Assembly: GCA_001627335.1 (NCBI GenBank)
Contig: LUPK01000038.1
Location: 42,612 to 106,611 of the forward strand
Reading direction: 5' to 3'
DNA from: Nocardioides sp. REDSEA-S33_B3
GTDB lineage: Bacteria; Actinomycetota; Actinomycetes; Propionibacteriales; Nocardioidaceae
DNA: 64,000 nucleotides
Part shown: positions 1-64,000 of the stretch, piece after piece
Layout: every line of letters begins with the position of its first letter
Position numbering within the stretch: position 1 is the stretch's first letter
Notes under the pieces: generated by a model
Told to the model about the DNA's origin: nothing
Seen by the model: only the letters and a program-made list of their open reading frames with translations
Databases searched by the model: none
Position numbers and translations under genes: made by a program

Positions 1-1
1 C

Positions 2-925
2 TCGACGCTCAAGATCAGCCTCGACGTCGACCTGCAGGCCGAGGCCGAGGCGGTGCTGCGACGCACCGGACCTGCCAGTGCCCTGGTCGCGATCGACCCG
101 GGCACCGGCGCCGTGCTCGCCGCGGCCAACGGGCCGGGCACCGGAGGCACCAACCTGGCGACGTACGGCCAGGCCGCGCCGGGCTCGACCTTCAAGACCG
201 TCTCCTCGCTCGCGCTGCTGCGCGCCGGGCTCGACCCGACCTCGGCCGTGCAGTGCCCGGCGACGACGGTGGTCGACGGCAAGACCTTCGGCAACTACTC
301 CGACTACCCCTCCGGGGCCACCGGGCGGATCACCCTGCGTCAGGCCGTCGCCAACTCGTGCAACACCGCCTTCATCACCAGCCGGGGCAAGATCCGGGGC
401 ACCGGCCTGTACGACGCCGCCGCCTCCCTCGGCTTCGGCATCGACCACGACCTCGGCTTCCCGGCGTACTTCGGCCAGGTGCCGCAGCCGGAGACCGAGA
501 CCGAGGCCGCCGCCGACCTGATCGGCCAGGGCAGGGTGCTGGCCAGCCCGATGGTGATGGCCACGGTCGTGGCGTCGGTGCAGGCCGGCGAGACCGTCGT
601 GCCGTGGCTGGTCAAGGACTACCGCGACGGCCCGCCGGAGGGTGCGAAGCCGCTGACCGGGGGCGAGGCGTCCGCGCTGCGCTCGATGCTGCGCGCCGTC
701 GTCACCGACGGCAGCGGCCGCGGCCTGCTCGACGTGCCGGGGCCCGAGCTGATCGCCAAGACCGGCACCGCGGAGTTCGAGAAGGACGGCAAGGTGCTCA
801 CCCACGCCTGGATGGTCGCCGCGGGGTCCGACCTGGCCGTGGCGGTCTACGTCGACGAGGGCGAGTCCGGCTCGCGGACCGCGGGTCCGCTGCTCGAGGC
901 GTTCCTGCGCGCCGCGCGCCGCTGA
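2..925 (+). CDS. Penicillin-binding protein transpeptidase domain (5' partial)
   Basis: C-terminal 307 residues of a peptidoglycan D,D-transpeptidase. The frame is open to the left edge, so the membrane anchor and any dimerisation domain lie outside the window. All three active-site motifs of the class are visible: SxxK as STFK (serine codon at 185), SxN as SCN near 356, and KTG as AKTGTAEF near 758. The family acylates on the SxxK serine and cross-links stem peptides on the outer face of the membrane; it is the target of beta-lactams. The C-terminus ends shortly after the transpeptidase fold, with no PASTA repeats. A strong stem-loop follows 32 bp after the stop. Whether this is a cell-division or an elongation enzyme cannot be told from this fragment. 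Confidence 0.93.
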   Translation, partial: STLKISLDVDLQAEAEAVLRRTGPASALVAIDPGTGAVLAAANGPGTGGTNLATYGQAAPGSTFKTVSSLALLRAGLDPTSAVQCPATTVVDGKTFGNYSDYPSGATGRITLRQAVANSCNTAFITSRGKIRGTGLYDAAASLGFGIDHDLGFPAYFGQVPQPETETEAAADLIGQGRVLASPMVMATVVASVQAGETVVPWLVKDYRDGPPEGAKPLTGGEASALRSMLRAVVTDGSGRGLLDVPGPELIAKTGTAEFEKDGKVLTHAWMVAAGSDLAVAVYVDEGESGSRTAGPLLEAFLRAARR

Positions 926-956
926 GGCACAGGCCCGGGGACGTCCGCAGGAACAA

Positions 957-985
957 CGAAGGGCCCGGGGTGCCCGGGCCCTTCG
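957..985 (+). terminator. Stem-loop terminator after the PBP gene
   Basis: Perfect 13-bp arms CGAAGGGCCCGGG and CCCGGGCCCTTCG around a 3-base loop, 32 bp beyond the transpeptidase stop. There is no T-tract, as is usual for strong GC-rich actinobacterial terminators. Confidence 0.75.
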
Positions 986-1032
986 CGGCGGCGTCTGGCG
1001 GAGGGACGTGGGGACGTGCCGCCGGACGTAGA

Positions 1033-1068
1033 TGAACCCCTCGCCGCATGGGGTCAGCAAGGGGTTCA
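1033..1068. repeat. Inverted repeat upstream of the aldehyde dehydrogenase
   Basis: Arms TGAACCCCT and AGGGGTTCA (9 bp, perfect) separated by 18 bases, about 110 bp before the aldehyde dehydrogenase start. It may be an operator or RNA structure. Nothing else is recognised in the gap apart from the -10-like element next to the gene. Confidence 0.35.
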
Positions 1069-1165
1069 CAGCCGTCTTCTGAGTGCTCCCTCCGAAGTCG
1101 ACAACACCTATAGTGCCACGCCCGGACACGCTGTGACGTGGATTGGTCCGAAGTCCCGGAAGTGC

Positions 1166-1171
1166 CAGGAT
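1166..1171 (+). promoter_or_regulatory. -10-like element, leaderless gabD-like gene
   Basis: CAGGAT ends 6 bases before the ATG at 1178 and there is no Shine-Dalgarno sequence. This geometry places transcription start at or next to the start codon. Confidence 0.45.
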
Positions 1172-1177
1172 TCGACC

Positions 1178-2653
1178 ATGACTGGTCCAGACGTCCACGC
1201 CCTGCTCGACCGCCTCCTGCCCGCCGAGCAGCGCCGCCTGTGGGTGGCCGGGGAGTGGCGCGACGCCGAGGGCGGCGACACCTTCGAGGTGGTCGACCCC
1301 GCCGACGGTCAGCTGCTGGCGCGGGTGGCCGACGGGTCGGTCACCGACGCGGTCGAGGCGCTCGACGCCGCGGTCGCCGCCCAGGCCGACTGGGCCGCCA
1401 CGGCCCCGCGCGAGCGCGGCGAGATCCTGCGCTCGGCGTTCGAGCTGATCGCCTCCCGCGCCGACGACCTGGCGATGCTGATGAGCCTGGAGATGGGCAA
1501 GGCCGTCGCCGAGGCCAAGGGGGAGGTCGCCTACGGCAACGAGTTCTTCCGGTGGTTCTCCGAGGAGGCGGTGCGCGTCCACGGCCGCTGGATGCAGGCC
1601 CCGGCCGGCGGCTCGCGGCTGCTGACGATCAAGAAGCCGGTCGGCCCGTGCTTCTTCGTCACCCCGTGGAACTTCCCGCTCGCGATGGGCACCCGCAAGA
1701 TCGGCCCCGCGATCGCCGCCGGGTGCACGATGGTCGTCAAGCCCGCGCACCAGACCCCGCTGACGATGCTCGCGCTGGCCGGCCTGCTGACCGAGGCCGG
1801 GCTCCCCGACGGGGTCCTCAACGTCGTACCCACCACGCGGGCCAAGGAGATGAGCGAGGCGCTGCAGGGCGACGACCGGCTGCGCAAGGTTTCCTTCACC
1901 GGCTCGACCGGGGTGGGCCGCACGTTGGTGCGCCAGTCCGCCGACCAGCTGCAGCGGGTGAGCATGGAGCTCGGTGGCAACGCGCCGTTCGTGGTCTTCG
2001 AGGACGCCGACGTCGACGCCGCCGTCGACGGGGCGATGACGGCGAAGATGCGCAACATGGGCGAGGCGTGCACGGCCGCCAACCGGTTCCTCGTGCACGC
2101 GAGCGTGGCCGAGGAGTTCGCCGAGAAGCTCGCCGCCCGGATGGGCGCGCTGACCGTCGGCCGCGGCCAGGACGAGGGTGTCGACGTGGGTCCGCTGATC
2201 GAGGAGAAGGCCGTCGAGTCGGTCTCGCAGCTGGTCACCGACGCGGTACACGACGGCGCCCGGCTGCTGACCGGCGGCACCGTCCCCGACGGCCCCGGCT
2301 TCTTCTACCCCCCGACCGTCCTGCTCGGGGTGCCGGCCGACTCGGCCATCAACGCCGAGGAGATCTTCGGACCGGTCGCGCCGATCACGACCTTCGAGAC
2401 CGAGGACGAGGCGGTGGCCCGCGCCAACGACACCGAGTACGGCCTGGCCTCCTACGTCTACACCCGCGACCTGTCGCGCACGATCCGGATGGCCGAGCGC
2501 CTGGAGTACGGCATGGTCGGCATCAACACCGGCCTGATCTCCAACCCCGCGGCGCCCTTCGGCGGCGTCAAGGCCTCCGGGTTCGGTCGCGAGGGGGGCT
2601 TCGAGGGCATCGAGGAGTACCTCGAGACGACGTACGTCGCCCTCCCGGTCTGA
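1178..2653 (+). CDS. gabD: NAD(P)-dependent succinate-semialdehyde dehydrogenase family
   Basis: 491-residue aldehyde dehydrogenase. Visible hallmarks are TPWNFPLAMGTRKIGPAIAA, the cofactor-binding VSFTGSTGVGR, general base Glu264 in MELGGNAP and catalytic Cys298 in GEACTAANR. Sequence style and length fit the GabD/SSADH branch, which oxidises succinate semialdehyde to succinate in the cytosol, linking GABA or C4 metabolism to the TCA cycle. Other medium-chain aldehydes are possible substrates. Start: the ATG at 1178 matches the family N-terminus (RRLWVAGEWRDAEGG follows) and has a -10-like CAGGAT 6 bases upstream; longer in-frame readings lack family similarity. The next gene begins 5 bp after the stop, so the two are probably cotranscribed. 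Confidence 0.88.
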   Translation: MTGPDVHALLDRLLPAEQRRLWVAGEWRDAEGGDTFEVVDPADGQLLARVADGSVTDAVEALDAAVAAQADWAATAPRERGEILRSAFELIASRADDLAMLMSLEMGKAVAEAKGEVAYGNEFFRWFSEEAVRVHGRWMQAPAGGSRLLTIKKPVGPCFFVTPWNFPLAMGTRKIGPAIAAGCTMVVKPAHQTPLTMLALAGLLTEAGLPDGVLNVVPTTRAKEMSEALQGDDRLRKVSFTGSTGVGRTLVRQSADQLQRVSMELGGNAPFVVFEDADVDAAVDGAMTAKMRNMGEACTAANRFLVHASVAEEFAEKLAARMGALTVGRGQDEGVDVGPLIEEKAVESVSQLVTDAVHDGARLLTGGTVPDGPGFFYPPTVLLGVPADSAINAEEIFGPVAPITTFETEDEAVARANDTEYGLASYVYTRDLSRTIRMAERLEYGMVGINTGLISNPAAPFGGVKASGFGREGGFEGIEEYLETTYVALPV

Positions 2654-2658
2654 CGCGG

Positions 2659-3642
2659 GTGGAGCTCTTCGCCGGCACCCGCCAGACCTACGCCGAGTTC
2701 GCGACCCAGGCCACGGACTCGCCCACGTTCGTGACGTGGACGCTCGGCGTCGTCGACGACCCCGAGGTGCTGGCCTGGCTCGACACGCTGCCGGCGCTCA
2801 AGCGGCAGCCCAACCTCGTCTTCGCGGCGGCGCGCTGGCACGGGCTCCCCGACGACGCGACGTACGCCGACCTGCGCGAGGTCCTGTTGGGCGACGACGG
2901 GTCCGTCCGCGCGACGGTGCTGTCCCGGGCGACCCAGACCAACGAGGCCGGCCGGCTCGCGACGCTGCTCCCCCTGCTGCGTCGGGTCGCGCTCGAGGAC
3001 GGGCCTATCGCGCTGGTCGAGGTCGGCGCCAGCGGCGGGCTGACCCTCCACCCTGACCGGTGGTCCTACCGCTACCGCACCCCGGAGGGCGAGCTGCGGG
3101 TCGGCGACCCGGGAGCGCCGACGCTGGACTGCGTGGCCGAGGGTCCGGGCCCGTGGCCGGACGGTCTCCCGGAGGTCGCCTGGCGCGGCGGGATCGACCT
3201 GAACCCGCTCGACGTCACCGACCCGGACACCGCGCGCTGGCTGGAGGTGCTCGTCTGGCCCGAGCACGACGACCGCCGGGCACTCCTGCGGCGTGCCATC
3301 GAGGTGGCCCGGCAGGACCCACCGCACCTCGTGCGCGGCGACCTGCTCACCGACCTCGACCCGCTGCTGGACGAGGCCTCCGAGCACGGTCGGGTCGTGG
3401 TGCAGCACAGCGCGGTCATCGCCTACCTCGAGCGTGAGGACCGCGAGCGGTTCACCGACCAGATGCTCGCGCGCGTCGCCGAGGGTCGGTGCCGGTGGAT
3501 CAGCAACGAGGGCTCCCGCGTGCTGCCCCGGGTCAGTGCGACCGGACCCGCGGCACCGGCGGACCGCTTCGTGCTGGCGCTCGACGGCCGCGCCGTCGCC
3601 TGGACTCACGGGCACGGGCGCTCGATCACCTGGTGCGCCTGA
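2659..3642 (+). CDS. DUF2332 family protein
   Basis: 327-residue cytosolic protein of the DUF2332 family, recognised from the N-terminal pattern with FVTWTLGVVDDPEVLAWLDTL, PNLVFAAARWHGLP and the central VEVGASGGLTLHPDRW segment. The GASGGL piece resembles the glycine-rich SAM-binding turn of methyltransferases, but no function is established for the family. The GTG start at 2659 lies 5 bp after the aldehyde dehydrogenase stop, implying one transcript. The last 17 bp overlap, tail to tail, the end of the minus-strand gene that follows. No signal peptide or membrane segment. Confidence 0.8.
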   Translation: MELFAGTRQTYAEFATQATDSPTFVTWTLGVVDDPEVLAWLDTLPALKRQPNLVFAAARWHGLPDDATYADLREVLLGDDGSVRATVLSRATQTNEAGRLATLLPLLRRVALEDGPIALVEVGASGGLTLHPDRWSYRYRTPEGELRVGDPGAPTLDCVAEGPGPWPDGLPEVAWRGGIDLNPLDVTDPDTARWLEVLVWPEHDDRRALLRRAIEVARQDPPHLVRGDLLTDLDPLLDEASEHGRVVVQHSAVIAYLEREDRERFTDQMLARVAEGRCRWISNEGSRVLPRVSATGPAAPADRFVLALDGRAVAWTHGHGRSITWCA

Positions 3643-4225
3643 GCGGCCGATCAGCCTCGCGCCCCACCGCCCCGAGCAGTCGTACGCCGCTGGGCGCGCC
3701 GGGATCGCCGGCCACGGCAAGCGCCGGGGCGAACCGACCCTCCCCGACCAGGGCGCGTGCCACAGGGAGCAGGTCGACGGCGAGCGCCGGGGGGACGGGG
3801 TGGTCGAGGTCCAGGGCCCGTGCCACGTCCCACCCGTGGACGGTGATCTCCAGTGCGGCGGTGAGCACCAGCAGCCCGGGGTCCATGACGACACCGGCCC
3901 CACGCCCGGCCCTGCCAAGGGTGACGGGTCGCGGCGGCGCGTCGGTCCAGGCACCGAGCAGGGCGCAGGCCTTGGTGCACAGGGAGTCGGTGCCACCGGG
4001 CCGCGGGGCCCCACCGGGGCCGGTCGGGGGTGCGACCGTGCCGCCCGCGGCCTCGAGGAACGCGTCGAGGGCGTCGTCCATGTGGGCGAGCAGCGCGGCG
4101 AGGTCCCACCGGTCGCACGGGGTCGGCCGGGTCAGGTCGGTCGGCCCGACCCGTGCCAGGGCGGTGCGGGTGTAGCCCAGGGAACGCTCGAGCAGCTCGA
4201 CGCCCGCGTCGAGCCGGGAGGACAC
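3626..4225 (-). CDS. TIGR03086-like mycothiol/DinB-fold metal-binding protein
   Basis: 199-residue protein of the DinB/maleylpyruvate-isomerase N-terminal superfamily. The N-terminal part has the expected pattern TRPTPCDRWDLAALLAHM, where the CxxWD(L)xxLxxH region provides metal-binding residues, and a central ALEITVHGWDVARAL supplies the other conserved H-x-W-D. Many members are thiol-dependent (mycothiol) enzymes; the substrate here is unknown. The GTG start is 7 bp after the stop of the sigma factor gene, so the two are one operon and this protein may serve the sigma regulon. It converges on the DUF2332 gene with a 17-bp overlap. Confidence 0.75.
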   Translation of the reverse strand: MSSRLDAGVELLERSLGYTRTALARVGPTDLTRPTPCDRWDLAALLAHMDDALDAFLEAAGGTVAPPTGPGGAPRPGGTDSLCTKACALLGAWTDAPPRPVTLGRAGRGAGVVMDPGLLVLTAALEITVHGWDVARALDLDHPVPPALAVDLLPVARALVGEGRFAPALAVAGDPGAPSGVRLLGAVGREADRPLRRTR

Positions 4226-4232
4226 GGCGGTC

Positions 4233-5243
4233 TCAGGCCGGTGGGGCTGCGGACGCGGCGACGCCCGCGGGGCGGTCGGGCCGGTAGTCCGCGGGCAGGC
4301 TCATGGGCAGCCCGAAGGTCTCGAAGAGCCGGGTGTCGAAGAACGCGTCGACCTGCGCGACCTCGGGGTGGTCGGGGTCGCCGTCCCACTGGAGCACCTG
4401 CAGCTGGAACGGCACGAACCCGCCCTCCGGCGTACGCATGTAGAGGCCGAAGGCGGGCTGGCCGTTGGCCCGCGTCTCGATCATCGGCATGTCCTCGGAC
4501 CCGCCCGGGCACTCGTTGCCGATGAGCCAGGCGATGTTGGCGCGGCCCTTGAACCAACTGGTGAACGGCGGCATCTCCCACACCGCCTCCGCGGTGAGCA
4601 TCGAGACGATGGTGTCGACGTCCTTGCGCCAGAACGCCTCGGTGTAGCGCTCGAGAAGCTGTCGCTGCGCGGTCGTCAGCTCGTCGGCGACGGTGTCCTC
4701 GGTCAGGGCGCGCGTCCTCATCTGCGCGTGCGCGCGCTGGAGGGCGGAGTTGACCGCCGCGACCGTCGTGTCGAGCGCCTCGGCGGCGCTCCAGCGCAGC
4801 ACGTCGCGCAGGATCAGCACGGCGCGCTGCTTGGCCGGCAGGTGCTGCAGGGCGGCGACGAAGGCCAGCCGGATCGAGTCGCGCTCGGCCACGGTCACCG
4901 CGGCGTCGGGCACCGGCTCGAGCCAGGTGATCTCGTGGTCCTGCTCGAGGGCGTCGCCGGCCGGCTGGTCGGCGGTGCCGATGCCCGAGGGCAGCGGTCG
5001 GCGGGGACGACCCTCCAGGTTGGTCAGGCAGACGTTGGTGGCGATCCGGTAGAGCCACGTGCGCACCGAGCTGCGGCCCTGGAAGTCCGCGGAGGCCTTC
5101 CACGCACGCAGCAGCGTCTCCTGCACCAGGTCCTCGGCCTCGTGCACCGACCCGCTCATCCGGTAGCAGTGCGCGAGCAGCTCGCGCTGGTAGCGCTCGG
5201 TGAGCCGCGGGAAGTCCGCCAGCTCGTCGTCGGTCGTCGTCAT
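4233..5243 (-). CDS. ECF sigma factor with SnoaL-like C-terminal domain (sigma-70 subfamily 5 / SigG type)
   Basis: 336-residue extracytoplasmic-function sigma factor. Region 2 is LLAHCYRMSGSVHEAEDLVQ followed by ETLLRAW (residues about 25-52). Region 4 is LPAKQRAVLILRDVLRWSAA with a helix-turn-helix to about residue 185. The last ~140 residues form a SnoaL/NTF2-like domain (LLERYTEAFWRKDVDTIV). In this sigma group the tail is known to take the place of a classical anti-sigma partner as a modulator, and none is encoded nearby. ATG at 5243 has GGGAGGG about 7 bases upstream. An in-frame ATG at 5315 with GGAGG also exists and would add 24 low-complexity residues. The TIGR03086-like gene follows 7 bp downstream. 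Confidence 0.9.
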   Translation of the reverse strand: MTTTDDELADFPRLTERYQRELLAHCYRMSGSVHEAEDLVQETLLRAWKASADFQGRSSVRTWLYRIATNVCLTNLEGRPRRPLPSGIGTADQPAGDALEQDHEITWLEPVPDAAVTVAERDSIRLAFVAALQHLPAKQRAVLILRDVLRWSAAEALDTTVAAVNSALQRAHAQMRTRALTEDTVADELTTAQRQLLERYTEAFWRKDVDTIVSMLTAEAVWEMPPFTSWFKGRANIAWLIGNECPGGSEDMPMIETRANGQPAFGLYMRTPEGGFVPFQLQVLQWDGDPDHPEVAQVDAFFDTRLFETFGLPMSLPADYRPDRPAGVAASAAPPA

Positions 5244-5389
5244 CGTCGCGCCCTCCCGGGTCCGCACCGCCGTGCCCACGGCCGTCCCCGCCGCACCCGT
5301 GCCCACTGCACCCATGTCCTGCCTCCGCTCATCCTGCCCGCCCGCGGGCATATCGGACAGTGCAGACCTCCGACCGGCCCAGGACTCAT

Positions 5390-5423
5390 CGCCGAGCCGG
5401 CGTATCAATGCGCCGGCTCGGCG
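5390..5423 (-). terminator. Stem-loop terminator after glpD
   Basis: Perfect 13-bp arms CGCCGAGCCGGCG and CGCCGGCTCGGCG with an 8-base loop, 12 bp beyond the glpD stop on the minus strand. The GCCGAGCCGGC core also appears in the repeat near 53613. Confidence 0.7.
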
Positions 5424-5434
5424 GGTGAGGTGGG

Positions 5435-6976
5435 TCAGGAGGAGGGACGGGCCAGGGAGAGTGCGCGTCGGGCGAGCGGCTCGGCGGCAGCGCGGTCCTC
5501 GGGGACCAGGCCGACGCGGGTACGCCGGTCCAGCAGGTCGTCGACGTCGTGGGCGCCCTCGTGGGTGACCCCGAAGAGCAGCTCGGCGAGCGTGATCGGC
5601 ACGGTGGCCGAGACGGGGGCGAGCAGCTCCTGGTCGGGGAGCCCGGTCAGCTCCCGGGCCGAGGACAGCACGAGCGCGGCGTCCGCGCCGTAGCGGCGCA
5701 CCAGCCGGGCCGGCTCCTCCAGCGTGGCCAGCACCGACCGGGGCGCGGCGCCGGCCAGCGGCAGGGTCACGGTCACGCACGGCCCGGCCGCGAGGCCGTG
5801 GTGCTCGACCGCGGCGTCCACGGCGTCCTGCGCCATCCGGCGGTACGTCGTCAGCTTGCCGCCCACGACCGTCGTCACGCCCGAGGGGCCGGTCACGACG
5901 GCGTGCCGGCGCGACAGGTCGGCGGTGGAGCCGTCGCCACCGTCCAGCAGCGGCCGCAGCCCGGCGAAGGTCCCGACCACATCGGCGCGGTGCAGCGGCC
6001 GCGCGAACGCGGCGGACACGACGTCGAGCAGGAAGCCGATCTCGGTCTCGGTCGGCTCCGGCACGTCGGGGACCGGTCCGGGGGCGGGCTCGTCGGTGAG
6101 GCCGACGTACACCGTGCCGTCGGGCTGGGGGAGGACCATCACGAACCGGTTGGTCTCGCCGGGGACGGGTGCGAAGACACTGGCCCCCAGGCCGGGCAGC
6201 GTGTTGGCGCGCAGCACCAGGTGGGTGCCGCGACTGGGGCGCAGCCGGATGCCGTCGCTGCGGCTGCCCTCCTCGCCGAGGACCTGGTCGGCCCAGACGC
6301 CGGCGGCGTTGATGATCGCGCGGGCGCGCACGGTGTGCTCGGCCCCGGTCACCTCGTCGCGCAGGACCACCTCGCCGCGCGCGGCGCGCAGCACGCGTGC
6401 TCGGGTGCGCACGTGGGCCCCCCGGTCGGCGGCGGTGCGACCCATGGTCACGACCAGGCGGGCGTCGTCCTCGAGCTGGCCGTCCCAGCCGAGCAGGCCG
6501 CCACGCAACCCGGAGGGCCGCAGGGCGGGCACCATCGCCAGCGTCTCGGTCGCCGACATGTGGCGCGGCTGGGGGAGCGTCTCGGCGTCGGTGCGGGCGC
6601 CGCGGCGCAGCAGGTCGCCCGCCCGCAGACCGGCTCGCGCGAGCCCGCCCTGCAGGCGCGACATCGAGGAGTTGATCGGGATGACCATCGGCATCGACCG
6701 GGTCAGGTGGGGCGCGGTGACCTCCATGAGGATGCCGCGCTCGACGGCGCTCTCGTGCGCGACCCCGACCTGCCCCTTGGCCAGGTAGCGCAGGCCGCCG
6801 TGCACCATCTTCGAGCTCCAGCGCGAGGTGCCGAAGGCGAGGTCGTGGGCGTCCACGGCCAGCACCGACAGCCCGCGCGTCACGGCGTCGAGGGCCACGC
6901 CCGCGCCGGTCACGCCCAGGCCGACGACCAGGACGTCGACCTCGGTCGGCGCGCCGGCCAGGCCGGCCCGGATCAC
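5435..6976 (-). CDS. glpD: FAD-dependent glycerol-3-phosphate dehydrogenase
   Basis: 513-residue flavoprotein that oxidises sn-glycerol 3-phosphate to dihydroxyacetone phosphate at the membrane, passing electrons to quinone. The N-terminal FAD-binding VDVLVVGLGVTGAGVALDA, the GTSRWSSKMVHGGLRYL signature of the family (residues about 49-65), the NAAGVWAD segment and the C-terminal GKLTTYRRMA motif are all visible. The GTG start at 6976 overlaps the TetR stop by 4 bp (GTGA), so it is translationally coupled to the regulator and is probably under the same palindromic operator. Facing genes (alkyl-DHAP-synthase-like and lipid-kinase-like) also use or make DHAP and phosphatidate-type molecules, suggesting a role in glycerolipid supply. 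Confidence 0.92.
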   Translation of the reverse strand: MIRAGLAGAPTEVDVLVVGLGVTGAGVALDAVTRGLSVLAVDAHDLAFGTSRWSSKMVHGGLRYLAKGQVGVAHESAVERGILMEVTAPHLTRSMPMVIPINSSMSRLQGGLARAGLRAGDLLRRGARTDAETLPQPRHMSATETLAMVPALRPSGLRGGLLGWDGQLEDDARLVVTMGRTAADRGAHVRTRARVLRAARGEVVLRDEVTGAEHTVRARAIINAAGVWADQVLGEEGSRSDGIRLRPSRGTHLVLRANTLPGLGASVFAPVPGETNRFVMVLPQPDGTVYVGLTDEPAPGPVPDVPEPTETEIGFLLDVVSAAFARPLHRADVVGTFAGLRPLLDGGDGSTADLSRRHAVVTGPSGVTTVVGGKLTTYRRMAQDAVDAAVEHHGLAAGPCVTVTLPLAGAAPRSVLATLEEPARLVRRYGADAALVLSSARELTGLPDQELLAPVSATVPITLAELLFGVTHEGAHDVDDLLDRRTRVGLVPEDRAAAEPLARRALSLARPSS

Positions 6977-7581
6977 GACGCACCCCCGGCGAGGCCGCGG
7001 GTCAGCAGCAGCCGCAGCTCGTCGTCGAGCGCGTCGGCCTCGACCTCGCCGTCGACCATGGTGTGGGCCGACAGCACGAAGCCGTGGGCGGTCAGCACCA
7101 TCGAGCGAGCCATCGCGACCGGGTCGCCGGCGCGCACCGAGCCCGCCGCCTGACCCTCGCGCAGCGCCTCGGTGAGCAGCCCGAGGATGAGGTCCTGCGA
7201 GCGGCCGCGCCGGCTCAGCAGGTAGGGCAGCACGAGCTCGGGGTCCAGCTCGACGATGCGCACGAAGAGCTCGTTCTCCCGCAGGGCGCGGATCGTGGCG
7301 ACCACGTCATCGACCAGGCGGGTCAACGCGTCGTCGGCGGTCGAGGTGCCCACGGTGGTGGCCACCAGCCCGGTCCACTCGCGGGTCATCAGGTCGCCGA
7401 GCAGCGTGGGCATGTCGGCCCAGGAGCGGTAGATCGTCATCCGGCTGACGCCGGCCCGTCGGGCGACCTCGGTCAGCGTCGTGCGCCGCCAACCCACGTC
7501 GAGGATGCAGGCCCGCGCGGCGTCGAGGTAGGCGTCGCGGGGGCCGGGCGAAGATTCGTCGTTGTGACGAAGTGACGTCAT
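6973..7581 (-). CDS. TetR family regulator of the glycerolipid locus
   Basis: 202-residue TetR-type repressor. N-terminal helix-turn-helix TLTEVARRAGVSRMTIYRSW (residues about 35-54) is followed by an all-helical ligand-binding part. The gene is divergent from the flavoprotein gene; their start codons are only 17 bp apart and both lie in one 29-bp palindrome, the obvious operator for self- and cross-regulation. Start: ATG 7581 is preceded by TACAGT with a 7-base gap and no Shine-Dalgarno sequence, so the mRNA is probably leaderless. A TetR gene also stands next to the flavoprotein and lipid-kinase pair in Mycobacterium tuberculosis (Rv2250c-Rv2252), from memory. The ligand is unknown, possibly an acyl-CoA or lipid precursor. 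Confidence 0.88.
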   Translation of the reverse strand: MTSLRHNDESSPGPRDAYLDAARACILDVGWRRTTLTEVARRAGVSRMTIYRSWADMPTLLGDLMTREWTGLVATTVGTSTADDALTRLVDDVVATIRALRENELFVRIVELDPELVLPYLLSRRGRSQDLILGLLTEALREGQAAGSVRAGDPVAMARSMVLTAHGFVLSAHTMVDGEVEADALDDELRLLLTRGLAGGAS

Positions 7582-7604
7582 GTGTCACACTGTAACACAT
7601 GACG
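7576..7604. promoter_or_regulatory. 29-bp palindromic operator containing both divergent start codons
   Basis: Perfect 10-bp arms CGTCATGTGT (7576-7585) and ACACATGACG (7595-7604) flank a 9-bp centre. Thirteen of 14 pairs around the central base at 7590 match. The CAT in the left arm is the TetR start codon and the ATG in the right arm is the flavoprotein start codon. -10-like hexamers TACAGT (minus strand, 7594-7589) and CACACT (plus, 7586-7591) lie in the centre. A repressor bound here would cover both promoters and both starts. Confidence 0.75.
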
Positions 7605-9206
7605 ACCGACACCACCCCTGCTCCGCTGCCCGGCGGCCTGGGCGAGATGCACCCCCAGCGCTGGGGCGCCCCGACCGCTGCGACCGACCTCCCCGAGAGC
7701 GCGCGCGGCCTGGTCGAGATGGCCTTCGGCCTGCACCCCACGCCCGCGGTCGAGACGCCCGCCGTGCCCGCCTCCGCCCTCGGCGAGGCCCCGCTGGCGG
7801 CCCTTCGCGACGTGGTCGGCGAGCAGCACGTCCTCCTCGACGACGACGTACGCCGGCTGCGCACCCGCGGGAAGTCCACGCCCGACCTGCTGCGGGCCCG
7901 CAGCGGCGACCTGGCCGACGCCCCCGACGCCGTCGTCCGCCCCGGCAGCCACGACGACGTGGCCGCGGTGCTGGCCGTCGCCGTCGAGCACCACCTCGCG
8001 GTCGTCCCCTTCGGCGGTGGCACCTGCGTGACCGGCGGCCTCGCCGCGCGTCGTGACGGCTACGCCGGGCTCGTCTCCCTGGACCTGGTGCGGATGAAGC
8101 AGCTGCTCGCCGTCGACGAGGAATCGATGACCGCCACTCTCGAGCCGGGCCTGCGCGGCCCCGAGGCCGAGGCGCTGCTGGGCGAGCGCGGCCTGATGCT
8201 CGGTCACTTCCCGCAGTCCTTCCAGTTCGCCTCGATCGGCGGCTTCGCCGCGACCCGCTCCAGCGGCCAGTCCTCGGCCGGCTACGGCCGCTTCGACGCG
8301 ATGGTCGTCGGCCTGCGCGTCGCCACCCCGCGCGGGGAGTGGGTGCTCGGCTCCTCCCCGGCCAACGCCGCCGGCCCCGACCTGCGCCAGCTGGTCCTCG
8401 GCTCCGAGGGCGCCTTCGGCGTCATCACCGCCGTCACCGTCCGGGTCCGTCGCCTGCCCGAGGTCAAGGTCTACGAGGGCTGGCGCTGGGACTCCTTCGC
8501 CGAGGGCCGCGACGCCATGCGCCACCTCGCCCAGAGCGGCTTGCTGCCCACGGTCCTGCGCCTCTCCGACGAGTCCGAGACCGCGATCAACCTCGCCCGC
8601 CCCGACGCCATCGGCGGCGAGAGCGAGTCCGAGGGCGCGTGCCTGATGATCGTCGGCCACGAGGGCACCGCCGCCCAGGTCGCGTCCCGCCGCACGTCCG
8701 TCACCGAGGCGCTCACCGCGCTCGGCGGCCGCCCCCAGGGCGAGGGTCCGGGCGAGTCGTGGGCGCACGGACGCTTCGACGCGCCGTACCTCCGCGACTC
8801 CCTCCTCGACGTCGGCGTGCTCGTCGAGACCCTGGAGACCGCGACGTTCTGGTCCAACGCCGAGGCGCTGTACGCCGGCGTGAAGCAGGCCCTGGAGTCG
8901 CACCTGCCCGGCGCGCTGGTGCTGTGCCACGTCAGCCACGTCTACGAGACCGGCTGCTCGCTGTACTTCACCGTGGCCAGCTCCCAGGGGGAGCAGCCGC
9001 TGGAGACCTGGCTGGCCGCGAAGTCCGCCGCCAACGACGCGATCGTCGCCGCCGGCGCGACCATCACCCACCACCACGCGGTCGGCACCGACCACAAGCC
9101 GTGGCTCTCCGCCGAGATCGGTGACCTGGGCGCCTCGGTGCTGCGGGCCGTCAAGGCCGACCTCGACCCGACCGGCGTGCTCAACCCGGGGGTGCTCGTC
9201 CCGTGA
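7599..9206 (+). CDS. FAD-linked oxidase, alkyl-dihydroxyacetonephosphate synthase-like
   Basis: 535-residue member of the VAO/FAD_binding_4 family, close in layout to alkylglycerone-phosphate synthase (AGPS). Residues about 80-260 hold the PP-loop FAD domain: VVPFGGGTCVTGGL, then FPQSFQFASIGGFAATRSSG and QSSAGYGRFDAMV, a stretch well conserved in AGPS. The C-terminal THHHAVGTDHKPW carries the AGPS-type histidine cluster and leads into the cap domain. AGPS swaps the acyl chain of acyl-DHAP for a fatty alcohol, making an ether lipid; bacterial homologues are mostly uncharacterised flavoproteins. ATG 7599 lies in the operator palindrome and is probably leaderless; an internal ATG at MHPQRWG is an alternative. 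The lipid-kinase gene overlaps its stop by 4 bp. Confidence 0.85.
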   Translation: MTTDTTPAPLPGGLGEMHPQRWGAPTAATDLPESARGLVEMAFGLHPTPAVETPAVPASALGEAPLAALRDVVGEQHVLLDDDVRRLRTRGKSTPDLLRARSGDLADAPDAVVRPGSHDDVAAVLAVAVEHHLAVVPFGGGTCVTGGLAARRDGYAGLVSLDLVRMKQLLAVDEESMTATLEPGLRGPEAEALLGERGLMLGHFPQSFQFASIGGFAATRSSGQSSAGYGRFDAMVVGLRVATPRGEWVLGSSPANAAGPDLRQLVLGSEGAFGVITAVTVRVRRLPEVKVYEGWRWDSFAEGRDAMRHLAQSGLLPTVLRLSDESETAINLARPDAIGGESESEGACLMIVGHEGTAAQVASRRTSVTEALTALGGRPQGEGPGESWAHGRFDAPYLRDSLLDVGVLVETLETATFWSNAEALYAGVKQALESHLPGALVLCHVSHVYETGCSLYFTVASSQGEQPLETWLAAKSAANDAIVAAGATITHHHAVGTDHKPWLSAEIGDLGASVLRAVKADLDPTGVLNPGVLVP

Positions 9207-10108
9207 GGTCCTTCTCCTTCCTGGTCAACCCGGCCTCCGGCGGGGGAGCGGCGCCCGACGCCGTCGTCCCCGTCGCGCGGCTGCTGCGCGAGGCGGGCGC
9301 GACCGTCGACGTGACCTACTCGCCCGGTCCGCGGGCCACCGACGACCTCGTGCGCGCCGCCGTCGCCCGCGGTGACGTCGTGGTCAGCGTCGGCGGCGAC
9401 GGGATGCTCTCCCACCTCGCCGGTGCCGTCTCCGAGGCCGGCGGCGTGCTCGGCGTGCTGCCGGCCGGCCGCGGCAACGACTTCGCGCGGATGCTCGGCC
9501 TTCCCGGCGAGCCCGACGCGGTCGCGCGGATCCTCCTCGAGGCCCCCGAGCGTCCCGTCGACCTGCTCCGCCTGACCGCCCCGGGCCAGGCGCCCCGGCT
9601 GGTCGCCGGGTCGGTCTACTCCGGTGTGGACGCCCGCGCCGCCGAGATCGTCGACGCGATGCGCTGGACGCCCAAGAAGCTGCAGTACCCCCTCGCCGCG
9701 ATGCGCGCGATCCTGACCTACTCCCCGGGTCGCTTCCGGGTGAGCGTGGACGGCAGCACGCAGGAGTACGCCGCCGCCACGGTCGTGGTCGCCAACTCCG
9801 GCTACTACGGCAAGGGCATGCACATCGCCCCCGACGCGGCGGTCGACGACGGTCTGATCGACGTCGTGGTCGTCGAAGCGGCCTCGCGCTCGGCGCTGGT
9901 GCGCAGCTTCCCGAAGATCTACGACGGCTCGCACGTGGGGCTCGACGAGGTGCACGTGCTGCGGGGCACCCGCGTGGAGGTCGCGGCCGACGGCGTACGC
10001 CCGATCGCGGTGGGAGGTGACGGCGAGCCGCTGGGCACCCTGCCGGCCCTCACGTCGGCGCCCGCGGTCGTCGAGCTGGTCCCGGGGGCCCTACGCGTCC
10101 TGTTCTGA
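9203..10108 (+). CDS. Diacylglycerol/lipid kinase (DagK/YegS family)
   Basis: 301-residue DAG-kinase-catalytic-domain protein. The N-terminal FLVNPASGGG and the nucleotide-binding VVSVGGDGMLSHL plus LGVLPAGRGNDFARMLGLP signatures are clear, followed by the beta-sandwich domain typical of YegS/DgkB. The family phosphorylates diacylglycerol or related lipids with ATP to phosphatidate on the cytosolic membrane face. The GTG start at 9203 overlaps the flavoprotein stop (GTGA). The flavoprotein plus kinase arrangement matches Rv2251-Rv2252 of M. tuberculosis, where the kinase has been tied to phosphatidylinositol mannoside synthesis (recalled knowledge). Coupling implies a shared glycerolipid pathway. 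Confidence 0.88.
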   Translation: MRSFSFLVNPASGGGAAPDAVVPVARLLREAGATVDVTYSPGPRATDDLVRAAVARGDVVVSVGGDGMLSHLAGAVSEAGGVLGVLPAGRGNDFARMLGLPGEPDAVARILLEAPERPVDLLRLTAPGQAPRLVAGSVYSGVDARAAEIVDAMRWTPKKLQYPLAAMRAILTYSPGRFRVSVDGSTQEYAAATVVVANSGYYGKGMHIAPDAAVDDGLIDVVVVEAASRSALVRSFPKIYDGSHVGLDEVHVLRGTRVEVAADGVRPIAVGGDGEPLGTLPALTSAPAVVELVPGALRVLF

Positions 10109-10129
10109 CCAGGTGGTCCCCCGCTGGGG

Positions 10130-10804
10130 CTACGGCAGGAGCCACACCAGCAGCTCGGAGTCCACGGCCGGTGTGACCTCCCGCGCGGGCTCGTCGACGA
10201 AGCAGAAGGCGTCGCCGGCCTCCAGCGGCTCGGCCAACGACGAGCGCAGCAGCGCACCGCGGGCGACGAAGCAGTGCATCCTCGGTGCCTGCGGCAGCGT
10301 GACGGGCCGGTGGGCGGGGAGCCGGCCGACCAGCAGCCGGGCGCCGTCCACCCCCACGGGCAGCCCGGTCTCGACCAGCGTCTCGGCGCCGAGGTCGGGC
10401 ACCGCGCGCTCGTACCGCGGCTCCGCGCCGGGGTCGTCGGCCGCCAGCCACACCTGCACGAAGCGCGTCGGGCCCTCGCCCGCGAGGGCCATCTCGGAGT
10501 GCTCGACCCCGCTGCCGGCCGAGAGCAGGGCCACCTCGCCGGCCCGGAGCACGGTGTCGGTGCCCAGCGAGTCGCGGTGGTGCAGCGCTCCGGAGACGAC
10601 CCAGGTGACGATCTCGACGCCGGCGTGGCGGTGGGTCTCGAAACCGGTGCCTCCGCGCAGGTGGTGGTCGTCGTGGCAGACCATCGCGCCGAAGCCGGTG
10701 CGCTCGGGGTCGTAGTGGTCCCCGAAGGAGAAGGAGTGCCGGGTCTGACGACCGGTGTCGCGGCTGGTGAAGCGCGTGGCACTGCGACGGATCTCGACAC
10801 TCAT
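10130..10804 (-). CDS. Pirin family cupin protein
   Basis: 224-residue pirin-like bicupin. The N-terminal cupin has FSFGDHYDPERTGFG, then metal-ligand histidines in CHDDHHLRGGTGFETHRHAG (H-x-H spaced pattern, residues about 41-60) and EIVTWVVSGALHHRDSLG. Pirins bind Fe or other metals; some are quercetinases or redox-sensing regulators, and the role here is unknown. Start: ATG 10804 has CAGGAT 7 bases upstream and no Shine-Dalgarno sequence, favouring a leaderless start over the ATG at 10813. It is divergent from the GH1 gene and ends 21 bp past the convergent lipid-kinase stop. Confidence 0.87.
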   Translation of the reverse strand: MSVEIRRSATRFTSRDTGRQTRHSFSFGDHYDPERTGFGAMVCHDDHHLRGGTGFETHRHAGVEIVTWVVSGALHHRDSLGTDTVLRAGEVALLSAGSGVEHSEMALAGEGPTRFVQVWLAADDPGAEPRYERAVPDLGAETLVETGLPVGVDGARLLVGRLPAHRPVTLPQAPRMHCFVARGALLRSSLAEPLEAGDAFCFVDEPAREVTPAVDSELLVWLLP

Positions 10805-10811
10805 GACAGCC

Positions 10812-10817
10812 ATCCTG
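10812..10817 (-). promoter_or_regulatory. -10-like element, leaderless pirin gene
   Basis: CAGGAT read on the minus strand, 7 bases before the ATG at 10804. It supports that start and a leaderless transcript. Confidence 0.45.
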
Positions 10818-10885
10818 CCGGGCCGGAGGAGTGACCGCTCGCCGGGGCGGGTCCGCGAAGTCCTGCGCGGGGGCCGCCTCGTCGG

Positions 10886-10891
10886 CATGAT
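10886..10891 (+). promoter_or_regulatory. -10-like element, leaderless GH1 gene
   Basis: CATGAT followed by 7 bases and then GTG at 10899. The spacing favours this GTG over the overlapping ATG codons at 10887 and 10890. Confidence 0.4.
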
Positions 10892-10898
10892 GGAGACT

Positions 10899-12242
10899 GT
10901 GCCCGACCGACCCTCCTTGGCGTTGCCTCCCGGCTTCCGGATCGGGACGGCCACCTCGGCGTACCAGGTCGAGGGTGCGGCGCAGGGGCGTGGGCCGTCG
11001 ATCTGGGACACCTTCACCGCCGCCCCGGGCGTGGTGAGGGACGGCACCTCGGGCGCGACGGCGTCGGGTCACCTCGACCGCTACGTCGAGGACGTCGGGC
11101 TGATGAAGCAGCTCGGCACCAGTGACTACCGCTTCTCGATCTCCTGGCCGCGGGTCCAGCCCGACGGGCGCGGACCCGTCAACCCCGAGGGCCTGGACTT
11201 CTACGACCGGCTCGTCGACGAGCTGCTGGCCGCCGGGATCGACCCGATGGCCACGCTCTACCACTGGGACCTGCCCCAGGCGCTCGAGGACGACGGCGGC
11301 TGGCTCAATCGCGGCACCGTCGACCGGTTCGAGGAGTACGCCGCGATCGTGGCTGAGCGTCTCGCCGACCGCGTCGCCCACTGGGTGCCGGTCAACGAGC
11401 CCAACGTCGCCACGATGTTCGGGTACGCCGTGGGGATCCACGCTCCGGGGCGGCGCCTGATGTTCGACGCGCTGCACGTCTCGCACCACCTGCTGCTCGC
11501 CCACGGACGCGGGGCGGTCGCGCTGCGCGCGGCGGGGGCGCAGAGCGTGGGGTGCGCCAACCACCACGCCCCGATGTGGCCGGCGACCGAGGACGAGGCC
11601 GACGTCGGGGCCACCAAGCTCTTCGACGCGCTGTGGAACGGGATGTTCCTCGAGCCGATGCTGCTGGGTCGCTACCCGGCCGACCTGCAGCCGCTGCTCG
11701 AGGGCCTGGTCCGGGAGGGCGACCTGGCCACGATCCGCCAGCCGCTGGACTTCTACGGCGTCAACTACTTCATGCCGATGCGGGTCGGGGCCGCGCCGGA
11801 GGACTCCGAGATGTTCTTCGCGCTCTACGACCTCGTGGGCTACCCCGAGACCGACTTCGGCTGGCCGGTCGTCCCGGACGCGATGCGCGAGTGGCTGATC
11901 ACCTTCCGGGCCCGCTACCGGGCGGCGCTGCCGCCGCTGGTCGTGACCGAGTGCGGCGCCGCCTACTCCGGGGACCCCGACGCCGACGGTCGCGTCGAGG
12001 ACGAGGCCCGGATCGACTACCTGCACGGCCACCTCGAGGCGGTCGCGGCCGCGTGCCGCCGCGGCGTGGACGTGCGGGCGCTGTACGTCTGGTCGCTCCT
12101 GGACACCTTCGAGTGGACCGAGGGCTACGCCCAGCGGTTCGGGCTGGTGCACGTGGACCCGGCCACCCAGCGGCGTACCCCCAAGAAGTCCTTCCACTGG
12201 CTGGCCGGACTCATCGCGTCCCAGAGCCCGTCGGTCGGCTGA
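10899..12242 (+). CDS. GH1 family beta-glucosidase
   Basis: 447-residue glycoside hydrolase family 1 enzyme without a signal peptide, so cytosolic. The N-terminal GH1 signature FRIGTATSAYQVEGAA is followed by RFSISWPR, acid/base Glu167 in VPVNEPN, and nucleophile Glu351 in VVTECGAAYSG. The last motif is normally TENG; the Asn to Cys change next to the nucleophile is unusual. GH1 retaining enzymes hydrolyse beta-glucosides and related disaccharides. No sugar transporter or sugar regulator is adjacent, so the substrate is open. The leaderless-type GTG at 10899 gives the usual family N-terminus; ATG at 10887 or 10890 would add 3-4 residues. Confidence 0.9.
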   Translation: MPDRPSLALPPGFRIGTATSAYQVEGAAQGRGPSIWDTFTAAPGVVRDGTSGATASGHLDRYVEDVGLMKQLGTSDYRFSISWPRVQPDGRGPVNPEGLDFYDRLVDELLAAGIDPMATLYHWDLPQALEDDGGWLNRGTVDRFEEYAAIVAERLADRVAHWVPVNEPNVATMFGYAVGIHAPGRRLMFDALHVSHHLLLAHGRGAVALRAAGAQSVGCANHHAPMWPATEDEADVGATKLFDALWNGMFLEPMLLGRYPADLQPLLEGLVREGDLATIRQPLDFYGVNYFMPMRVGAAPEDSEMFFALYDLVGYPETDFGWPVVPDAMREWLITFRARYRAALPPLVVTECGAAYSGDPDADGRVEDEARIDYLHGHLEAVAAACRRGVDVRALYVWSLLDTFEWTEGYAQRFGLVHVDPATQRRTPKKSFHWLAGLIASQSPSVG

Positions 12243-12249
12243 GGCTCGT

Positions 12250-12255
12250 TACGCT
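12250..12255 (+). promoter_or_regulatory. -10-like element, leaderless sulfotransferase gene
   Basis: TACGCT, then 7 bases, then ATG 12263. No Shine-Dalgarno sequence. The sulfotransferase therefore seems to have its own promoter just after the GH1 stop. Confidence 0.5.
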
Positions 12256-12262
12256 GTCGGGC

Positions 12263-13339
12263 ATGGTCGACGCCCCCAGCCCCTCCGCGGGACCGGCTCA
12301 GCTCCTCGACACCGCGGCCGGCCGCAGGATCGTCTTCGTCGTCGGCTCGGGCCGCAGCGGCACCAGCACGCTCTCGGGCTCCCTGCAGGCGCTCGGCATG
12401 CACGTGCCGCAGCCGGAGGTCGACGCCGACGAGACCAACCCCAAGGGCTTCGGCGAGCCGCAGTGGGTCGTGGACTTCCACGACGAGCTGCTGCGCCGCG
12501 CGAACGTCGCGGTCTCCGACGCCCGGCCGTCGGCGTGGTTCGAGGCCGGCAAGCTCAACAACGTCGAGCCCGTGCGGCGGCGGCTGCAGGAGTGGATGGA
12601 GCAGCAGTTCGTCGAGGGCGGCCCCGAGCTGGTCGTGAAGGACCCGCGCCTGGCGTGGTTCATGGGGCTGTGGCGCGGGGCGGCGCTGCGCTGCGACGCG
12701 CAGCCCGGCTACGTCACGATGCTGCGCCCGGTGACCGAGGTGGTCGGCTCCAAGCAGCGCTACTACGACGCCCGCTTCGGGGAGGTCAACCGCACCGCCG
12801 CCTGGGTCAACATGATGCTGCACTGCGAGCGCGCCACCCGTGGCTTCGATCGCGCGTTCGTGCGCTACCACGACCTCCTCGACGACTGGACGGTCCCGGT
12901 CTTCGGCCTCGGCCAGCGCTTCGACCTCGACGCCGTGAAGTCGGCGGCGGCCAACGACATCCGCAAGGTGCACGCCTACATCGACCCCTCGCTGCGCCGG
13001 GTCCGGCTCACGTGGGACGACCTCGACGTGCCCAAGCGGCTGCGCGAGATCGCCCAGGAGACCTGGGAGGCGCTCGACCAGCTCCCCGACGACGGCGGCG
13101 ACACCCCCGAGGTCCGGGAGACGCTCGACCAGCTGCGCGAGGCCTACGCGGAGATGTACGAGGAGGCCGCGGCGATCAGCCAGTCCACCGCGCTCGCCTC
13201 GCGCCGCGAGGGCTTCGGTGAGGGCGTGCGGTCGACCCAGAAGCGCGGCGTCGAGCGCATCCCGCACTGGGTCCGCGCGCTCGTCCCGGGATTCCTGCGT
13301 CGCGGGGCCCGCAGGGCCGTCGGTCGGGAGAGAGGGTGA
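12263..13339 (+). CDS. Sulfotransferase family protein
   Basis: 358-residue P-loop sulfotransferase-like protein. RIVFVVGSGRSGTSTLSGSL (residues about 25-44) is the 5'-phosphosulfate-binding loop of PAPS-dependent sulfotransferases, and VVKDPRLAWFMGLW with MLRPVTEVVGSKQRYY corresponds to the 3'-phosphate-binding region. The family moves sulfate from PAPS to sugars, lipids or proteins. The glycosyltransferase starts 7 bp after the stop, so the two probably modify one surface glycan or glycolipid (inference). The C-terminal ~80 residues are charged and helical. No signal peptide. Confidence 0.83.
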   Translation: MVDAPSPSAGPAQLLDTAAGRRIVFVVGSGRSGTSTLSGSLQALGMHVPQPEVDADETNPKGFGEPQWVVDFHDELLRRANVAVSDARPSAWFEAGKLNNVEPVRRRLQEWMEQQFVEGGPELVVKDPRLAWFMGLWRGAALRCDAQPGYVTMLRPVTEVVGSKQRYYDARFGEVNRTAAWVNMMLHCERATRGFDRAFVRYHDLLDDWTVPVFGLGQRFDLDAVKSAAANDIRKVHAYIDPSLRRVRLTWDDLDVPKRLREIAQETWEALDQLPDDGGDTPEVRETLDQLREAYAEMYEEAAAISQSTALASRREGFGEGVRSTQKRGVERIPHWVRALVPGFLRRGARRAVGRERG

Positions 13340-13346
13340 GCGCGGC

Positions 13347-14276
13347 GTGAGCCCCGTCCGGGGCGCCGACATCCCCTGCCTCGAGCAGGATCCGGCGTAC
13401 GACGTGCACTGGCCGTGGCGCGACGGCCCGCTCTCGCAGGGCCTGACCTGCGTGTTCCGCGTCAAGAACGAGGCCCGCAACCTGCCGTGGGTCATCCCGC
13501 CGATGCTCGAGGCCGTCCAGCACGTCGTGCTGGTCGACAACCTCTCCGACGACGGCACCCCCGACGTCGCCCGCGAGGCCGCGGCGTCGATCGGCGCGGC
13601 CGACCGGCTCGAGGTGCACTCCTACCCCCACCGCGTCTCGCGTGCCGGCACCGAGCACCTCGCCACCCGGCACGACTCGGTGCACTCGCTGACGCACTTC
13701 TACAACTGGTCCTTCTCCCACGTCCGCACCGCCTACTCGATGAAGTGGGACGGCGACATGGTGCTGACCACCGAGGGCGTCGGCGTGCTGCGCGACCTGT
13801 CCTGGCAGCTGCACGACTCCGGCGCGATCGTGGCGATCCCGCGGCACCCGCTCTGGATCGAGCCCGGCGGGCAGGTGGCCTGGCTCGACCTCGGATTCAA
13901 GTTCCTCGAGCCGTGGGTCTACCCCATGGGTCCGGAGTTCACCTTCGTGAAGGCCTTCGAGTGGGAGGTGCGGGAGTTCCCCGAGACCTCCCAGCGCCTC
14001 ATCGCTCCCGAGGGTCTGTGCGTGGAGCTGAAGTGGCTGGACCAGGACGAGTTCTCCCACTGGTCGGCGATGGACTTCGACGAGTCCCGGGCCCCGCGCA
14101 AGCGGCGCGAGTGGCAGGTCTACTCCGCGCTGAAGGAGGGCCGGGGCGAGGAGGTCCAGGGCCTGCACCGCATCGAGGCGCCTCCCGGGGTCCACGTCAT
14201 CGACTACGTCACCGACACCTGGCTGCCCCACGCCGAGCGTCCCCTGGTGCGCCGGGGCCGCCGCATCGAGTCCTGA
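13347..14276 (+). CDS. Glycosyltransferase family 2-like protein
   Basis: 309-residue GT-A type protein. RVKNEARNLPWVIPPMLEAV and HVVLVDNLSDDGTPDVA form the nucleotide-sugar-binding N-terminus, and MKWDGDMVL holds the DxD metal motif. Acceptor and sugar are not predictable. The GTG start at 13347 lies 7 bp after the sulfotransferase stop. A GAGAGAGG upstream could be its ribosome site. A functional pair with the sulfotransferase is likely. The 22-bp tandem repeats follow immediately after the stop. Confidence 0.8.
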   Translation: MSPVRGADIPCLEQDPAYDVHWPWRDGPLSQGLTCVFRVKNEARNLPWVIPPMLEAVQHVVLVDNLSDDGTPDVAREAAASIGAADRLEVHSYPHRVSRAGTEHLATRHDSVHSLTHFYNWSFSHVRTAYSMKWDGDMVLTTEGVGVLRDLSWQLHDSGAIVAIPRHPLWIEPGGQVAWLDLGFKFLEPWVYPMGPEFTFVKAFEWEVREFPETSQRLIAPEGLCVELKWLDQDEFSHWSAMDFDESRAPRKRREWQVYSALKEGRGEEVQGLHRIEAPPGVHVIDYVTDTWLPHAERPLVRRGRRIES

Positions 14277-14279
14277 CCG

Positions 14280-14345
14280 CCGAGAGGTCGCTCGCGCACG
14301 GCCGAGAGGTCGCTGACGCACGGCCGAGAGGTCGCTCGCGCACGG
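14280..14345. repeat. Three tandem 22-bp repeats
   Basis: Three head-to-tail 22-bp units starting CCGAGAGGTCGCT at 14280, 14302 and 14324; units 1 and 3 are identical and unit 2 differs by GA for CG in the middle. They fill the gap between the convergent glycosyltransferase and aminotransferase genes. Related units, direct and inverted, occur at 36899-37005. Confidence 0.8.
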
Positions 14346-15479
14346 TCAGGTCAACGCTGCCCCGAGCCGGCGCACGACCTCGGCGAGCCGGTCGGCGCTG
14401 GTGGCGATGTTGAGCCGCAGGTGGCCGTCCAGCCCCGGGTGGTAGTCGTGCCCGGCCGCGGCCATCACCCCGTGCTCGAGCCCAACGGCGGCCGGGTCGG
14501 CGACGTCGTACGCGCGGAGGTCGAGCCAGGCCAGGTACGTCGCCTCGAGCGGTCGCATCCGGGCCTGGGGCAGGTGGGTGGCGAGCAGGTCGGCCAGGTC
14601 CTCGCGCAGCACGTCGAGACGCTGGCGCAGGGTGAGCAGCCACAGGTCGGAGTTGCGCCACGCAGCGGTGCCGGCCAGGATGCCGAGCCCGGTGTAGCCG
14701 TGGTTGGCCTCGAACGGGATCCCGCGGATCGCCTCCTGGTCGTCCTCGCGCAGGGTGATGACGTGCGCGGCCTTGAGACCCGGGGTGTTGAACGACTTGG
14801 TGTGGCTGGTGACGACGATGCCGTCGGGGTCGACGGTCAGGTAGGGGGCGAACCCAGCACCCGGGAGCACCAGCGGGGCGTGGATCTCGTCGGCCACGAC
14901 GCGCGCGCCGTACTCCGCGGCGAGGTCGCGGACCGCCTCCAGCTCCGCGCGGGTGAAGACCCGGCCCCAGGGGTTGTGCGGCGTGCACAGCAGCAGGGTG
15001 CGCGCGCCCGCCTCGAAGTGGGCGCGCACGGCCGCCAGGTCGAGGGCGGCGGTCTCGGCGTCCGGGTCGAGCTCGACGTACGCCGCCTCGCGACCGGCCA
15101 GCGACACGATCGTCCGGAAGGGCGGGTAGCAGGGCAGCGGCACCACGACGGGTCCCGGCGGGCACAGGTGCTCCAGCACCAGCCGCATGCCGGTGATGAC
15201 GTCGCCGGTGAGGGTCGACGCACCGGCCGGCACCTGCCAGCCCCAGTGCCGCTCGGCGAAGCCCGCGAACGCCTCCTCGAGCCCGGTGACCATCGGGTGG
15301 TCGAACGGCGGGTAGCCGAGCATGCCCCTGCCCACGGCGGCGTTGACCGCCGCCGAGATCGCGGGTGCCGGGGCGTAGTCCATCTCCGCGACCCACGCGG
15401 GGATCGTGCCCTCCGGGGCGCGGCCCCACTTCAGCGGCAGCGCGGCCCGGGCCTCGGCGTCGGTGTAGTCGCGGATCAC
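14346..15479 (-). CDS. PLP-dependent aminotransferase class I/II, MalY/PatB (C-S lyase) type
   Basis: 377-residue PLP enzyme. The N-terminal PLKWGRAPEGTIPAWVAEMD and MLGYPPFDHP pieces, the CTPHNPWGRVFTRAEL segment, VVADEIHAPLV and the PLP lysine in SHTKSFNTPGLKAA match cystathionine beta-lyase/MalY-PatB proteins, which cleave C-S bonds of cystathionine or cysteine conjugates to pyruvate, ammonia and a thiol. A plain aminotransferase role cannot be excluded. Start: GTG 15479 is preceded by TACCGT with a 7-base gap, a leaderless signature that fixes the start. Composite palindromes lie upstream. Confidence 0.85.
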   Translation of the reverse strand: MIRDYTDAEARAALPLKWGRAPEGTIPAWVAEMDYAPAPAISAAVNAAVGRGMLGYPPFDHPMVTGLEEAFAGFAERHWGWQVPAGASTLTGDVITGMRLVLEHLCPPGPVVVPLPCYPPFRTIVSLAGREAAYVELDPDAETAALDLAAVRAHFEAGARTLLLCTPHNPWGRVFTRAELEAVRDLAAEYGARVVADEIHAPLVLPGAGFAPYLTVDPDGIVVTSHTKSFNTPGLKAAHVITLREDDQEAIRGIPFEANHGYTGLGILAGTAAWRNSDLWLLTLRQRLDVLREDLADLLATHLPQARMRPLEATYLAWLDLRAYDVADPAAVGLEHGVMAAAGHDYHPGLDGHLRLNIATSADRLAEVVRRLGAALT

Positions 15480-15486
15480 CCCGCCG

Positions 15487-15492
15487 ACGGTA
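15487..15492 (-). promoter_or_regulatory. -10-like element, leaderless MalY/PatB-like gene
   Basis: TACCGT on the minus strand, 7 bases before GTG 15479, with no Shine-Dalgarno sequence. Confidence 0.5.
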
Positions 15493-15503
15493 GCCCCGAC
15501 CCG

Positions 15504-15607
15504 GGTGGTCGAGCAGCGAGCGTCAGCGAGCGGGCGTCGAGACCCTTCCGGTGAGGGTGGTCTCGACGCTCGCCTCGTCGCTGGCGCTCCTCGGCTGCTC
15601 GACCACC
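15504..15607. repeat. Composite palindromic element (family A), two inverted 38-bp-type units
   Basis: Begins GGTGGTCGAGCAGCGAGCG and ends CTGCTCGACCACC. It holds one 38-bp unit (15507-15544, GGTCGAG to GAGACC) and a diverged inverted copy after a short spacer, so the whole can fold into a long hairpin. The unit recurs at 22729 and, inverted and inside a gene, at 40900. Confidence 0.8.
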
Positions 15608-15613
15608 GGAGGA

Positions 15614-17626
15614 TCAGAGGGCGGCGGCCACCCGGGTGCCCTGCTCGATCGCGCGCTTGGCGTCCAGCTCGGCGGCGACGTCCGCGCCGCCGATGAGGTG
15701 CGCGGAGTCGTGGGTGAGGCCGTCGAAGACCGAGCGCACCGACTCCTGGCCGGCGCAGACGACCACGTGGTCGACGAGCAGCTCGTGCTGTTCCCCGTCG
15801 ACGGAGTACTGCAGCACCACGCCCTCAGGATGGTCCACCACGGCGGTGTAGCTGGCGCCGGAGACCTTGGTGACGCCCGCCTGCTTCAGCACCGCACGGT
15901 GCGCCCAGCCCGAGGTCTTGCCGAGGTTCTTGCCGATCACCGAGGTCTTGCGCTGCAGCAGCGTCACCTCGCGAGCGGCGGTGCGGGGCTTGGCCTCGGT
16001 GAGGCCGCCGGGGTGGATCGCCGGGTCGCCGACACCCCAGACCTCCATGAAGTCGTCGTGCTCGTCGTGGGTCAGCCAGTGCGACACGTCGACGCCGATG
16101 CCGCCGGCGCCGATGACGGCCACCCGGTGGCCCGGCACGACGCGGCCGGCCAGCACGTCGGCGTACGACACGACGCGCTCGTGGTCCGCGCCGGGCAGGT
16201 CGAGCACGCGTGGCTCCACGCCGGTCGCGACGACGACGTCGTCGAAGCCGGCCAGGTCGTCGGGAGCGGCGTACGTCGAGAGGCGCACGTCCACGCCGAG
16301 CACCTCGAGCCGGCGGGTGAAGTAGCGCAGCGTCTCGGCGAACTCCTCCTTGCCGGGCACCGCCATCGCCAGCCGGAACTGGCCGCCGATCTCCGGCGAG
16401 GCCTCGAAGAGCGTGACCGCGTGGCCGCGCTCGGCAGCGCTGACGGCGGCCGACAGTCCGGCCGGGCCGGCGCCGACGACGGCGACGGACCGCTTGGTGC
16501 GGGTGGGGGAGAGGACCAGCGTGGTCTCGCGACCGGCCCGCGGGTTGACCAGGCAGGACGCCAACTTGTTCTGGAACACGTGGTCCAGGCACGCCTGGTT
16601 GCAGGCGATGCAGGTGTTGATCTCGTCGGCGCGGTCCTCGGCGGCCTTGTTCACGAAGAACGGGTCGGCCAGCAGCGGCCGGGCCATCGAGACCAGGTCG
16701 GCGGTGCCGTCGGCCAGCACCTGCTCGGCGAGCTCGGGGGTGTTGATCCGGTTGGACGCGCAGACCGGCACCGACACCTGGGCCTTGAGCCGCGCGGTCG
16801 CCGAGAGCCAGGCGCCGCGGGGGACCTGGGTGATGATCGTGGGCACCCGCGCCTCGTGCCAGCCGATGCCGGTGTTGAGCACGGTGGCGCCGGCCTCGAC
16901 GAGCCGGTGCGCGAGCTCGAGCACCTCGTCCCAGGTCTGGCCGCCCTCGACCAGGTCGAGCAGCGAGATGCGGTACATGATCGGCAGGTCGGGCCCGACC
17001 AGCTCGCGCGTACGCCGCACGACCTCGACCGGGAAGCGCATCCGCTTCTCCGCGCTGCCGCCCCACGCGTCGGTGCGGTCGTTGGTGCGCGCGGCGAGGA
17101 ACTGGTTGATGAGGTAGCCCTCGGAGCCCATCACCTCGATGGCGTCGTAGCCGGCGCGCTGCGCGAGCGCTGCGGTGCGGGCGAACGCCGTGGCGGTCTT
17201 GTCGACGCCCTTGGTCGAGAGCGCCGAGGGCTTGAACGGGGTGATCGGGCTCTTGCGGCCCGACGCCGACACCGAGATCGGGGTGTAGCCGTAGCGGCCG
17301 GCGTGCAGCACCTGCAGCGCGATGGCGCCGCCGTGCTCGTGCACCGCACCGGTCACCGCCTTGTGCCGCTCGGCCTGCAGCCGGGTGCGCAGCTCGGAGG
17401 CGAACGGCTTGAGCCACCCGCGACGGGTCGGGGCGTATCCGCCGGTGACGATCAGGCCGGTGCCGCCCTTGGCCCGCTCACCGACGTACGCCGCCAGCTT
17501 GGGGATGTCCCACGGGGCGTCCTCGAGGCCGGTGTGCATGGAGCCCATGACGACGCGGTTGCGCAGGGTCAGGTTCCCGAGCGTCAGCGGGCTGAGCAGG
17601 TGCGGGTAGGGGGAGTGGTCGTTCAC
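15614..17626 (-). CDS. fadH: NADPH-dependent 2,4-dienoyl-CoA reductase / old-yellow-enzyme fusion
   Basis: 670-residue two-part flavoprotein. Residues 1-360 form an OYE-type TIM barrel (LLSPLTLGNLTLRNRVVMGS, LHAGRYGY, LVSMARPLLADP). CIACNQACLDHVF with a later cysteine in ASCLVNP supplies the 4Fe-4S ligands. Residues from about 375 contain a Rossmann FAD/NAD(P) domain (SVAVVGAGPAGLSAAVSAAE) and a second GxGxxG (AVIGAGGIGVD). The architecture matches FadH, which reduces 2,4-dienoyl-CoA during unsaturated fatty-acid beta-oxidation; related trimethylamine-dehydrogenase-type enzymes are alternatives. The GTG start overlaps the PadR stop (GTGA), so expression is coupled to that regulator. Confidence 0.87.
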   Translation of the reverse strand: MNDHSPYPHLLSPLTLGNLTLRNRVVMGSMHTGLEDAPWDIPKLAAYVGERAKGGTGLIVTGGYAPTRRGWLKPFASELRTRLQAERHKAVTGAVHEHGGAIALQVLHAGRYGYTPISVSASGRKSPITPFKPSALSTKGVDKTATAFARTAALAQRAGYDAIEVMGSEGYLINQFLAARTNDRTDAWGGSAEKRMRFPVEVVRRTRELVGPDLPIMYRISLLDLVEGGQTWDEVLELAHRLVEAGATVLNTGIGWHEARVPTIITQVPRGAWLSATARLKAQVSVPVCASNRINTPELAEQVLADGTADLVSMARPLLADPFFVNKAAEDRADEINTCIACNQACLDHVFQNKLASCLVNPRAGRETTLVLSPTRTKRSVAVVGAGPAGLSAAVSAAERGHAVTLFEASPEIGGQFRLAMAVPGKEEFAETLRYFTRRLEVLGVDVRLSTYAAPDDLAGFDDVVVATGVEPRVLDLPGADHERVVSYADVLAGRVVPGHRVAVIGAGGIGVDVSHWLTHDEHDDFMEVWGVGDPAIHPGGLTEAKPRTAAREVTLLQRKTSVIGKNLGKTSGWAHRAVLKQAGVTKVSGASYTAVVDHPEGVVLQYSVDGEQHELLVDHVVVCAGQESVRSVFDGLTHDSAHLIGGADVAAELDAKRAIEQGTRVAAAL

Positions 17627-18165
17627 TGGTGAGCCTCCAGGTACTCGGTGAGCCAGGTGATCCAGGTCTGCTCCATCAGCACCCCGCCGCGCAGGACGAG
17701 GTACTGGTCGAGCTCGAGGCTCGGCCCCGAGGAGAGCAGGGTGGTCGGGTCGGGGTAGTCGCGCTTCATCAGCTGCTCGTAGTGGTCGAGCCGCACGTGG
17801 TGGTCGGCGAGGTTGGCGCGCACCACGTCGAGGACGGCCTCGCGGTCACCGAAGGACGCGGCGCGCATCTTCACGGCGAGCTCCGAGCGCAGGGACTGGG
17901 TGTCGGTGGGCTGGGCCAGCCAGTCGGCCAGCGCCGCGCGACCGAGCTCGGTGACGGCGTACACCTTCTTGTCGGGGCGGCCCTCCTGGGCCACGGCCTC
18001 GACGCTGACCCAGCCGTCGCCGTCCATGCGCCCGAGCACCCGGTAGATCTGCTGGTGCGTGGCGCTCCAGAAGAAGCCGATCGAACGACCGAACCGCTTG
18101 GTCAGGTCGAGGCCGGAAGCAGGCTGCTCGCACAGGGCGACCAGCAGGGCGTGCTCGAGGGCCAT
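17623..18165 (-). CDS. PadR family regulator of the fadH operon
   Basis: 180-residue PadR-type protein. Winged helix MALEHALLVALCEQPASGLD to VYAVTELGRAALADWL (residues 1-90), including YRVLGRMDGDGWVSVEAV as recognition helix and wing, is followed by the long helical dimerisation tail of the larger PadR class. First gene of a two-gene operon with fadH, overlapping by 4 bp. A 14-bp palindrome lies 22 bp upstream and is the likely operator. ATG 18165 gives the family-typical N-terminus; ATG 18174, preceded by TAGGTG with a 7-base gap, would add three residues. Confidence 0.85.
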   Translation of the reverse strand: MALEHALLVALCEQPASGLDLTKRFGRSIGFFWSATHQQIYRVLGRMDGDGWVSVEAVAQEGRPDKKVYAVTELGRAALADWLAQPTDTQSLRSELAVKMRAASFGDREAVLDVVRANLADHHVRLDHYEQLMKRDYPDPTTLLSSGPSLELDQYLVLRGGVLMEQTWITWLTEYLEAHQ

Positions 18166-18187
18166 GGGCAGCATCGTGCCGCACCTA

Positions 18188-18201
18188 TGCAACGAGTTGC
18201 A
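18188..18201. promoter_or_regulatory. Palindromic operator candidate upstream of padR-fadH
   Basis: TGCAACGAGTTGCA: perfect 6-bp arms around GA, just upstream of the PadR start and between it and the divergent solute-binding-protein gene. Size and position fit PadR autoregulation. Confidence 0.5.
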
Positions 18202-18268
18202 ATGACCGGGCGGTGTGGTGCCGGTCTCGCCGTGGCCGCGGTGCGGACGCCGGTGATCCGCAAGACCC

Positions 18269-18274
18269 TACGAT
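18269..18274 (+). promoter_or_regulatory. -10-like element, leaderless amino-acid transporter operon
   Basis: TACGAT followed by 6 bases and ATG 18281. No Shine-Dalgarno sequence precedes the start. Confidence 0.55.
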
Positions 18275-18280
18275 CGGCGT

Positions 18281-19162
18281 ATGCGCCGCACCCTCGCCTC
18301 CGCCGCCGTCCTCGCACTCGGGGCGATGGCCCTGACCGCCTGTGCCCCCGTCGAGGAGGCGTCCGACCCGGCCGCCGCCCCCAGCGCGCCGGCCGACGAC
18401 CTGGACCCCGCGAGCTGCGTCACCGACGAGATGCTCCTGGAGCCCGGTGTGCTCACCGTCGGCACCGACTCCCCGGCCTACGAGCCGTGGTTCGTCGACA
18501 ACGACCCCACCAACGGGGAGGGCTACGAGAGCGCTGTCGCCTACGAGGTCGCCGACCGCCTCGGCTTCTCCGAGGACCAGGTCACCTGGGTGAAGGTCCC
18601 CTTCAACACCTCATACGCGCCCGGCGCGAAGGAGTTCGACCTCGACATCAACCAGATCTCGATCACTCCGAAGCGGGCCGAGGTCGTGGACTTCTCCGAG
18701 GGCTACTACCAGGCCGCGCAGGCCGTGATCGCCCTCGACGGGACCGCCGGTGCAGAGGCCACCAGCCTGGACGACCTCGCCGCCCTGCGGCTCGGTGCCC
18801 AGACGGGCACCACCTCGCTGACGGCGATCCGCGACATCATCGCGCCCACGGAGGACCCGGCCGTCTTCGAGGACACCAACGCCGCGAAGCAGGCGTTGGT
18901 CAACGACCAGGTCGACGCGATCCTGGCCGACCTGCCCACCGCGTTCTACATCTCCGCCGTGGAGATCGAGGACAGCGTGATCGTCGGGCAGTTCCAGCCC
19001 GACACCGGCGACCAGGAGGAGTTCGGGATGCTCTTCGAGAAGGGCTCCCCGCTGGTCCCCTGCGTGGACGCCGCGCTCCTCGCGATGCGCGAGGACGGCG
19101 CGCTGGAGGCCATCGAGACCGAGTGGCTCTCCGACGTCGTCGACGTCCCCGAGCTCCAGTAG
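18281..19162 (+). CDS. Polar amino-acid ABC transporter, solute-binding lipoprotein
   Basis: 293-residue exported lipoprotein. The N-terminus MRRTLASAAVLALGAMALTA ends in the lipobox LTAC, so the mature protein is anchored by a lipidated cysteine at about residue 21. The rest is a type-2 periplasmic-binding fold of family 3: LTVGTDSPAYEPWFVDND, DLDINQISITPKRAEVVDFS, and the hinge LGAQTGTTSLTAI. It captures amino acids (glutamine, histidine or arginine type; exact ligand unknown) outside the cell and hands them to the coupled permease. First of three overlapping transporter genes. Confidence 0.9.
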   Translation: MRRTLASAAVLALGAMALTACAPVEEASDPAAAPSAPADDLDPASCVTDEMLLEPGVLTVGTDSPAYEPWFVDNDPTNGEGYESAVAYEVADRLGFSEDQVTWVKVPFNTSYAPGAKEFDLDINQISITPKRAEVVDFSEGYYQAAQAVIALDGTAGAEATSLDDLAALRLGAQTGTTSLTAIRDIIAPTEDPAVFEDTNAAKQALVNDQVDAILADLPTAFYISAVEIEDSVIVGQFQPDTGDQEEFGMLFEKGSPLVPCVDAALLAMREDGALEAIETEWLSDVVDVPELQ

Positions 19163-20019
19163 TGGGCCCCGCCGGCGGCTGGACCCCCAGCGACCACGAG
19201 CTGGGCCGCCGCGAGGTCCGTCGCCGTCAGCGGCGGCGCTCCCTGCTGGTCTCCACCGGCACCACCGTGGTCGTCCTCGGGCTGCTGCTCCTCGGGCTCC
19301 TCGCCGCGCCCGGGTGGCCGCGGGTGCAGGCGCTGTTCTTCTCCTGGGAGGACGCTCGCGAGTCGTTCCCGGCGATCCTCGACGGGATCTGGCTCAACAT
19401 CCGGCTCTTCGTCCTGTGCCAGCTGGCGATCCTGCCACTGGCCCTCCTGATCGCCGTCTCGCGCGGCACGCGGTCTCCCTGGCTCGCGCCGGTGCGGGTC
19501 GTGGCCGTCACCTACACCGACGTGGTGCGCGGCATCCCCACGATCCTGCTGGTGGTGCTGCTGGGGTTCGGGGTCCCGGCGCTGCAGCTGGAGGGGCTCA
19601 CCAACGACCGGACCTTCTGGGCCGGTGTCGCCCTGGTGATCTCCTACTCCGCCTACGTCGCGGAGGTGTTCCGGGCCGGGATCGACTCCGTCCACCCCTC
19701 GCAGGTGGCCAGCGCCCAGGCCCTCGGCCTGGGCCACGTGCGCACGCTGCGCCACGTGGTGGTGCCGCAGGCGGTGCGCCGCGTCGTCCCGCCGCTGCTC
19801 AACGACTTCGTCTCGCTGCAGAAGGACACGGCGCTGGTCTCCGCGGTCGGGGTCTTCGACGCCGTCTACACCGCGCGGGACTACGGCGCCTACAACTTCA
19901 ACTACACCCCGCTCGTGGTGGTCGCGGCGTTCTTCGTCGCGATGACGGTGCCGCTGGCGCGGCTCACCGACTGGTTGCAGCGGCGCCTGGTCGAGCGCGA
20001 GAGGGCGGGGGCACGATGA
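19162..20019 (+). CDS. Polar amino-acid ABC transporter permease
   Basis: 285-residue inner-membrane permease. It starts with a charged cytosolic leader, then about five to six membrane segments. The central VVRGIPTILLVVLLGFGVP and the EAA-like loop HPSQVASAQALGLGHVRTLR followed by HVVVPQAVRRVVPPLLNDFV are diagnostic of the HisM/GlnP group and contact the ATPase. The GTG start shares one base with the TAG stop of the binding-protein gene. This family normally works as a homodimer or with a second permease; only one is present here. Confidence 0.9.
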   Translation: MGPAGGWTPSDHELGRREVRRRQRRRSLLVSTGTTVVVLGLLLLGLLAAPGWPRVQALFFSWEDARESFPAILDGIWLNIRLFVLCQLAILPLALLIAVSRGTRSPWLAPVRVVAVTYTDVVRGIPTILLVVLLGFGVPALQLEGLTNDRTFWAGVALVISYSAYVAEVFRAGIDSVHPSQVASAQALGLGHVRTLRHVVVPQAVRRVVPPLLNDFVSLQKDTALVSAVGVFDAVYTARDYGAYNFNYTPLVVVAAFFVAMTVPLARLTDWLQRRLVERERAGAR

Positions 20020-20753
20020 GTGGGTTGCTGGAGGTCCGCGGCCTGCGCAAGGCGTACGGCGAGCGCCTGGTCCTCGATGACGTCTCCCTGAGCGTGGCCG
20101 CCGGTGACGTCGTGTGCCTGATCGGCTCCTCGGGGTCCGGCAAGTCCACGCTGCTGCGCTGCCTGGACCTGCTCGAGCCCGTCGACGACGGCACCATCCA
20201 TCTCGACGGCGTGGAGATCACCGACCCGGAGGTGGACCTGCGCGCGGTTCGTCGCCGGATGGGCATGGTCTTCCAGGCCTACAACCTCTTCCCGCACCTG
20301 ACGATCCTGGAGAACTGCACGCTCGCGCCGCGACGAGCCCACGGCGTGGGTCGTCGCGAGGCCCGGGACCGGGCCCTGGACCTGCTGGGTCGCTTCGGGC
20401 TGGCCGAGCACGTGGACAAGCACCCCGACCGGCTCTCGGGTGGCCAGCAGCAGCGCGCCGCCGTCGTACGAGCCCTGTGCACGCAGCCGACCCTGCTGCT
20501 GCTCGACGAGATCACCGCCGCGCTCGACCCCGAGCTGGTGGGTGAGGTGCTCGACATCGTCCGCGACCTCGCCGCGGGCGGGACGACCATGGTGCTGGCC
20601 ACTCACGAGATGGCCTTCGCCCGGGAGGTGGCGACCACCGTGTGCTTCCTGGAGGGCGGCCGCATCCTCGAGCAGGGTCCGCCCGACCGGATCTTCACCC
20701 GCCCCGGGCAGGAGCGCACCCGCGCCTTCCTGCGCCGCGTGCTCCCATCCTGA
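20016..20753 (+). CDS. Polar amino-acid ABC transporter ATP-binding protein
   Basis: 245-residue ABC ATPase. Walker A GSSGSGKST (residues about 36-44), Q-loop FQAYNLFPHLTILEN, signature LSGGQQQRAAVVRAL, Walker B LLLLDEITAALDPELVGEVL and switch histidine in LATHEMAFA are intact. These match the GlnQ/HisP group that powers amino-acid uptake. The ATG at 20016 overlaps the permease stop (ATGA), so stoichiometric coupled translation is likely. In Walker B the usual DEPTSALD reads DEITAALD, a common variant. Confidence 0.93.
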   Translation: MSGLLEVRGLRKAYGERLVLDDVSLSVAAGDVVCLIGSSGSGKSTLLRCLDLLEPVDDGTIHLDGVEITDPEVDLRAVRRRMGMVFQAYNLFPHLTILENCTLAPRRAHGVGRREARDRALDLLGRFGLAEHVDKHPDRLSGGQQQRAAVVRALCTQPTLLLLDEITAALDPELVGEVLDIVRDLAAGGTTMVLATHEMAFAREVATTVCFLEGGRILEQGPPDRIFTRPGQERTRAFLRRVLPS

Positions 20754-20768
20754 ACGCCCCGTCGCACG

Positions 20769-20787
20769 ATGACAGTTTTGCTGTCAT
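20769..20787. promoter_or_regulatory. Operator candidate for the MerR regulator, upstream of the racemase-like gene
   Basis: ATGACAGTTTTGCTGTCAT: perfect 7-bp arms around TTTTG. The inner 17 bases match 14 of 17 positions of the palindrome between merR and fadA at 33158-33174. The right arm overlaps the -10-like CATGAT at 20785-20790, so a bound protein should affect initiation directly. Confidence 0.6.
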
Positions 20788-20790
20788 GAT
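20785..20790 (+). promoter_or_regulatory. -10-like element, leaderless racemase-like gene
   Basis: CATGAT with 7 bases to ATG 20798 and no Shine-Dalgarno sequence. It overlaps the palindromic operator. Confidence 0.5.
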
Positions 20791-20797
20791 CGCGCCC

Positions 20798-21955
20798 ATG
20801 AGTATCGAGCTGGGTCAGGGCACGGGTCCGCTGAAGGGCGTCAAGGTCGTCGAGATCGCGGGCATCGGGCCCGGCCCGCACGCCTGCATGCTGCTGGCCG
20901 ACCTCGGGGCCGACGTGATCCGCGTGGACCGGCCCGGCGGCCAGGCGATGACGGGCGGCTCGCACGACCTGCTCAACCGCGGTCGCCCCAGCGTGGCCCT
21001 CAACCTCAAGGATCCCGAGGCCGTCGCCACGGTGCTCGACCTCGTCGAGGGGGCGGACGTGCTGATCGAGGGCATGCGCCCCGGCGTCGCGGAGCGGCTC
21101 GGCTTCGGCCCCGAGCAGTGCCACGAGCGCAACCCGCGCCTGGTCTACGGGCGAATGACCGGGTGGGGCCAGGACGGTCCGCTGGCCACCGCCGCCGGTC
21201 ACGACATGAACTACATCGCGATCACCGGCACCCTCTTCGGCCTCGGCCAGGACAAGGGCCGCCCGCACTTCCCGGCCAACCTGGTCGGCGACTTCGGCGG
21301 CGGCTCGACGTACCTCGTCATCGGCATCCTCGCCGCGCTGCTCGAGGCGAAGGTCTCGGGCCGGGGCCAGGTCATCGACGCCGCGATCGTCGACGGCACC
21401 GCCAGCCTCAACGCGATGACCGCCGCCTTCCTGCACGCGGGCACCTTCCGCGAGGAGCGTGCGGCCAACCTGCTCGACGGCGGCGCCCCGTTCTACGACG
21501 TCTACGAGACCTCCGACGGGCGGCACATGAGCGTCGGGGCGCTGGAGCCGCAGTTCTTCGCCGAGCTGGTGCGCCTGCTCGACCTCGGCGACCGCTGCCC
21601 GGGGCAGATGGAGTTCGACCGCTTCGACGAGATGCGCGCCCTCTTCGCCGAGACCTTCAAGCAGCGCACGCAGGCCGAGTGGGTCGAGCTCTTCGAGGGC
21701 ACCGACGCCTGTGTCGCCGGGATCATCCCGATGAGCGAGGCCAAGGACCACCCGCACATGGCGGCGCGCCAGGTGTTCGTCGAGAAGGACGGCGTCGTGC
21801 AGCCGCAGCCGGCGCCGCGCTTCTCCCGCACGCCGGCCACGCTGGGCCTCCCGCCGTCGGCCAAGGCCGGCATCCACACCCGTGAGGCGCTCGCCGCGTG
21901 GGGCGTGGAGGACGTCGACGGTCTCATCGAGCGGGGTGCGGCCGTCCAGGCCTAG
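20798..21955 (+). CDS. mcr: CaiB/BaiF CoA-transferase family, alpha-methylacyl-CoA racemase-like
   Basis: 385-residue family III CoA-transferase fold protein. The N-terminal GVKVVEIAGIGPGPHACMLL and ADLGADVIRVDRPGG, then LNRGRPSVALNLKDPEA, and the DFGGGSTYLVIGILAALLEA stretch fit alpha-methylacyl-CoA racemase (Mcr/AMACR), which interconverts the 2R and 2S forms of 2-methyl-branched acyl-CoAs so that beta-oxidation can proceed. A true CoA-transferase is less likely given the GHDMNYIAITG segment typical of racemases. The promoter carries the same palindrome as the MerR-fadA intergenic region, which suggests co-regulation with beta-oxidation. Confidence 0.85.
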   Translation: MSIELGQGTGPLKGVKVVEIAGIGPGPHACMLLADLGADVIRVDRPGGQAMTGGSHDLLNRGRPSVALNLKDPEAVATVLDLVEGADVLIEGMRPGVAERLGFGPEQCHERNPRLVYGRMTGWGQDGPLATAAGHDMNYIAITGTLFGLGQDKGRPHFPANLVGDFGGGSTYLVIGILAALLEAKVSGRGQVIDAAIVDGTASLNAMTAAFLHAGTFREERAANLLDGGAPFYDVYETSDGRHMSVGALEPQFFAELVRLLDLGDRCPGQMEFDRFDEMRALFAETFKQRTQAEWVELFEGTDACVAGIIPMSEAKDHPHMAARQVFVEKDGVVQPQPAPRFSRTPATLGLPPSAKAGIHTREALAAWGVEDVDGLIERGAAVQA

Positions 21956-21964
21956 GTTCCTTCT

Positions 21965-21970
21965 TAGGCT
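21965..21970 (+). promoter_or_regulatory. -10-like element, leaderless amidotransferase gene
   Basis: TAGGCT, 7 bases, then GTG 21978. No Shine-Dalgarno sequence. Confidence 0.5.
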
Positions 21971-21977
21971 TGCCCGC

Positions 21978-22721
21978 GTGCGGCCCTTCCTCTTCCTCGG
22001 CACGCGCGCCGAGGACCGCGCCGCCGACGGTGAGTACGACGCCGTCCTCCGCTTCTCAGGGCTCGAGGAGTCCGAGTGCCGGCGGGTGCGGCTGGAGCGC
22101 GACTCGCTCACCGACGTGCTCGGCGAGGTCGACCTCGACGACTGGTCCGGGGTCATCCTCGGGGGCGGTCCGTTCAACGTCTCCGACCCCGAGGAGCTGA
22201 AGTCGCCGGCGCAGCTGCGTGCCGAGGCCGAGCTCCGGGCGCTGGCGCTGCAGGTGATCGAGACCGACACCGCGTTCCTGGGCTGCTGCTACGGCATCGG
22301 CACCCTCGGAGGGCTGCTGGGCGGCCTGGTCGACCGGACCTACGGCGAACCGATCGGGGCGCTGCCGATCACGCTGACCGACGCCGGGCGCGAGGACCCG
22401 CTCCTCGGCGTGCTGCCGGCGACCTTCGACGCCTTCCTCGGTCACAAGGAGGCCGTCCACACGCTCCCTCGGGGCGCGGTGCTGCTCGCCTCCTCGGCCA
22501 CCTGTCCTGTGCAGGCGTTCCGCCTGGGCTCGCGGGTCTACGCGACCCAGTTCCACCCCGAGCTCGACAACGACGGGCTGGTGACCCGGATCGAGGTCTA
22601 CCGCCACTACGGATACTTCGAGCCCGCCGGCGCCAGTGCCCTCATCGACTCCGCGCGCGCCGCCCGGGTCACCGAGCCGCCCCGCCTGCTCGCCCGTTTC
22701 GTGGAGCTCTTCGCGCGCTGA
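21978..22721 (+). CDS. Class I glutamine amidotransferase-like protein
   Basis: 247-residue type-1 GATase domain protein resembling stand-alone GMP-synthase-type (GuaA-like) amidotransferases. The nucleophile elbow is GCCYGIG, with Cys104 as the likely catalytic residue; the His-Glu pair is in QFHPELD. Such proteins hydrolyse glutamine, or gamma-glutamyl amides, and pass ammonia to a partner; several free-standing members detoxify or degrade gamma-glutamyl compounds. No synthetase partner is adjacent. Leaderless GTG start. A composite palindromic repeat begins 4 bp after the stop. Confidence 0.82.
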   Translation: MRPFLFLGTRAEDRAADGEYDAVLRFSGLEESECRRVRLERDSLTDVLGEVDLDDWSGVILGGGPFNVSDPEELKSPAQLRAEAELRALALQVIETDTAFLGCCYGIGTLGGLLGGLVDRTYGEPIGALPITLTDAGREDPLLGVLPATFDAFLGHKEAVHTLPRGAVLLASSATCPVQAFRLGSRVYATQFHPELDNDGLVTRIEVYRHYGYFEPAGASALIDSARAARVTEPPRLLARFVELFAR

Positions 22722-22725
22722 GGAC

Positions 22726-22830
22726 GGTGGTCGAGCAGCGAGCGCCAGCGAGCGCGCGTCGAGACTGCCGGGCTGAGGCGGTTGGTCTCGACGCCCGTTC
22801 GTCGCTGGCGCTCCTCACTGCTCGACCACC
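22726..22830. repeat. Composite palindromic element (family A)
   Basis: Starts GGTGGTCGAGCAGCGAGCG and ends ACTGCTCGACCACC, with an inverted second half. Same 38-bp unit as 15507 (here 22729-22766) with few changes. It fills most of the gap between the amidotransferase and the flavin monooxygenase and can fold into a long hairpin. Confidence 0.8.
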
Positions 22831-22873
22831 CAGCCCGCCTAATGAACATCTGTCAATAGCGCCGGTTCTCGGC

Positions 22874-22879
22874 TACCGT
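22874..22879 (+). promoter_or_regulatory. -10-like element, leaderless monooxygenase gene
   Basis: TACCGT, 6 bases, then ATG 22886, with no Shine-Dalgarno sequence. Confidence 0.5.
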
Positions 22880-22885
22880 CACCCC

Positions 22886-24355
22886 ATGAGCCAGACCCAG
22901 CCCGAGCACGTCGACGTCCTGGTGGTGGGGGCCGGCCTGTCCGGCATCGGCGCCGCCGCCCAGCTGCGCAGCCGCCACCCCGGCCGCACCGTCGCGGTGC
23001 TCGAGGCCCGCGAGAGCCTCGGTGGCACGTGGGACCTGTTCCGCTACCCCGGCATCCGCTCGGACTCCGACATGTTCACCTTCGGCTACCGCTGGCGCCC
23101 CTGGCCCAGCGACACCTCGCTGGCCGACGGTCCGCTGATCCTCGACTACCTCCGCACGGTCGCGGAGGAGTACGGCGTCGACGAGCTGATCCGCTACCGG
23201 CACAAGGTCGTCGCGGCTGCCTGGGACTCCACCGACCAGCGGTGGACCGTGACCGTCGAGGTCTCGACAGGCTCGACCGGCGGGGAGTCGGAGACCAGGA
23301 CGATCACGACGGGGCTGCTGTGGGGCTGCTCGGGCTACTACGACTACGACACCGGTCACGCGCCGGAGTTCCCCGGGGCCGAGCGGTTCCAGGGCGAGAT
23401 CGTGCACCCGCAGTTCTGGCCCGAGGACCTCGACCACACGGGCAAGAAGGTCGTGGTCATAGGGTCGGGCGCCACCGCGATCACGCTGGTGCCCGCGATG
23501 GCCGGCGAGACCGAGCACGTCACGATGCTGCAGCGCTCACCGACGTACGTCCTGAACCGCCCGGCCCGTGACCCACTGGCCCGCAAGCTGGCCAGGCTGC
23601 CGGAGCAGGTGCGCTACCCGGTCGTGCGCTGGGCCAACATCCTGATGCAGGTCGGGTCCTACCAGGCGTTCCAGAAGTGGCCCGCGTGGGCGCGGAAGTA
23701 CATCCGCAGCCAGACGGTGAAGCTCGTCCCCGACCACGTCGACGTCGACACCCACTTCAACCCCAGCTACGACCCGTGGGACCAGCGCCTGTGCGTCGTG
23801 CCGAACGCCGACCTGTTCAAGGCGCTGCGCAGCGGCGGCGCGAGCATCGTCACCGACACCATCGAGACCTTCGACGAGACCGGCATCCGGCTCACCTCCG
23901 GCGAGCACCTCGACGCCGACGTGATCGTCACCGCCACCGGGCTCAAGCTCAAGCCGTTCGGTGGCTTCACGATGACCGTCGACGGCGCGGAGGTGAAGCT
24001 GCACGACACGATGGCCTACAAGGCGCTGATGCTCTCCGACGTGCCGAACTTCGTGTTCACCATCGGTTACACCAACGCCTCCTGGACCCTCAAGGCCGAC
24101 CTGGTCAGCGACTTCGTCTGCCGGATGCTCGACCACCTCGACCGCACCGGTCAGCGGTCCTTCGTGCCGCGCCGCGACCAGGGCGTGGGGGAGCGGCCCT
24201 TCATGGACTTCCAGTCCGGCTACGTCCTGCGTGCGCTGGATGACCTGCCCGTGCAGGGTGACCGCGCGCCGTGGCTGCTCAAGCAGAACTACCTCGTCGA
24301 CGTACGCCACATCCGTCGCGGCGAGCTCGACGACGGGGTGCTGGAGTTCGCCTGA
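22886..24355 (+). CDS. Flavin-containing monooxygenase / Baeyer-Villiger type
   Basis: 489-residue FAD/NADPH monooxygenase. The FAD-binding VDVLVVGAGLSGIGAAAQL (residues about 9-27), the NADPH-binding VVVIGSGATAITLVP, and between them FQGEIVHPQFWPED, which fits the FxGxxxHxxxW fingerprint of Baeyer-Villiger enzymes and related FMOs, are present. It should insert one oxygen atom into a ketone or heteroatom substrate; the natural substrate is unknown. Mycobacterial EthA-like enzymes have the same layout. A 19-bp palindromic repeat core at 23260-23278 is read in frame as VEVSTGSTGG in a variable loop. Leaderless start. Confidence 0.88.
   Translation: MSQTQPEHVDVLVVGAGLSGIGAAAQLRSRHPGRTVAVLEARESLGGTWDLFRYPGIRSDSDMFTFGYRWRPWPSDTSLADGPLILDYLRTVAEEYGVDELIRYRHKVVAAAWDSTDQRWTVTVEVSTGSTGGESETRTITTGLLWGCSGYYDYDTGHAPEFPGAERFQGEIVHPQFWPEDLDHTGKKVVVIGSGATAITLVPAMAGETEHVTMLQRSPTYVLNRPARDPLARKLARLPEQVRYPVVRWANILMQVGSYQAFQKWPAWARKYIRSQTVKLVPDHVDVDTHFNPSYDPWDQRLCVVPNADLFKALRSGGASIVTDTIETFDETGIRLTSGEHLDADVIVTATGLKLKPFGGFTMTVDGAEVKLHDTMAYKALMLSDVPNFVFTIGYTNASWTLKADLVSDFVCRMLDHLDRTGQRSFVPRRDQGVGERPFMDFQSGYVLRALDDLPVQGDRAPWLLKQNYLVDVRHIRRGELDDGVLEFA
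23260..23278 (+). repeat. Short palindromic repeat core inside the monooxygenase gene
   Basis: GGTCTCGACAGGCTCGACC: its ends match the termini of the family A elements, joined by CAG. It lies in frame within the coding sequence at a poorly conserved position. Confidence 0.55.
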
Positions 24356-24392
24356 GGTGCCATGCCTGAGGTGCCATGCCTGAGGTGCCGCG
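24351..24392 (+). repeat. Three tandem 14-bp repeats spanning the monooxygenase stop
   Basis: CCTGAGGTGCCATG repeated at 24351, 24365 and 24379 (the last copy has two changes). The first copy contains the monooxygenase stop codon; duplication therefore placed further TGA triplets behind it. Confidence 0.7.
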
Positions 24393-24433
24393 CCTGAGGG
24401 ACCATCATCACCGCCGTACGACGCCGGCAAACC

Positions 24434-24461
24434 CACCCCGGCGGGCGGACCCGCCGGGGTG
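24434..24461 (+). terminator. Stem-loop terminator after the monooxygenase gene
   Basis: Perfect 12-bp arms CACCCCGGCGGG and CCCGCCGGGGTG with the loop CGGA. Confidence 0.75.
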
Positions 24462-24533
24462 AACAGCCAGTGCGTCAGGCCGGGTTCCATGGAGGGGAAA
24501 GCTCATCCGAGGCACCTCTCGAAAGGGGAATCC

Positions 24534-24725
24534 ATGGGACTGGACGACAAGCTGTCCAACAAGGCCGAGGAGCTGAAGGGCCAGGGCAAGGAGGCCTACG
24601 GCGACGCGGCCAACGACGACGAGATGAAGGCCGAGGGCAAGGGCGACCAGGCCTCGGCGGCCGTCAAGGACGCCGGTGAGAAGGTCAAGGACGCCGGCAA
24701 GAAGCTCAAGGACGGGCTCACGTGA
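24534..24725 (+). CDS. CsbD family stress protein
   Basis: 63-residue hydrophilic protein, rich in Lys, Ala, Asp and Glu, with the CsbD pattern LSNKAEELKGQGKEAYGDAA near the N-terminus and a repeat-like VKDAGEKVKDAGKKLKDGL tail. CsbD-like proteins are abundant, intrinsically flexible general-stress proteins under SigB-type control in Bacillus; their activity is unknown. GAAAGGGG stands 5 bases before the ATG. Its own terminator is at 24761, so it is probably a single-gene transcript. Confidence 0.85.
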   Translation: MGLDDKLSNKAEELKGQGKEAYGDAANDDEMKAEGKGDQASAAVKDAGEKVKDAGKKLKDGLT

Positions 24726-24760
24726 GTCGTGCCACTCCTGGCACCGACCGTTAGGCCGAC

Positions 24761-24793
24761 CGGGCTGCTCCCCGTACGCTGGGGAGCAGCCCG
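24761..24793 (+). terminator. Stem-loop terminator after csbD
   Basis: Perfect 13-bp arms CGGGCTGCTCCCC and GGGGAGCAGCCCG with a 7-base loop, between csbD and the helicase gene. Confidence 0.78.
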
Positions 24794-24905
24794 TTCCGGT
24801 CTCGCCCCGGGCTCCAGAGTCGGCCACCGCGCCGCTCCCCTCCCTCCTGGGAGGCACGTCCGCACCGCACCCGTTGCCGCGGACGACCTGGTGGGACACC
24901 CTGCA

Positions 24906-26447
24906 GTGAGAGATCCCTTGTCCAACCCTTCTTCGACCCCTTCGTCGACCCTGCCCTCCTTCGCCGACCTGGGCCTGCCCGCCGACCTGGCGGCCGTCCT
25001 CGCGAAGCGCGGCATCACCACCCCGACCCCGATCCAGGCGGCCACGCTGCCCGACTCGCTCGCCGGCCGGGACGTCCTCGGCCGCGGCCGGACCGGCTCC
25101 GGCAAGACCTTCGCCTTCCTGCTGCCGCTCGTCGCCCGCCTCGCCGGCGGACGCTCGGCTGCCTCCACGCGGCCCCGTGCGCTGGTCCTCGTGCCGACGC
25201 GCGAGCTGGCCCAGCAGGTCCAGGAGTCCCTGGTCCCGCTCGCCGAGGCCGCCGGCCTCACCAGCCGCACCGTCTTCGGCGGCGTCGGCCAGAACCCCCA
25301 GGTCCAGGCGCTGCGCAAGGGGGTGGACGTCCTCATCGCCTGCCCCGGCCGCCTCGAGGACCTCATCGGCCAGGGGCACTGCCGCCTCGATGCCATCGAG
25401 ATCAGCGTGCTCGACGAGGCCGACCACATGGCCGACCTCGGCTTCCTCCCGGCCGTCCGCCGGCTGCTCAACGCGACGCCCAAGGGCGGGCAGCGCCTGC
25501 TCTTCTCCGCGACCCTCGACAAGGCCGTCGACGTGCTGGTCAAGCAGTTCCTCGACCAGCCCGTGACCCACGAGGCCGACTCGCCGCAGTCGCCGGTGAA
25601 GAAGATGGACCACCACGTCCTGCGGCTCGCCCGCGAGCACCGGCTGCCCACCCTGGTCGACCTGACCAGCGCGCCGGGCCGCACGGTCGTCTTCACCCGC
25701 ACCAAGCACGGCGCGAAGGCGCTGACCCGGCAGCTCAACAAGGCCGGCGTGCCGACCGTCGAGCTGCACGGCAACCTCGGTCAGGGCGCCCGCACCCGCA
25801 ACATGGAGGCCTTCCACTCCGGCCGGGCCACCACCCTGGTCGCGACCGACATCGCGGCGCGCGGCATCCACGTGGACGACGTCTCCCTCGTCGTCCACGC
25901 CGACCCGCCGGCCGAGCACAAGGCCTACCTGCACCGCTCGGGCCGTACGGCGCGGGCCGGCTCCGCCGGCACCGTCGTCACCCTCAGCACCCCCGAGCAG
26001 GACCGTGACGTGCGCGACCTCGCCCGGGCCGCGGGCATCAAGCCGCGCATCACCGTGCTCGAGGGCCCGGGGCACCCCGTGCTCACCGAGCTCGCGCCCG
26101 GAGAGCGGGTGCTCGTGCCCGGAGGCCTCGTGCTCACCCCGCCCACCCAGCGCTCCGGGAGCGAGGGCTCGGGCGGCAGTGCCGGCAACGGCGCCGCCAA
26201 GCGCACGCCGCAGGGTTCCGGCGGCGGCCGCTCCCGGTCGCGCCGGGGACGCGGTGGCTCCGGCTCCGGGCAGGCCAAGCAGGGCGGGGGCCAGGCCGGC
26301 CAGCGCTCGGGTCAGCGCTCGGGCCAGCGCTCGGGCCAGCGCTCGGGCCAGACCCGCCAAGGCGGCGGATCCACCGGCGGACGCGCCCAGGGCGTCGGTC
26401 AGAAGTCCCGCCACAGTGCGGCGTCCTTCAGCGCGAAGGCGCGCTGA
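24906..26447 (+). CDS. DEAD-box RNA helicase
   Basis: 513-residue ATP-dependent RNA helicase. All core motifs are visible: Q motif GITTPTPIQ, motif I GRTGSGKT, Ia VPTRELAQQV, GG, II VLDEADHMAD, III FSATL, then the second RecA domain with ATDIAARGIHVDDV and HRSGRTARAG. The C-terminal 110 residues are Gly/Ser/Arg-rich and include four tandem GQRS repeats, a basic RNA-binding tail. Bacterial members remodel RNA structure in ribosome assembly or cold adaptation. The start is uncertain: GTG 24906, GTG 24891 and TTG 24918 are all in frame, none with a convincing ribosome site. Confidence 0.92.
   Translation: MRDPLSNPSSTPSSTLPSFADLGLPADLAAVLAKRGITTPTPIQAATLPDSLAGRDVLGRGRTGSGKTFAFLLPLVARLAGGRSAASTRPRALVLVPTRELAQQVQESLVPLAEAAGLTSRTVFGGVGQNPQVQALRKGVDVLIACPGRLEDLIGQGHCRLDAIEISVLDEADHMADLGFLPAVRRLLNATPKGGQRLLFSATLDKAVDVLVKQFLDQPVTHEADSPQSPVKKMDHHVLRLAREHRLPTLVDLTSAPGRTVVFTRTKHGAKALTRQLNKAGVPTVELHGNLGQGARTRNMEAFHSGRATTLVATDIAARGIHVDDVSLVVHADPPAEHKAYLHRSGRTARAGSAGTVVTLSTPEQDRDVRDLARAAGIKPRITVLEGPGHPVLTELAPGERVLVPGGLVLTPPTQRSGSEGSGGSAGNGAAKRTPQGSGGGRSRSRRGRGGSGSGQAKQGGGQAGQRSGQRSGQRSGQRSGQTRQGGGSTGGRAQGVGQKSRHSAASFSAKAR
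26301..26348 (+). repeat. Four tandem 12-bp repeats in the helicase tail
   Basis: CAGCGCTCGGGC repeated four times in frame (26301, 26313, 26325, 26337; one base differs in the first copy), encoding GQRS units. Slippage could change tail length between strains. Confidence 0.8.
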
Positions 26448-26483
26448 CCCGGGACGCGCACCCAGGAGCAGGAGGAGATCGCC

Positions 26484-27179
26484 ATGAGGTCGCAGGTGCG
26501 TCGCGCTCTGTGGGACATGGTCCCGCGGGACCATCGCGAGTCGCCCCGGGCGCTGCGGCGCCGACAGCTCGTGGTGATCGCCTTCGTCCTGGTGGGGGCG
26601 GTGGTGCTCGGCTTCTCGCTGCGCACCGAGCCGGGCTCGACCCAGTTCTACGTCTTCACCCTGGTGATGGCCGCGCTCTGGACCGTGGGTGCCTTCGCAT
26701 CCGGCCCGCTGCACCTGGGCCGGATCGCGTTGCGCGACGCCCACGTCCGCCCCGTGCTCACGCCCTTCGTGGTGGGGGCCGTGATGGTCGGTATCTTCAC
26801 CGCGGGCGGCCTGCTGGTGCGCTCGCTGTCGTTCCTGGACCCGCTCACCGAGCAGATCCGCGACGTCCTGGCCTACACCGGCGAGAGCACGCTGTGGGTG
26901 TTGGCGCTCATCACGGCCGTCAACGGCGTCGCCGAGGAGCTGTTCTTCCGCGGCGCGGCGTACGCCGCTGTGCCGAAGCACCCGGTGACCGTCACGACCA
27001 TCGCCTACACCATCGCCACGATGGCGACGGGCAACCTGATGCTGAGCTTCGCCGCGGTGCTCCTCGGCGTCGTCGTCGGGTTGGAGCGGCGGGCGTCCGG
27101 CGGCATCCTGGCCCCGATCATCACGCACCTGACCTGGTCGCTGTCGATGCTCGTCCTGCTGCCGTTGATCTTCCTCTGA
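26484..27179 (+). CDS. CPBP family intramembrane metalloprotease (Abi/CAAX type)
   Basis: 231-residue membrane protein with about six to seven hydrophobic segments. VNGVAEELFFRGAAYAAV carries the EExxxR motif of CPBP glutamic-type intramembrane proteases, and the late THLTWSLSML supplies the second conserved H. The family includes CAAX prenyl proteases and bacteriocin-immunity proteins; no specific substrate is suggested by the neighbours. A perfect AGGAGG lies upstream of ATG 26484. The stop is only 6 bp from the convergent small hypothetical gene. Confidence 0.88.
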   Translation: MRSQVRRALWDMVPRDHRESPRALRRRQLVVIAFVLVGAVVLGFSLRTEPGSTQFYVFTLVMAALWTVGAFASGPLHLGRIALRDAHVRPVLTPFVVGAVMVGIFTAGGLLVRSLSFLDPLTEQIRDVLAYTGESTLWVLALITAVNGVAEELFFRGAAYAAVPKHPVTVTTIAYTIATMATGNLMLSFAAVLLGVVVGLERRASGGILAPIITHLTWSLSMLVLLPLIFL

Positions 27180-27185
27180 GCGAGG

Positions 27186-27551
27186 TCAGTCGATCGGGCG
27201 CTCCTGGTCCAACCGGTCGACGATCAGCTGCCGGTCGCGGCGGAAGGTACGCAGCAGCGACGGTGTCGTCTCCCACGGCGCCTGGACCGACGGGTCCCGG
27301 TAGGCGCCCAGCGCCAGCGCCTCGCTGACCGTGACACGCAGGCGGATGCGGACGGCGACGTCGATGCGTCCCGCCGGCGTCACCACGGGCTCGATCTGGG
27401 CGAGGTGGAGGGCGCCGTCGAGGTCCTCGACGACGACCCGGGCCCCCAGGCAGGCGGTCGGGTCGTGGTGGGCGACGTCCCGGGCGGGGATCGGCTCCCC
27501 GTCCTGCGAGACCAGCCACGCCGTGCTGCGTCGTACCTGCACCAGCTCCAT
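27186..27551 (-). CDS. Hypothetical protein, 121 residues
   Basis: Not recognised. It is a soluble protein with strand-like alternation (STAWLVSQDGEPIPARDVAH, ARVVVEDLDGALHLAQIEPV, DVAVRIRLRVTVSEAL), suggesting a small beta-rich fold, and a helical charged C-terminus (RTFRRDRQLIVDRLDQE). GAGGAGG lies 8 bases before the ATG, supporting expression. It stands alone, convergent with the CPBP gene and divergent from the receiver-only protein, and may belong to the signalling block to its right. Confidence 0.6.
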   Translation of the reverse strand: MELVQVRRSTAWLVSQDGEPIPARDVAHHDPTACLGARVVVEDLDGALHLAQIEPVVTPAGRIDVAVRIRLRVTVSEALALGAYRDPSVQAPWETTPSLLRTFRRDRQLIVDRLDQERPID

Positions 27552-27808
27552 CGCAAGACCTCCTCATCGCGGTGTCGAACGACGATGACAGCCCCGCCGA
27601 CAACGATGTGTGAACGGCTTCACCCAGCACGTGGGGATCTTGTGAAGACGGCGGCACGCAACCGTTTGCGCGCGTCCTGACCTGCGAAGAAGGCATGAAG
27701 ATGAAGCCAGCGCCCTGTTCTCGCGGGTCCCCCGGGGTCACTGTGTAGACGAGGGCGGGCGTGGAGACGGTCCACGTCGAGCGGTGCAGGGACTGAGGGG
27801 ACACAGTC

Positions 27809-28174
27809 ATGGGACGGAGTGCGGTGCTCGTCGTCGACGACGACGACGACTTCCGCGCCCTGGTACGCCTGCACCTGGTGGCCTCGGGCTTCGAGGTCGT
27901 CGAGGCCGACTCCGGTGAGGGAGCACTGGACCTGGTCGATGCCTCCCCGCCCGCCCTCGTCCTCTCCGACCTGCGCATGGGCGGCATGGACGGCGCCGAG
28001 GTGCGAAGGCGGCTGTCGCGCAGTCACCCAGACCTCCCCGTGTGCGTCTGGTCGGCCCTGCCCACGACCGAGCCGTCGGTGATGCGCAAGGGACTCAAGG
28101 CCCTGGAGACGGTCATCGCCGAGCACCGGGAGCGACTCACGCGCGGCGAAGCCCGGCGAGCCGACCCCGCGTGA
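27809..28174 (+). CDS. Receiver-only response regulator lacking the conserved KP motif
   Basis: 121-residue single-domain receiver. The acidic cluster is in VLVVDDDDDFRALV and the phospho-acceptor is Asp54 in LVLSDLRMGGMDG; a serine in VCVWSALP takes the T/S switch position. The region that should contain the conserved lysine before proline (the DYLxKP strand) is missing: after the switch residue the chain goes to TTEPSVMRKGLKALETVI and a charged tail. It can probably still be phosphorylated but may lack the normal conformational switch. It precedes the histidine kinase gene by about 100 bp, so a connector role in a relay is likely. Confidence 0.82.
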   Translation: MGRSAVLVVDDDDDFRALVRLHLVASGFEVVEADSGEGALDLVDASPPALVLSDLRMGGMDGAEVRRRLSRSHPDLPVCVWSALPTTEPSVMRKGLKALETVIAEHRERLTRGEARRADPA

Positions 28175-28267
28175 CCTGACGCCCGCCTCCGCTGGTCCTC
28201 TGTCGGTCGCCGCGGTGAGGGCCGGCCGCTCGTCACGCCCGCACCTGCGAGGATGGTCGCGACCGAC

Positions 28268-28276
28268 CAGGAGGTG
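28268..28276 (+). promoter_or_regulatory. Ribosome binding site fixing the histidine kinase start
   Basis: CAGGAGGTGA stretch with AGGAGG at 28269-28274, five bases before GTG 28280. The upstream in-frame ATG at 28253 has no such site. Confidence 0.7.
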
Positions 28277-28279
28277 AGC

Positions 28280-29935
28280 GTGAAGCCGACGCGGCGTACG
28301 CCGGTGGTCGTGGGACTGCTCAGCGTAGGAGTGACCCTGCTGGGGTTGCTGGTCCTCCTCGGCTGGCTCACCGGTGACGAGACCATCACCCGGCTCTTCC
28401 CCGTGCTGGTCGCGATGCAGCCGGCCACCGCCCTCGACTTCGTGCTGCTCGGGCTGGCGACGCTGCTGTTGCACTGCGGATGGGCGCGCGACCGGGTGCC
28501 GAAGGTGGTGGCGCTGCTGGCGGTCCTCTCGGTCGTGGTCGTCGCGGGGACCGGTCTGGTGACCGAGCTGGCCGGGTGGAGCTACCCGATCACGATCCTG
28601 GGCGACATGAGCCAGAACGAGGGCCGGATGTCGGGCATCACTGCCGTCGCCCACCTGGTCATCGCCTTCTCGCTGCTCGCCACGGTGGCGGGGCGCACGT
28701 TGGTCGCCCACAGTGCGGGCGTGCTGGCGCTCACCATCGGGCTGGTGGGCCTGTCCGGCTACGCGTTCGGACCCAGCGACCTCTACGACGTCGGCTACTT
28801 CCAGACCCTGGCGCTCCACACCGCGCTCGGCATCGCCCTGCTGGGCATGGCCCTGGTCTCCGGCAGCGGCGAGGTCGGACTGACCAAGCTGGCCCGCTCG
28901 CGCACCCTGGGGGGCCGTCTGGCACGCACCTTGCTGCCCGCGGTGCTCGTGATCCCCACCGTGCTGGGCTGGGTCGGGCTCTGGATGATGCGCAACGACT
29001 TCGGGCCCGGCTTCGTGATGGCGCTCTATGCCACGAGCGTGGCCCTCCTCACCGGCGCGCTGGTCTGGTTGTCGGGCGTGCGCCTGACCACCGCCGACGT
29101 ACGCCGCAGCGAGGCCGAGGAGGCGAGGGAGGTCGCCGACCGGGCGCTGGCCGAGCTGCGGGTCGCCTCGGAGGAGCTGCGCCTGGCCAATCGGGACCTG
29201 CGTGACTTCACTGCGGCTGCGGCGCACGACCTGCGCGGACCGTTGAGCGCCGTGGTCCTCGGCGTGCAGATGCTGCATGCCGAGGGCGACCCCGCGCACG
29301 AACGCATCCTGGAGCGGATCGATGCCGCTGCCGTGCGCGGCATGACGCTGATCGACGACCTCCTGGAGTTCGGGCAGGTCCCCGTCGAGGTGGCTCGTCT
29401 GGACCTGGCCCCGCTGGTGCAAGAGATCGTCTCCGGGGTGCAGGAGTCGTCGGGACGACCGGTCCGACTCGAGGCCGGCCCGTGGTCACCCGTGCGAGCA
29501 GATGCCCGCCTCGTGCGCCGGCTGCTGACCAACCTGATCGGCAACGCCGTGAAGTACACCCAGGGCGAGGGACCCGTGGACGTCTCCGTGGGGACGGTGA
29601 CGACCCCCGAGGGACGCATCCTGGTGCACGTCGCCGACCGCGGCATCACGATCCCCGAGACCGAGCGGGACCTGGTCTTCGAGATCTTCAAGCGCGGGGA
29701 GTCCGGCGCGCGCCACGCGACCGGCAACGGTGTGGGGCTGGCGGTCTGCCGCCGCATCGTCGAGCGGCACGGTGGCGAGATCTCGATCGTGGACCGTGAC
29801 GGATGGTCCAAGAGCTTCGAGCTCACCCTCCCGGCAGCGGATGTCGCGCCGCGCCAGGAACCATCGATCCCGCAGGGGAGGCGACGTCAGGCCTGGTCGT
29901 CCTCGGCCAAGGCTCGACCGACCGCTTCGGCGTAG
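28280..29935 (+). CDS. Membrane-bound sensor histidine kinase
   Basis: 551-residue sensor kinase. Residues 1-265 hold about seven or eight hydrophobic segments with short loops, a membrane-embedded sensor without a large external domain. A linker coiled coil (EEAREVADRALAELRVASEE) leads to the dimerisation helix with phospho-acceptor His316 in AAAAHDLRGPLSAVV. The ATPase domain has N box NLIGNAVKYT, a modified G1 box VADRGITIPE, and G2 GNGVGLAVC. It should autophosphorylate and pass phosphate to one of the neighbouring receivers. Its last 49 bp overlap the end of the convergent NAD(P)-binding gene. GTG 28280 is chosen because of the AGGAGG. Confidence 0.9.
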   Translation: MKPTRRTPVVVGLLSVGVTLLGLLVLLGWLTGDETITRLFPVLVAMQPATALDFVLLGLATLLLHCGWARDRVPKVVALLAVLSVVVVAGTGLVTELAGWSYPITILGDMSQNEGRMSGITAVAHLVIAFSLLATVAGRTLVAHSAGVLALTIGLVGLSGYAFGPSDLYDVGYFQTLALHTALGIALLGMALVSGSGEVGLTKLARSRTLGGRLARTLLPAVLVIPTVLGWVGLWMMRNDFGPGFVMALYATSVALLTGALVWLSGVRLTTADVRRSEAEEAREVADRALAELRVASEELRLANRDLRDFTAAAAHDLRGPLSAVVLGVQMLHAEGDPAHERILERIDAAAVRGMTLIDDLLEFGQVPVEVARLDLAPLVQEIVSGVQESSGRPVRLEAGPWSPVRADARLVRRLLTNLIGNAVKYTQGEGPVDVSVGTVTTPEGRILVHVADRGITIPETERDLVFEIFKRGESGARHATGNGVGLAVCRRIVERHGGEISIVDRDGWSKSFELTLPAADVAPRQEPSIPQGRRRQAWSSSAKARPTASA

Positions 29936-30780
29936 GTCAGCGGCTCGCCCGGCACCACGTCCCGGATGCTGTGGTCGGTCTGGAGGACCTCGGTGCCCAT
30001 CGACTCGATGAGGTTGCCCGCCGTGGTGGCGTCCACGCCGGTGACCAGCTTGATCCACCACTCGCTGAGCATGGGGGTGCCGACCGGGACCTGGAGGATG
30101 GGGACCCGGCGCCCGTGCATCACCTCGCCGGCCTGCTGCAGCATCCCCTTGTAGGAGAGCTGGTCGGCGCCACCGACCTCGAAGACGCGTCCCTTGGCCT
30201 GCTCGTTGCCGATGACGCCCACGAGGTAGCGGATGACGTCGTCCACGGCGATCGGCTGGGTGCGCGTCGAGGCCCAGCGCGGCACGACCATGGCGGGCAG
30301 GTTCTTCACCAGCTCGCGGGTCATGTCCCACGAGACGCCGCCGGCGCCCACCACGATGGCGGCGCGCAGCACCGTCACCGGGACACCCGCCTCGCCGAGC
30401 AGCCGCTCGACCTCGCGCCGGGAGCGCAGGTGGGGCGAGAGGTCCTCCCCGTCCTTGCCGAGGCCGCCGAGGTAGACGATCTGCCCGACGCCCTGGGCGG
30501 CGGCGGCCAGCCCGAAGGCAGAGGCCGCCTCGGCGTCCTTGCGCTCGAAGTCCTGGTCGTCCAGGGAGTGCACGAGGTAGATCGCGGCGTCGACGCCCTC
30601 CAGCGGCTCGGCGAGCGAGCCGGGGTCGAAGACGTCGCCGCGGACGGGGGTGCCGGGCCCGTCGTAGGACTCCGGGCGGCGGGTCATCGCCCGCACCTCG
30701 TGCCCGGCCTCGAGGAGTGCAGGCACCAGACGGGCGCCGATGAAGCCGGTGGCCCCGGTGACGAGAACGCGCATACCCAT
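29887..30780 (-). CDS. NAD(P)-binding NmrA/NDUFA9-like oxidoreductase
   Basis: 297-residue atypical short-chain dehydrogenase. VLVTGATGFIGARLVPALLE is the TGxxGxxG cofactor loop; the protein lacks an intact YxxxK catalytic pair (YLVHSLDDQDFE and YLGGLGKDG stand near those positions), as in NmrA-like and complex I NDUFA9-like proteins that bind NAD(P)H for sensing or structural roles. It interrupts the two-component block on the opposite strand. Start: ATG 30780 is preceded by TACGCT with a 6-base gap (leaderless type). Its stop lies inside the kinase gene, a 49-bp tail-to-tail overlap. Confidence 0.84.
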   Translation of the reverse strand: MGMRVLVTGATGFIGARLVPALLEAGHEVRAMTRRPESYDGPGTPVRGDVFDPGSLAEPLEGVDAAIYLVHSLDDQDFERKDAEAASAFGLAAAAQGVGQIVYLGGLGKDGEDLSPHLRSRREVERLLGEAGVPVTVLRAAIVVGAGGVSWDMTRELVKNLPAMVVPRWASTRTQPIAVDDVIRYLVGVIGNEQAKGRVFEVGGADQLSYKGMLQQAGEVMHGRRVPILQVPVGTPMLSEWWIKLVTGVDATTAGNLIESMGTEVLQTDHSIRDVVPGEPLTYAEAVGRALAEDDQA

Positions 30781-30786
30781 GTCCTG

Positions 30787-30792
30787 AGCGTA
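30787..30792 (-). promoter_or_regulatory. -10-like element, leaderless NmrA-like gene
   Basis: TACGCT on the minus strand, 6 bases before ATG 30780. Confidence 0.5.
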
Positions 30793-30913
30793 GGTGGCGC
30801 GTCGCCCGGCCGGGTCACCCGACAGCGCTAGCCCAGAGGGCGACGAAGGCGACGCTAGGCTGGGTCAACACCGGCACGGGTCGCCGGGAGCGTCTCACCA
30901 GGAGGGTACCCAG

Positions 30914-31279
30914 GTGGCGTTGATCGTGGTCGTCGAGGACGACCCTGATGTCTCCAGGCTGCTCAGCGCGGTCCTCGTGGACGCGGGTCACGAGGTCCAC
31001 GTGGCCGTGGACGGTGAGCAGGGGGTCGCGCTGGTCCAGCAGGTCCGGCCCGACCTGGCCCTGGTGGACGTCGGGCTCCCCGGGACCCTCGACGGGTTCG
31101 AGGTGACCCGTCGGATCCGCGCGGACGCGGCCGTCGCCGACGTACCCGTCTGGGCGCTGACCGCGCACTCCCGTGCCGAGGACCGCGAGCGAGGGGCCCA
31201 GGCGGGCGTCTCGGACTACCTCGTCAAGCCCGACGGCATCGTCGACCTGCTCCCGCGCATCGAGGCGCTGCTGGGATGA
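30914..31279 (+). CDS. Receiver-only response regulator (CheY/Spo0F-like)
   Basis: 121-residue complete receiver domain without output. IVVVEDDPDVSRLLSAVL carries the acidic pair, Asp52 in LALVDVGLPGTLDGFEV is the phospho-acceptor, WALTAH the switch threonine, and DYLVKPDG the conserved lysine. GTG 30914 has AGGAGGG seven bases upstream. Its stop overlaps the start of the next response regulator (ATGA), so the two are made together; this protein could be an intermediate receiver that trades phosphate with the phosphoacceptor-like tail of that regulator. Confidence 0.88.
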   Translation: MALIVVVEDDPDVSRLLSAVLVDAGHEVHVAVDGEQGVALVQQVRPDLALVDVGLPGTLDGFEVTRRIRADAAVADVPVWALTAHSRAEDRERGAQAGVSDYLVKPDGIVDLLPRIEALLG

Positions 31280-32304
31280 CGCCCGCATCGATGGACGGCC
31301 CCGAGCCGGTGAAGGCACTGGTCGTGGACGACGACCTGCAGCTGCAGGCCGCCCTGCGCCAGATGCTGTCCAGGGCGGGTCTCGACGTCGCCGGCGCCGC
31401 GGACAAGGGCGAGGCCCTGTCGACCGCTGCCGCCTCCGCGCCGGACGTCGTGGTGCTGGACCTGTCGCTGCCCGACGGCGACGGGATCGAGGTGCTCGCC
31501 GAGCTGCGCACCTGGTCCGACGTCCCGGTGCTCGTGCTCACCGGTGCCACCGACCCGCGCCGGATGCTGGCCGCCTTCGAGGCCGGCGCCGACGACTACC
31601 TCCGCAAGCCCTTCGGTCCCGACGAGCTGCTCGCCCGGCTGCGGGCGCTGCTGCGCCGACCCCGCCGCGGCGAGGAGGAGTCCGCGCAGCGCACCTACGG
31701 GGCGCTGGAGATCGACCTCGCTGCCCGCACGGTGTCCGTGGCCGGCGAGCGCGTGCACCTCACGCCGACCGAGTGGCGGATCCTCGGCGCCCTGGTGGCG
31801 AACCCGGGCAAGCTGCTCACGCACCGCTGGATGCTCGCCGAGGTCTGGGACGGCAGCCACGGGGACGAGACCCGGGCCGCGCTGCGCGCCCACCTGCGCA
31901 CCCTGCGCGCCAAGATCGGCGACGACGCCAGTGCCCCGCGCTACATCGCCACCGAGAGCGGCGCCGGCTACCGCTGGACCGCGGTGGAGGGTGAGCAGCC
32001 GGAGTCGGGGGTCGAGTCGGCAGGGCGGTCGGCAGGGCAGCCTGCAGCGGGCGACGAGACGGTCACCGACGTCGCCGCCCTCGTGCACGACCTCAACAAC
32101 GCGCTGACCGCAGCGCGGCTCGCGGTGGCACTCGCACGCACCCGGGTGGCCAGGCTGGCCGGTGACGACGCTCCCGAGGACCCGGACGGGGGTGCGACGA
32201 CGCCGCTCGACGACGCCGTCGACCAGCTCGAGCGGGTGGGGCGCCTGGCGTTGCGGATCGAGGCCACCGTGCGCGGCGAGAGCCCGGAGGAGGACGAGGG
32301 CTGA
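31276..32304 (+). CDS. OmpR-type response regulator with extra DHp-like phosphoacceptor tail
   Basis: 342-residue regulator with three parts. Residues 10-125: receiver, VKALVVDDDLQLQAAL, phospho-acceptor Asp62 in VVLDLSLPDGDG, KPFGPDELL. Residues 135-235: winged helix of the KdpE/PhoB type (LTPTEWRILGALVANPGKLL, then a recognition helix with TRAALRAHLRTLRAKIG and GAGYRW). Residues 236-342: an extension absent from normal OmpR regulators, with a Gly/Ser linker and ALVHDLNNALTAARLAVALA. The latter is an H-box-like helix with His271, followed by a second helix (LDDAVDQLERVGRLALRI), resembling a histidine-kinase DHp hairpin without ATPase domain. It probably binds DNA and may also serve as a phosphotransfer station. 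Coupled to the receiver-only gene. Confidence 0.87.
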   Translation: MTPASMDGPEPVKALVVDDDLQLQAALRQMLSRAGLDVAGAADKGEALSTAAASAPDVVVLDLSLPDGDGIEVLAELRTWSDVPVLVLTGATDPRRMLAAFEAGADDYLRKPFGPDELLARLRALLRRPRRGEEESAQRTYGALEIDLAARTVSVAGERVHLTPTEWRILGALVANPGKLLTHRWMLAEVWDGSHGDETRAALRAHLRTLRAKIGDDASAPRYIATESGAGYRWTAVEGEQPESGVESAGRSAGQPAAGDETVTDVAALVHDLNNALTAARLAVALARTRVARLAGDDAPEDPDGGATTPLDDAVDQLERVGRLALRIEATVRGESPEEDEG

Positions 32305-32325
32305 GTCGCGCTCGGGGCGCTCGGG

Positions 32326-33120
32326 CTACTTCGAGCCGCGCTCGGCCCGGGCGCGGATGCGCTCGCGGCGGGTCTCGTCCATGGCCTGCTCGTAGGCGCT
32401 GACCAGGCTGGCGATCGAGAGCGGCTTGATCCGCTCCACCACCTCGCGGATGGTCTCCGCCGACGCCCCGGCCTCCTTGTACGCCGGCCAGACCTGGGTC
32501 CGGAACAGCTCGTTGAGCTCCTCGGCCACCTCGCGACCGTGCCGGGCGTAGACCTCGGCGGCGGCCACCGCCGTCTCGGTGGGGAAGCCGAGGTCGATCA
32601 GCCCGACCCCGACCGCGAGCTGGGTCGGGGTGACCGCCCACCTGTCCTCGCCCGCACCGTGGACGATCCCGAGGGCGCCGAGCAGCTGCAGGTCGTCGGG
32701 GGTCAGCGTGCGGCCGGCGCGGGCGGCGAGCTCCTCGGTGGTCAGCTCCACCACCGCCTCCGCCTGCCACGGCGCGAGCATCGTGCGGTGCAGGGCGATC
32801 TGCTCCGGCGTGGCGTCCTCGGGCACGGCCGCGAGGTACTTCTCGATCGCCGAGAGCGTGAAGCCGTGGCTCTGCAGCTCGCGGACCAGCTCGAGCCGGG
32901 AGACGTGATCGGGGGTGTAGAAGCCCGACCGACCCCGGCGGATCGGCGGTGGCACCAGGCCCTTGGAGGTGTAGAAGCGGACGTTGCGGACGCTCATGCC
33001 GACCCTCGTGGTCAGCTCCTCGAGGGTTAGCAGCTCCTCCGGCTTGGCCTCGGCCGAGCCAGGAGAGGGAGCGGGAGAGGGGGTCGAGCCCGTCGCGCCC
33101 GCGTCCGACGTGGTGCCCAT
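32326..33120 (-). CDS. MerR family regulator, divergent from fadA-fadB
   Basis: 264-residue MerR-type protein. A disordered Ser/Pro/Ala leader of about 30 residues precedes the winged helix [30 protein letters not shown], then [20 protein letters not shown] and a long helical effector domain (to residue 264) much larger than in metal-sensing MerR proteins; no cysteine metal site is seen. Effectors of such long members are often acyl-CoAs or other small organics (inference). A 19-bp palindrome sits 37 bp upstream between this gene and fadA, and its near-copy precedes the racemase-like gene, so the regulator probably controls fatty-acid breakdown and itself. ATG 33120 is preceded by GTG 33123 in frame. 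Confidence 0.85.
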
Positions 33121-33156
33121 CACACCCCTTCCGGTGCGGTCCGGTCCTTGACGACA

Positions 33157-33175
33157 GTGACAGTAATGGTGTCAC
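33157..33175. promoter_or_regulatory. Operator candidate between merR and fadA
   Basis: GTGACAGTAATGGTGTCAC: 6-bp arms GTGACA/TGTCAC. It lies inside the 19-bp spacer between a TTGACG (33148-33153) and CACAAT (33173-33178), the long-spacer arrangement that MerR proteins are known to act on. Seventeen-base core matches 14/17 with 20770-20786. Confidence 0.6.
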
Positions 33176-33276
33176 AATCGATTCCACAACGTACTGCCGT
33201 GGTCAGCGACGCCCGACGGCCCCGTCCCGGGGCCGGTCGTGGAGCGCCACCTGACCACCGAGAACCGAGGACGGTC

Positions 33277-34488
33277 ATGGCTGAAGCATTCGTGTACGAC
33301 CACATCCGTACGCCGCGAGGCAAGGGCAAGGCGGCGGGCTCGCTGCACGAGGTCAAGCCGGTCGACCTCGTCGTCGGCCTGCTCGACGAGATCAAGACCC
33401 GCAACCCCGGCCTGGACCCCGCCCGCGTCGACGACGTGGTGCTGGGCGTCGTCTCGCCGCTGGGCGAGCAGGGCGGCGACATCGCCAAGACGGCCGCTCT
33501 GGCCGCGGGCTACCCCGACACCGTCGCGGGCGTGCAGCTCAACCGCTTCTGCGCCTCGGGCCTGGAGGCGGTCAACCAGGCCGCCGGTCGCATCCGCGGC
33601 GGCATGGAGGACCTGATCCTCGCCGGCGGCGTGGAGTCGATGTCCAACGTCCCGATGGGCTCCGACGGCGGCGCCTGGGCCTCCGACCCGGCCACCGCCT
33701 TCAAGGCCGGCTTCGTGCCGCAGGGCATCGGCGCCGACCTGATCGCCACGATCGAGGGCTGGAGCCGCGAGGACGTCGACGCGTTCGCGGCCGAGTCCAA
33801 CCACCGCGCCGCCAAGGCCTGGGCCAACGGCTACTTCACCGACTCGGTCATCCCGGTCAAGGACGCCAACGGCCTCACGATCCTCGACCACGACGAGCTG
33901 ATCCGCCCCGACACCAGCGTCGAGGGCCTGGCCGGTCTCAAGCCCTCCTTCGCCCAGATCGGTGCCGACGCCGGCTTCGACGACGTGGCGCTGGAGAAGT
34001 ACCACTGGGTCGAGAAGATCAACCACGTCCACCACGCCGGCAACTCCTCGGGCATCGTCGACGGCGCCGCCCTGATGGCCATCGGCACCGAGGAGATCGG
34101 CGCCGAGCTCGGGCTCACCCCGCGCGCCCGCATCGTGTCCATGGCCGTCTCCGGCGCTGACCCGACGATCATGCTCACCGGTCCCGCCCCCGCCGCCCGC
34201 AAGGCGCTGGCGAAGGCCGGCCTGGAGACCAAGGACATCGACCTCTTCGAGATCAACGAGGCGTTCGCCGCCGTCGCGATGCGCTTCATGCGCGACATGG
34301 GCATCACCGACGAGATCACCAACGTCAACGGTGGCGCGATCGCGATGGGCCACCCGCTCGGCGCCACCGGCGCGATGATTCTCGGCACCCTCATCGACGA
34401 GCTCCAGCGCCGCGACCAGAAGCGCGGCCTCGCCACGCTCTGCGTCGGCGGCGGCATGGGCATCGCCACCATCGTCGAGATCGTCTGA
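33277..34488 (+). CDS. fadA: Acetyl-CoA C-acyltransferase (thiolase)
   Basis: 403-residue degradative thiolase. Nucleophile Cys92 in [14 protein letters not shown], His in [11 protein letters not shown], the [15 protein letters not shown] signature and the second cysteine in LCVGGGMG are all present. It cleaves 3-ketoacyl-CoA with CoA to acetyl-CoA plus a shortened acyl-CoA, the last step of beta-oxidation, and normally forms a complex with the multifunctional protein encoded next. Downstream fadB begins 180 bp later, the gap being mostly a palindromic repeat. Control by the divergent MerR protein is likely. CGAGGA before the ATG is a modest ribosome site. Confidence 0.94.
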
Positions 34489-34502
34489 CCGTCCCCCTCC
34501 GC

Positions 34503-34634
34503 TGGTCGAGGTGCGAAGGCCGCCAGGCCTGAGCCTCGAGACCCGGCTGCGATCGGCGACGACGCCGGCGTACGGCGCCGCGGACCCTCACCGGGTCTCG
34601 AGGCTCGTCGCTGGCGCTCCTCGCACCTCGACCA
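34503..34634. repeat. Nested palindromic element between fadA and fadB
   Basis: Outer ends TGGTCGAGGTGCGA and TCGCACCTCGACCA pair; inside, GAGCCTCGAGACCCGG pairs perfectly with CCGGGTCTCGAGGCTC. The 132-bp element therefore folds into one long stem with a loop, in the middle of an operon. Its ends belong to the GGTCGAG/CTCGACC group. Confidence 0.8.
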
Positions 34635-34668
34635 CCGACCTGAGACCGAACAGGAACCCAGAACAGAC

Positions 34669-36888
34669 ATGAGCACCACCACCGAGCAGAGCGCCGTCCG
34701 CTACGAGAAGGACGCCGACGGCATCGTCACCCTCACCCTCGACGACCCCACGTCGTCGGCCAACACGATGAACGACCTCTACCGGGCGTCGATCAACACC
34801 GCGATCGACCGCCTCTACGACGAGCTCGCCGCGGACGAGTCGTCGATCAAGGGCGTCGTGATCGCCTCGGCGAAGAAGACCTTCTTCGCCGGCGGCAACC
34901 TCAAGGGCATGGTCACCGCCGGCCCCGAGGACGCCGAGGACGTCTTCAAGATGGCCGAGGACGTCAAGGCCGGCCTGCGCCGCCTGGAGAAGCTGCCCAA
35001 GCCCGTGGTCGCCGCCATCAACGGCGCCGCGCTGGGTGGCGGCCTCGAGATCACCCTCGCCTGCAACCGCCGCATCGCCGTGGACGACCGCTCGGTCAAG
35101 CTCGGCCTGCCCGAGGTCAGCCTCGGCCTGCTGCCCGGCGGTGGCGGCGTGACCCGCATCGTGCGGATGTTCGGCCTGCAGGAGGGCCTGATGGGCTTCC
35201 TGCTCGAGGGCAAGCAGTTCAGCCCGGCCGAGGCCAAGGCCAAGGGTCTGGTCGACGAGCTGGTCGCCACCCGTGAGGAGCTCGTCCCCGCGGCGAAGGC
35301 GTGGATCCTCGCCAATCCCGACGCCCACCAGAACCCGTGGGACGCGCCCGGCTACAAGATGCCCGGCGGCTCGCCGAAGTCCCCGGCCCTGGCCGGCTTC
35401 CTGCCCGCCTTCCCCGCCCTGCTGCGCAAGCAGACCAAGGGCGCGGTCTACCCCGCCGCCCGCGCGATCCTGTCCGCGGCCGTCGAGGGCGCCAACCGTG
35501 ACTTCGACACCGCCTCGCGGATCGAGTCGCGCTACCTGACGAACCTCATCGTCAACCAGGGCTCGAAGAACATGATCCAGGCGTTCTTCTTCGACCTGCA
35601 GGCGATCAACGCCGGCAAGCTGCGCCCCCAGGGCATCGAGCCCTGGAAGGCCACCAAGGTCGCCGTCCTCGGCGCCGGCATGATGGGTGCGGGCATCGCC
35701 TACTCCTGCGCCCGCGCCGGCATGGAGGTCGTGCTCAAGGACGTCTCGGCCGAGGCCGCGGCCAAGGGCAAGGCGTACTCCGAGAAGATCAACGAGAAGG
35801 CCGTCTCCCGCGGCAAGCTCACCCAGGAGAAGTCCGACAAGCTGCTCGGCCGGATCACCCCGACCGACGACTACGCCGACCTGGCCGGCTGCGACCTGGT
35901 CATCGAGGCCGTCTTCGAGGACCCGTCGCTGAAGCACCAGGTCTTCGCCGAGGCCGCCAAGCACGTGAACGCCGACGCGCTCCTGTGCTCCAACACCTCG
36001 ACGCTGCCGATCACCGAGCTCGCCACCGGCGTGGACCGCCCGGCGGACTTCATCGGTCTGCACTTCTTCAGCCCCGTCGACAAGATGCCGCTGGTCGAGA
36101 TCATCAAGGGCAAGGACACCTCCGACGAGGCGCTGGCCAAGGCCTACGACGTGGTGCAGCAGATCAAGAAGACCCCGATCGTCGTCAACGACAGCCGTGG
36201 CTTCTACACCTCGCGCGTCATCGGCACGATGGTCAACGAGGGCCTGGCCCTGCTGGCCGAGGGCTCCGCGCCGTACTCCGTCGAGCGCGCCGCCACCCAG
36301 GCCGGCTACCCCGTCGGCCCGCTGCAGCTGACCGACGAGCTCAACATGGAGCTGATGGCCAAGATCGCCAAGGCCACCAAGGACGCGGCCGAGCGCGACG
36401 GCGGCACCTACGAGCCGCACCCCGGCTCGCTGGTCGTGGAGAAGATGATCGAGCTCGGGCGCCCCTCGCGCCTCAAGGGCGCCGGCTTCTTCGAGTACGT
36501 CGACGGCAAGCGCGGCTCCATCTGGTCGGGCCTGTCTGAGGTCTACCCGGTCGCCGAGGAGCAGATCCCGTTCGTCGACATGAAGGAGCGGATGCTGTTC
36601 GCCGAGGCGATCGAGACCGCCAAGTGCTTCGAGGAGGGCGTCATCGAGTCGGCGGCCGCCGCGAACATCGGCTCGATCATGGGCATCGGCTTCCCCCCGA
36701 TGACCGGTGGCGCCGCGCAGTACATGACCGGCTACGAGGGCCCCGAGGGCACCGTCGCCGCCGGTGAGATCGGCCTGGCGGCGTTCGTGAAGCGCGCCGA
36801 CGACCTGGCCGACAAGTACGGCGAGCGGTTCCGCCCCACGCAGTACCTCCGCGACCTGGTGGCGAAGGGCGAGTCCTTCCCCGCCTGA
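34669..36888 (+). CDS. fadB: Fatty-acid oxidation multifunctional protein (enoyl-CoA hydratase + 3-hydroxyacyl-CoA dehydrogenase)
   Basis: 739-residue fusion. Residues 1-200: enoyl-CoA hydratase domain with oxyanion-hole segments [14 protein letters not shown] and [20 protein letters not shown], plus [19 protein letters not shown]. Residues from about 325: NAD-binding [20 protein letters not shown], then [15 protein letters not shown] and the [17 protein letters not shown] signature with the catalytic His, and a C-terminal helical domain. It hydrates trans-2-enoyl-CoA and oxidises the product to 3-ketoacyl-CoA, feeding FadA. Transcribed behind fadA; whether read-through passes the hairpin between them is unclear. 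Confidence 0.94.
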
Positions 36889-36898
36889 TCCCGCGTCG

Positions 36899-37005
36899 CC
36901 GAGACGTCACTGACGCACGCTCGAGCCGTCACTCCCGCACGGGGTGGCGGCTCGAGTGCGTGCGCGAGCGACCTCTCGGCCGTGCGCGAGTGACGTCTCG
37001 GCCGA
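36899..37005. repeat. Cluster of 22-bp-family repeats, direct and inverted
   Basis: Two forward units (CCGAGACGTCACTGACGCAC from 36899, a diverged unit from 36920) face two inverted units (36961-37005, containing GCGACCTCTCGGCC and TGACGTCTCGGCC). Same family as the three tandem units at 14280-14345. They fill the fadB-ABC intergenic gap. Confidence 0.7.
36920..36956 (+). terminator. Stem-loop within the repeat cluster after fadB
   Basis: Perfect 9-bp arms CTCGAGCCG and CGGCTCGAG, 19-base loop, 32 bp after the fadB stop. A possible terminator formed by the facing repeat units. Confidence 0.4.
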
Positions 37006-37033
37006 ATGTGGGGTGCGGGCGGGCGGGAGCGGT

Positions 37034-37039
37034 CACCAT
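37034..37039 (+). promoter_or_regulatory. -10-like element, leaderless ABC ATPase gene
   Basis: CACCAT with 6 bases to GTG 37046; weaker than the other sites. Confidence 0.3.
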
Positions 37040-37045
37040 GGTCCG

Positions 37046-37777
37046 GTGGGAGAGGGAGCGGGAGAGACGGGCCGTGCGCTCGTGGAGGTGCGGGACCTGC
37101 ACGTGCGGTTCGGCGAGGTCGAGGCCGTGGGGGGCGTGCACCTGACGGCGTACGCCGGTCGCGCGACGGCACTGCTGGGGCGCAACGGGGCCGGCAAGTC
37201 GACCACGATGCGGGTGCTGGCCGGGGTGGTGCCGCCGACGAGCGGCACGGTCCTGGTGGCCGGTCACGACGTGCTGCGGCACCCGATGGCCGCCAAGCGT
37301 GCTGTCGGGTACTGCCCCGACGTGGGTGGGCTGGTGCCGCGTGCGACCCCCTGGGAGCACCTGCAGCTGGCCGCGCGGCTGCGGCGGCTGCCGGCCGGGT
37401 GGGAGCCGCGGGCCCGCGACCTGCTGGAGCGGTTCGAGCTCGGCGACGTCGCGCACCGGGTCACCGCCGGCTTCTCCCACGGCATGGGGCGCCGGCTCTC
37501 GGTCGTGCTCGCCGCGCTGCACGAGCCCGAGGTGCTGCTGCTCGACGAGCCCTTCGACGGCGTGGACCCGCTGGGGGTCGAGGCCACCTTGGAGGTGGTC
37601 GCCGACGCCCGCTCGCGCGGTGCCGCGGTGCTGGTCTCGACCCATCTGCGCGAGCTGGCGATCGAGGCCTGCTCGACGGTGTCCGTGCTGCGCGGTGGCG
37701 CGCAGGTCGCGGAGATGAGCGCGCTCGACATGGCCGGTGAGGAGGGCGCCCGTGCCTACCGCTCGCTCCTGGACTGA
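37046..37777 (+). CDS. ABC transporter ATP-binding protein (ABC-2 / DrrA type)
   Basis: 243-residue ABC ATPase. Walker A LLGRNGAGKSTTMRVLAG, a signature that reads FSHGMGRRLSVVLAAL in place of LSGGQ (common in ABC-2 exporters), Walker B VLLLDEPFDGVDPLG and switch His in VSTHLRELA. It should drive the membrane protein encoded by the overlapping next gene. Substrate unknown; drug, lipid or surface-polymer export are typical roles. GTG 37046 is preferred; GTG 37082 (start of VEVRDLHVRF) is an alternative close to the family N-terminus. Confidence 0.86.
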   Translation: MGEGAGETGRALVEVRDLHVRFGEVEAVGGVHLTAYAGRATALLGRNGAGKSTTMRVLAGVVPPTSGTVLVAGHDVLRHPMAAKRAVGYCPDVGGLVPRATPWEHLQLAARLRRLPAGWEPRARDLLERFELGDVAHRVTAGFSHGMGRRLSVVLAALHEPEVLLLDEPFDGVDPLGVEATLEVVADARSRGAAVLVSTHLRELAIEACSTVSVLRGGAQVAEMSALDMAGEEGARAYRSLLD

Positions 37778-39287
37778 GGGCCTCCTGCGCGATCAGGCCA
37801 GGGCGGTCGCCGACGTCGGCACGCTGCTGCGCTTCCGCGCCGCCCACGTACGCCGCCCGCGGGCCTTCCGGGTCGGCCTGCTCGTCTTCGCGCTGGCGAC
37901 GGCCGCGATCGCGGTGGTCCCCGCGTACCTCCCGGGTGCGGGCGGCCCCGGGCGGGCCCAGGACGTCCTCCTGCTGCTGCCCACCGCGCTGGCCGGCTTG
38001 GTGCTGGTCGCGGTCGTGTCCGCCGTGGCCTCCGGGGGCGGGCGCGAGCTGCTGGCGCGCGACCCCGCCTCGATCCACCCGATCAGCCCGACGACCGACC
38101 ACCTCGGGGCACTGGTCCTGGCGCCGCTGAACATCGCCTGGCTGCTCCAGGCGTGGACGCTGCTGGGTGCGGCCTCCTACGGCGGGGGCCGAGAGCCGCT
38201 GCCGACGCTGCAGGTGGCGATGCTGCTGTGGCTGGTGGTGGCCACCGCGGTCGGCCAGGTGGTGGCGTGGACGGTCGAGGGTGTGCGTCGGCTGAGGTTC
38301 GGGGAGGTGGGCGTGCGCCTGCTGACCGTCGTGGCGGTCGTCGCGGTGCTGCTGCTCCAGCTCGACCAGCGGCTGGTGCCGCTGCTGGACCAGGTGCCGA
38401 CGGTCCGCGTCGTCGCGCTGTCGGTCGGCGGCGTGACCGCGGCCTGGTGGGGCGTGGTCGGCGCTCTGCTGGGCCTGTCGCTGGCCGCGGTCGTCCTGGG
38501 GGCGGTGCCCGCGCACCTCGCGACCCGTCGGGTGCCCCACGACGAGCTGCGGGTGGAGAGCGAGTCGCACCGCGCCCGTCCGCTGCCGCACAGCGACCTG
38601 GCGGTGCTGCTGCGCACCGACCGCGGCTCGGTCTGGCGGGCCGTGCCGATGCGTCGCGGGCTCGCGGTCCTGGCGATCGGCCCCGGGGTGGTCGCGCTCG
38701 TCGGCGACCTCGACTGGGTGCAGCTGATCATCCTGCCCGGCCTGGTGGCCTCCGGCGGGGCGCTGCTCTTCGGCGTCAACGCGTGGTGCCTCGACGGGCG
38801 CGGAGGCCTGTGGCGCGAGAGCCTGCCGGTGGGTGCGGGCACCGTGTTCGTCGCGCGGGCGTGGGTCCTCGCGGAGTTCCTCGTCGCGGCCAGCCTGGTG
38901 ACCATGGCCCTGGGTGGGCTGCGCGCCGGCGTACCCACCCCCACCGAGACGACCGCCCTGCTCGCGATGCTGGCGGTGGTGACCGTCCAGGTCGTCGGCG
39001 CCGCGATGCGCTGGTCGCTCGCGCACCCCTACGCCGTCGACCTGCGCTCGGCCCGGGCCACGCCGGCACCGCCGCTGATGATGGTCGGCTACTCCAGCCG
39101 CCTCGCGCTGTCCACCACCATGACCGGCCTGGTCTTCTCGGGCCTGGCGCGCCTGGAGGCGCCGGTGCTCCCGCTGCTGCTGGCGGTGCCGTTCATCTGC
39201 TGGTCCGGCGCCCGGCTGGTCCGCACCCACGAGCGCTGGACCGATCCGGTCCAGCGGGCGCGAGTGGTCGTCACCGCCGCTGCATGA
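37752..39287 (+). CDS. Polytopic membrane protein, putative ABC exporter permease
   Basis: 511-residue protein with about 12 hydrophobic segments spread along its length and no large external domain. No named permease family is obvious by eye, but the 26-bp overlap with the ATPase gene makes it the probable transmembrane partner. GTG 37752 is chosen because GAGGAGG (37739-37745) lies six bases upstream. A soluble region near residues 260-295 (VPHDELRVESESHRARPLPH) probably faces the cytosol and could contact the ATPase. Transcription probably ends at the hairpin 39301-39349. Confidence 0.75.
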   Translation: MPTARSWTEGLLRDQARAVADVGTLLRFRAAHVRRPRAFRVGLLVFALATAAIAVVPAYLPGAGGPGRAQDVLLLLPTALAGLVLVAVVSAVASGGGRELLARDPASIHPISPTTDHLGALVLAPLNIAWLLQAWTLLGAASYGGGREPLPTLQVAMLLWLVVATAVGQVVAWTVEGVRRLRFGEVGVRLLTVVAVVAVLLLQLDQRLVPLLDQVPTVRVVALSVGGVTAAWWGVVGALLGLSLAAVVLGAVPAHLATRRVPHDELRVESESHRARPLPHSDLAVLLRTDRGSVWRAVPMRRGLAVLAIGPGVVALVGDLDWVQLIILPGLVASGGALLFGVNAWCLDGRGGLWRESLPVGAGTVFVARAWVLAEFLVAASLVTMALGGLRAGVPTPTETTALLAMLAVVTVQVVGAAMRWSLAHPYAVDLRSARATPAPPLMMVGYSSRLALSTTMTGLVFSGLARLEAPVLPLLLAVPFICWSGARLVRTHERWTDPVQRARVVVTAAA

Positions 39288-39300
39288 AGCGCTCGGTGGC

Positions 39301-39349
39301 GTTGTGGAGGTCCGCGTCCGGACCGGGTGCCGGACTCGACCTCCACAAC
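39301..39349 (+). terminator. Two-tier stem-loop terminator after the ABC exporter operon
   Basis: Perfect 12-bp arms GTTGTGGAGGTC and GACCTCCACAAC enclose a second stem GTCCGG/CCGGAC, 13 bp beyond the permease stop. Confidence 0.72.
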
Positions 39350-39374
39350 GGTTGCGTGAGCGGCGCCGGGGTGC

Positions 39375-39418
39375 GGTGGTCCCGACGCCCGCTCGCTGGC
39401 GCTCACTGCTCGACCACC
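39375..39418. repeat. Palindromic element (family A), truncated copy
   Basis: GGTGGTC at the left and GACCACC at the right enclose CGACGCCCGCTCGCTGGCGC, matching the inverted 38-bp unit but with the left side disrupted (CCCGACG in place of CTCGACG). A CGTCGCGGG/CCCGCGACG hairpin follows at 39457-39478. Confidence 0.65.
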
Positions 39419-39492
39419 GGGGGTCCGCTCGGCGGGGCTCGCTGCTCGACACGGGTCGTCGCGGGACAACCCGCGACGGACCGAGCGCCCGG

Positions 39493-39498
39493 TAGGTT
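39493..39498 (+). promoter_or_regulatory. -10-like element, leaderless acyl-CoA dehydrogenase gene
   Basis: TAGGTT, 7 bases, ATG 39506, no Shine-Dalgarno sequence. Probable promoter of the four-gene cluster to 43379. Confidence 0.55.
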
Positions 39499-39505
39499 CG
39501 CGGCC

Positions 39506-40786
39506 ATGGACTTCGCACCGTCTTCCCGGGCCGCCGACCTCACCGAGCGCACCCGGGCGTTCATCCGCGACGTGGTCGAGCCCGTGGAGGGCGACTACCT
39601 CCGCGACCTGGCCGAGCAGCGGCGTACCGGCGACCCGTGGCGACCGCTGCCGGTCGTCGAGGAGCTCAAGGCCGAGGCCAGGGCACGTGGCCTGTGGAAC
39701 CTGTGGCTGCCGAAGGAGCACGCGGGGGAGTACGCCGCACGCTTCGGCACCGACGGGGGCGAGGGCCTGACCAACGTCGACTACGCCCCGGTCGCCGAGG
39801 CCACCGGCGGCAGCCACCTCGCGCCCCTGGTGATGAACTGCAACGCGCCCGACACCGGCAACATGGAGGTGCTGCTGCGCTACGGAACCGACGAGCAGCG
39901 GGCGCAGTGGCTGGAGCCGCTGCTGGCCGGCGAGATCCGCTCGGCGTTCACGATGACCGAGCCCGACGTCGCGTCCTCCGACGCCACCAACATGGAGGCG
40001 ACCGCCGTGGTCCACGGCGACGAGGTGGTCATCAACGGCCGCAAGTGGTGGTCGACCGGCGTGGGGCACCCCGAGTGCCGGATCGCGGTCTTCATGGGCC
40101 TGCGCGACACCCCGGAGAACCTCGAGGACGACCCCGGCATCGACCGCCACCACCGGCACACGATGGTGCTGGTCCCGCTGGACACCCCCGGGGTGAAGGT
40201 CGAGCGGCTGCTGCCGACGATGGGGATGTACGACGAGCCCATCGGCCACGGGGAGGTCTCGTTCACCGACGTCCGCGTCCCCGTCAGCAACATTCTGTCC
40301 GGCCCCGGTGAGGCGTTCGCGATCGCCCAGGGACGGCTCGGGCCCGGCCGCATCCACCACTGCATGCGGCTCATCGGGCTGGCCGAGATGGCGCTGGAGC
40401 GGGCCTGCCGCCGCGGGCTGGACCGCGTGGCCTTCGGCAAGCCGCTGGCCAACCTCGGCGGCAACCGCGAGCGGATCGCCGACGCCCGGATCGCCATCGA
40501 GCAGGCCCGCCTGCTGGTCCTCAACGCCGCGTGGAAGCTCGACGTCGGAGGCCCGCTCAACGCGCTCTCGGAGGTCTCGCAGATCAAGGTCGCGGTGCCG
40601 CGGATGGCGCTGCAGGTCATCGACTTCGCGATGCAGATCCACGGCGGTGGCGGGATGTCCGACGACCACCCGCTGGCCGGCGCCTGGACCGCCGCCCGCG
40701 CGCTGCGGCTGGCCGACGGCCCCGACGAGGTGCACCAGGGCGTCGTGGCGCGCCTGGAGCTCGGCAAGTACGGGGCGAAGCGATGA
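39506..40786 (+). CDS. Acyl-CoA dehydrogenase, ACAD10/11 (LvaC)-like
   Basis: 426-residue flavoenzyme. SAFTMTEPDVASSDATNMEA is the FAD/substrate loop of the family, INGRKWWSTG follows, and the C-terminal ADGPDEVHQGVVARLEL is the DGPDEVH variant found in the ACAD10/ACAD11-like branch rather than the GTSEIQ type of classical enzymes. In that branch the enzyme acts together with an APH-type kinase on 4-hydroxyacyl-CoAs. Here the kinase-like gene is two genes downstream, with a short-chain dehydrogenase between. The SDR start overlaps the stop (ATGA). Otherwise a general acyl-CoA dehydrogenase of FadE type. Confidence 0.88.
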   Translation: MDFAPSSRAADLTERTRAFIRDVVEPVEGDYLRDLAEQRRTGDPWRPLPVVEELKAEARARGLWNLWLPKEHAGEYAARFGTDGGEGLTNVDYAPVAEATGGSHLAPLVMNCNAPDTGNMEVLLRYGTDEQRAQWLEPLLAGEIRSAFTMTEPDVASSDATNMEATAVVHGDEVVINGRKWWSTGVGHPECRIAVFMGLRDTPENLEDDPGIDRHHRHTMVLVPLDTPGVKVERLLPTMGMYDEPIGHGEVSFTDVRVPVSNILSGPGEAFAIAQGRLGPGRIHHCMRLIGLAEMALERACRRGLDRVAFGKPLANLGGNRERIADARIAIEQARLLVLNAAWKLDVGGPLNALSEVSQIKVAVPRMALQVIDFAMQIHGGGGMSDDHPLAGAWTAARALRLADGPDEVHQGVVARLELGKYGAKR

Positions 40787-41613
40787 GCGCCGCCGACGGC
40801 CGCAGGGTCCTGATCACCGGCGCGGCCTCCGGGCTCGGCGCCGCGCTGGCCGACGCGTTCGAGGCACGGGGGGACCGGGTGCTGCGGACGGATCGGACCG
40901 GTCTCGACGCCCGCTCGCTGGCGCTCGCTGCTCGACCGGCTGTGCTGCGTCTCGACATCACCTCCGACGAGGACTGGGCCGCCGCGCTCGCGCACGTCGA
41001 GGAGACGTGGGGCGGGCTGGACGTGCTGGTCAACAACGCCGGGGTCGCCGGTGGCGGCCGGCTCGACGTGGCCACCCACGACGAGTGGCAGTGGATCTTC
41101 GACATCAACCTGTTCGGCATGGTGCGCGGGCTGCGCACCTTCGTGCCGATGCTCAAGCAGCAGGGGTCGGGCGCGATCGTCAACGTCGCGAGCCTCGCCG
41201 GGCTCGTGCACCCCGCGGGCATGGCGTCCTACAACGCAGTCAAGGCCGCGGTCGTCGCGCTCACCGAGACCGCCGGGCACGAGCTGGCCGCCCACGGCGT
41301 CACCGCGCACACGGTCTGTCCGGGCTTCTTCCGCACCAACCTGATGGACTCGCTGCAGGGCGCCGACTCCGCCCTCGGCGAGGTGATGTCCCGCCTGGTC
41401 ACCGACTCACCGATCACCGCCGAGTCGGTCGCCGCGGCCGTGCTCGCCGGGCTGGACGCCGGCGACGAGCTGATCGTGCCCGACGAGCCGGCACGGGGAG
41501 CGGTCGCGCTCAAGCAGACCGACCGGGCGTCGTACGACGCGGTGATGCGGGCGCAGGCGCGCAGTCTCGACAAGCTGGCCGGCGAGACAACGGACGCAGG
41601 GGCAGAGCAGTGA
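40783..41613 (+). CDS. Short-chain dehydrogenase/reductase
   Basis: 276-residue classical SDR. Cofactor loop VLITGAASGLGAALADAFEA, NNAG in VLVNNAGVAGGG, catalytic Ser in NVASLAG and YNAVK as the YxxxK pair. It oxidises or reduces a hydroxyl/keto group with NAD(P), probably on an acyl-CoA of this cluster (as LvaD does in the levulinate pathway). Residues 40-52 (TGLDARSLALAARP) are encoded by a 38-bp palindromic repeat lying between the second beta strand and the usual acidic D(I/V) motif, a place where SDR length varies. Coupled at both ends by 4-bp overlaps. Confidence 0.9.
   Translation: MSAADGRRVLITGAASGLGAALADAFEARGDRVLRTDRTGLDARSLALAARPAVLRLDITSDEDWAAALAHVEETWGGLDVLVNNAGVAGGGRLDVATHDEWQWIFDINLFGMVRGLRTFVPMLKQQGSGAIVNVASLAGLVHPAGMASYNAVKAAVVALTETAGHELAAHGVTAHTVCPGFFRTNLMDSLQGADSALGEVMSRLVTDSPITAESVAAAVLAGLDAGDELIVPDEPARGAVALKQTDRASYDAVMRAQARSLDKLAGETTDAGAEQ
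40900..40937 (-). repeat. Complete 38-bp palindromic unit inside the SDR gene
   Basis: Reads GGTCTCGACGCCCGCTCGCT at the left and ends CTGCTCGACC. As its reverse complement it matches the intergenic unit at 15507-15544 at 37 of 38 positions. The reading frame continues through it. Confidence 0.85.
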
Positions 41614-42680
41614 GCAGCAGCGACAACAACGCGAAGCCGGTCCGCGACGAGGACGCCTTCCACGTCGACGCCCTGTCGGCGTGGCTCGCCGAGCGCGGCG
41701 AGGGGCCGGTGACCGAGGTCCAGCAGTTCCGCGGCGGGGCGTCCAACCTGACCTACCTGGTGCGGACGGCCTCGACCGACGGGCAGAGCCGCGACCTGAT
41801 CCTGCGGCGCCCGCCGGCCGGCACGAAGGCCGCCGGCGCCCACGACATGGGTCGCGAGCACGGCATCCAGGCCGCGCTCGCGCCGGTCTTCCCGTACGTC
41901 GCCACGATGATCGGCCACGAGCCCGACGAGTCCGTGCTGGGCTCGGAGTTCTACGTCATGGAGAAGGTCCCGGGGCAGATCCTGCGCCAGGACCTCCCGG
42001 AGCCGGTCGCCCCCGAGGTGGCCGACGCGCTCTGCCAGCGGGTGCTCGACGTGCTGGTGGCGCTGCACTCCGTCGACGTCTCCGCGGTGCCGGAGCTGGC
42101 CGCGCTCGGCAAGGGCGAGGGGTACGTCGGTCGCCAGGTCCGCGGCTGGATCCGCCGGCTGGACGGGTCGCGCACCGACGACACCGGCGACTGGTCCGAC
42201 GTGCTGGCGTGGATCGAGGAGCACCAGCCCGCCGACGTCGGGCAGGTGCTGATCCACAACGACTACCGGCTCGACAACATCGTGCTCGACGACGACCTCG
42301 GCGTCCGGGCGGTCCTGGACTGGGAGCTCGCCACCGTGGGCGACCCGCTGATGGACCTCTCCTCGATGATCGCCTACTGGGTCGAGGCCGACGACGACGA
42401 GCTGTTCCAGCTGTTCCGCCGCCAGCCGTCGAACGCGCCGGGCATGTGGACCCGCCGCGAGTGGGTCGACCGCTACTGCGCCGCCACCGGGCACGCCCCG
42501 AGCGAGCGGGACCTGGTGTTCTACGAGGTGTTCGGGCTGTTCCGGCTCGCGGTGATCGCGCAGCAGATCTGGTACCGCTACGTGCACAAGCAGACGACCA
42601 ACGAGTCCTACGCGCTGCTCGGCCAGGTCGTCTCCTACCTCGAGCAGCGGTGCCGCCGGCTGATCGGCGAGGCCGCCTGA
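41610..42680 (+). CDS. APH-fold phosphotransferase, ACAD10/11 kinase (LvaA)-like
   Basis: 356-residue aminoglycoside-phosphotransferase/choline-kinase fold protein. VTEVQQFRGGASNLTYLV is the nucleotide loop, VLIHNDYRLDNIVLDDD the catalytic Brenner motif (HxDxxxxN), and VLDWELATVGDPLMDL the metal-binding DWE. This subgroup stands next to acyl-CoA dehydrogenases across actinobacteria and is fused to one in vertebrate ACAD10/ACAD11; bacterial LvaA phosphorylates the hydroxyl of 4-hydroxyacyl-CoA. Drug resistance is unlikely. GTG start overlaps the SDR stop (GTGA). Its stop begins a chain of three TGATG junctions. Confidence 0.88.
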   Translation: MSSSDNNAKPVRDEDAFHVDALSAWLAERGEGPVTEVQQFRGGASNLTYLVRTASTDGQSRDLILRRPPAGTKAAGAHDMGREHGIQAALAPVFPYVATMIGHEPDESVLGSEFYVMEKVPGQILRQDLPEPVAPEVADALCQRVLDVLVALHSVDVSAVPELAALGKGEGYVGRQVRGWIRRLDGSRTDDTGDWSDVLAWIEEHQPADVGQVLIHNDYRLDNIVLDDDLGVRAVLDWELATVGDPLMDLSSMIAYWVEADDDELFQLFRRQPSNAPGMWTRREWVDRYCAATGHAPSERDLVFYEVFGLFRLAVIAQQIWYRYVHKQTTNESYALLGQVVSYLEQRCRRLIGEAA

Positions 42681-42713
42681 TGGGCAGCGCCTGATGGGAC
42701 GGGGCGACTGATG
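42680..42713 (+). other. Chain of TGATG stop-start junctions with two mini reading frames
   Basis: The phosphotransferase stop TGA (42678) shares its A with ATG 42680, which opens MGSA and stops at TGA 42692. That A opens ATG 42694 (MGRGD), whose TGA at 42709 shares its A with ATG 42711, the start of the next gene. Three successive one-base stop/start overlaps in three frames suggest ribosome re-initiation hand-over. Confidence 0.6.
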
Positions 42714-43379
42714 GGGCAGCTGCTGCTGGTCCGGCACGGCCAGGCGTCCTTCGGGGCCGACGACTACGACGTGCTCTCACCCACCGGGTGGGAGCAGGGG
42801 CGCCGCCTCGGCGCGCACCTCGCGGCCGCGGGCGTCGCCCCGACAGCGCTGGTGCGTGGCACGATGCGTCGCCACCGCGAGACGCTCGAGGCGATGTGCG
42901 AGGGCGCCGGCTGGGCGACGCCGGTCGACGAGGACGGCCGATGGGACGAGTTCGACCACCTCGGCGTGATCGCGCGCTTCCCCGACCTGCCCGCGGACCC
43001 GCACCAGCTGGAGCGGCGTACCTTCCAGGAGCTCTTCGAGCGGGCGACCGCGCGGTGGACCGGTGGAGCCAACGACTCGGAGTACGACGAGAGCTTCCGC
43101 GACTTCGAGGCCCGGGCCTCCGCGGCGCTGGCCGACGCGGTCGAACGGGCGGGCAGCGGGGAGACGGCGGTCGTGGTGACCTCCGGTGGCGTGGTCGGCC
43201 TCGTGGCGGCCGGCCTGCTCGGGGCGTCCGGCGACGGGCTGCCGGAGACCTGGCAGCGGCTCAACACCGTGGCCGTGAACTCCGGCGTCACCCGCGTCCT
43301 CGTCGGCCCGCGCGGCACCCGGTTGCTGACCTTCAACGAGCACGAGCACCTCGGTGGGGAGCTGCTGACCTACCGGTGA
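42711..43379 (+). CDS. Histidine phosphatase (phosphoglycerate mutase) family protein
   Basis: 222-residue branch-1 histidine phosphatase fold. LLLVRHGQASFGADDYDVLS carries the phosphorylated His9, TALVRGTMRRHRETLEAM the conserved Arg, and FDHLG the acid region. The second catalytic histidine, expected as VTHGG, is replaced: VVVTSGGVVGL has Ser. Activity may therefore be altered or lost. The position behind the kinase-like gene invites a link to phosphorylated acyl intermediates (inference). Start ATG 42711 is the third of the overlapping TGATG junctions; LLLVRHG follows at once, as usual for the family. Confidence 0.86.
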   Translation: MGQLLLVRHGQASFGADDYDVLSPTGWEQGRRLGAHLAAAGVAPTALVRGTMRRHRETLEAMCEGAGWATPVDEDGRWDEFDHLGVIARFPDLPADPHQLERRTFQELFERATARWTGGANDSEYDESFRDFEARASAALADAVERAGSGETAVVVTSGGVVGLVAAGLLGASGDGLPETWQRLNTVAVNSGVTRVLVGPRGTRLLTFNEHEHLGGELLTYR

Positions 43380-43448
43380 CCTCGGCGGGCCCGGTGGGCG
43401 GGCCCGGCGGGGTGGCCCGCGGGTGGGGTCGGGGTGGGGGCGCGCGGG

Positions 43449-43454
43449 TAGGTT
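43449..43454 (+). promoter_or_regulatory. -10-like element, leaderless VanZ-like gene
   Basis: TAGGTT, 6 bases, then GTG 43461. Confidence 0.5.
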
Positions 43455-43460
43455 GCGGCC

Positions 43461-44531
43461 GTGTCCGACCAGGCCCTCAACGCGCTGACCGCGGTCGCGC
43501 TCGGCGGTGTGGTGGCGGTGGTGCTGTTCATCCCGGTGGCGGCCTACGAGTACCGCCGCGACGGCCGGCTCGGCGCCGGCGACCTGACCACCCTGATCAC
43601 GGGCGCGGTCTACGGGCTGTCGCTGTGGACCTACACGCTGCTGCCGCTGCCGGACCGCGGCGACTTCCGCTGCCGGGTGGCCCAGACCGACCTGCTCGGC
43701 ACGATCGGCCTGATGGGCTCGCCCGACGACGGGGTGCGCGTGTTCCTGCGCGACCCGGCGGTGCAGCAGGTGCTGCTCAACGTGCTGCTGTTCGTGCCGC
43801 TCGGCGTCTTCGTGCGCCTGGTGCTGCGCCGCGGCGTGGTCGTCGCGACGCTGTCGGGCCTGGCCATGTCGCTGGCGATCGAGATGACCCAGCGCACGGG
43901 TGTGTGGGGCTTCTACGACTGCGCCTACCGCAGGTTCGACGTCGACGACCTGGTGGTCAACACCCTCGGCGCGCTCGCCGGGGCACTGCTGTCGTGGCCG
44001 GTGCTGCGACGCAGGTCGGAGACCCCGCCGCCGCTGCCCACACGCGTCACCTGGGGCCGCCGGATGGCCGGCATGCTGAGCGACGCGCTCTTCGTGCTGA
44101 TGCTCGGCGGTGCCGTCGCCGTCGCCTGGCGGGGGCTGATGTTCTACGTCCTGGACACCGGCCCGCACCGGGCCGAGCAGTGGCTGCTGCAGTGGTCGGT
44201 GCCGTTCGCCGTGCAGGCGCTGTGCGTGCTCGGCCTCGGTCGCACGGTCGGCGAGATCGTGGTGTCCGTACGCACGGAGTCACCGCGCCGCTGGTGGACG
44301 GGTCCGGGCCGGCTGCTCAAGCTGGCCTTCGGCATCGGCCCGGTCTTCTGGCTGGTGCTGGCACCGATCCCCTTCCGGGGGCAGCTGCTGGCGGCGTACC
44401 TCGTGCTCACGGTGGTGGCGACGTTCTGGACCCGCGAGCACCGCGGTCTCTCGCACCTGGCCTCCGGCCTGGAGCTGCGCGTCGCCCACTCCGATGCCGG
44501 GGGTCCCCCTCGGGAGTTGTCGAACGTTTGA
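43461..44531 (+). CDS. VanZ-like membrane protein with RDD-like C-terminal half
   Basis: 356-residue integral membrane protein. Residues 40-185 match the VanZ family: NVLLFVPLGVFVRLVLRRGV, SLAIEMTQR and RRFDVDDLVVNTLGALAGAL, with four or five membrane spans. From about residue 195, GRRMAGMLSDALFVLMLGGA and later spans resemble an RDD domain. VanZ was first described in teicoplanin resistance; most members are of unknown function in the envelope. Leaderless GTG start. The stop codon sits in the loop of a 34-bp perfect hairpin. Confidence 0.82.
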   Translation: MSDQALNALTAVALGGVVAVVLFIPVAAYEYRRDGRLGAGDLTTLITGAVYGLSLWTYTLLPLPDRGDFRCRVAQTDLLGTIGLMGSPDDGVRVFLRDPAVQQVLLNVLLFVPLGVFVRLVLRRGVVVATLSGLAMSLAIEMTQRTGVWGFYDCAYRRFDVDDLVVNTLGALAGALLSWPVLRRRSETPPPLPTRVTWGRRMAGMLSDALFVLMLGGAVAVAWRGLMFYVLDTGPHRAEQWLLQWSVPFAVQALCVLGLGRTVGEIVVSVRTESPRRWWTGPGRLLKLAFGIGPVFWLVLAPIPFRGQLLAAYLVLTVVATFWTREHRGLSHLASGLELRVAHSDAGGPPRELSNV

Positions 44532-44542
44532 CAACTCCCGAG
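44509..44542. terminator. Hairpin overlapping the VanZ-like stop codon
   Basis: Perfect 13-bp arms CTCGGGAGTTGTC and GACAACTCCCGAG around an 8-base loop; the TGA stop begins at the last base of the loop. Further C5/G5 pairing extends it past a bulge. Terminator likely. Confidence 0.68.
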
Positions 44543-44627
44543 CGGGGGTGGGCGGGCGAGACGGGGCGGGCGAGGGCCCTGTGGAGAGGCGGTCACGCCC
44601 ACGGCCGAACCGTGGTCTGGTGTGGGC

Positions 44628-45173
44628 ATGCCTGCACCTCTCGACACGACCAGCCGCACCGCGACCCTCGCCCGGGCCGCATTCCGCGTGGTGCTCCGCG
44701 ACGGTCTCGGGGGTCCGGCGCTACGGGCGATCGCTCGGGAGGCTCGGCTCAGCGCTGCGACGATCCTCCACCAGTTGGAGAGCCGCGAGCGCCTGCTCCG
44801 CCTCACGACCCACTACGCCTGCGACACGATCGCGAGCACCCAGCGCTTCGGTGTCGGAGCGGTGGCCCTGGTCCCCGGCGGGGAGTCGGTCGACGAGGTG
44901 CGCATCTGGTGCCAATGGAGCGCCTACGCCGAGGGCGACGACCTGCTCTCCGAGATCGTGCAGGACCAGCGCACCCGCGAGCAGCTGCAGCTTCGGGCCG
45001 AGCTGCCCTGGATGGACGCGCTCGACGCCGAGCTGATGCATCTGGCCATCGAGGGTGCCCGTCAGGCGATGAGCCGCCGAGCGGGGCCACTCGATCCCGA
45101 AGCCGCGGAGCGACACCTGCGACGGCTCGAGGGCCTTCTCGCCGATGCCGCGGAACTCAGATCAGCCTCTTGA
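44628..45173 (+). CDS. TetR family regulator
   Basis: 181-residue TetR-like protein. Helix-turn-helix GGPALRAIAREARLSAATIL (residues about 28-47) followed by HQLESRERLLRLTTHYACD and an all-alpha ligand domain with FGVGAVALVPGG. Ligand and targets unknown. It converges with a short-chain dehydrogenase gene (17-bp tail overlap), a possible target only by proximity. ATG 44628 has no Shine-Dalgarno sequence and only a weak upstream hexamer. Confidence 0.78.
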   Translation: MPAPLDTTSRTATLARAAFRVVLRDGLGGPALRAIAREARLSAATILHQLESRERLLRLTTHYACDTIASTQRFGVGAVALVPGGESVDEVRIWCQWSAYAEGDDLLSEIVQDQRTREQLQLRAELPWMDALDAELMHLAIEGARQAMSRRAGPLDPEAAERHLRRLEGLLADAAELRSAS

Positions 45174-45927
45174 GCACCGGCAGCGGGGCGTGCTTCATCA
45201 CCACCGACATGGGTGCCCACGGCAGCGCCGGGACGCAGGCGGAGTCGACCCGCTTCTCGATGGCCGCGACCATCGCCTTCACGCCCTTCTCGGTGGAGGC
45301 CATCAGCGGGGTGGACTGCTGGACCTTCTCGTTCATCTCCGAGGCGATGTAGCCGGGGTAGAGCACGGTGACCTGGATCTTCTTGGCCAGCGGGGTGCCG
45401 TGCAGCTCGGTGCGGATGCCCTCGGCGAGGTGGGCGACACCGGCCTTGGTGGCGGCGTAGGTCGTCATCGACTTCGGCATCCCGCGCATCGCCGACATCG
45501 ACGACACCATCACCAGGTGGCCGTGACCCTGGTCGCGGAAGACCTCCATCGCGGCCTCGCACTGGGCCAGCGCGCCGAGGAAGTTGGTCATCGCGGTCTC
45601 GCGGTTGGCGTCGGCGCGGCCGGTGCCGATGGCGGCGCCCTTGCCGAGGCCCGCGTTGACGACGTACCGGTCGAGCCCGCCGAGCTCCTCGCGCAGCGCC
45701 TGCGTCACGGCGGTGACCGCCTCGTGGTCGGTCACGTCGAGCGCGGCGATCGCGACGCGGCGCTCGGGGTGGGCGGCGAGGATCTCGGCGCGCAGCTCCT
45801 CGAGGCGCTCGGTACGTCGCGCGCAGAGCGCGAGGTCCTCCCCGTGGGCGGCGAGCTGGCGGGCCATCTCGGCGCCCAGCCCGGAGCTGGCGCCGGTGAT
45901 CAGCGTCCTGGTGGCAGTCGTCGTCAT
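45157..45927 (-). CDS. Short-chain dehydrogenase/reductase
   Basis: 256-residue classical SDR. TLITGASSGLGAEMARQLAA cofactor loop, CARR after the second strand (Arg pair, NADPH preference), LDVTDHEAV, VVNAGLGKG as the NAG motif, MVSSMSAMRG and TYAATKAG with the YxxxK catalytic pair. Downstream, LYPGYIASEMN fits the PG motif. Substrate unknown. The last residues include a hydrophobic PMSVVMKHAPLPVLKRLI tail that may touch the membrane. GAGGATGAG lies before ATG 45927. Confidence 0.9.
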   Translation of the reverse strand: MTTTATRTLITGASSGLGAEMARQLAAHGEDLALCARRTERLEELRAEILAAHPERRVAIAALDVTDHEAVTAVTQALREELGGLDRYVVNAGLGKGAAIGTGRADANRETAMTNFLGALAQCEAAMEVFRDQGHGHLVMVSSMSAMRGMPKSMTTYAATKAGVAHLAEGIRTELHGTPLAKKIQVTVLYPGYIASEMNEKVQQSTPLMASTEKGVKAMVAAIEKRVDSACVPALPWAPMSVVMKHAPLPVLKRLI

Positions 45928-46178
45928 GGGCTCATCCTCGCGCAGCCGTCCCCGTCGGCATCGGCGCACCTCCGCGGCGTCTCGCCGATACGGCAGACCG
46001 CCCCGGCCACCCGGGAGACCGTCCGGCCTCTTGGTCTCGGACAGGTAACTGTTGTGACCTGGCTCGGTAAGACCCTTGCTTTTTCCGGCGCGAGGGCGTG
46101 GGGTGCTGAACGCCTCGTGTTCACGTCCGGCCGGAGGGTGCCGGCGCGCGGGGGCTGATCTCGGTAAAGGAAGTATCC

Positions 46179-49100
46179 GTGTCGAAGAAGTTCTTCGGCG
46201 GGTCGCGTGCGCGCGCGCTCGGCCTCGCCTCGACCGGGCTCCTCGTCACCGGGCTGGCGGCAGCGATGCCGACGGCGCAGGCGGCGGAGGACCCCACCGG
46301 GCCCACGACCTACGACTCCGGGCGCTACGTCGTCCTGCTGCGCGAGGCGCCCGCCGCGTCGTACGCCGGTGACGACTCCCGCTACCCGGCGACCCGGCCC
46401 ACCGAGGGCGGCGCGTTCCGCGCCGACTCGCGGGCCTCGACCCAGTACCGCCGCCACCTCGAGCGCGAGCAGGACCGCCTGGCCCGCGAGGTCGGCACCG
46501 AGGTGCTGTCCAGCTTCACCGTCGCCAGCAACGGCTTCGTCGCCGAGCTGTCGGCCGACGAGGCCCTCGACCTGGCCACCGATCGCCGCGTGCTGCTGGT
46601 CACCAAGGACGTCAAGCGCGAGATGGACACCTGGGAGACCCCCGACTCCCTCGGCCTCACCGGCCGCCGGGGTGCCTGGAAGGAGTCGGGCAACCGCAAG
46701 AAGGCCGGGGCCGGCACGGTCGTCGGCATCCTGGACTCCGGCTACTGGCCCGAGTCGCCCTCCTTCGCCGGCAAGCAGCTGACCTCCGCCCCGCAGACCA
46801 AGTGGGACATCACCATGTCCGGCGACGGCAGCACCCGGATGGAGAAGGCCGACGGCGGCGTCTTCAACGGTGCCTGCGAGACCGGCGAGGGCATGCCCGA
46901 CCCGATCTGCAACACCAAGGTCGTCGGCGCCCGCTACTACTCCGAGGCCTTCGAGGAGGACATCGCCACCACCGACACCGAGAAGGCCGAGACCGAGTTC
47001 CTCTCCGCCCGCGACGGCGACGGCCACGGCACGCACACCGCGAGCACCGCGGCCGGTGCCCTGGTCAAGGACGTCAGCGTCGAGGGCCGCGACTTCGGCA
47101 AGCTCTCGGGCATGGCGCCCGGCGCCGCGCTGGCGATCTACAAGGTCTGCTGGGAGGACACCGACCCGAACTCGGGCGGCTGCTACACCAGCGCCAGCCT
47201 GGACGCGATCGACGACGCCGTCGCCGACGGCGTGGACTCGATCAACTACTCCATCTCCGGCGCGACCGACACCGTCGTCGACGCCGTCGAGGTCGCCTTC
47301 GAGGGTGCGGCCGAGGCCGGTGTCTTCATCGCCGCCTCCGCCGGCAACTCCGGCCCGGACGCCTCCACGGTCGCCCACAACAGCCCGTGGCTGACGACGG
47401 TCGCCTCGACCACGCACGTGAACTTCGAGAACACCCTGGTGCTCGGCGACGGCCAGAAGTTCGCCGGCGCCTCGATCGCCGGGACCAAGATCCCGCGCAC
47501 CCCGCTGGTCGACGCCAAGGACGTCGCCCTCGAGGGCGCCGACCCCGCCGAGGCCGAGCTCTGCGCGGCCGACACCCTCGACCCCGCGCTGGCCGAGGGC
47601 CTGATCGTGGTCTGCAAGCGCGGCGTCTACGCCCGCGTCGACAAGTCCGCCGAGGTCGCCCGCGCCGGCGGCGTGGCCAGCGTGCTGGTCAACCCCAGCG
47701 AGAACAGCCTCGACGCCGACTTCCACGTCATCCCGACGATCCACGTCGACGAGGTGGCCGGCGAGGCCGTCTACGCCTACCTCGAGTCCGCCGGTGACGA
47801 CGCCGCCGCCCGCTTCGCGCTCGGCAACCGCACCGACAAGACGACGCCGCTGCCGCAGGTCTCGGGCTTCTCCTCCCGCGGTCCCGCCGTCGCCAACGAG
47901 TCCGACATCCTCAAGCCGGACATCGCGGCGCCGGGCTCGAGCGTGCTCGCGGCGGTCGCCCCGCCGACCAACTCCGACCGCGACTACGACCTCTACTCCG
48001 GTACGTCGATGGCCGCGCCGCACATCGCCGGCCTGGCCGCGTTCATGCAGGGCCTGCACCCGGACTGGACCCCGCAGGAGATCCAGTCGGCGATGATGAC
48101 CACCGCCAAGCCGACCCGCGACTCCGACGGCGCCAAGAGCACCGACGCCCTGGCCCAGGGCGCGGGCATCGTGAACCCGAAGAAGTTCCTCGACCCGGGC
48201 TGGTTCATCAGCTCCAGTGCGCGGGAGTGGCGTGGGTTCCTCACCGGTCAGGGCCTCGACACCGGCGTGCCGGCGCTGGCTCCGACCGAGCTGAACCTGC
48301 CGTCGATCGCGCAGGGCCAGGTCGCGGGCTCCGCGTCCTTCACCCGGACGCTGCAGTCCTCGATGAAGGGCACCTGGAACGTCCGGGTCGACATGCCCGG
48401 CTTCACCGCCGAGGCCCCCGCCACCCTGGTGGCCGGCCGCGTCGGTGACATCGAGGAGCTGCCGGTGACCTTCACCCGCACCGACGCCCCGCTGGGGGAG
48501 TTCGCGTTCGGCAAGATCGTCCTGTCCGGTCCCACGAAGCTGCGGATCCCCGTGGCGCTGCGGCCGGTCTCGGTCAAGGCGCCGCTGTCCGCCGAGGGCA
48601 CCGGCACCGAGGGATCCACCGACGTGACCGTCACCCCGGCCCAGGACGGTGAGCTCGAGGTCGTGGCCAAGGGCCTGGCGAAGGCGATGACCCTGGACAG
48701 CGCCGTCGAGGGCGGCCAGCAGGTCCTCTCGGACTGCATCGAGGTCCCCGAGGGCGTCGACCACGCCCGCTTCGACCTCGACGCCGTCGACGACACCGCC
48801 GACCTGGACCTCTACGTCTACGCGGCCGAGTCCTGCGACCCGTCGACGATCTACGCGCTGGCCGGCCAGTCGGCGACCGGGTCGGCCGATGAGCGCGTCG
48901 ACCTGACCGACCCGGCCCCGGGTGCCTACTACTACGAGATCGACGGGTACGCCGCCGGCGAGGCCGGTTCGCCCATCGAGTTCGTGATGGACACCTTCCT
49001 GGTGACCCCCGAGGGCGAGGGCGACCTGACCGTCGCCCCGAACCCGGTCCTCACCACCGCCAACGAGGAGACGACCTTCGAGGTCAGCTGGACCGGCCTG

Positions 49101-49184
49101 GAGGCCGGCACCCGCTACCTCGGTCTCCTCGAGTACGCCGGCGCCCTGGCGCCGACCGTGCTGGAGGTCGACACCACCGAGTGA
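46179..49184 (+). CDS. Secreted S8 subtilisin-like serine protease with PA domain
   Basis: 1001-residue exported protease. Signal peptide 1-35, cleavage after PTAQA. Residues about 47-148 form an I9-type propeptide (GRYVVLLREAP, NGFVAELSADEALDLA). Catalytic triad: Asp186 in GILDSGYWPES, His283 in GDGHGTHTAS, Ser610 in GTSMAAPHIAG, with the oxyanion Asn in ASAGNSGPD. A PA insertion (about residues 410-530, LIVVCKRGVYARVDKSAEVA) lies between His and Ser as in plant-type subtilases, followed by an Fn3-like region and a C-terminal beta domain of about 140 residues resembling PPC. Extracellular protein degradation is likely. AAAGGAAG precedes the GTG start. Confidence 0.93.
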   Translation: MSKKFFGGSRARALGLASTGLLVTGLAAAMPTAQAAEDPTGPTTYDSGRYVVLLREAPAASYAGDDSRYPATRPTEGGAFRADSRASTQYRRHLEREQDRLAREVGTEVLSSFTVASNGFVAELSADEALDLATDRRVLLVTKDVKREMDTWETPDSLGLTGRRGAWKESGNRKKAGAGTVVGILDSGYWPESPSFAGKQLTSAPQTKWDITMSGDGSTRMEKADGGVFNGACETGEGMPDPICNTKVVGARYYSEAFEEDIATTDTEKAETEFLSARDGDGHGTHTASTAAGALVKDVSVEGRDFGKLSGMAPGAALAIYKVCWEDTDPNSGGCYTSASLDAIDDAVADGVDSINYSISGATDTVVDAVEVAFEGAAEAGVFIAASAGNSGPDASTVAHNSPWLTTVASTTHVNFENTLVLGDGQKFAGASIAGTKIPRTPLVDAKDVALEGADPAEAELCAADTLDPALAEGLIVVCKRGVYARVDKSAEVARAGGVASVLVNPSENSLDADFHVIPTIHVDEVAGEAVYAYLESAGDDAAARFALGNRTDKTTPLPQVSGFSSRGPAVANESDILKPDIAAPGSSVLAAVAPPTNSDRDYDLYSGTSMAAPHIAGLAAFMQGLHPDWTPQEIQSAMMTTAKPTRDSDGAKSTDALAQGAGIVNPKKFLDPGWFISSSAREWRGFLTGQGLDTGVPALAPTELNLPSIAQGQVAGSASFTRTLQSSMKGTWNVRVDMPGFTAEAPATLVAGRVGDIEELPVTFTRTDAPLGEFAFGKIVLSGPTKLRIPVALRPVSVKAPLSAEGTGTEGSTDVTVTPAQDGELEVVAKGLAKAMTLDSAVEGGQQVLSDCIEVPEGVDHARFDLDAVDDTADLDLYVYAAESCDPSTIYALAGQSATGSADERVDLTDPAPGAYYYEIDGYAAGEAGSPIEFVMDTFLVTPEGEGDLTVAPNPVLTTANEETTFEVSWTGLEAGTRYLGLLEYAGALAPTVLEVDTTE

Positions 49185-49193
49185 CGTCCGGGC

Positions 49194-49228
49194 GGTCGAG
49201 GAGGTTGCGCAGCAACCGTCTCGGGACC
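49194..49228. repeat. 35-bp palindromic element (family B)
   Basis: Begins GGTCGAGGAGGTTGC, ends GCAACCGTCTCGGGACC. Inner hairpin GGTTGC/GCAACC, outer GGTC/GACC. Lies 10 bp after the protease stop. Same length and pattern at 61217 and 62211. Confidence 0.8.
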
Positions 49229-49241
49229 CGGTGACCTGAGG

Positions 49242-49273
49242 CAGGGCGGCGATCCACGCGGATCGCCGCCCTG
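49242..49273 (+). terminator. Stem-loop terminator after the subtilase gene
   Basis: Perfect 13-bp arms CAGGGCGGCGATC and GATCGCCGCCCTG with a 6-base loop. Confidence 0.77.
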
Positions 49274-49347
49274 TCCTGGTTCCGGGGCCGTGCCGATGGC
49301 GGCACGGGGCGTGGCGGGGGACGGTCGGCCCCTGCAGATCGAGGTTG

Positions 49348-49391
49348 CATACCGAGTATGTGTCGGCGTACGCTCGTGCATACCGGGTAGG
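49348..49391. promoter_or_regulatory. PadR operator candidate, two sites
   Basis: CATACCGAGTATG (49348-49360; arms CATAC/GTATG) and CATACCGGGTAGG (49379-49391) are 31 bp apart, about three helical turns, 34-76 bp before the PadR start. AT-rich CATAC half-sites in a very GC-rich region support a binding function. Confidence 0.6.
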
Positions 49392-49424
49392 CATCTGGCC
49401 TCCCCACGCTCGGGAGGTGGGCCG

Positions 49425-50021
49425 ATGTCGGTCAAGCACGCGCTGCTCTCACTGCTGGAGCAGGAGCCGATGTACGGCTACCAGCTGCGCCAGGAGTTCG
49501 AGGCCCGCACCGGCGGCACCTGGCCGCTCAACGTCGGGCAGGTCTACACGACCCTGACCCGCCTGGAGCGCGACGGCCTGGTCGAGCCCGCCGCCCACGA
49601 CGAGACCGCCGGGCCCGACGGTGACGACGCGACGCGGACCGCCACCCAGACCCAGGTGCGCTACCGACTCACCGACGCCGGTCGCGACGAGGTGGCCACC
49701 TGGTTCACCACCCCCGTCACCCGGTCCCAGCCGGCCCGCGACGAGCTGGCCATCAAACTGGCGCTCGCGGTCACGGTGCCCGGTGTCGACGTCGGCACGC
49801 TGATCCAGCGTCAGCGCAGCGCCTCGATGCAGGCGTTGCAGGACTACACCCGGCTCAAGCGGCAGGCCGGGGGTGAGCAGGAGCGCGCCGACCTCGCCTG
49901 GGGTCTGGTGCTCGACTCGCTGGTCTTCGCCGCCGAGGCCGAGATCCGCTGGCTCGACCACTGCGAGGCGCGGCTTCGTCGCGCGGCCCGCGAGGGCTCG
50001 GCCGCCGGGGGTGCGCGATGA
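49425..50021 (+). CDS. PadR family regulator of the ABC-FtsX operon
   Basis: 198-residue PadR regulator. MSVKHALLSLLEQEPMYGYQ and LNVGQVYTTLTRLERDGLV form the winged helix; a wing insertion rich in Asp and Thr (about residues 50-70) and a helical dimerisation tail follow. PadR genes of this kind repress the ABC transporter encoded behind them and respond to membrane-active drugs or peptides. GGGAGG lies 7 bases before ATG 49425. First gene of a four-gene chain joined by ATGA/GTGA overlaps. Confidence 0.9.
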   Translation: MSVKHALLSLLEQEPMYGYQLRQEFEARTGGTWPLNVGQVYTTLTRLERDGLVEPAAHDETAGPDGDDATRTATQTQVRYRLTDAGRDEVATWFTTPVTRSQPARDELAIKLALAVTVPGVDVGTLIQRQRSASMQALQDYTRLKRQAGGEQERADLAWGLVLDSLVFAAEAEIRWLDHCEARLRRAAREGSAAGGAR

Positions 50022-50181
50022 CCCCCCGCGCCCTGCCCAGCACCGCCGCCCGCGACCTGGCCCGCACCGAGGACCGCTGGCTGCGCAGCAGCGCCGACCG
50101 GCTCCGCCGCCGCGCGCTCGAGCGGAGGCTGGCCCGCGCCGACCGGCCCGACCTGTCGGCCACGGACGGGGAGGGCGGCCG

Positions 50182-50185
<4 letters not shown>
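50018..50185 (+). CDS. Small basic protein, 55 residues, between PadR and ABC ATPase
   Basis: Short gene that overlaps the PadR stop (ATGA at 50018) and whose own stop overlaps the ATPase start (ATGA at 50182). The product begins MTPRALPSTAARDLARTEDR and continues with an arginine-rich amphipathic helix (WLRSSADRLRRRALERRLAR), then an acidic Asp/Gly tail. It has no membrane segment or signal. Precise coupling on both sides and high third-position G/C argue for a real protein. Function unknown: perhaps an accessory to PadR or to the ATPase, or mainly a translation bridge. Confidence 0.65.
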
Positions 50186-50912
<727 letters not shown>

Positions 50913-50916
<4 letters not shown>

Positions 50917-53549
50917 GCGGCCGTCTCTCGGGCAGAAGGGGCGGGTGGTCGCTCGCCCTGCGGCTGGCCCGCCGCGACGCGATGCGGTCGAGGGGTCGCA
51001 GCCTCCTGACCCTGCTCATGATCGCCCTGCCGGTGGCCGCGGTGTCGATCGCCGACACCGTCTACGCGACCGCCGACATCTCCGGCGTCGAGGTCGTCGA
51101 GCGCCGGGTCGGGGGCGGGCAGGCGTTCGTGGACGCCGGGTACGGCGCCGGCTCGACGGTCTTCCAGATGCCCGACCCCGACGACGGGGTGGCGGTCGAG
51201 AGCAGGACCAGGGGCGGGGCCTCCCGCGATGCCATGACCCTCGAGGCGGTCGAGGAGGTCCTCGGGCCGCGCCCGGCGATCACCTACGCCCAGGGCTCCG
51301 TCGCCTACGAGACCGAGCTGGGGGTCGGTGACGTCGAGGTGCTCGAGGCCGACCTGACCGATCCGCTCGCGGCCGGCCTCGTGGACCTCACCGACGGGCG
51401 CTGGCCGACGAGCACCGACGAGGTCCTGGTCAACGCCGACCTCCTCGAGCGCGGCCCCGGCGAGGCCCTGAGCCTGCGCGATGGCACCGAGCTGCGCGTC
51501 GTCGGCACCGCCGAGAGCGGCTCCTACACGAACTACGCCCGCGCCTTCGCCCTGCCCGGCACCTTCGACCTCGGCGAGCCCAGTCGGTGGGTCGTCGGCG
51601 GCGAGCCGGTGACCTGGGACGAGGTCCTGGCGCTCAACCGCCTCGGCGCCACCGTGGTCTCCCGCGCCGTGCTCGCCGACCCGCCGCCCGACAGCGAGCT
51701 GCCCCTGGAGGTGCAGTGGGGGCAGAGCCTGCTCTCCGGGCCGGCCCTGACGATCCTGGTGCTCATCGTCGTGATGGTGCTGATCGAGGTCGTCCTGCTC
51801 GCCGGCCCGGCGTTCGCGGTCGGTGCCCGCCGCCAGGCCCGCACCCTCGCGCTCGTGGCGGCAGCCGGCGGGACGCCGGCCCAGGCGCGCCGGGTCGTGC
51901 TCGCCTCCGGTGTCGTGCTGGGTCTGGTCGCCGCGCTGCTGGGGGTGGTCCTGGGCCTGGTCCTCGCCTGGGCGGTGATGCCCGGCGTCCAGCGCTTCTC
52001 CGGCCAGCGGTTCGGCCCCTACGACGTGGTGCCGACGCACCTCGCGGCGGTGGCCGCGTTCGGCCTGGTCAGCGCCGTGCTCGCCGCGGCCGTGCCGGCC
52101 TGGCTGGCCTCCCGCCAGGACGTCGTGGCCGTCCTGGCCGGGCGTCGGGGCGACCCGAAGCCCTCGCGCCGCAGCCCGCTGCTCGGCCTCGTGCTGATGG
52201 GCGCCGGCATCGCCGGCGCGACGTACGGCGGGGCGCAGGGCACCTCGGGGGGTGGCGAGATCCCGATCGCGGTCTCGGCGATCGTCTGCGTGCTGGCGAT
52301 GATCCTGCTGGCGCCGGTGGTGGTCGGTGTGGTGGCCCGGCTGGCGCGACGCCTGCCCCTGCCGCTGCGCTTCGCGGCCCGCGATGCCGCCCGGCACCGC
52401 ACCCGCACGGTGCCGGCCGTCGCCGCGGTCGCGGCCACGGTGGCCGGGGTGGTCGCCCTCGGGATCGCGGTGTCCAGCGACGAGGCGCAGAACCGCGAGG
52501 GCTACACCGCGACCCTCCCCGACGACGCCGCGGCGATCGTCGACTACCGCCGACGCCCCGACCTGGACGCCATGGCGAGGCGGGTGGCCGAGGTCGCACC
52601 CGACGTCACCGTCGAGCGGGTCCTCGGCATCCGTGACAGCGGGCGGCGCCGGAACGAGGTCCGCGTCACCGGCCCCGACGGTGGCCGCATCCTCACCGGG
52701 TGGAACAGCACCCTCGGCTCCTCGATGCTGGTGGGTGACGCGGTGCCCGCGGCCATGATCGGTCTCGATGACGACCAGCGGGCGGCAGCCGATGCCGTGC
52801 TCGCCCGCGGCGGGGTCGTCGCGTTCAGCGACCGGGCCCTCGAGGCGGAGGAGGCGCGCGTGCGCCTGATCCGGCACGACGGCCGCGAGCGGCGGTCGAC
52901 CAGGGTCGAGTTCCCGGCGTACTTCGTCACTCCCGAGGCGGACTTCCCGCCGGCCCAGGGGGTGCTGTCCCCGGCGGCGGCCGAGGAGCTCGGCGCGGAG
53001 GTCGTCGGAGCGGCGCTCTACCTGCCCGGTCCGCTCTCGACCGCCGAGGCCACCGACATCGACGAGGCCGTCTCGGGCATCGCGCGCAGCGCCAGCTTCT
53101 ACGTCGAGCGCGGCTACCAGACCGACGACGAGACGATGATCGCCCAGCTCGTGCTCGGCGGGCTCGGGGCCGTGCTGATGCTCGGCGGCACGTTGACCGC
53201 GACGTTCCTGGCGCTCTCCGACGCGCGACCCGACCTGGCGACGCTGTCGGCGGTCGGGGCGACGCCGCGCACCCGACGCTCGGTCGCGGCGGCGTACGCG
53301 CTGGTCGTGGGGTTCGTGGGAGCAGTCCTCGGAGCGCTGGTGGGCGCGGTGCCGGGGATCGCCATCACCTACCCGCTGACCGGCCCCTACGACTACTACG
53401 GGGCGGGGCGGGCGGTGGGGCCGTCGCACTACCTCGACGTCCCGTGGCTGCTCGTCCTCGGGGTGGTCGTGGGCCTGCCGCTGCTCACCGCGGCGCTGGT
53501 GGGCGTCACCGCTCGCTCCCGCCTGCCCCTCACCGCCCGCCTCGACTGA
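50913..53549 (+). CDS. FtsX-like permease of the PadR-regulated ABC transporter
   Basis: 878-residue membrane protein with two FtsX repeats. A first span lies near residues 28-48 (SLLTLLMIALPVAAVSIADT), followed by an external domain to about 270 and spans near 275-305, 320-350 and 365-400 (VVLASGVVLGLVAALLGVVL). Further spans lie near 420-475 and 485-510, with a second external domain to about 730 and three final spans (IAQLVLGGLGAVLMLGGTLT onward). It works with the coupled ATPase, likely in resistance to antimicrobial peptides or lipids. GTG start overlaps the ATPase stop. Confidence 0.9.
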
Positions 53550-53559
53550 CCCATGAGAC

Positions 53560-53652
53560 GCCGACCCGGCGCGTCCTTCCGGAAGTTTGCGCCGGTTCGA
53601 CCCTCACTCCGTGCCGAGCCGGCGCGTCCTTCCGGAAGTTTGTGCCGGCTCG
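53560..53652. repeat. Two direct 40-bp repeats with palindromic ends
   Basis: Units at 53560-53599 and 53613-53652 agree at 37 of 40 positions and contain GCGCGTCCTTCCGGAAGTTT. In unit 2 the ends GCCGAGCCGGC and GCCGGCTCGG(C) pair, making a hairpin, which may also terminate the FtsX operon. The GCCGAGCCGGC core is shared with the glpD terminator. Confidence 0.75.
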
Positions 53653-53741
53653 GCCGTCTCGGCAAGAAAAAAGCAGGGTTGACTGTTTGTTAGTGCCCGT
53701 GGTGGGCTGCGCGGGTGACGACGAGCCAGGGGGCTGCTCGC

Positions 53742-54344
53742 ATGGAGCGCCGCGTGCCCCAGGAGGAGCGCAGCCGCGTGATGCGGGCGCGTCTGCTCGA
53801 GGCGACCGTCGAGCTGTTGGTCGAGCGCGGCTTCTCCGGTACGTCGACGACCCTGGTCAGTGAGCGGGCCGGTGTCAGCCGGGGCGCGCAGCTGCACCAC
53901 TTCCCGACCAAGAACGACCTGGTCGTCGCCGCCGTCGAGCACCTGACCCAGGTCCGGGGGGCCGAGCTGGCCGCCGCGGCTGCGGCCGTCCCCACCCCGC
54001 GCAGCACCCGCGCGGTGCTCGACCTGCTCGGCGACCACTTCACCTCACCGGTCTTCACCGCCGCCCTCGAGCTGTGGGTCGCCGCACGCACCGACGCCGA
54101 CCTGATGGCCGCGGTCGGACCGCTGGAGCAGAAGGTCGGCCGCGAGGTGCACCGGCTGACCGTCGAGCTGCTCGGCGTCGACGAGACCGCCCCTGGTGCC
54201 CGCGAGCTCGTGCAGGCCACGCTCGACCTGGTGCGCGGCCTCGGCCTCGCCAACACCATCACCGACGACCGGCGCCGGCGCGAGGCGATCCTCGACCGCT
54301 GGGCCCTGACCCTCGACGCCACGCTGACCGGGAGGACCCCCTGA
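53742..54344 (+). CDS. TetR family regulator of the AtuA/carboxylase operon
   Basis: 200-residue TetR regulator. N-terminal helix-turn-helix [20 protein letters not shown] followed by [18 protein letters not shown], the usual DNA-reading region, then an all-helical ligand domain. As first gene of a tightly packed catabolic operon it probably represses it until an acyl-CoA intermediate binds. Its stop shares a base with the next start (TGATG). ATG 53742 gives the normal N-terminus; GTG 53715 would add nine residues. A TTGACT (53679) in an AT-richer patch is the most promoter-like sequence upstream. Confidence 0.87.
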
Positions 54345-55180
54345 TGACCAGCAGCTCGCTGCTCGACGACCTGCTCGCCGACCTCACCGCGGAGGGCGAC
54401 GCCCTGCGCGCGGTGGTGACCGGGCTGGAGCCCGACGACTGGCGCACCAGCACCCCCGCACCCGGGTGGACCATCGCCCACCAGGTCGCCCACCTCGCCT
54501 GGACCGACGAGCAGGCCGTGCTCGCCGCCCGCACCACCGACGCCGAGCGCTGGCCGACAGGCAAGGCCGACTGGGACGCCGTCGTGACCGCCGCGCTGGC
54601 CGACGTCGACGGGTTCGTCGACGCCGGGGCCGAGGAGCTCGCGGCCCTGCCGATCGAGGAGCTGCTCGCCCGCTGGGACGCCGGCCGCACCGCGCTCGGC
54701 GAGGCGCTACGGGCGGTGCCGGCCGGCGCGAAGATGCCGTGGTTCGGGCCGCCGATGTCGCCGGCCTCGATGGCCACGGCGCGGTTCATGGAGACCTGGG
54801 CGCACGCGCTGGACGTGTACGACGCGGTCGCCAACCCGGCCGCGGAGGGCGGTCGCCCGCTGCCCACCGACCGCATCAAGCACGTCGCGCACCTCGGCGT
54901 CCGCACCCGTGACTTCGCCTACTCCGTGCACCAGCAGGAACCGCCGGCCGAGCCGTTCCGCATCGAGCTGACCGCGCCCTCGGGCGAGAGCTGGACCTGG
55001 GGCCCCGAGGACGCCGAGCAGCGGGTCAGCGGGTCGGCGTACGACTTCTGCTGCCTGGTCACCCAGCGCGTGCACCGCGACGACACCGACCTGGTGGCCG
55101 TCGGTGACGACGCCGAGCACTGGCTGACGATCGCCCAGGCCTTCGCCGGCCCCGCGGGTGAGGGGCGGGACAAGCGATGA
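54344..55180 (+). CDS. TIGR03084-like DinB/MDMPI metal-binding protein
   Basis: 278-residue protein of the maleylpyruvate-isomerase/DinB superfamily. [20 protein letters not shown] holds the conserved W-x(2-3)-H-x(3)-H metal site, and [13 protein letters not shown] the second H-x-x-D part. Residues from about 170 form a C-terminal domain ([32 protein letters not shown]). Members of this type are found in actinobacteria beside acyl-CoA catabolic genes; mycothiol dependence is assumed from the family, the reaction is unknown. Start ATG 54344 overlaps the TetR stop by one base, and the AtuA-like gene overlaps its end by 4 bp. Confidence 0.83.
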
Positions 55181-56946
55181 GCGCGACCACGAGCCCCGCT
55201 CGGGACCTGTTGGTCGGCAACTGCTCCGGGTTCTACGGCGACCGGCTCTCCGCGATGCGCGAGCTGGTCGAGGGCGCCCAGGAGGACGGCCGCCCGGTCG
55301 ACGTGATCACCGGCGACTACCTCGCCGAGCTGACCATGCTGATCCTCGGCAAGGACACGATGAAGGACCCCTCGCTGGGGTACGCGCGGACCCACCTGCG
55401 CCAGCTCGAGGACTGCCTCGGCCTGGCGCTGGAGAAGGGCATCCGGATCGCCACCAACGCCGGCGGGCTCAACCCCGCGGGGCTGGTGGCGAAGGTCCGC
55501 GAGGTCGCGAGCGGGCTCGGGCTCGACGTCGCCGTCGCCCACGTCGAGGGCGACGACCTGCGTCCGCGGGCCACGGAGCTCGGCCTCGACGGTGCGCTCA
55601 CCGCCAACGCCTACCTCGGCGGCTTCGGCATCGCCCGCGCGCTCGACGCGGGGGCGCAGGTGGTGGTCACGGGCCGGGTCACCGACGCCGCGCTGGTCGT
55701 GGGCGCCGGCGCCTCGCACTTCGGGTGGACCCCGGCCGACCACGACGCGCTCGCGGGCGCGGTCGTCGCCGGCCACGTCATCGAGTGCGGCACCCAGGCC
55801 ACCGGCGGCAACTTCTCCGGCTTCCGCCAGCTGATGAAGGCCGGCATGGACCCCCGCAAGCCGCTCGGCTTCCCGGTCGCCGAGCTGCACGCCGACGGCT
55901 CCAGCGTCATCACCAAGCAGGCCGGCACCGGCGGCGCGGTCACCGTCGACACCGTCACGGCGCAGCTGGTCTACGAGATCCAGTCCACGCGCTACCTCAA
56001 TCCCGACGTCACCACCCACCTCGACACCGTGCGGCTCGAGCAGCTCGGCCCCGACCGGGTCGGCATCTCCGGCGTCGTCGGCGAGGCGCCGCCGCCGCGG
56101 CTGAAGGTCTGCGTCAACGAGCTCGGCGGCTGGCGCAACTCCATGGAGCTCGTGCTCACCGGTCTCGACGTCGAGGCCAAGGCCGACTGGGTGCGCGAGC
56201 AGGTCTCCCCGCGGCTCACCGCGGCCGAGGTCGAGTGGAGCCGGGTGTCGCTGCCCGAGCTCGACGCCGACACCGAGGAGGCCGCGTCCACGCTGCTGCG
56301 CTGCACGGTCAAGGACCCCGAGCCCGGGCCGTGCGGCAAGGGCTTCACCGGCCCGCTGGTCGAGATCGCGCTGGGCTCCTACCCGGGGTTCACGATGACC
56401 ACCCCGCCGAGCCAGCCGACGCCCTTCGGCGTCTACCGCGTGGCGTACGTCGAGCGCAGCGAGGTCGAGCACGTCGTCGTGCTCCCCGACGGCACCCGCG
56501 AGGTCGTGCCGGACCCCGAGGAGACCACCGAGGTCGACCACACGCTCGGCCTGCGCCCCAGCCCCTACCCGGCGCCGCCGGACACCCTCAACCGCCGTCT
56601 GCCGCTGGGCACGTTCGTGCACGCGCGCTCGGGCGACAAGGGCGGCGACGCCAACATCGGGCTGTGGGTCGCGCACGACGGCTCGGAGAAGTACGACGCC
56701 CGGGTGACCTGGCTGGCCAAGGTGATGAGTCCGCGCAAGGTGCGCGAGCTCGTCCCCGAGGCGGCCGACCTGCCCGACGACGCCATCGAGGTGCACTGCC
56801 TGCCCAACCTCGGCGCCGTCAACGTCGTCATCAAGGGCCTGCTCGGCGACGGGGTGGCCGCGTCTACCCGTTTCGACCCGCAGGCCAAGGGCCTGGGGGA
56901 GTGGATCCGCTCGCGCAGCGTGCACGTCCAGGAGGGATTGATGTGA
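55177..56946 (+). CDS. AtuA-like acyclic terpene utilisation protein (DUF1446 family)
   Basis: 589-residue protein. Residues 1-455 correspond to AtuA/DUF1446 ([81 protein letters not shown]). The last ~105 residues are the AtuA-like ferredoxin-fold domain ([20 protein letters not shown]), fused here and separate in some bacteria. AtuA is essential for citronellol/geraniol breakdown in Pseudomonas, but its reaction is unknown. With a carboxylase and two dehydrogenases alongside, a branched acyl-CoA pathway is likely. ATG overlaps the previous stop; AGGAGG within the 3' end serves the next gene. Confidence 0.88.
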
Positions 56947-58127
56947 CCACCACGATCACCAACGACAGCGACGTCTTCACGCTGGGGGCGGAGTTCGCCC
57001 GGCGCGAGGTCGTCCCGCACCTGCAGGAGTGGGAGGACGCCGGCTCGCTGCCGCGCGAGCTGCACGCCGCCGCGGCCAAGCAGGGCCTGATCGGCCTTGG
57101 GTTCCCCGAGTCCGTGGGCGGCTCGGGCGGCGACCTGCTCGACACCGTCGACTGCCAGGAGGGCATCCTCTCCGAGGGTGGCACCAGCGGCCTGCTGGCC
57201 GGTCTGTTCACCTCCGGGATCGCGCTGCCGCACATGGTCGCGGCCGCCGAGCGCGGCGAGGGGCACGAGGGCGGCTCGAGCCTGGTGGACCGCTTCGTGC
57301 GCCCGACCCTGGCCGGGGAGACGATCGGCTCGCTCGCCATCACCGAGCCCGGTGGCGGGTCCGACGTCGCGGGCATCCGCACCACCGCCGTACGAGACGG
57401 TGACCACTACGTCGTCAACGGCGCCAAGACCTTCATCACCTCCGGCACCCGCGCCGACTTCGTCACCACCGCGGTGCGCACCGGCGGCCCCGGGCACGCG
57501 GGCGTGAGCCTGCTGGTGGTCGAGAGGGGCACGCCCGGCTTCACCGTCGACCGCGCCCTGACCAAGATGGGCTGGCACTGCTCCGACACCGCCCAGCTGT
57601 CATACGTCGACGTGCGGGTGCCGGTCCAGAACCTCGTCGGCCAGGAGAACGCCGGTTTCTACCAGATCGCCGAGCAGTTCGTCGTTGAGCGGATCGCGCT
57701 GGCCGTGCACGGCTACGGCATCGCCGCGCGGGCGCTCGACCTGACCGCGGCGTACTGCCAGGAGCGCGACACCTTCGGCAAGCCGCTGGTCGCCAACCAG
57801 GTGGTGCGGCACGCGCTGGTCGAGATGCGCCGCCAGATCGAGGTCGCGCGCAGCTACACCCGCGAGGTCGCGCGGCGTCACGTGGCCGGCGAGAACGTCA
57901 TCGCCGAGGCCTGCCTGGCCAAGGAGACCGCCTGCAACACCGCGACGTACGTCTGCGACAAGGCCGTGCAGCTGCACGGCGGCACCGGCTACATGCACGG
58001 CACCGAGGTGGAGCGGCACTACCGCGACGCCCGGCTGCTGCCCATCGGCGGCGGCGCCACCGAGGTCCTCACCGACCTCGCGGCCAAGCTGCTCGGCTAC
58101 ACCCCCACCCGAGGAGATCGCTCATGA
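56943..58127 (+). CDS. Acyl-CoA dehydrogenase
   Basis: 394-residue FAD enzyme. SLAITEPGGGSDVAGIRTTA is the FAD/substrate loop, VNGAKTFITSGTRAD the following strand, and the C-terminal VQLHGGTGYMHGTEVERHYR then DARLLPIGGGATEV includes the catalytic glutamate position. It introduces the 2,3 double bond of an acyl-CoA, passing electrons to ETF; AtuD and citronellyl-CoA or isovaleryl-CoA dehydrogenases are the closest functional models. The GTG start overlaps the AtuA stop, with AGGAGG about 8 bases upstream; the SRPBCC gene overlaps its end by 4 bp. Confidence 0.92.
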   Translation: MTTTITNDSDVFTLGAEFARREVVPHLQEWEDAGSLPRELHAAAAKQGLIGLGFPESVGGSGGDLLDTVDCQEGILSEGGTSGLLAGLFTSGIALPHMVAAAERGEGHEGGSSLVDRFVRPTLAGETIGSLAITEPGGGSDVAGIRTTAVRDGDHYVVNGAKTFITSGTRADFVTTAVRTGGPGHAGVSLLVVERGTPGFTVDRALTKMGWHCSDTAQLSYVDVRVPVQNLVGQENAGFYQIAEQFVVERIALAVHGYGIAARALDLTAAYCQERDTFGKPLVANQVVRHALVEMRRQIEVARSYTREVARRHVAGENVIAEACLAKETACNTATYVCDKAVQLHGGTGYMHGTEVERHYRDARLLPIGGGATEVLTDLAAKLLGYTPTRGDRS

Positions 58128-58609
58128 GCATCGGACAGCCCACCGGATCGGTCACCGTGACCATCGCCGCCCCGCCCGAGCAGGTGTGGGACCTGGTCAC
58201 CGACGTGACCCGGATCGGGGAGTTCTCCCCGGAGACCTTCGAGGGCAAGTGGACCCGCGGGTCGACCGGTCCCGAGGTCGGCGCGCACTTCGCGGGGCAC
58301 GTGAAGCGCAACGGCGTGGGGCCGACGTACTGGTCGCCCTGCAAGGTCACCGTGTGTGACCCGCCCGGAGTCGACGGCCCGGCGGTCTTCGAGTTCTCCG
58401 TCGGCACCGACTCGGTGCAGCTCAACAACTGGGGCTACCGGATCGAGCCCGACGGCGCGGGCGGCTCGAAGGTGACGGAGTACTTCCGCCTCGAGGCCGC
58501 GCTGCCGATGCGGGTCTACTGGCTGCTGCTGGGCTGGGCCCGCGGCAAGACGAACGAGAAGGGCATGCGCACCACGCTGGAGAGGATGAAGGCGGTGCTG
58601 GAGAAGTGA
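58124..58609 (+). CDS. SRPBCC family protein
   Basis: 161-residue START/Bet-v1-like protein. VTVTIAAPPEQVWDLVTDVT opens the fold, then FEGKWTRGSTGPEVGAHFAG and SKVTEYFRLEAALP; the C-terminal long helix is NEKGMRTTLERMKAVLEK. SRPBCC proteins have a deep hydrophobic cavity and act as lipid binders, cyclases or hydrolases. Position inside the operon suggests it holds or processes a hydrophobic pathway compound. ATGA and GTGA overlaps at each end show tight co-translation. Confidence 0.85.
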   Translation: MSIGQPTGSVTVTIAAPPEQVWDLVTDVTRIGEFSPETFEGKWTRGSTGPEVGAHFAGHVKRNGVGPTYWSPCKVTVCDPPGVDGPAVFEFSVGTDSVQLNNWGYRIEPDGAGGSKVTEYFRLEAALPMRVYWLLLGWARGKTNEKGMRTTLERMKAVLEK

Positions 58610-60267
58610 GCGACACCGTCACCGAGGCGGCGGCCGAGGAGGCCGCTGCGCCCACCCACCGCGAGGCGATGCTGGAGAAGATCGCCGCGCTGCACGCCGA
58701 GCAGGCCAAGGCGATCGCCGGCGGCGGGGAGAAGTCCGTCGCCCGCCACCACGCCCGCGGCAAGCTGCTGCCCCGCGAGCGCATCGAGCTGCTCATCGAC
58801 GAGGGCACCGCGTTCCTCGAGCTGTCCCCACTGGCCGCGTGGGGCTCGGACTTCCCGGTCGGCGCCAGCGTCGTCACCGGCATCGGCGTCGTCGAGGGCG
58901 TCGAGGTGATGATCAGCGCCAACGACCCGTCGGTGAAGGGCGGCGCCTCGAACCCGTGGACGGTCAAGAAGATCTTCCGAGCCGCCCAGATCGCCCAGGA
59001 GAACGGGCTGCCCACGGTCTCGCTGGTGGAGTCGGGCGGCGCGGACCTGCCGACGCAGAAGGAGATCTTCATCCCCGGCGGCAAGCTGTTCCGCGACCTC
59101 ACCCGGGCCAGCGCCCGCAAGGAGCCGACGGTCGCGCTGGTCTTCGGCAACTCCACCGCGGGCGGCGCCTACGTGCCCGGCATGAGCGACTACACCGTGA
59201 TGGTGAAGGAGCAGGCCAAGGTCTTCCTCGGCGGTCCGCCGCTGGTGAAGATGGCCACCGGTGAGGAGTCCGACGACGAGTCGCTCGGCGGCGCCGAGAT
59301 GCACGCCCGGGTCTCCGGCCTGGCCGACTACCTCGCCGAGGACGAGCGCGACGCCATCCGGATCGGTCGTCGCATCATCGCCCGCCTCAACCGGGAGCGG
59401 CGTGGGACGTCATACGGGCAGGACGTCCCCTCCAGCGCAACGTATGACGTCCCGGCGGTCGCACCGGCGTACGCCGAGCCCGACGCCGATCCCGAAGGCC
59501 TGCTCGACCTGATCCCCTCCGACCTCAAGGAGCCCTTCGACCCCCGCGAGGTCATCGCGCGGGTCGTCGACGGGGTCAGCCCCCGCAACGGGGTGGCCTT
59601 CGACGAGTTCAAGCCGCTCTACGGCACCTCACTGGTCACCGGCTGGGCGCGCATCCACGGGCAGCCGGTCGGCATCCTGGCCAACGCCCAGGGCGTGCTG
59701 TTCAGCGAGGAGGCCCAGAAGGCCACGCAGTTCGTCCAGCTGGCCAACCAGTCCGACACCCCGCTGCTGTTCCTGCACAACACGACCGGCTACATGGTCG
59801 GCAAGGAGTACGAGCAGGGCGGGATCATCAAGCACGGCGCGATGATGATCAACGCGATCTCCAACTCCACGGTGCCGCACCTCACCGTGATCATGGGCGC
59901 CTCCTACGGCGCCGGCAACTACGGCATGAACGGCCGCGCCTACGACCCGCGCTTCCTGTTCACCTGGCCCTCGGCCAAGTCCGCGGTCATGGGGCCGGCG
60001 CAGCTCGCGGGCGTCCTCGAGATCGTCGCGAAGCAGTCCGCGGAGTCCAAGGGCGAGGTGTTCGACGCCGAGGGCTTCGCCGGCATCAAGCAGATGGTGG
60101 AGGCCCAGGTCGAGGAGCAGTCGCTGCCGTTCTTCCTCTCGGGGATGTTGTACGACGACGGCGTCATCGACCCGCGCGACACCCGCTCGATCCTCGGCAT
60201 CTGCCTGTCCGTCATCCGCAACAAGCCGATCGTCGGCACCGACCGATTCGGAGTCTTCCGGCCATGA
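58606..60267 (+). CDS. Acyl-CoA carboxylase beta (carboxyltransferase) subunit
   Basis: 553-residue carboxyltransferase with two crotonase-like halves. N-half: ARGKLLPRERIELLIDEGTA, VESGGADLPTQ, FGNSTAGGAYVPGMSDYT, VFLGGPPLVKMATGEE. C-half: GILANAQGVLFSEEAQKATQ, LHNTTGYMVGKEYEQGGIIK, MGASYGAGNYGMNGRAYDPR. These match the methylcrotonyl/geranyl-CoA carboxylase beta group more than propionyl- or acetyl-CoA types. It moves carboxyl from biotin to the acyl-CoA. A 50-bp palindromic element at 59404-59453 is translated in the variable linker between the halves (RRGTSYGQDVPSSATYDVPA). Coupled to both neighbours by 4-bp overlaps. Confidence 0.92.
   Translation: MSDTVTEAAAEEAAAPTHREAMLEKIAALHAEQAKAIAGGGEKSVARHHARGKLLPRERIELLIDEGTAFLELSPLAAWGSDFPVGASVVTGIGVVEGVEVMISANDPSVKGGASNPWTVKKIFRAAQIAQENGLPTVSLVESGGADLPTQKEIFIPGGKLFRDLTRASARKEPTVALVFGNSTAGGAYVPGMSDYTVMVKEQAKVFLGGPPLVKMATGEESDDESLGGAEMHARVSGLADYLAEDERDAIRIGRRIIARLNRERRGTSYGQDVPSSATYDVPAVAPAYAEPDADPEGLLDLIPSDLKEPFDPREVIARVVDGVSPRNGVAFDEFKPLYGTSLVTGWARIHGQPVGILANAQGVLFSEEAQKATQFVQLANQSDTPLLFLHNTTGYMVGKEYEQGGIIKHGAMMINAISNSTVPHLTVIMGASYGAGNYGMNGRAYDPRFLFTWPSAKSAVMGPAQLAGVLEIVAKQSAESKGEVFDAEGFAGIKQMVEAQVEEQSLPFFLSGMLYDDGVIDPRDTRSILGICLSVIRNKPIVGTDRFGVFRP
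59404..59453. repeat. 50-bp palindromic element inside the carboxyltransferase gene
   Basis: Perfect 13-bp arms GGGACGTCATACG (59404-59416) and CGTATGACGTCCC (59441-59453) with a 24-base loop that itself contains GGACGTCCCC. It is in frame within the inter-domain linker. Comparatively AT-rich for its surroundings. Confidence 0.75.
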
Positions 60268-62216
60268 TCAACAGACTGCTGGTCGCCAACCGCGCCGAGA
60301 TCGCCAGCCGCGTGTTCCGCACCTGCCGCCGGCTGGGCATCGAGACCGTCGCGATCCACTCCGACGCCGACGCGGGCCTGCCCTACGTGGCCGAGGCCGA
60401 CACCGCCGTACGCCTGCCCGGCAACACGCCCGGCGAGACCTACCTGCGCGCCGACCTGGCCATCGAGGCCGCGAGGAAGGCCGGGGCCGACGCGATCCAC
60501 CCGGGCTACGGCTTCCTGTCCGAGAACGCCGACTTCGCCCAGGCCGTCGTCGACGCCGGGCTGACGTGGGTCGGCCCGGACCCGTCGTCCATCACCTCGA
60601 TGGGCTCGAAGATCGGCGCCAAGGAGCTGATGAAGTCAGCCGGCGTCCCGATCCTGGAGGCGCCGGAGTCACCGACCGAGGCCGACCTGCCGCTCCTGGT
60701 GAAGGCGTCGGCGGGCGGCGGCGGTCGCGGCATGCGCATCGTCCGCGCGCTCGCCGACCTCGAGACCGAGATCAGGAGGGCGCGCGAGGAGGCGGCGTCG
60801 GCGTTCGGCGACGGCACCGTCTTCGTCGAGCCGTACGTCGAGCGCGGCCGGCACGTCGAGGTCCAGGTCGTCGGCGACGGCGCGGGCGACGTCCTGGTGC
60901 TGGGGGAGCGCGACTGCTCGATCCAGCGTCGCCACCAGAAGGTCGTCGAGGAGGCGCCCGCGCCGGCGCTGCCGCAGGCGACCCGCGAGGCGCTGCACGA
61001 GGCCGCCCGCGCCGCTGCCGCGGCCATCGACTACCGCGGCGCCGGCACCGTGGAGTTCCTCTACGACGAGGACGCCGACCGGTTCTTCTTCCTGGAGATG
61101 AACACCCGGCTCCAGGTCGAGCACCCGGTCACCGAGCTGGTGCACGGCGTGGACCTGGTCGAGATGCAGCTGGCCGTCGCCGAGGGCCGTGGTCTCGGCG
61201 CCCGCTCCGGGCCGGCGGTCGAGGAGGTTGCTCTGCAACCGTCTCGAGACCCCGTCGGGCCCCAGGGCCACGCGATCGAGGTCCGCCTCTACGCCGAGGA
61301 CCCGGCGGCGGACTACCAGCCGCAGTCGGGCGTCCTGACGACGTTCGAGGTCCCCGACGAGCCCGGGGTCCGGGTCGACGGGGGCTTCGTGACCGGCAGC
61401 GAGGTGTCGACGTTCTACGACGCGATGCTGGCCAAGGTGATGGTGCACGCGCCGTCGCGCGAGCAGGCCTGCCGCCAGCTGGCGGGGGTGCTGCGGCGTA
61501 CCCGCATCCACGGCCTGGTCACCAACCGGGACCAGCTCGTCGCGATCCTCACCGACCCCGACTTCGTGGCGGGCCGCGTGAGCACGGCGTTCCTCACCGA
61601 GTGGGCACCGCCGACCCGGGACGCCGACTCCGACGCCCCGCTCGCGGCCGCGCTCGCCATCGCCGAGACGCAGCGGGCCGCGCGGACGGTCCAGCAGCGC
61701 ATCCCGGTGGCGTTCCGCAACGTGCCGAGCCAGCCGCAGCGTACGGAGTTCGAGGGTGATCTCTCCGCCGAGTGGTGGGGCGGCCGGGACGGCTACAGCG
61801 CCGAGGGCGTCGTGGTCCTCGCGGCGGCGCCGGACGCGGTCACGATCGAGCGGGACGGTGTCGCGACGACGTACGCCTGCCGCGTCACCGGCCTGCCGGG
61901 GCGCGAGACCGTCGACGTCGACGCGCCGTCGGGCTACCGCCGGCTGGTGCGGGTGCCCCGGTTCCTCGACCCGTCCGAGCAGGTCGCGAGCGGATCGCTG
62001 CTCGCGCCGATGCCGGGCAGCGTGGTGAAGGTGCTCGTGGAGCAGGGCCAGCAGGTCGCCGCAGGCGACCCGGTGCTGGTGCTGGAGGCGATGAAGATGC
62101 AGCACACGGTGAGCGCGCCGACCGACGGCGTCGTCAGCCGACTCGAAGTGGCGCCCGGGACGCAGGTCGCGGCGGGCGAGGTCATGGCAGTGGTCGAGGA
62201 GAACACCGGTGGTTGA
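60264..62216 (+). CDS. Acyl-CoA carboxylase alpha subunit (biotin carboxylase + biotin carrier)
   Basis: 650-residue biotin-dependent subunit. Biotin carboxylase: RLLVANRAEIASRVFRTCRR, AIHPGYGFLSENADFAQA, ATP-grasp loop KASAGGGGRGMRIV, ERDCSIQRRHQKVVEEAPAP, LEMNTRLQVEHPVTE. The C-terminal carrier has biotinyl Lys611 in LEAMKMQHT. It carboxylates biotin with bicarbonate and ATP and serves the beta subunit encoded just upstream. Residues about 318-331 (VEEVALQPSRDPVG) come from a 35-bp palindromic repeat inserted before the conserved GHAIEVRLYAEDP. A second copy at 62211 supplies the stop codon. ATG overlaps the beta-subunit stop. Confidence 0.93.
   Translation: MINRLLVANRAEIASRVFRTCRRLGIETVAIHSDADAGLPYVAEADTAVRLPGNTPGETYLRADLAIEAARKAGADAIHPGYGFLSENADFAQAVVDAGLTWVGPDPSSITSMGSKIGAKELMKSAGVPILEAPESPTEADLPLLVKASAGGGGRGMRIVRALADLETEIRRAREEAASAFGDGTVFVEPYVERGRHVEVQVVGDGAGDVLVLGERDCSIQRRHQKVVEEAPAPALPQATREALHEAARAAAAAIDYRGAGTVEFLYDEDADRFFFLEMNTRLQVEHPVTELVHGVDLVEMQLAVAEGRGLGARSGPAVEEVALQPSRDPVGPQGHAIEVRLYAEDPAADYQPQSGVLTTFEVPDEPGVRVDGGFVTGSEVSTFYDAMLAKVMVHAPSREQACRQLAGVLRRTRIHGLVTNRDQLVAILTDPDFVAGRVSTAFLTEWAPPTRDADSDAPLAAALAIAETQRAARTVQQRIPVAFRNVPSQPQRTEFEGDLSAEWWGGRDGYSAEGVVVLAAAPDAVTIERDGVATTYACRVTGLPGRETVDVDAPSGYRRLVRVPRFLDPSEQVASGSLLAPMPGSVVKVLVEQGQQVAAGDPVLVLEAMKMQHTVSAPTDGVVSRLEVAPGTQVAAGEVMAVVEENTGG
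61217..61251 (+). repeat. 35-bp palindromic element (family B) inside the carboxylase alpha gene
   Basis: GGTCGAGGAGGTTGC, centre TCT, GCAACCGTCTCGAGACC. It differs from the intergenic copy at 49194 at only a few bases. Translated in frame in a variable loop of the biotin carboxylase domain. Confidence 0.85.
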
Positions 62217-62245
62217 GGAGGTCGCGCAGCGACCGTCTCGAAACC
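62211..62245 (+). repeat. 35-bp palindromic element (family B) providing the alpha-subunit stop
   Basis: GGTTGAGGAGGTCGC, centre GCA, GCGACCGTCTCGAAACC. The TGA stop of the carboxylase alpha gene (62214-62216) is part of the element, and its right end lies 20 bp before the next start. Confidence 0.85.
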
Positions 62246-62264
62246 CCGTAACCCAAGGAGAAGC

Positions 62265-63425
62265 ATGAGCACGTTCAGCGAGACCGAGGAGCGCCAGGAG
62301 TTGCGCAAGCAGGTCGCCAAGCTGGCCTCGAAGTACGGCCGCGAGTACTTCGCGGAGAAGGCCCGCTCGGGTGAGAAGACCACGGACCTGTGGCTCGAGC
62401 TCGGGCGCGCGGGCTACCTCGGCATCAACGTGCCCGAGGAGTACGGCGGTGGCGGCGGCGGGATCGGTGACATCGCCGCGGTCTGCGAGGAGCTCGCGGC
62501 GCAGGGCTGCCCGATGCTGCTGATGGTCGTCTCGCCCGCCATCTGCGGCACGGTCATCGCGAAGTACGGCACCGAGGACCAGAAGCAGAAGTGGCTCCCG
62601 GGCATCTGCGACGGCACCGGGACGATGGCGTTCGCCATCACCGAGCCCGACGCCGGCACCAACACCCACAACATCACCACCACCGCGCGCCGCGACGGTG
62701 ACGGGTGGGTGCTCAAGGGCCGCAAGATCTGGATCTCCGGCGTCGACGAGGCCAGCAACGTGCTGGTCGTCGCGCGTGCGGAGGACGCGAAGACGGGCAA
62801 GGTGAAGCCGGTCCTGTTCGTGGTCCCCACCGACGCGCCGGGCTTCGAGTTCAACGCGATCCCGATGGAGATCGTGAGCCCGGAGAAGCAGTTCCAGGTC
62901 TTCATCGATGACGTGCGGCTGCCCGCGGACGCGCTGGTCGGCGACGAGAACGGCGGCCTCGCGCAGCTCTTCGCCGGCCTCAACCCCGAGCGGATCATGG
63001 CGTCGTCGTTCAACACCGGCATCGCCCGCTTCGCCCTGGACCGCGCGGTCGCCTACGCCAAGGAGCGCGAGGTCTTCCAGGGCCCGATCGGCGGTCACCA
63101 GGCCATCGCGCACCCGCTGGCGCAGAGCCACATCGAGATCGAGATGGCCCGGCTGATGACGCAGAAGGCCGCCGCGCTCTACGACGAGGGTGACGAGTTC
63201 GCCGCCGGTGAGGCCGCCAACATGGCCAAGTACGCCTCCGCCGAGGCCGCCTGCGACGCCGCCGACCGCGCGGTCCAGACCCACGGTGGCTTCGGAGCCT
63301 CGCAGGAGTACGGCGTCGCCGGGCTGCTCGTCGCCACCCGCGTCGGCCGGATCGCCCCCGTGAGCCGCGAGATGATCCTCAACTTCGTCTCGATGCACTC
63401 GTTGGGGCTGCCGAAGTCCTACTGA
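62265..63425 (+). CDS. Acyl-CoA dehydrogenase
   Basis: 386-residue FAD enzyme. INVPEEYGGGGGGIGDIAAV, MAFAITEPDAGTNTHNITTT (FAD/substrate loop), LKGRKIWISGVDEASNVLVV, AKEREVFQGPIGGHQAIAHP and the C-terminal THGGFGASQEYGVAGL are characteristic. The end reads IAPVSREMILNF instead of the GTSEIQ motif, a variant found in some FadE proteins acting on bulky or branched acyl-CoAs. Second dehydrogenase of the operon; AAGGAG stands 5 bases before the ATG, so translation is independent although a family B palindrome separates it from the carboxylase. Confidence 0.92.
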   Translation: MSTFSETEERQELRKQVAKLASKYGREYFAEKARSGEKTTDLWLELGRAGYLGINVPEEYGGGGGGIGDIAAVCEELAAQGCPMLLMVVSPAICGTVIAKYGTEDQKQKWLPGICDGTGTMAFAITEPDAGTNTHNITTTARRDGDGWVLKGRKIWISGVDEASNVLVVARAEDAKTGKVKPVLFVVPTDAPGFEFNAIPMEIVSPEKQFQVFIDDVRLPADALVGDENGGLAQLFAGLNPERIMASSFNTGIARFALDRAVAYAKEREVFQGPIGGHQAIAHPLAQSHIEIEMARLMTQKAAALYDEGDEFAAGEAANMAKYASAEAACDAADRAVQTHGGFGASQEYGVAGLLVATRVGRIAPVSREMILNFVSMHSLGLPKSY

Positions 63426-63433
63426 TCCACCAC

Positions 63434-63524
63434 CTCGTAGCCAGACGGACCGAACGGTCGACCCAGAGCGCGCCCCACGCCTGCCGCCTCCGCGTGGGGG
63501 CGGTTCGGTCCGTCTGGCTACGAG
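63434..63524. repeat. 91-bp hairpin element with 22-bp perfect terminal inverted repeats
   Basis: Left arm starts CTCGTAGCCAGACGGACCGA (63434-63455), right arm ends CGTCTGGCTACGAG (63503-63524), all 22 pairs matching. Inside, CGCCCCACGC and GCGTGGGGGCG pair with one extra G. It lies 8 bp after the last operon stop and could be a terminator or a MITE-like mobile remnant. Confidence 0.7.
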
Positions 63525-63568
63525 CCCCGCGGGCGCGGGTCTCCATGGTCTCCGCACGGGTCCGGCAG

Positions 63569-63574
63569 CAGGAT
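63569..63574 (+). promoter_or_regulatory. -10-like element, leaderless GNAT gene
   Basis: CAGGAT, 6 bases, ATG 63581. The same hexamer and spacing as for the aldehyde dehydrogenase gene at 1178. Confidence 0.45.
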
Positions 63575-63580
63575 GGGCGC

Positions 63581-64000
63581 ATGAGTGAGGACGTGCCCGC
63601 CGACGGGTCACCGGTGCGCGTGGCGGAGGAGCGGGACGCCGAGGTGCTGGCCGGTCTGCTGCGGGACTTCAACGCTGAGTTCGACACCCCGACCGACCCG
63701 GTGGTGCAGGTCGCGGCGCGGTTCGCGCGGCTCATCGGCGGACCGGCCGGGTTCGCGCTGGTGGCCGAGGAGGATGGGCCGGGCGGGCCGACGGCGTACG
63801 GCTTCGCGCTGGTCACCCTCCGACCCAGCGTGTACGCCGACGGGCCGGTCGCCGTCCTCGACGAGCTCTACGTCCGGCCCGACCGCCGCGGTGGCGGGAC
63901 CGGCACGGCGCTGGTCGCCGCGATGCGCGCCGAGCTGTCCACGCGCGGCTGCGAGGAGATCCAGATCAACGTCGACTCGGTCGACACCGGGGCGCGACGG
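63581..64000 (+). CDS. GNAT family N-acetyltransferase (3' partial)
   Basis: First 140 residues of a GNAT acetyltransferase; the frame runs off the right edge. SPVRVAEERDAEVLAGLLRD is the start of the fold, VAEEDGPGGPTAYGFALVTL a central strand pair, and LDELYVRPDRRGGGTGTALV contains the acetyl-CoA pyrophosphate loop (R/Q-x-x-G-x-G/A as RRGGGTG), followed by the helix AAMRAEL and strand EEIQINVDS. It transfers an acetyl group from acetyl-CoA to an amine; the substrate is unknown. The start is supported by the leaderless-type CAGGAT spacing and the normal family N-terminus. Confidence 0.85.
   Translation, partial: MSEDVPADGSPVRVAEERDAEVLAGLLRDFNAEFDTPTDPVVQVAARFARLIGGPAGFALVAEEDGPGGPTAYGFALVTLRPSVYADGPVAVLDELYVRPDRRGGGTGTALVAAMRAELSTRGCEEIQINVDSVDTGARR

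What the first reader, a model, noticed from the sequence alone, without database searches (positions are those of the whole stretch)
40900..40937. Intergenic palindromic unit inserted in frame in a dehydrogenase gene
A 38-bp unit that forms half of the intergenic hairpins at 15504 and 22726 is found, 37/38 identical in reverse orientation to 15507-15544, inside the SDR gene, where it encodes TGLDARSLALAARP between the cofactor strand and the LDI motif. The frame is intact and the site is a variable loop. This parallels Rickettsia palindromic elements (RPEs), a rare case of selfish repeats that enter genes and are translated.
Basis: partly seen in the sequence, partly recalled or inferred. Interest (0 to 1): 0.72.

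Follow-up and report, generated by a model that had tools for sequence, protein, structure and literature searches.

The report
Palindromic repeats translated in protein loops
In a bacterium that is likely a Nocardioides, a short palindromic DNA repeat scattered between genes also lies in frame inside a dehydrogenase gene, and related units lie in frame in about ten other genes, where they are predicted to be translated as extra loop residues; other species carry different units of this kind in the same loop of the dehydrogenase.

Summary
Window 40900-40937 matches the reverse complement of 15507-15544 at 37 of 38 bases. The 38-mer (up to 3 mismatches) occurs 12 times in this genome, 6 of them exact, and in 0 of 119 other genomes sampled from the family. 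It is lineage-specific repeat DNA, in frame at SDR residues 40-52.

It is not a one-off. Of 73 repeat units examined in this genome, 16 lie inside genes, 14 of them clearly in frame. A second, nearly complete genome repeats this: 12 of 60. The SDR loop holds different units in other species, shown in DNA. Loops or linkers of four more proteins (VWA, biotin carboxylase type, CydDC, E2) also carry unit-like inserts in other species, read mostly from protein translations.

The system works like Rickettsia palindromic elements and like intragenic REPs (PMC3733652). It fits neither family by the features tested: GTAG/CGTC tag absent, length too short for an RPE, no RAYT in 59 genomes. What seems new is the actinobacterial family and the repeated filling of the same loops. 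Translation and mobility are inferred.

The parts
40783..41613 (+). SDR (short-chain dehydrogenase) gene that holds the unit; 276 aa
   Evidence: Pfam adh_short 1.1e-47
40900..40937 (+). 38-bp palindromic unit in frame, encodes residues 40-52 (GLDARSLALAARP)
15507..15544 (-). intergenic 38-bp unit, half of an inverted pair
15559..15604 (+). longer variant unit, other half of the pair
22729..22766 (-). intergenic 38-bp unit (2 mismatches), half of an inverted pair
22784..22827 (+). longer variant unit, other half of the pair
34594..34636 (+). related unit; not among the units called inside or at the edge of a gene
39378..39415 (+). 38-bp unit (2 mismatches) upstream of an acyl-CoA dehydrogenase-like coding stretch (name by reading)
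60264..62216 (+). biotin carboxylase-type gene (650 aa; name by reading) with a second in-frame unit
61217..61251 (-). 35-bp unit read in frame as AVEEVALQPSRDP (residues 318-330; 61215-61253)
62211..62245 (-). 35-bp unit that supplies the TGA stop codon (62214-62216) of the biotin carboxylase-type gene

Best explanation
A 38-bp palindromic unit repeated across this likely Nocardioides genome lies in frame in an SDR gene, where it is predicted to be translated into 13 extra residues of a surface loop and likely arrived as a copy of a selfish, REP-like repeat. Shown: the unit family, its copy number, its lineage specificity, the open frame, other units of the same family in the same loop of other species, and in-gene positions for about a fifth of the units examined in two genomes. 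Inferred: translation, copying by an unknown enzyme, and loss of insertions that break genes. Most units of this genome have no stop in any of the six frames (60 of 75), so an insertion whose net length is a multiple of three costs only a loop extension. It survives where the protein tolerates one: the beta2-beta3 loop of the SDR, the TMD-NBD linker of CydDC, E2 linkers, and loops of a VWA protein and a biotin carboxylase-type protein. Such loops would be filled again by whichever unit type amplifies in a lineage, and tandem duplication with a period divisible by three then lengthens them (1, 2 or 3 units in CydDC relatives).
For: Identity and copies. Lineage-specific 38-mer: 1 of 120 family genomes, the own one. 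Generic ends GTGGTYTCGAS-N13-40-CTCRACCAC in 43 of 196 order genomes, up to 120 copies, against 1 control match in all. SDR relatives: 73 of 121 with a loop of 9 residues or fewer, 48 longer; at least 25 changes between insert and none on a tree built without the loop; near rows of the query carry a different insert (P0006) or none (P0008). Of the inserted residues counted against majority columns, 454 of 458 lie at residues 38-44. DNA at the SDR site in other species shows units of the family, with a whole inverted pair in G003; in 5 of 9 genomes further copies of the same insert type are listed. In-gene units: 16 of 73 (14 clear) in the own genome and 12 of 60 in G003. Other loops. AlphaFold2 (mean pLDDT 82.7) puts the insert between strands at 32-37 and 55-56, with a short helix 43-48.
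Against: No protein evidence: translation is read from open frames only. No mobilising enzyme was found: PF01797 in 0 of 59 genomes. No clear target-site duplication: matches near expectation, except 3-mers after a 3-base trim (6 against 2.3 in G000, 12 against 3.9 in G003) and 4-mers after a 1-base trim in G003 (3 against 0.9), which tandem arrays may explain. All six frames open is common in this G+C-rich DNA (38% of random window 42-mers), and in G003 only 7 of 77 units are open in all six, 70 in five, so the units need not be built to be read. Distant SDRs have a native helix in this place, so part of the length variation may be loss of native residues. My gene caller needs one open frame, so the in-frame share among gene hits is biased upward; frame-breaking insertions were looked for only in five tight same-strand cases.
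Confidence: 0.87

Rival explanations
1. The loop residues are native (the helix that other SDRs have here) and the DNA match is coincidence or codon-bias convergence.
For: Distant SDRs have a segment of similar length here, and the model makes residues 43-48 a helix.
Against: 38 of 38 bases are shared with five other places of the genome; 73 of 121 listed relatives have a short loop; other species carry other repeat units there.
Confidence: 0.02
2. The units are kept as working DNA or RNA sites (terminators, hairpins that protect messages, or binding sites of a chromosome protein), and gene copies are by-products or work as sites too.
For: Of 52 intergenic units 33 lie between tandem, 14 between convergent and 5 between divergent genes, as described for REPs (PMC3733652, section 15); the segment with the inverted pair in L077 folds at -78.6 kcal/mol.
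Against: The 38-mer is private to one lineage and some genomes of the genus have no match to the generic pattern; in-gene copies run in both orientations and several frames.
Confidence: 0.25
3. Units spread by recombination among resident copies (gene conversion, unit swapping) rather than by insertion into empty sites.
For: The query and P0006 have different units although only 0.026 apart on the tree without the loop, and both continue with AVL after the unit; no RAYT.
Against: The first occupation of a loop still needs an insertion; DNA of P0006-P0008 was not available to check the junctions.
Confidence: 0.2

Closest known systems
Rickettsia palindromic elements (RPE) and Wolbachia palindromic elements
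   Same: Palindromic repeats found between genes and in frame inside unrelated genes, at exposed sites (passages of PMC10969869, PMC3767692, PMC4224334, PMC2229807).
   Different: RPEs are about 100-150 bp; these units are 28-47 bp by the motif, in actinobacterial DNA of 73% G+C, and are read in several frames and both orientations.
GTAG and CGTC REPs, with intragenic copies (Di Nocera 2013, PMC3733652)
   Same: 20-40-bp palindromes, dimers and tandem groups, mostly between tandem or convergent genes, some inside genes and proposed to sit in loops or linkers, some supplying stop codons.
   Different: Terminal tag absent, no RAYT found (CGTC REPs also lack a dedicated transposase by that paper). 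Its main text does not name Actinobacteria or Nocardioides (its figures, which list species, are not held). It reports one same-site case (recB of two Xanthomonas) and otherwise different sites; here the same loop is filled again by different units.
REPINs with RAYT transposases
   Same: Short palindromes, part of them in inverted pairs; lineage-specific sequence (PMC3116915, passages).
   Different: No Y1 transposase in 59 genus genomes; only 7 of 15 and 12 of 31 neighbouring pairs are inverted.
Mycobacterial interspersed repetitive units (recalled)
   Same: Actinobacterial short repeats that can run in frame with genes.
   Different: Not compared by sequence here; the one search on them gave only a listing.

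Membership tests
Rickettsia palindromic element (RPE) | In-frame copies inside unrelated genes as well as intergenic copies | tested here: met
Rickettsia palindromic element (RPE) | Length of about 100-150 bp | tested here: not met
   units 28-47 bp by the strict motif; inverted pairs about 94-99 bp
Rickettsia palindromic element (RPE) | Inserted residues are translated and the protein works | not testable with these tools
   no protein data
GTAG REP | Unpaired terminal GTAG motif (or its listed degenerate forms) | tested here: not met
   ends are GTGGTY..RACCACCG and the GTGG can pair with CCAC; GTGG replaces GTAG in most O. terrae GTAG-20 units by the paper, but here it is part of the stem
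GTAG REP / REPIN | RAYT tyrosine transposase in the genome or genus | tested here: not met
   PF01797 in 0 of 59 genomes; 5 of 14 control genomes positive
CGTC REP | Terminal CGTC/TGTC/CCTC motif with an 8-9-bp stem | tested here: not met
   ends as above; definition from PMC3733652 section 6
MITE | Target-site duplication | tested here: inconclusive
   near expectation except 3-mers after a 3-base trim (6 against 2.3; 12 against 3.9) and 4-mers after a 1-base trim in G003 (3 against 0.9)
Any curated RNA family | Rfam match in the window | tested here: not met
   0 matches at gathering score

The most novel reading that the evidence does not exclude
Certain protein loops in Nocardioides act as docking sites for a family of palindromic repeats. 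Once a loop holds a unit, recombination at the shared ends swaps in whichever unit is spreading, so a genus-wide repeat family continually rewrites the same loops of the SDR, VWA, biotin carboxylase, CydDC and E2 proteins and supplies new peptide segments on a short time scale.
Probability: 0.22. Interest if true: 0.82.

Novelty: new variant of a known kind. Interest (0 to 1): 0.62.

Why it matters
Repeats that enter genes and stay readable were first described as a feature of Rickettsia and Wolbachia, with later REP cases in other groups. Here a genus of actinobacteria with cultured species shows it for about one in five of the units examined in two genomes, including core enzymes, with recurrent use of the same loop. 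This makes two open questions testable in named strains: whether such inserts are translated and harmless, and what moves short palindromes in genomes without a RAYT.

Tried and rejected
RAYT/REPIN origin: PF01797 gave 0 of 59 genomes. Known RNA family: Rfam gave no match in the window. Coincidence of codons: rejected by the exact multi-copy match. Broken genes: the 5 same-strand units with gaps under 45 bases on both sides separate different genes by reading, not halves of one gene. Target-site duplication: no clear signal. A built-in lack of stops: not special, since 34-38% of random window segments are open in all six frames.

First attempts that failed: the regular expressions missed 111 of 120 VWA and 90 of 120 CydD rows, so both were redone by alignment. 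In one search the PSBD-catalytic linker search gave no segment in 22 of 30 rows. In one search my sorting of long SDR loops by regular expression put look-alike loops into different classes (P0022 and P0031 in C, P0108 in D), so the typed count of 35 changes is rough; the insert-or-none count of 25 does not depend on it. One search printed L029 on the wrong strand first; the plus-strand frame in the same call is the one used.

Literature: 10 searches. For Nocardioides with palindromic, interspersed or inverted repeats I saw no paper on this repeat family in the listings; two searches returned 0 papers.

Full report
What is there. Window 40900-40937 is GGTCTCGACGCCCGCTCGCTGGCGCTCGCTGCTCGACC. 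It is 37 of 38 identical to the reverse complement of 15507-15544 and lies in frame in an SDR gene (40783-41613, Pfam adh_short 1.1e-47). It encodes residues 40-52, GLDARSLALAARP, shortly after the aspartate that ends the second beta strand (strand 32-37 in the model). Named relatives are mostly Nocardioides, so the genome is likely a Nocardioides, in draft form (3.55 Mb, 61 contigs, 87.7% complete).

It is repeat DNA. The own genome holds 12 copies of the 38-mer with up to 3 mismatches (6 exact), none for the reversed control. A loose pattern that also takes the longer variant gives 25. BLAST gives 45 matches for these two types and 59 for a wider set of related units, each with only 40 of 150 or 158 first-look candidates scored, so totals are likely lower bounds. 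The 38-mer was found in 1 of 120 genomes of the family, the own one. The generic ends GTGGTYTCGAS...CTCRACCAC occur in 43 of 196 genomes of the order, up to 120 copies in one, against 1 control match in all; high counts are confined to the window's genus and three other genera of its family, with single matches elsewhere. So lineages seem to have their own unit types under a common end design.

The SDR loop is a recurrent site. Of 121 rows (the query and the 120 best-listed of 2559 hits), 73 have a loop of 9 residues or fewer and 48 a longer one. By regular expression I sorted the longer ones into four rough classes (6 A, 18 B, 10 C, 5 D) and 9 unassigned; the sorting put some look-alike loops into different classes. 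On a tree built without the loop (16 of 118 inner branches starred), the state changes at least 25 times between insert and none, and 35 times by rough type; gain and loss cannot be told apart. The nearest other row of the query, P0006, carries a different insert, and P0008 none. Between the ends that I trimmed, 454 of 458 inserted residues fall at residues 38-44. DNA from other genomes shows family units at this place: N. szechwanensis (L089), N. sp. 503 (L090), N. lijunqiniae (L093), a reversed unit in G021 (L065), and a complete inverted pair in G003 (L077) whose segment folds at -78.6 kcal/mol. In a search of nine such genomes with eight joined inserts, all nine had 84-197 matches. Further copies of the genome's own insert type are listed for G003, G009, G021, G023 and G080. 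For the other four the capped listing does not show them, and the insert of one of these (G082) was not in the query.

It is not the only gene. A strict end motif found 73 distinct units with enough flank in 109 partly overlapping loci of the own genome. With a simple codon-usage gene caller 52 are intergenic (33 tandem, 14 convergent, 5 divergent), 5 overlap a gene end and 16 lie inside a gene. Two of the 16 are doubtful (L005 near a start, L024 near an end). A stricter flank test gave 12 of 73 and missed the SDR unit itself. The clear 14 lie in eleven proteins: the SDR, a VWA protein, a protein with APS kinase and LMW phosphatase domains (2 units), a membrane thioredoxin, a DUF222-like protein, a beta-propeller protein, CydDC, a MiaB-like protein with repeated AVEERAPASGGS, the biotin carboxylase-type protein of this window, a kinase-like protein and an E2 acyltransferase (3 units). 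An FHA protein with a less perfect unit makes twelve. Pfam supports SDR, VWA_2, ABC_membrane with ABC_tran, Thioredoxin, Beta_propel, APS_kinase with LMWPc, and FHA; CydD is the name in the sources; DUF222, MiaB, kinase, biotin carboxylase and E2 are names by reading. The 5 same-strand intergenic units with tight gaps separate different genes. The caller needs an open frame, so a broken gene could be missed.

Replication. In G003 (main contig 4.08 Mb, 99% complete) the generic pattern finds 61 units. I analysed 60: 44 intergenic, 4 at gene edges, 12 inside ten genes, all in one open frame. The SDR and the VWA protein are among the ten, and both are among the twelve of the own genome. With 3500 genes assumed, the chance of two or more shared is 0.0005 (post hoc).

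Other loops. VWA: 74 of 120 relatives have 43-47 residues in the slice, while others carry what I read as unit translations, such as VVEEGALRPSRN or GRSSSERQGASSRPR; in G003 the unit is seen in DNA. CydDC: 77 of 120 slices have 78-82 residues; P0242-P0262, most of which show unit-like text, reach 89-126, but a few without it also reach 91-99. Copies of the VVEQRGAPATSG unit are one in P0242 (98% identical), two in the query and three in P0247. Biotin carboxylase type: 5 of 26 aligned relatives have inserts that I read as unit translations (L232, L233, L236, L239, L251), at the place of window 61215-61253. E2: of 29 relatives one, G013 (L258), shows a unit by DNA motif in a linker. So five of the five proteins for which I compared relatives show it, E2 weakly; seven others were not compared.

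How it likely works. Units have conserved ends and continue with ACCG on one side (base +3 C in 73 of 75 and 76 of 77; +4 G in 55 of 75 and 77 of 77); part of them come in inverted pairs (7 of 15 and 12 of 31 neighbouring pairs). 60 of 75 own units are open in all six frames, but so are 34-38% of random window segments, and in G003 only 7 of 77 are. Inference: copies are made by an unknown enzyme; those that break a gene are lost; those that add whole codons to a tolerant loop stay. Distant SDRs have a native segment of similar length at this place, and the model draws residues 43-48 as a helix, so the unit may by luck refill a shortened segment.

What it is and is not. It works like RPEs, reported at 44 places in R. 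conorii with nearly half in genes (PMC10969869, passage), and like intragenic REPs (PMC3733652). It is not a GTAG or CGTC REP by its ends, and no RAYT was found in 59 genomes. The main text of PMC3733652 has no mention of Actinobacteria or Nocardioides, but its figures, which list species and phyla, are not held, so actinobacterial cases there cannot be excluded. It reports one case of different REPs at about the same site (recB of two Xanthomonas) and otherwise different sites. The recurrent use of the same loops across a genus is the part that I did not find in print, within the 10 searches listed.

Noticed in passing
window 62211-62245: A unit at the 3' end of the biotin carboxylase-type gene supplies its TGA stop codon (62214-62216); REP ends that give stop codons are described in PMC3733652.
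   Followed up: partly
L019 (G000 contig C7): APS kinase and LMW phosphatase domains are joined in one frame through a linker made of two units; the repeat may have fused two genes. Relatives were not checked.
   Followed up: no
G000 contigs C7 and C60: Units look clustered: 12 of the 45 matches are on C7 (92 kb), and 10 of the 59 on C60 (52 kb), in a genome of 3.55 Mb; no test was made.
   Followed up: no
G003:C1:2913027-2913381, 1196800-1196944 and 2025096-2025427: Tandem arrays of units with periods 63, 54 and 59 bp; one search lists none of them inside a gene.
   Followed up: partly
L126-L159, SDR homologues: Distant SDRs have a longer native segment between strands 2 and 3 that most Nocardioides relatives lack; the clade seems to have shortened the loop before or while units filled it.
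   Followed up: partly
L183 and L179 (G000 contigs C10 and C45): A unit forms the C-terminal tail of a membrane-type protein (L183), and a MiaB-like protein (name by reading) holds tandem 36-bp units in frame (L179).
   Followed up: no
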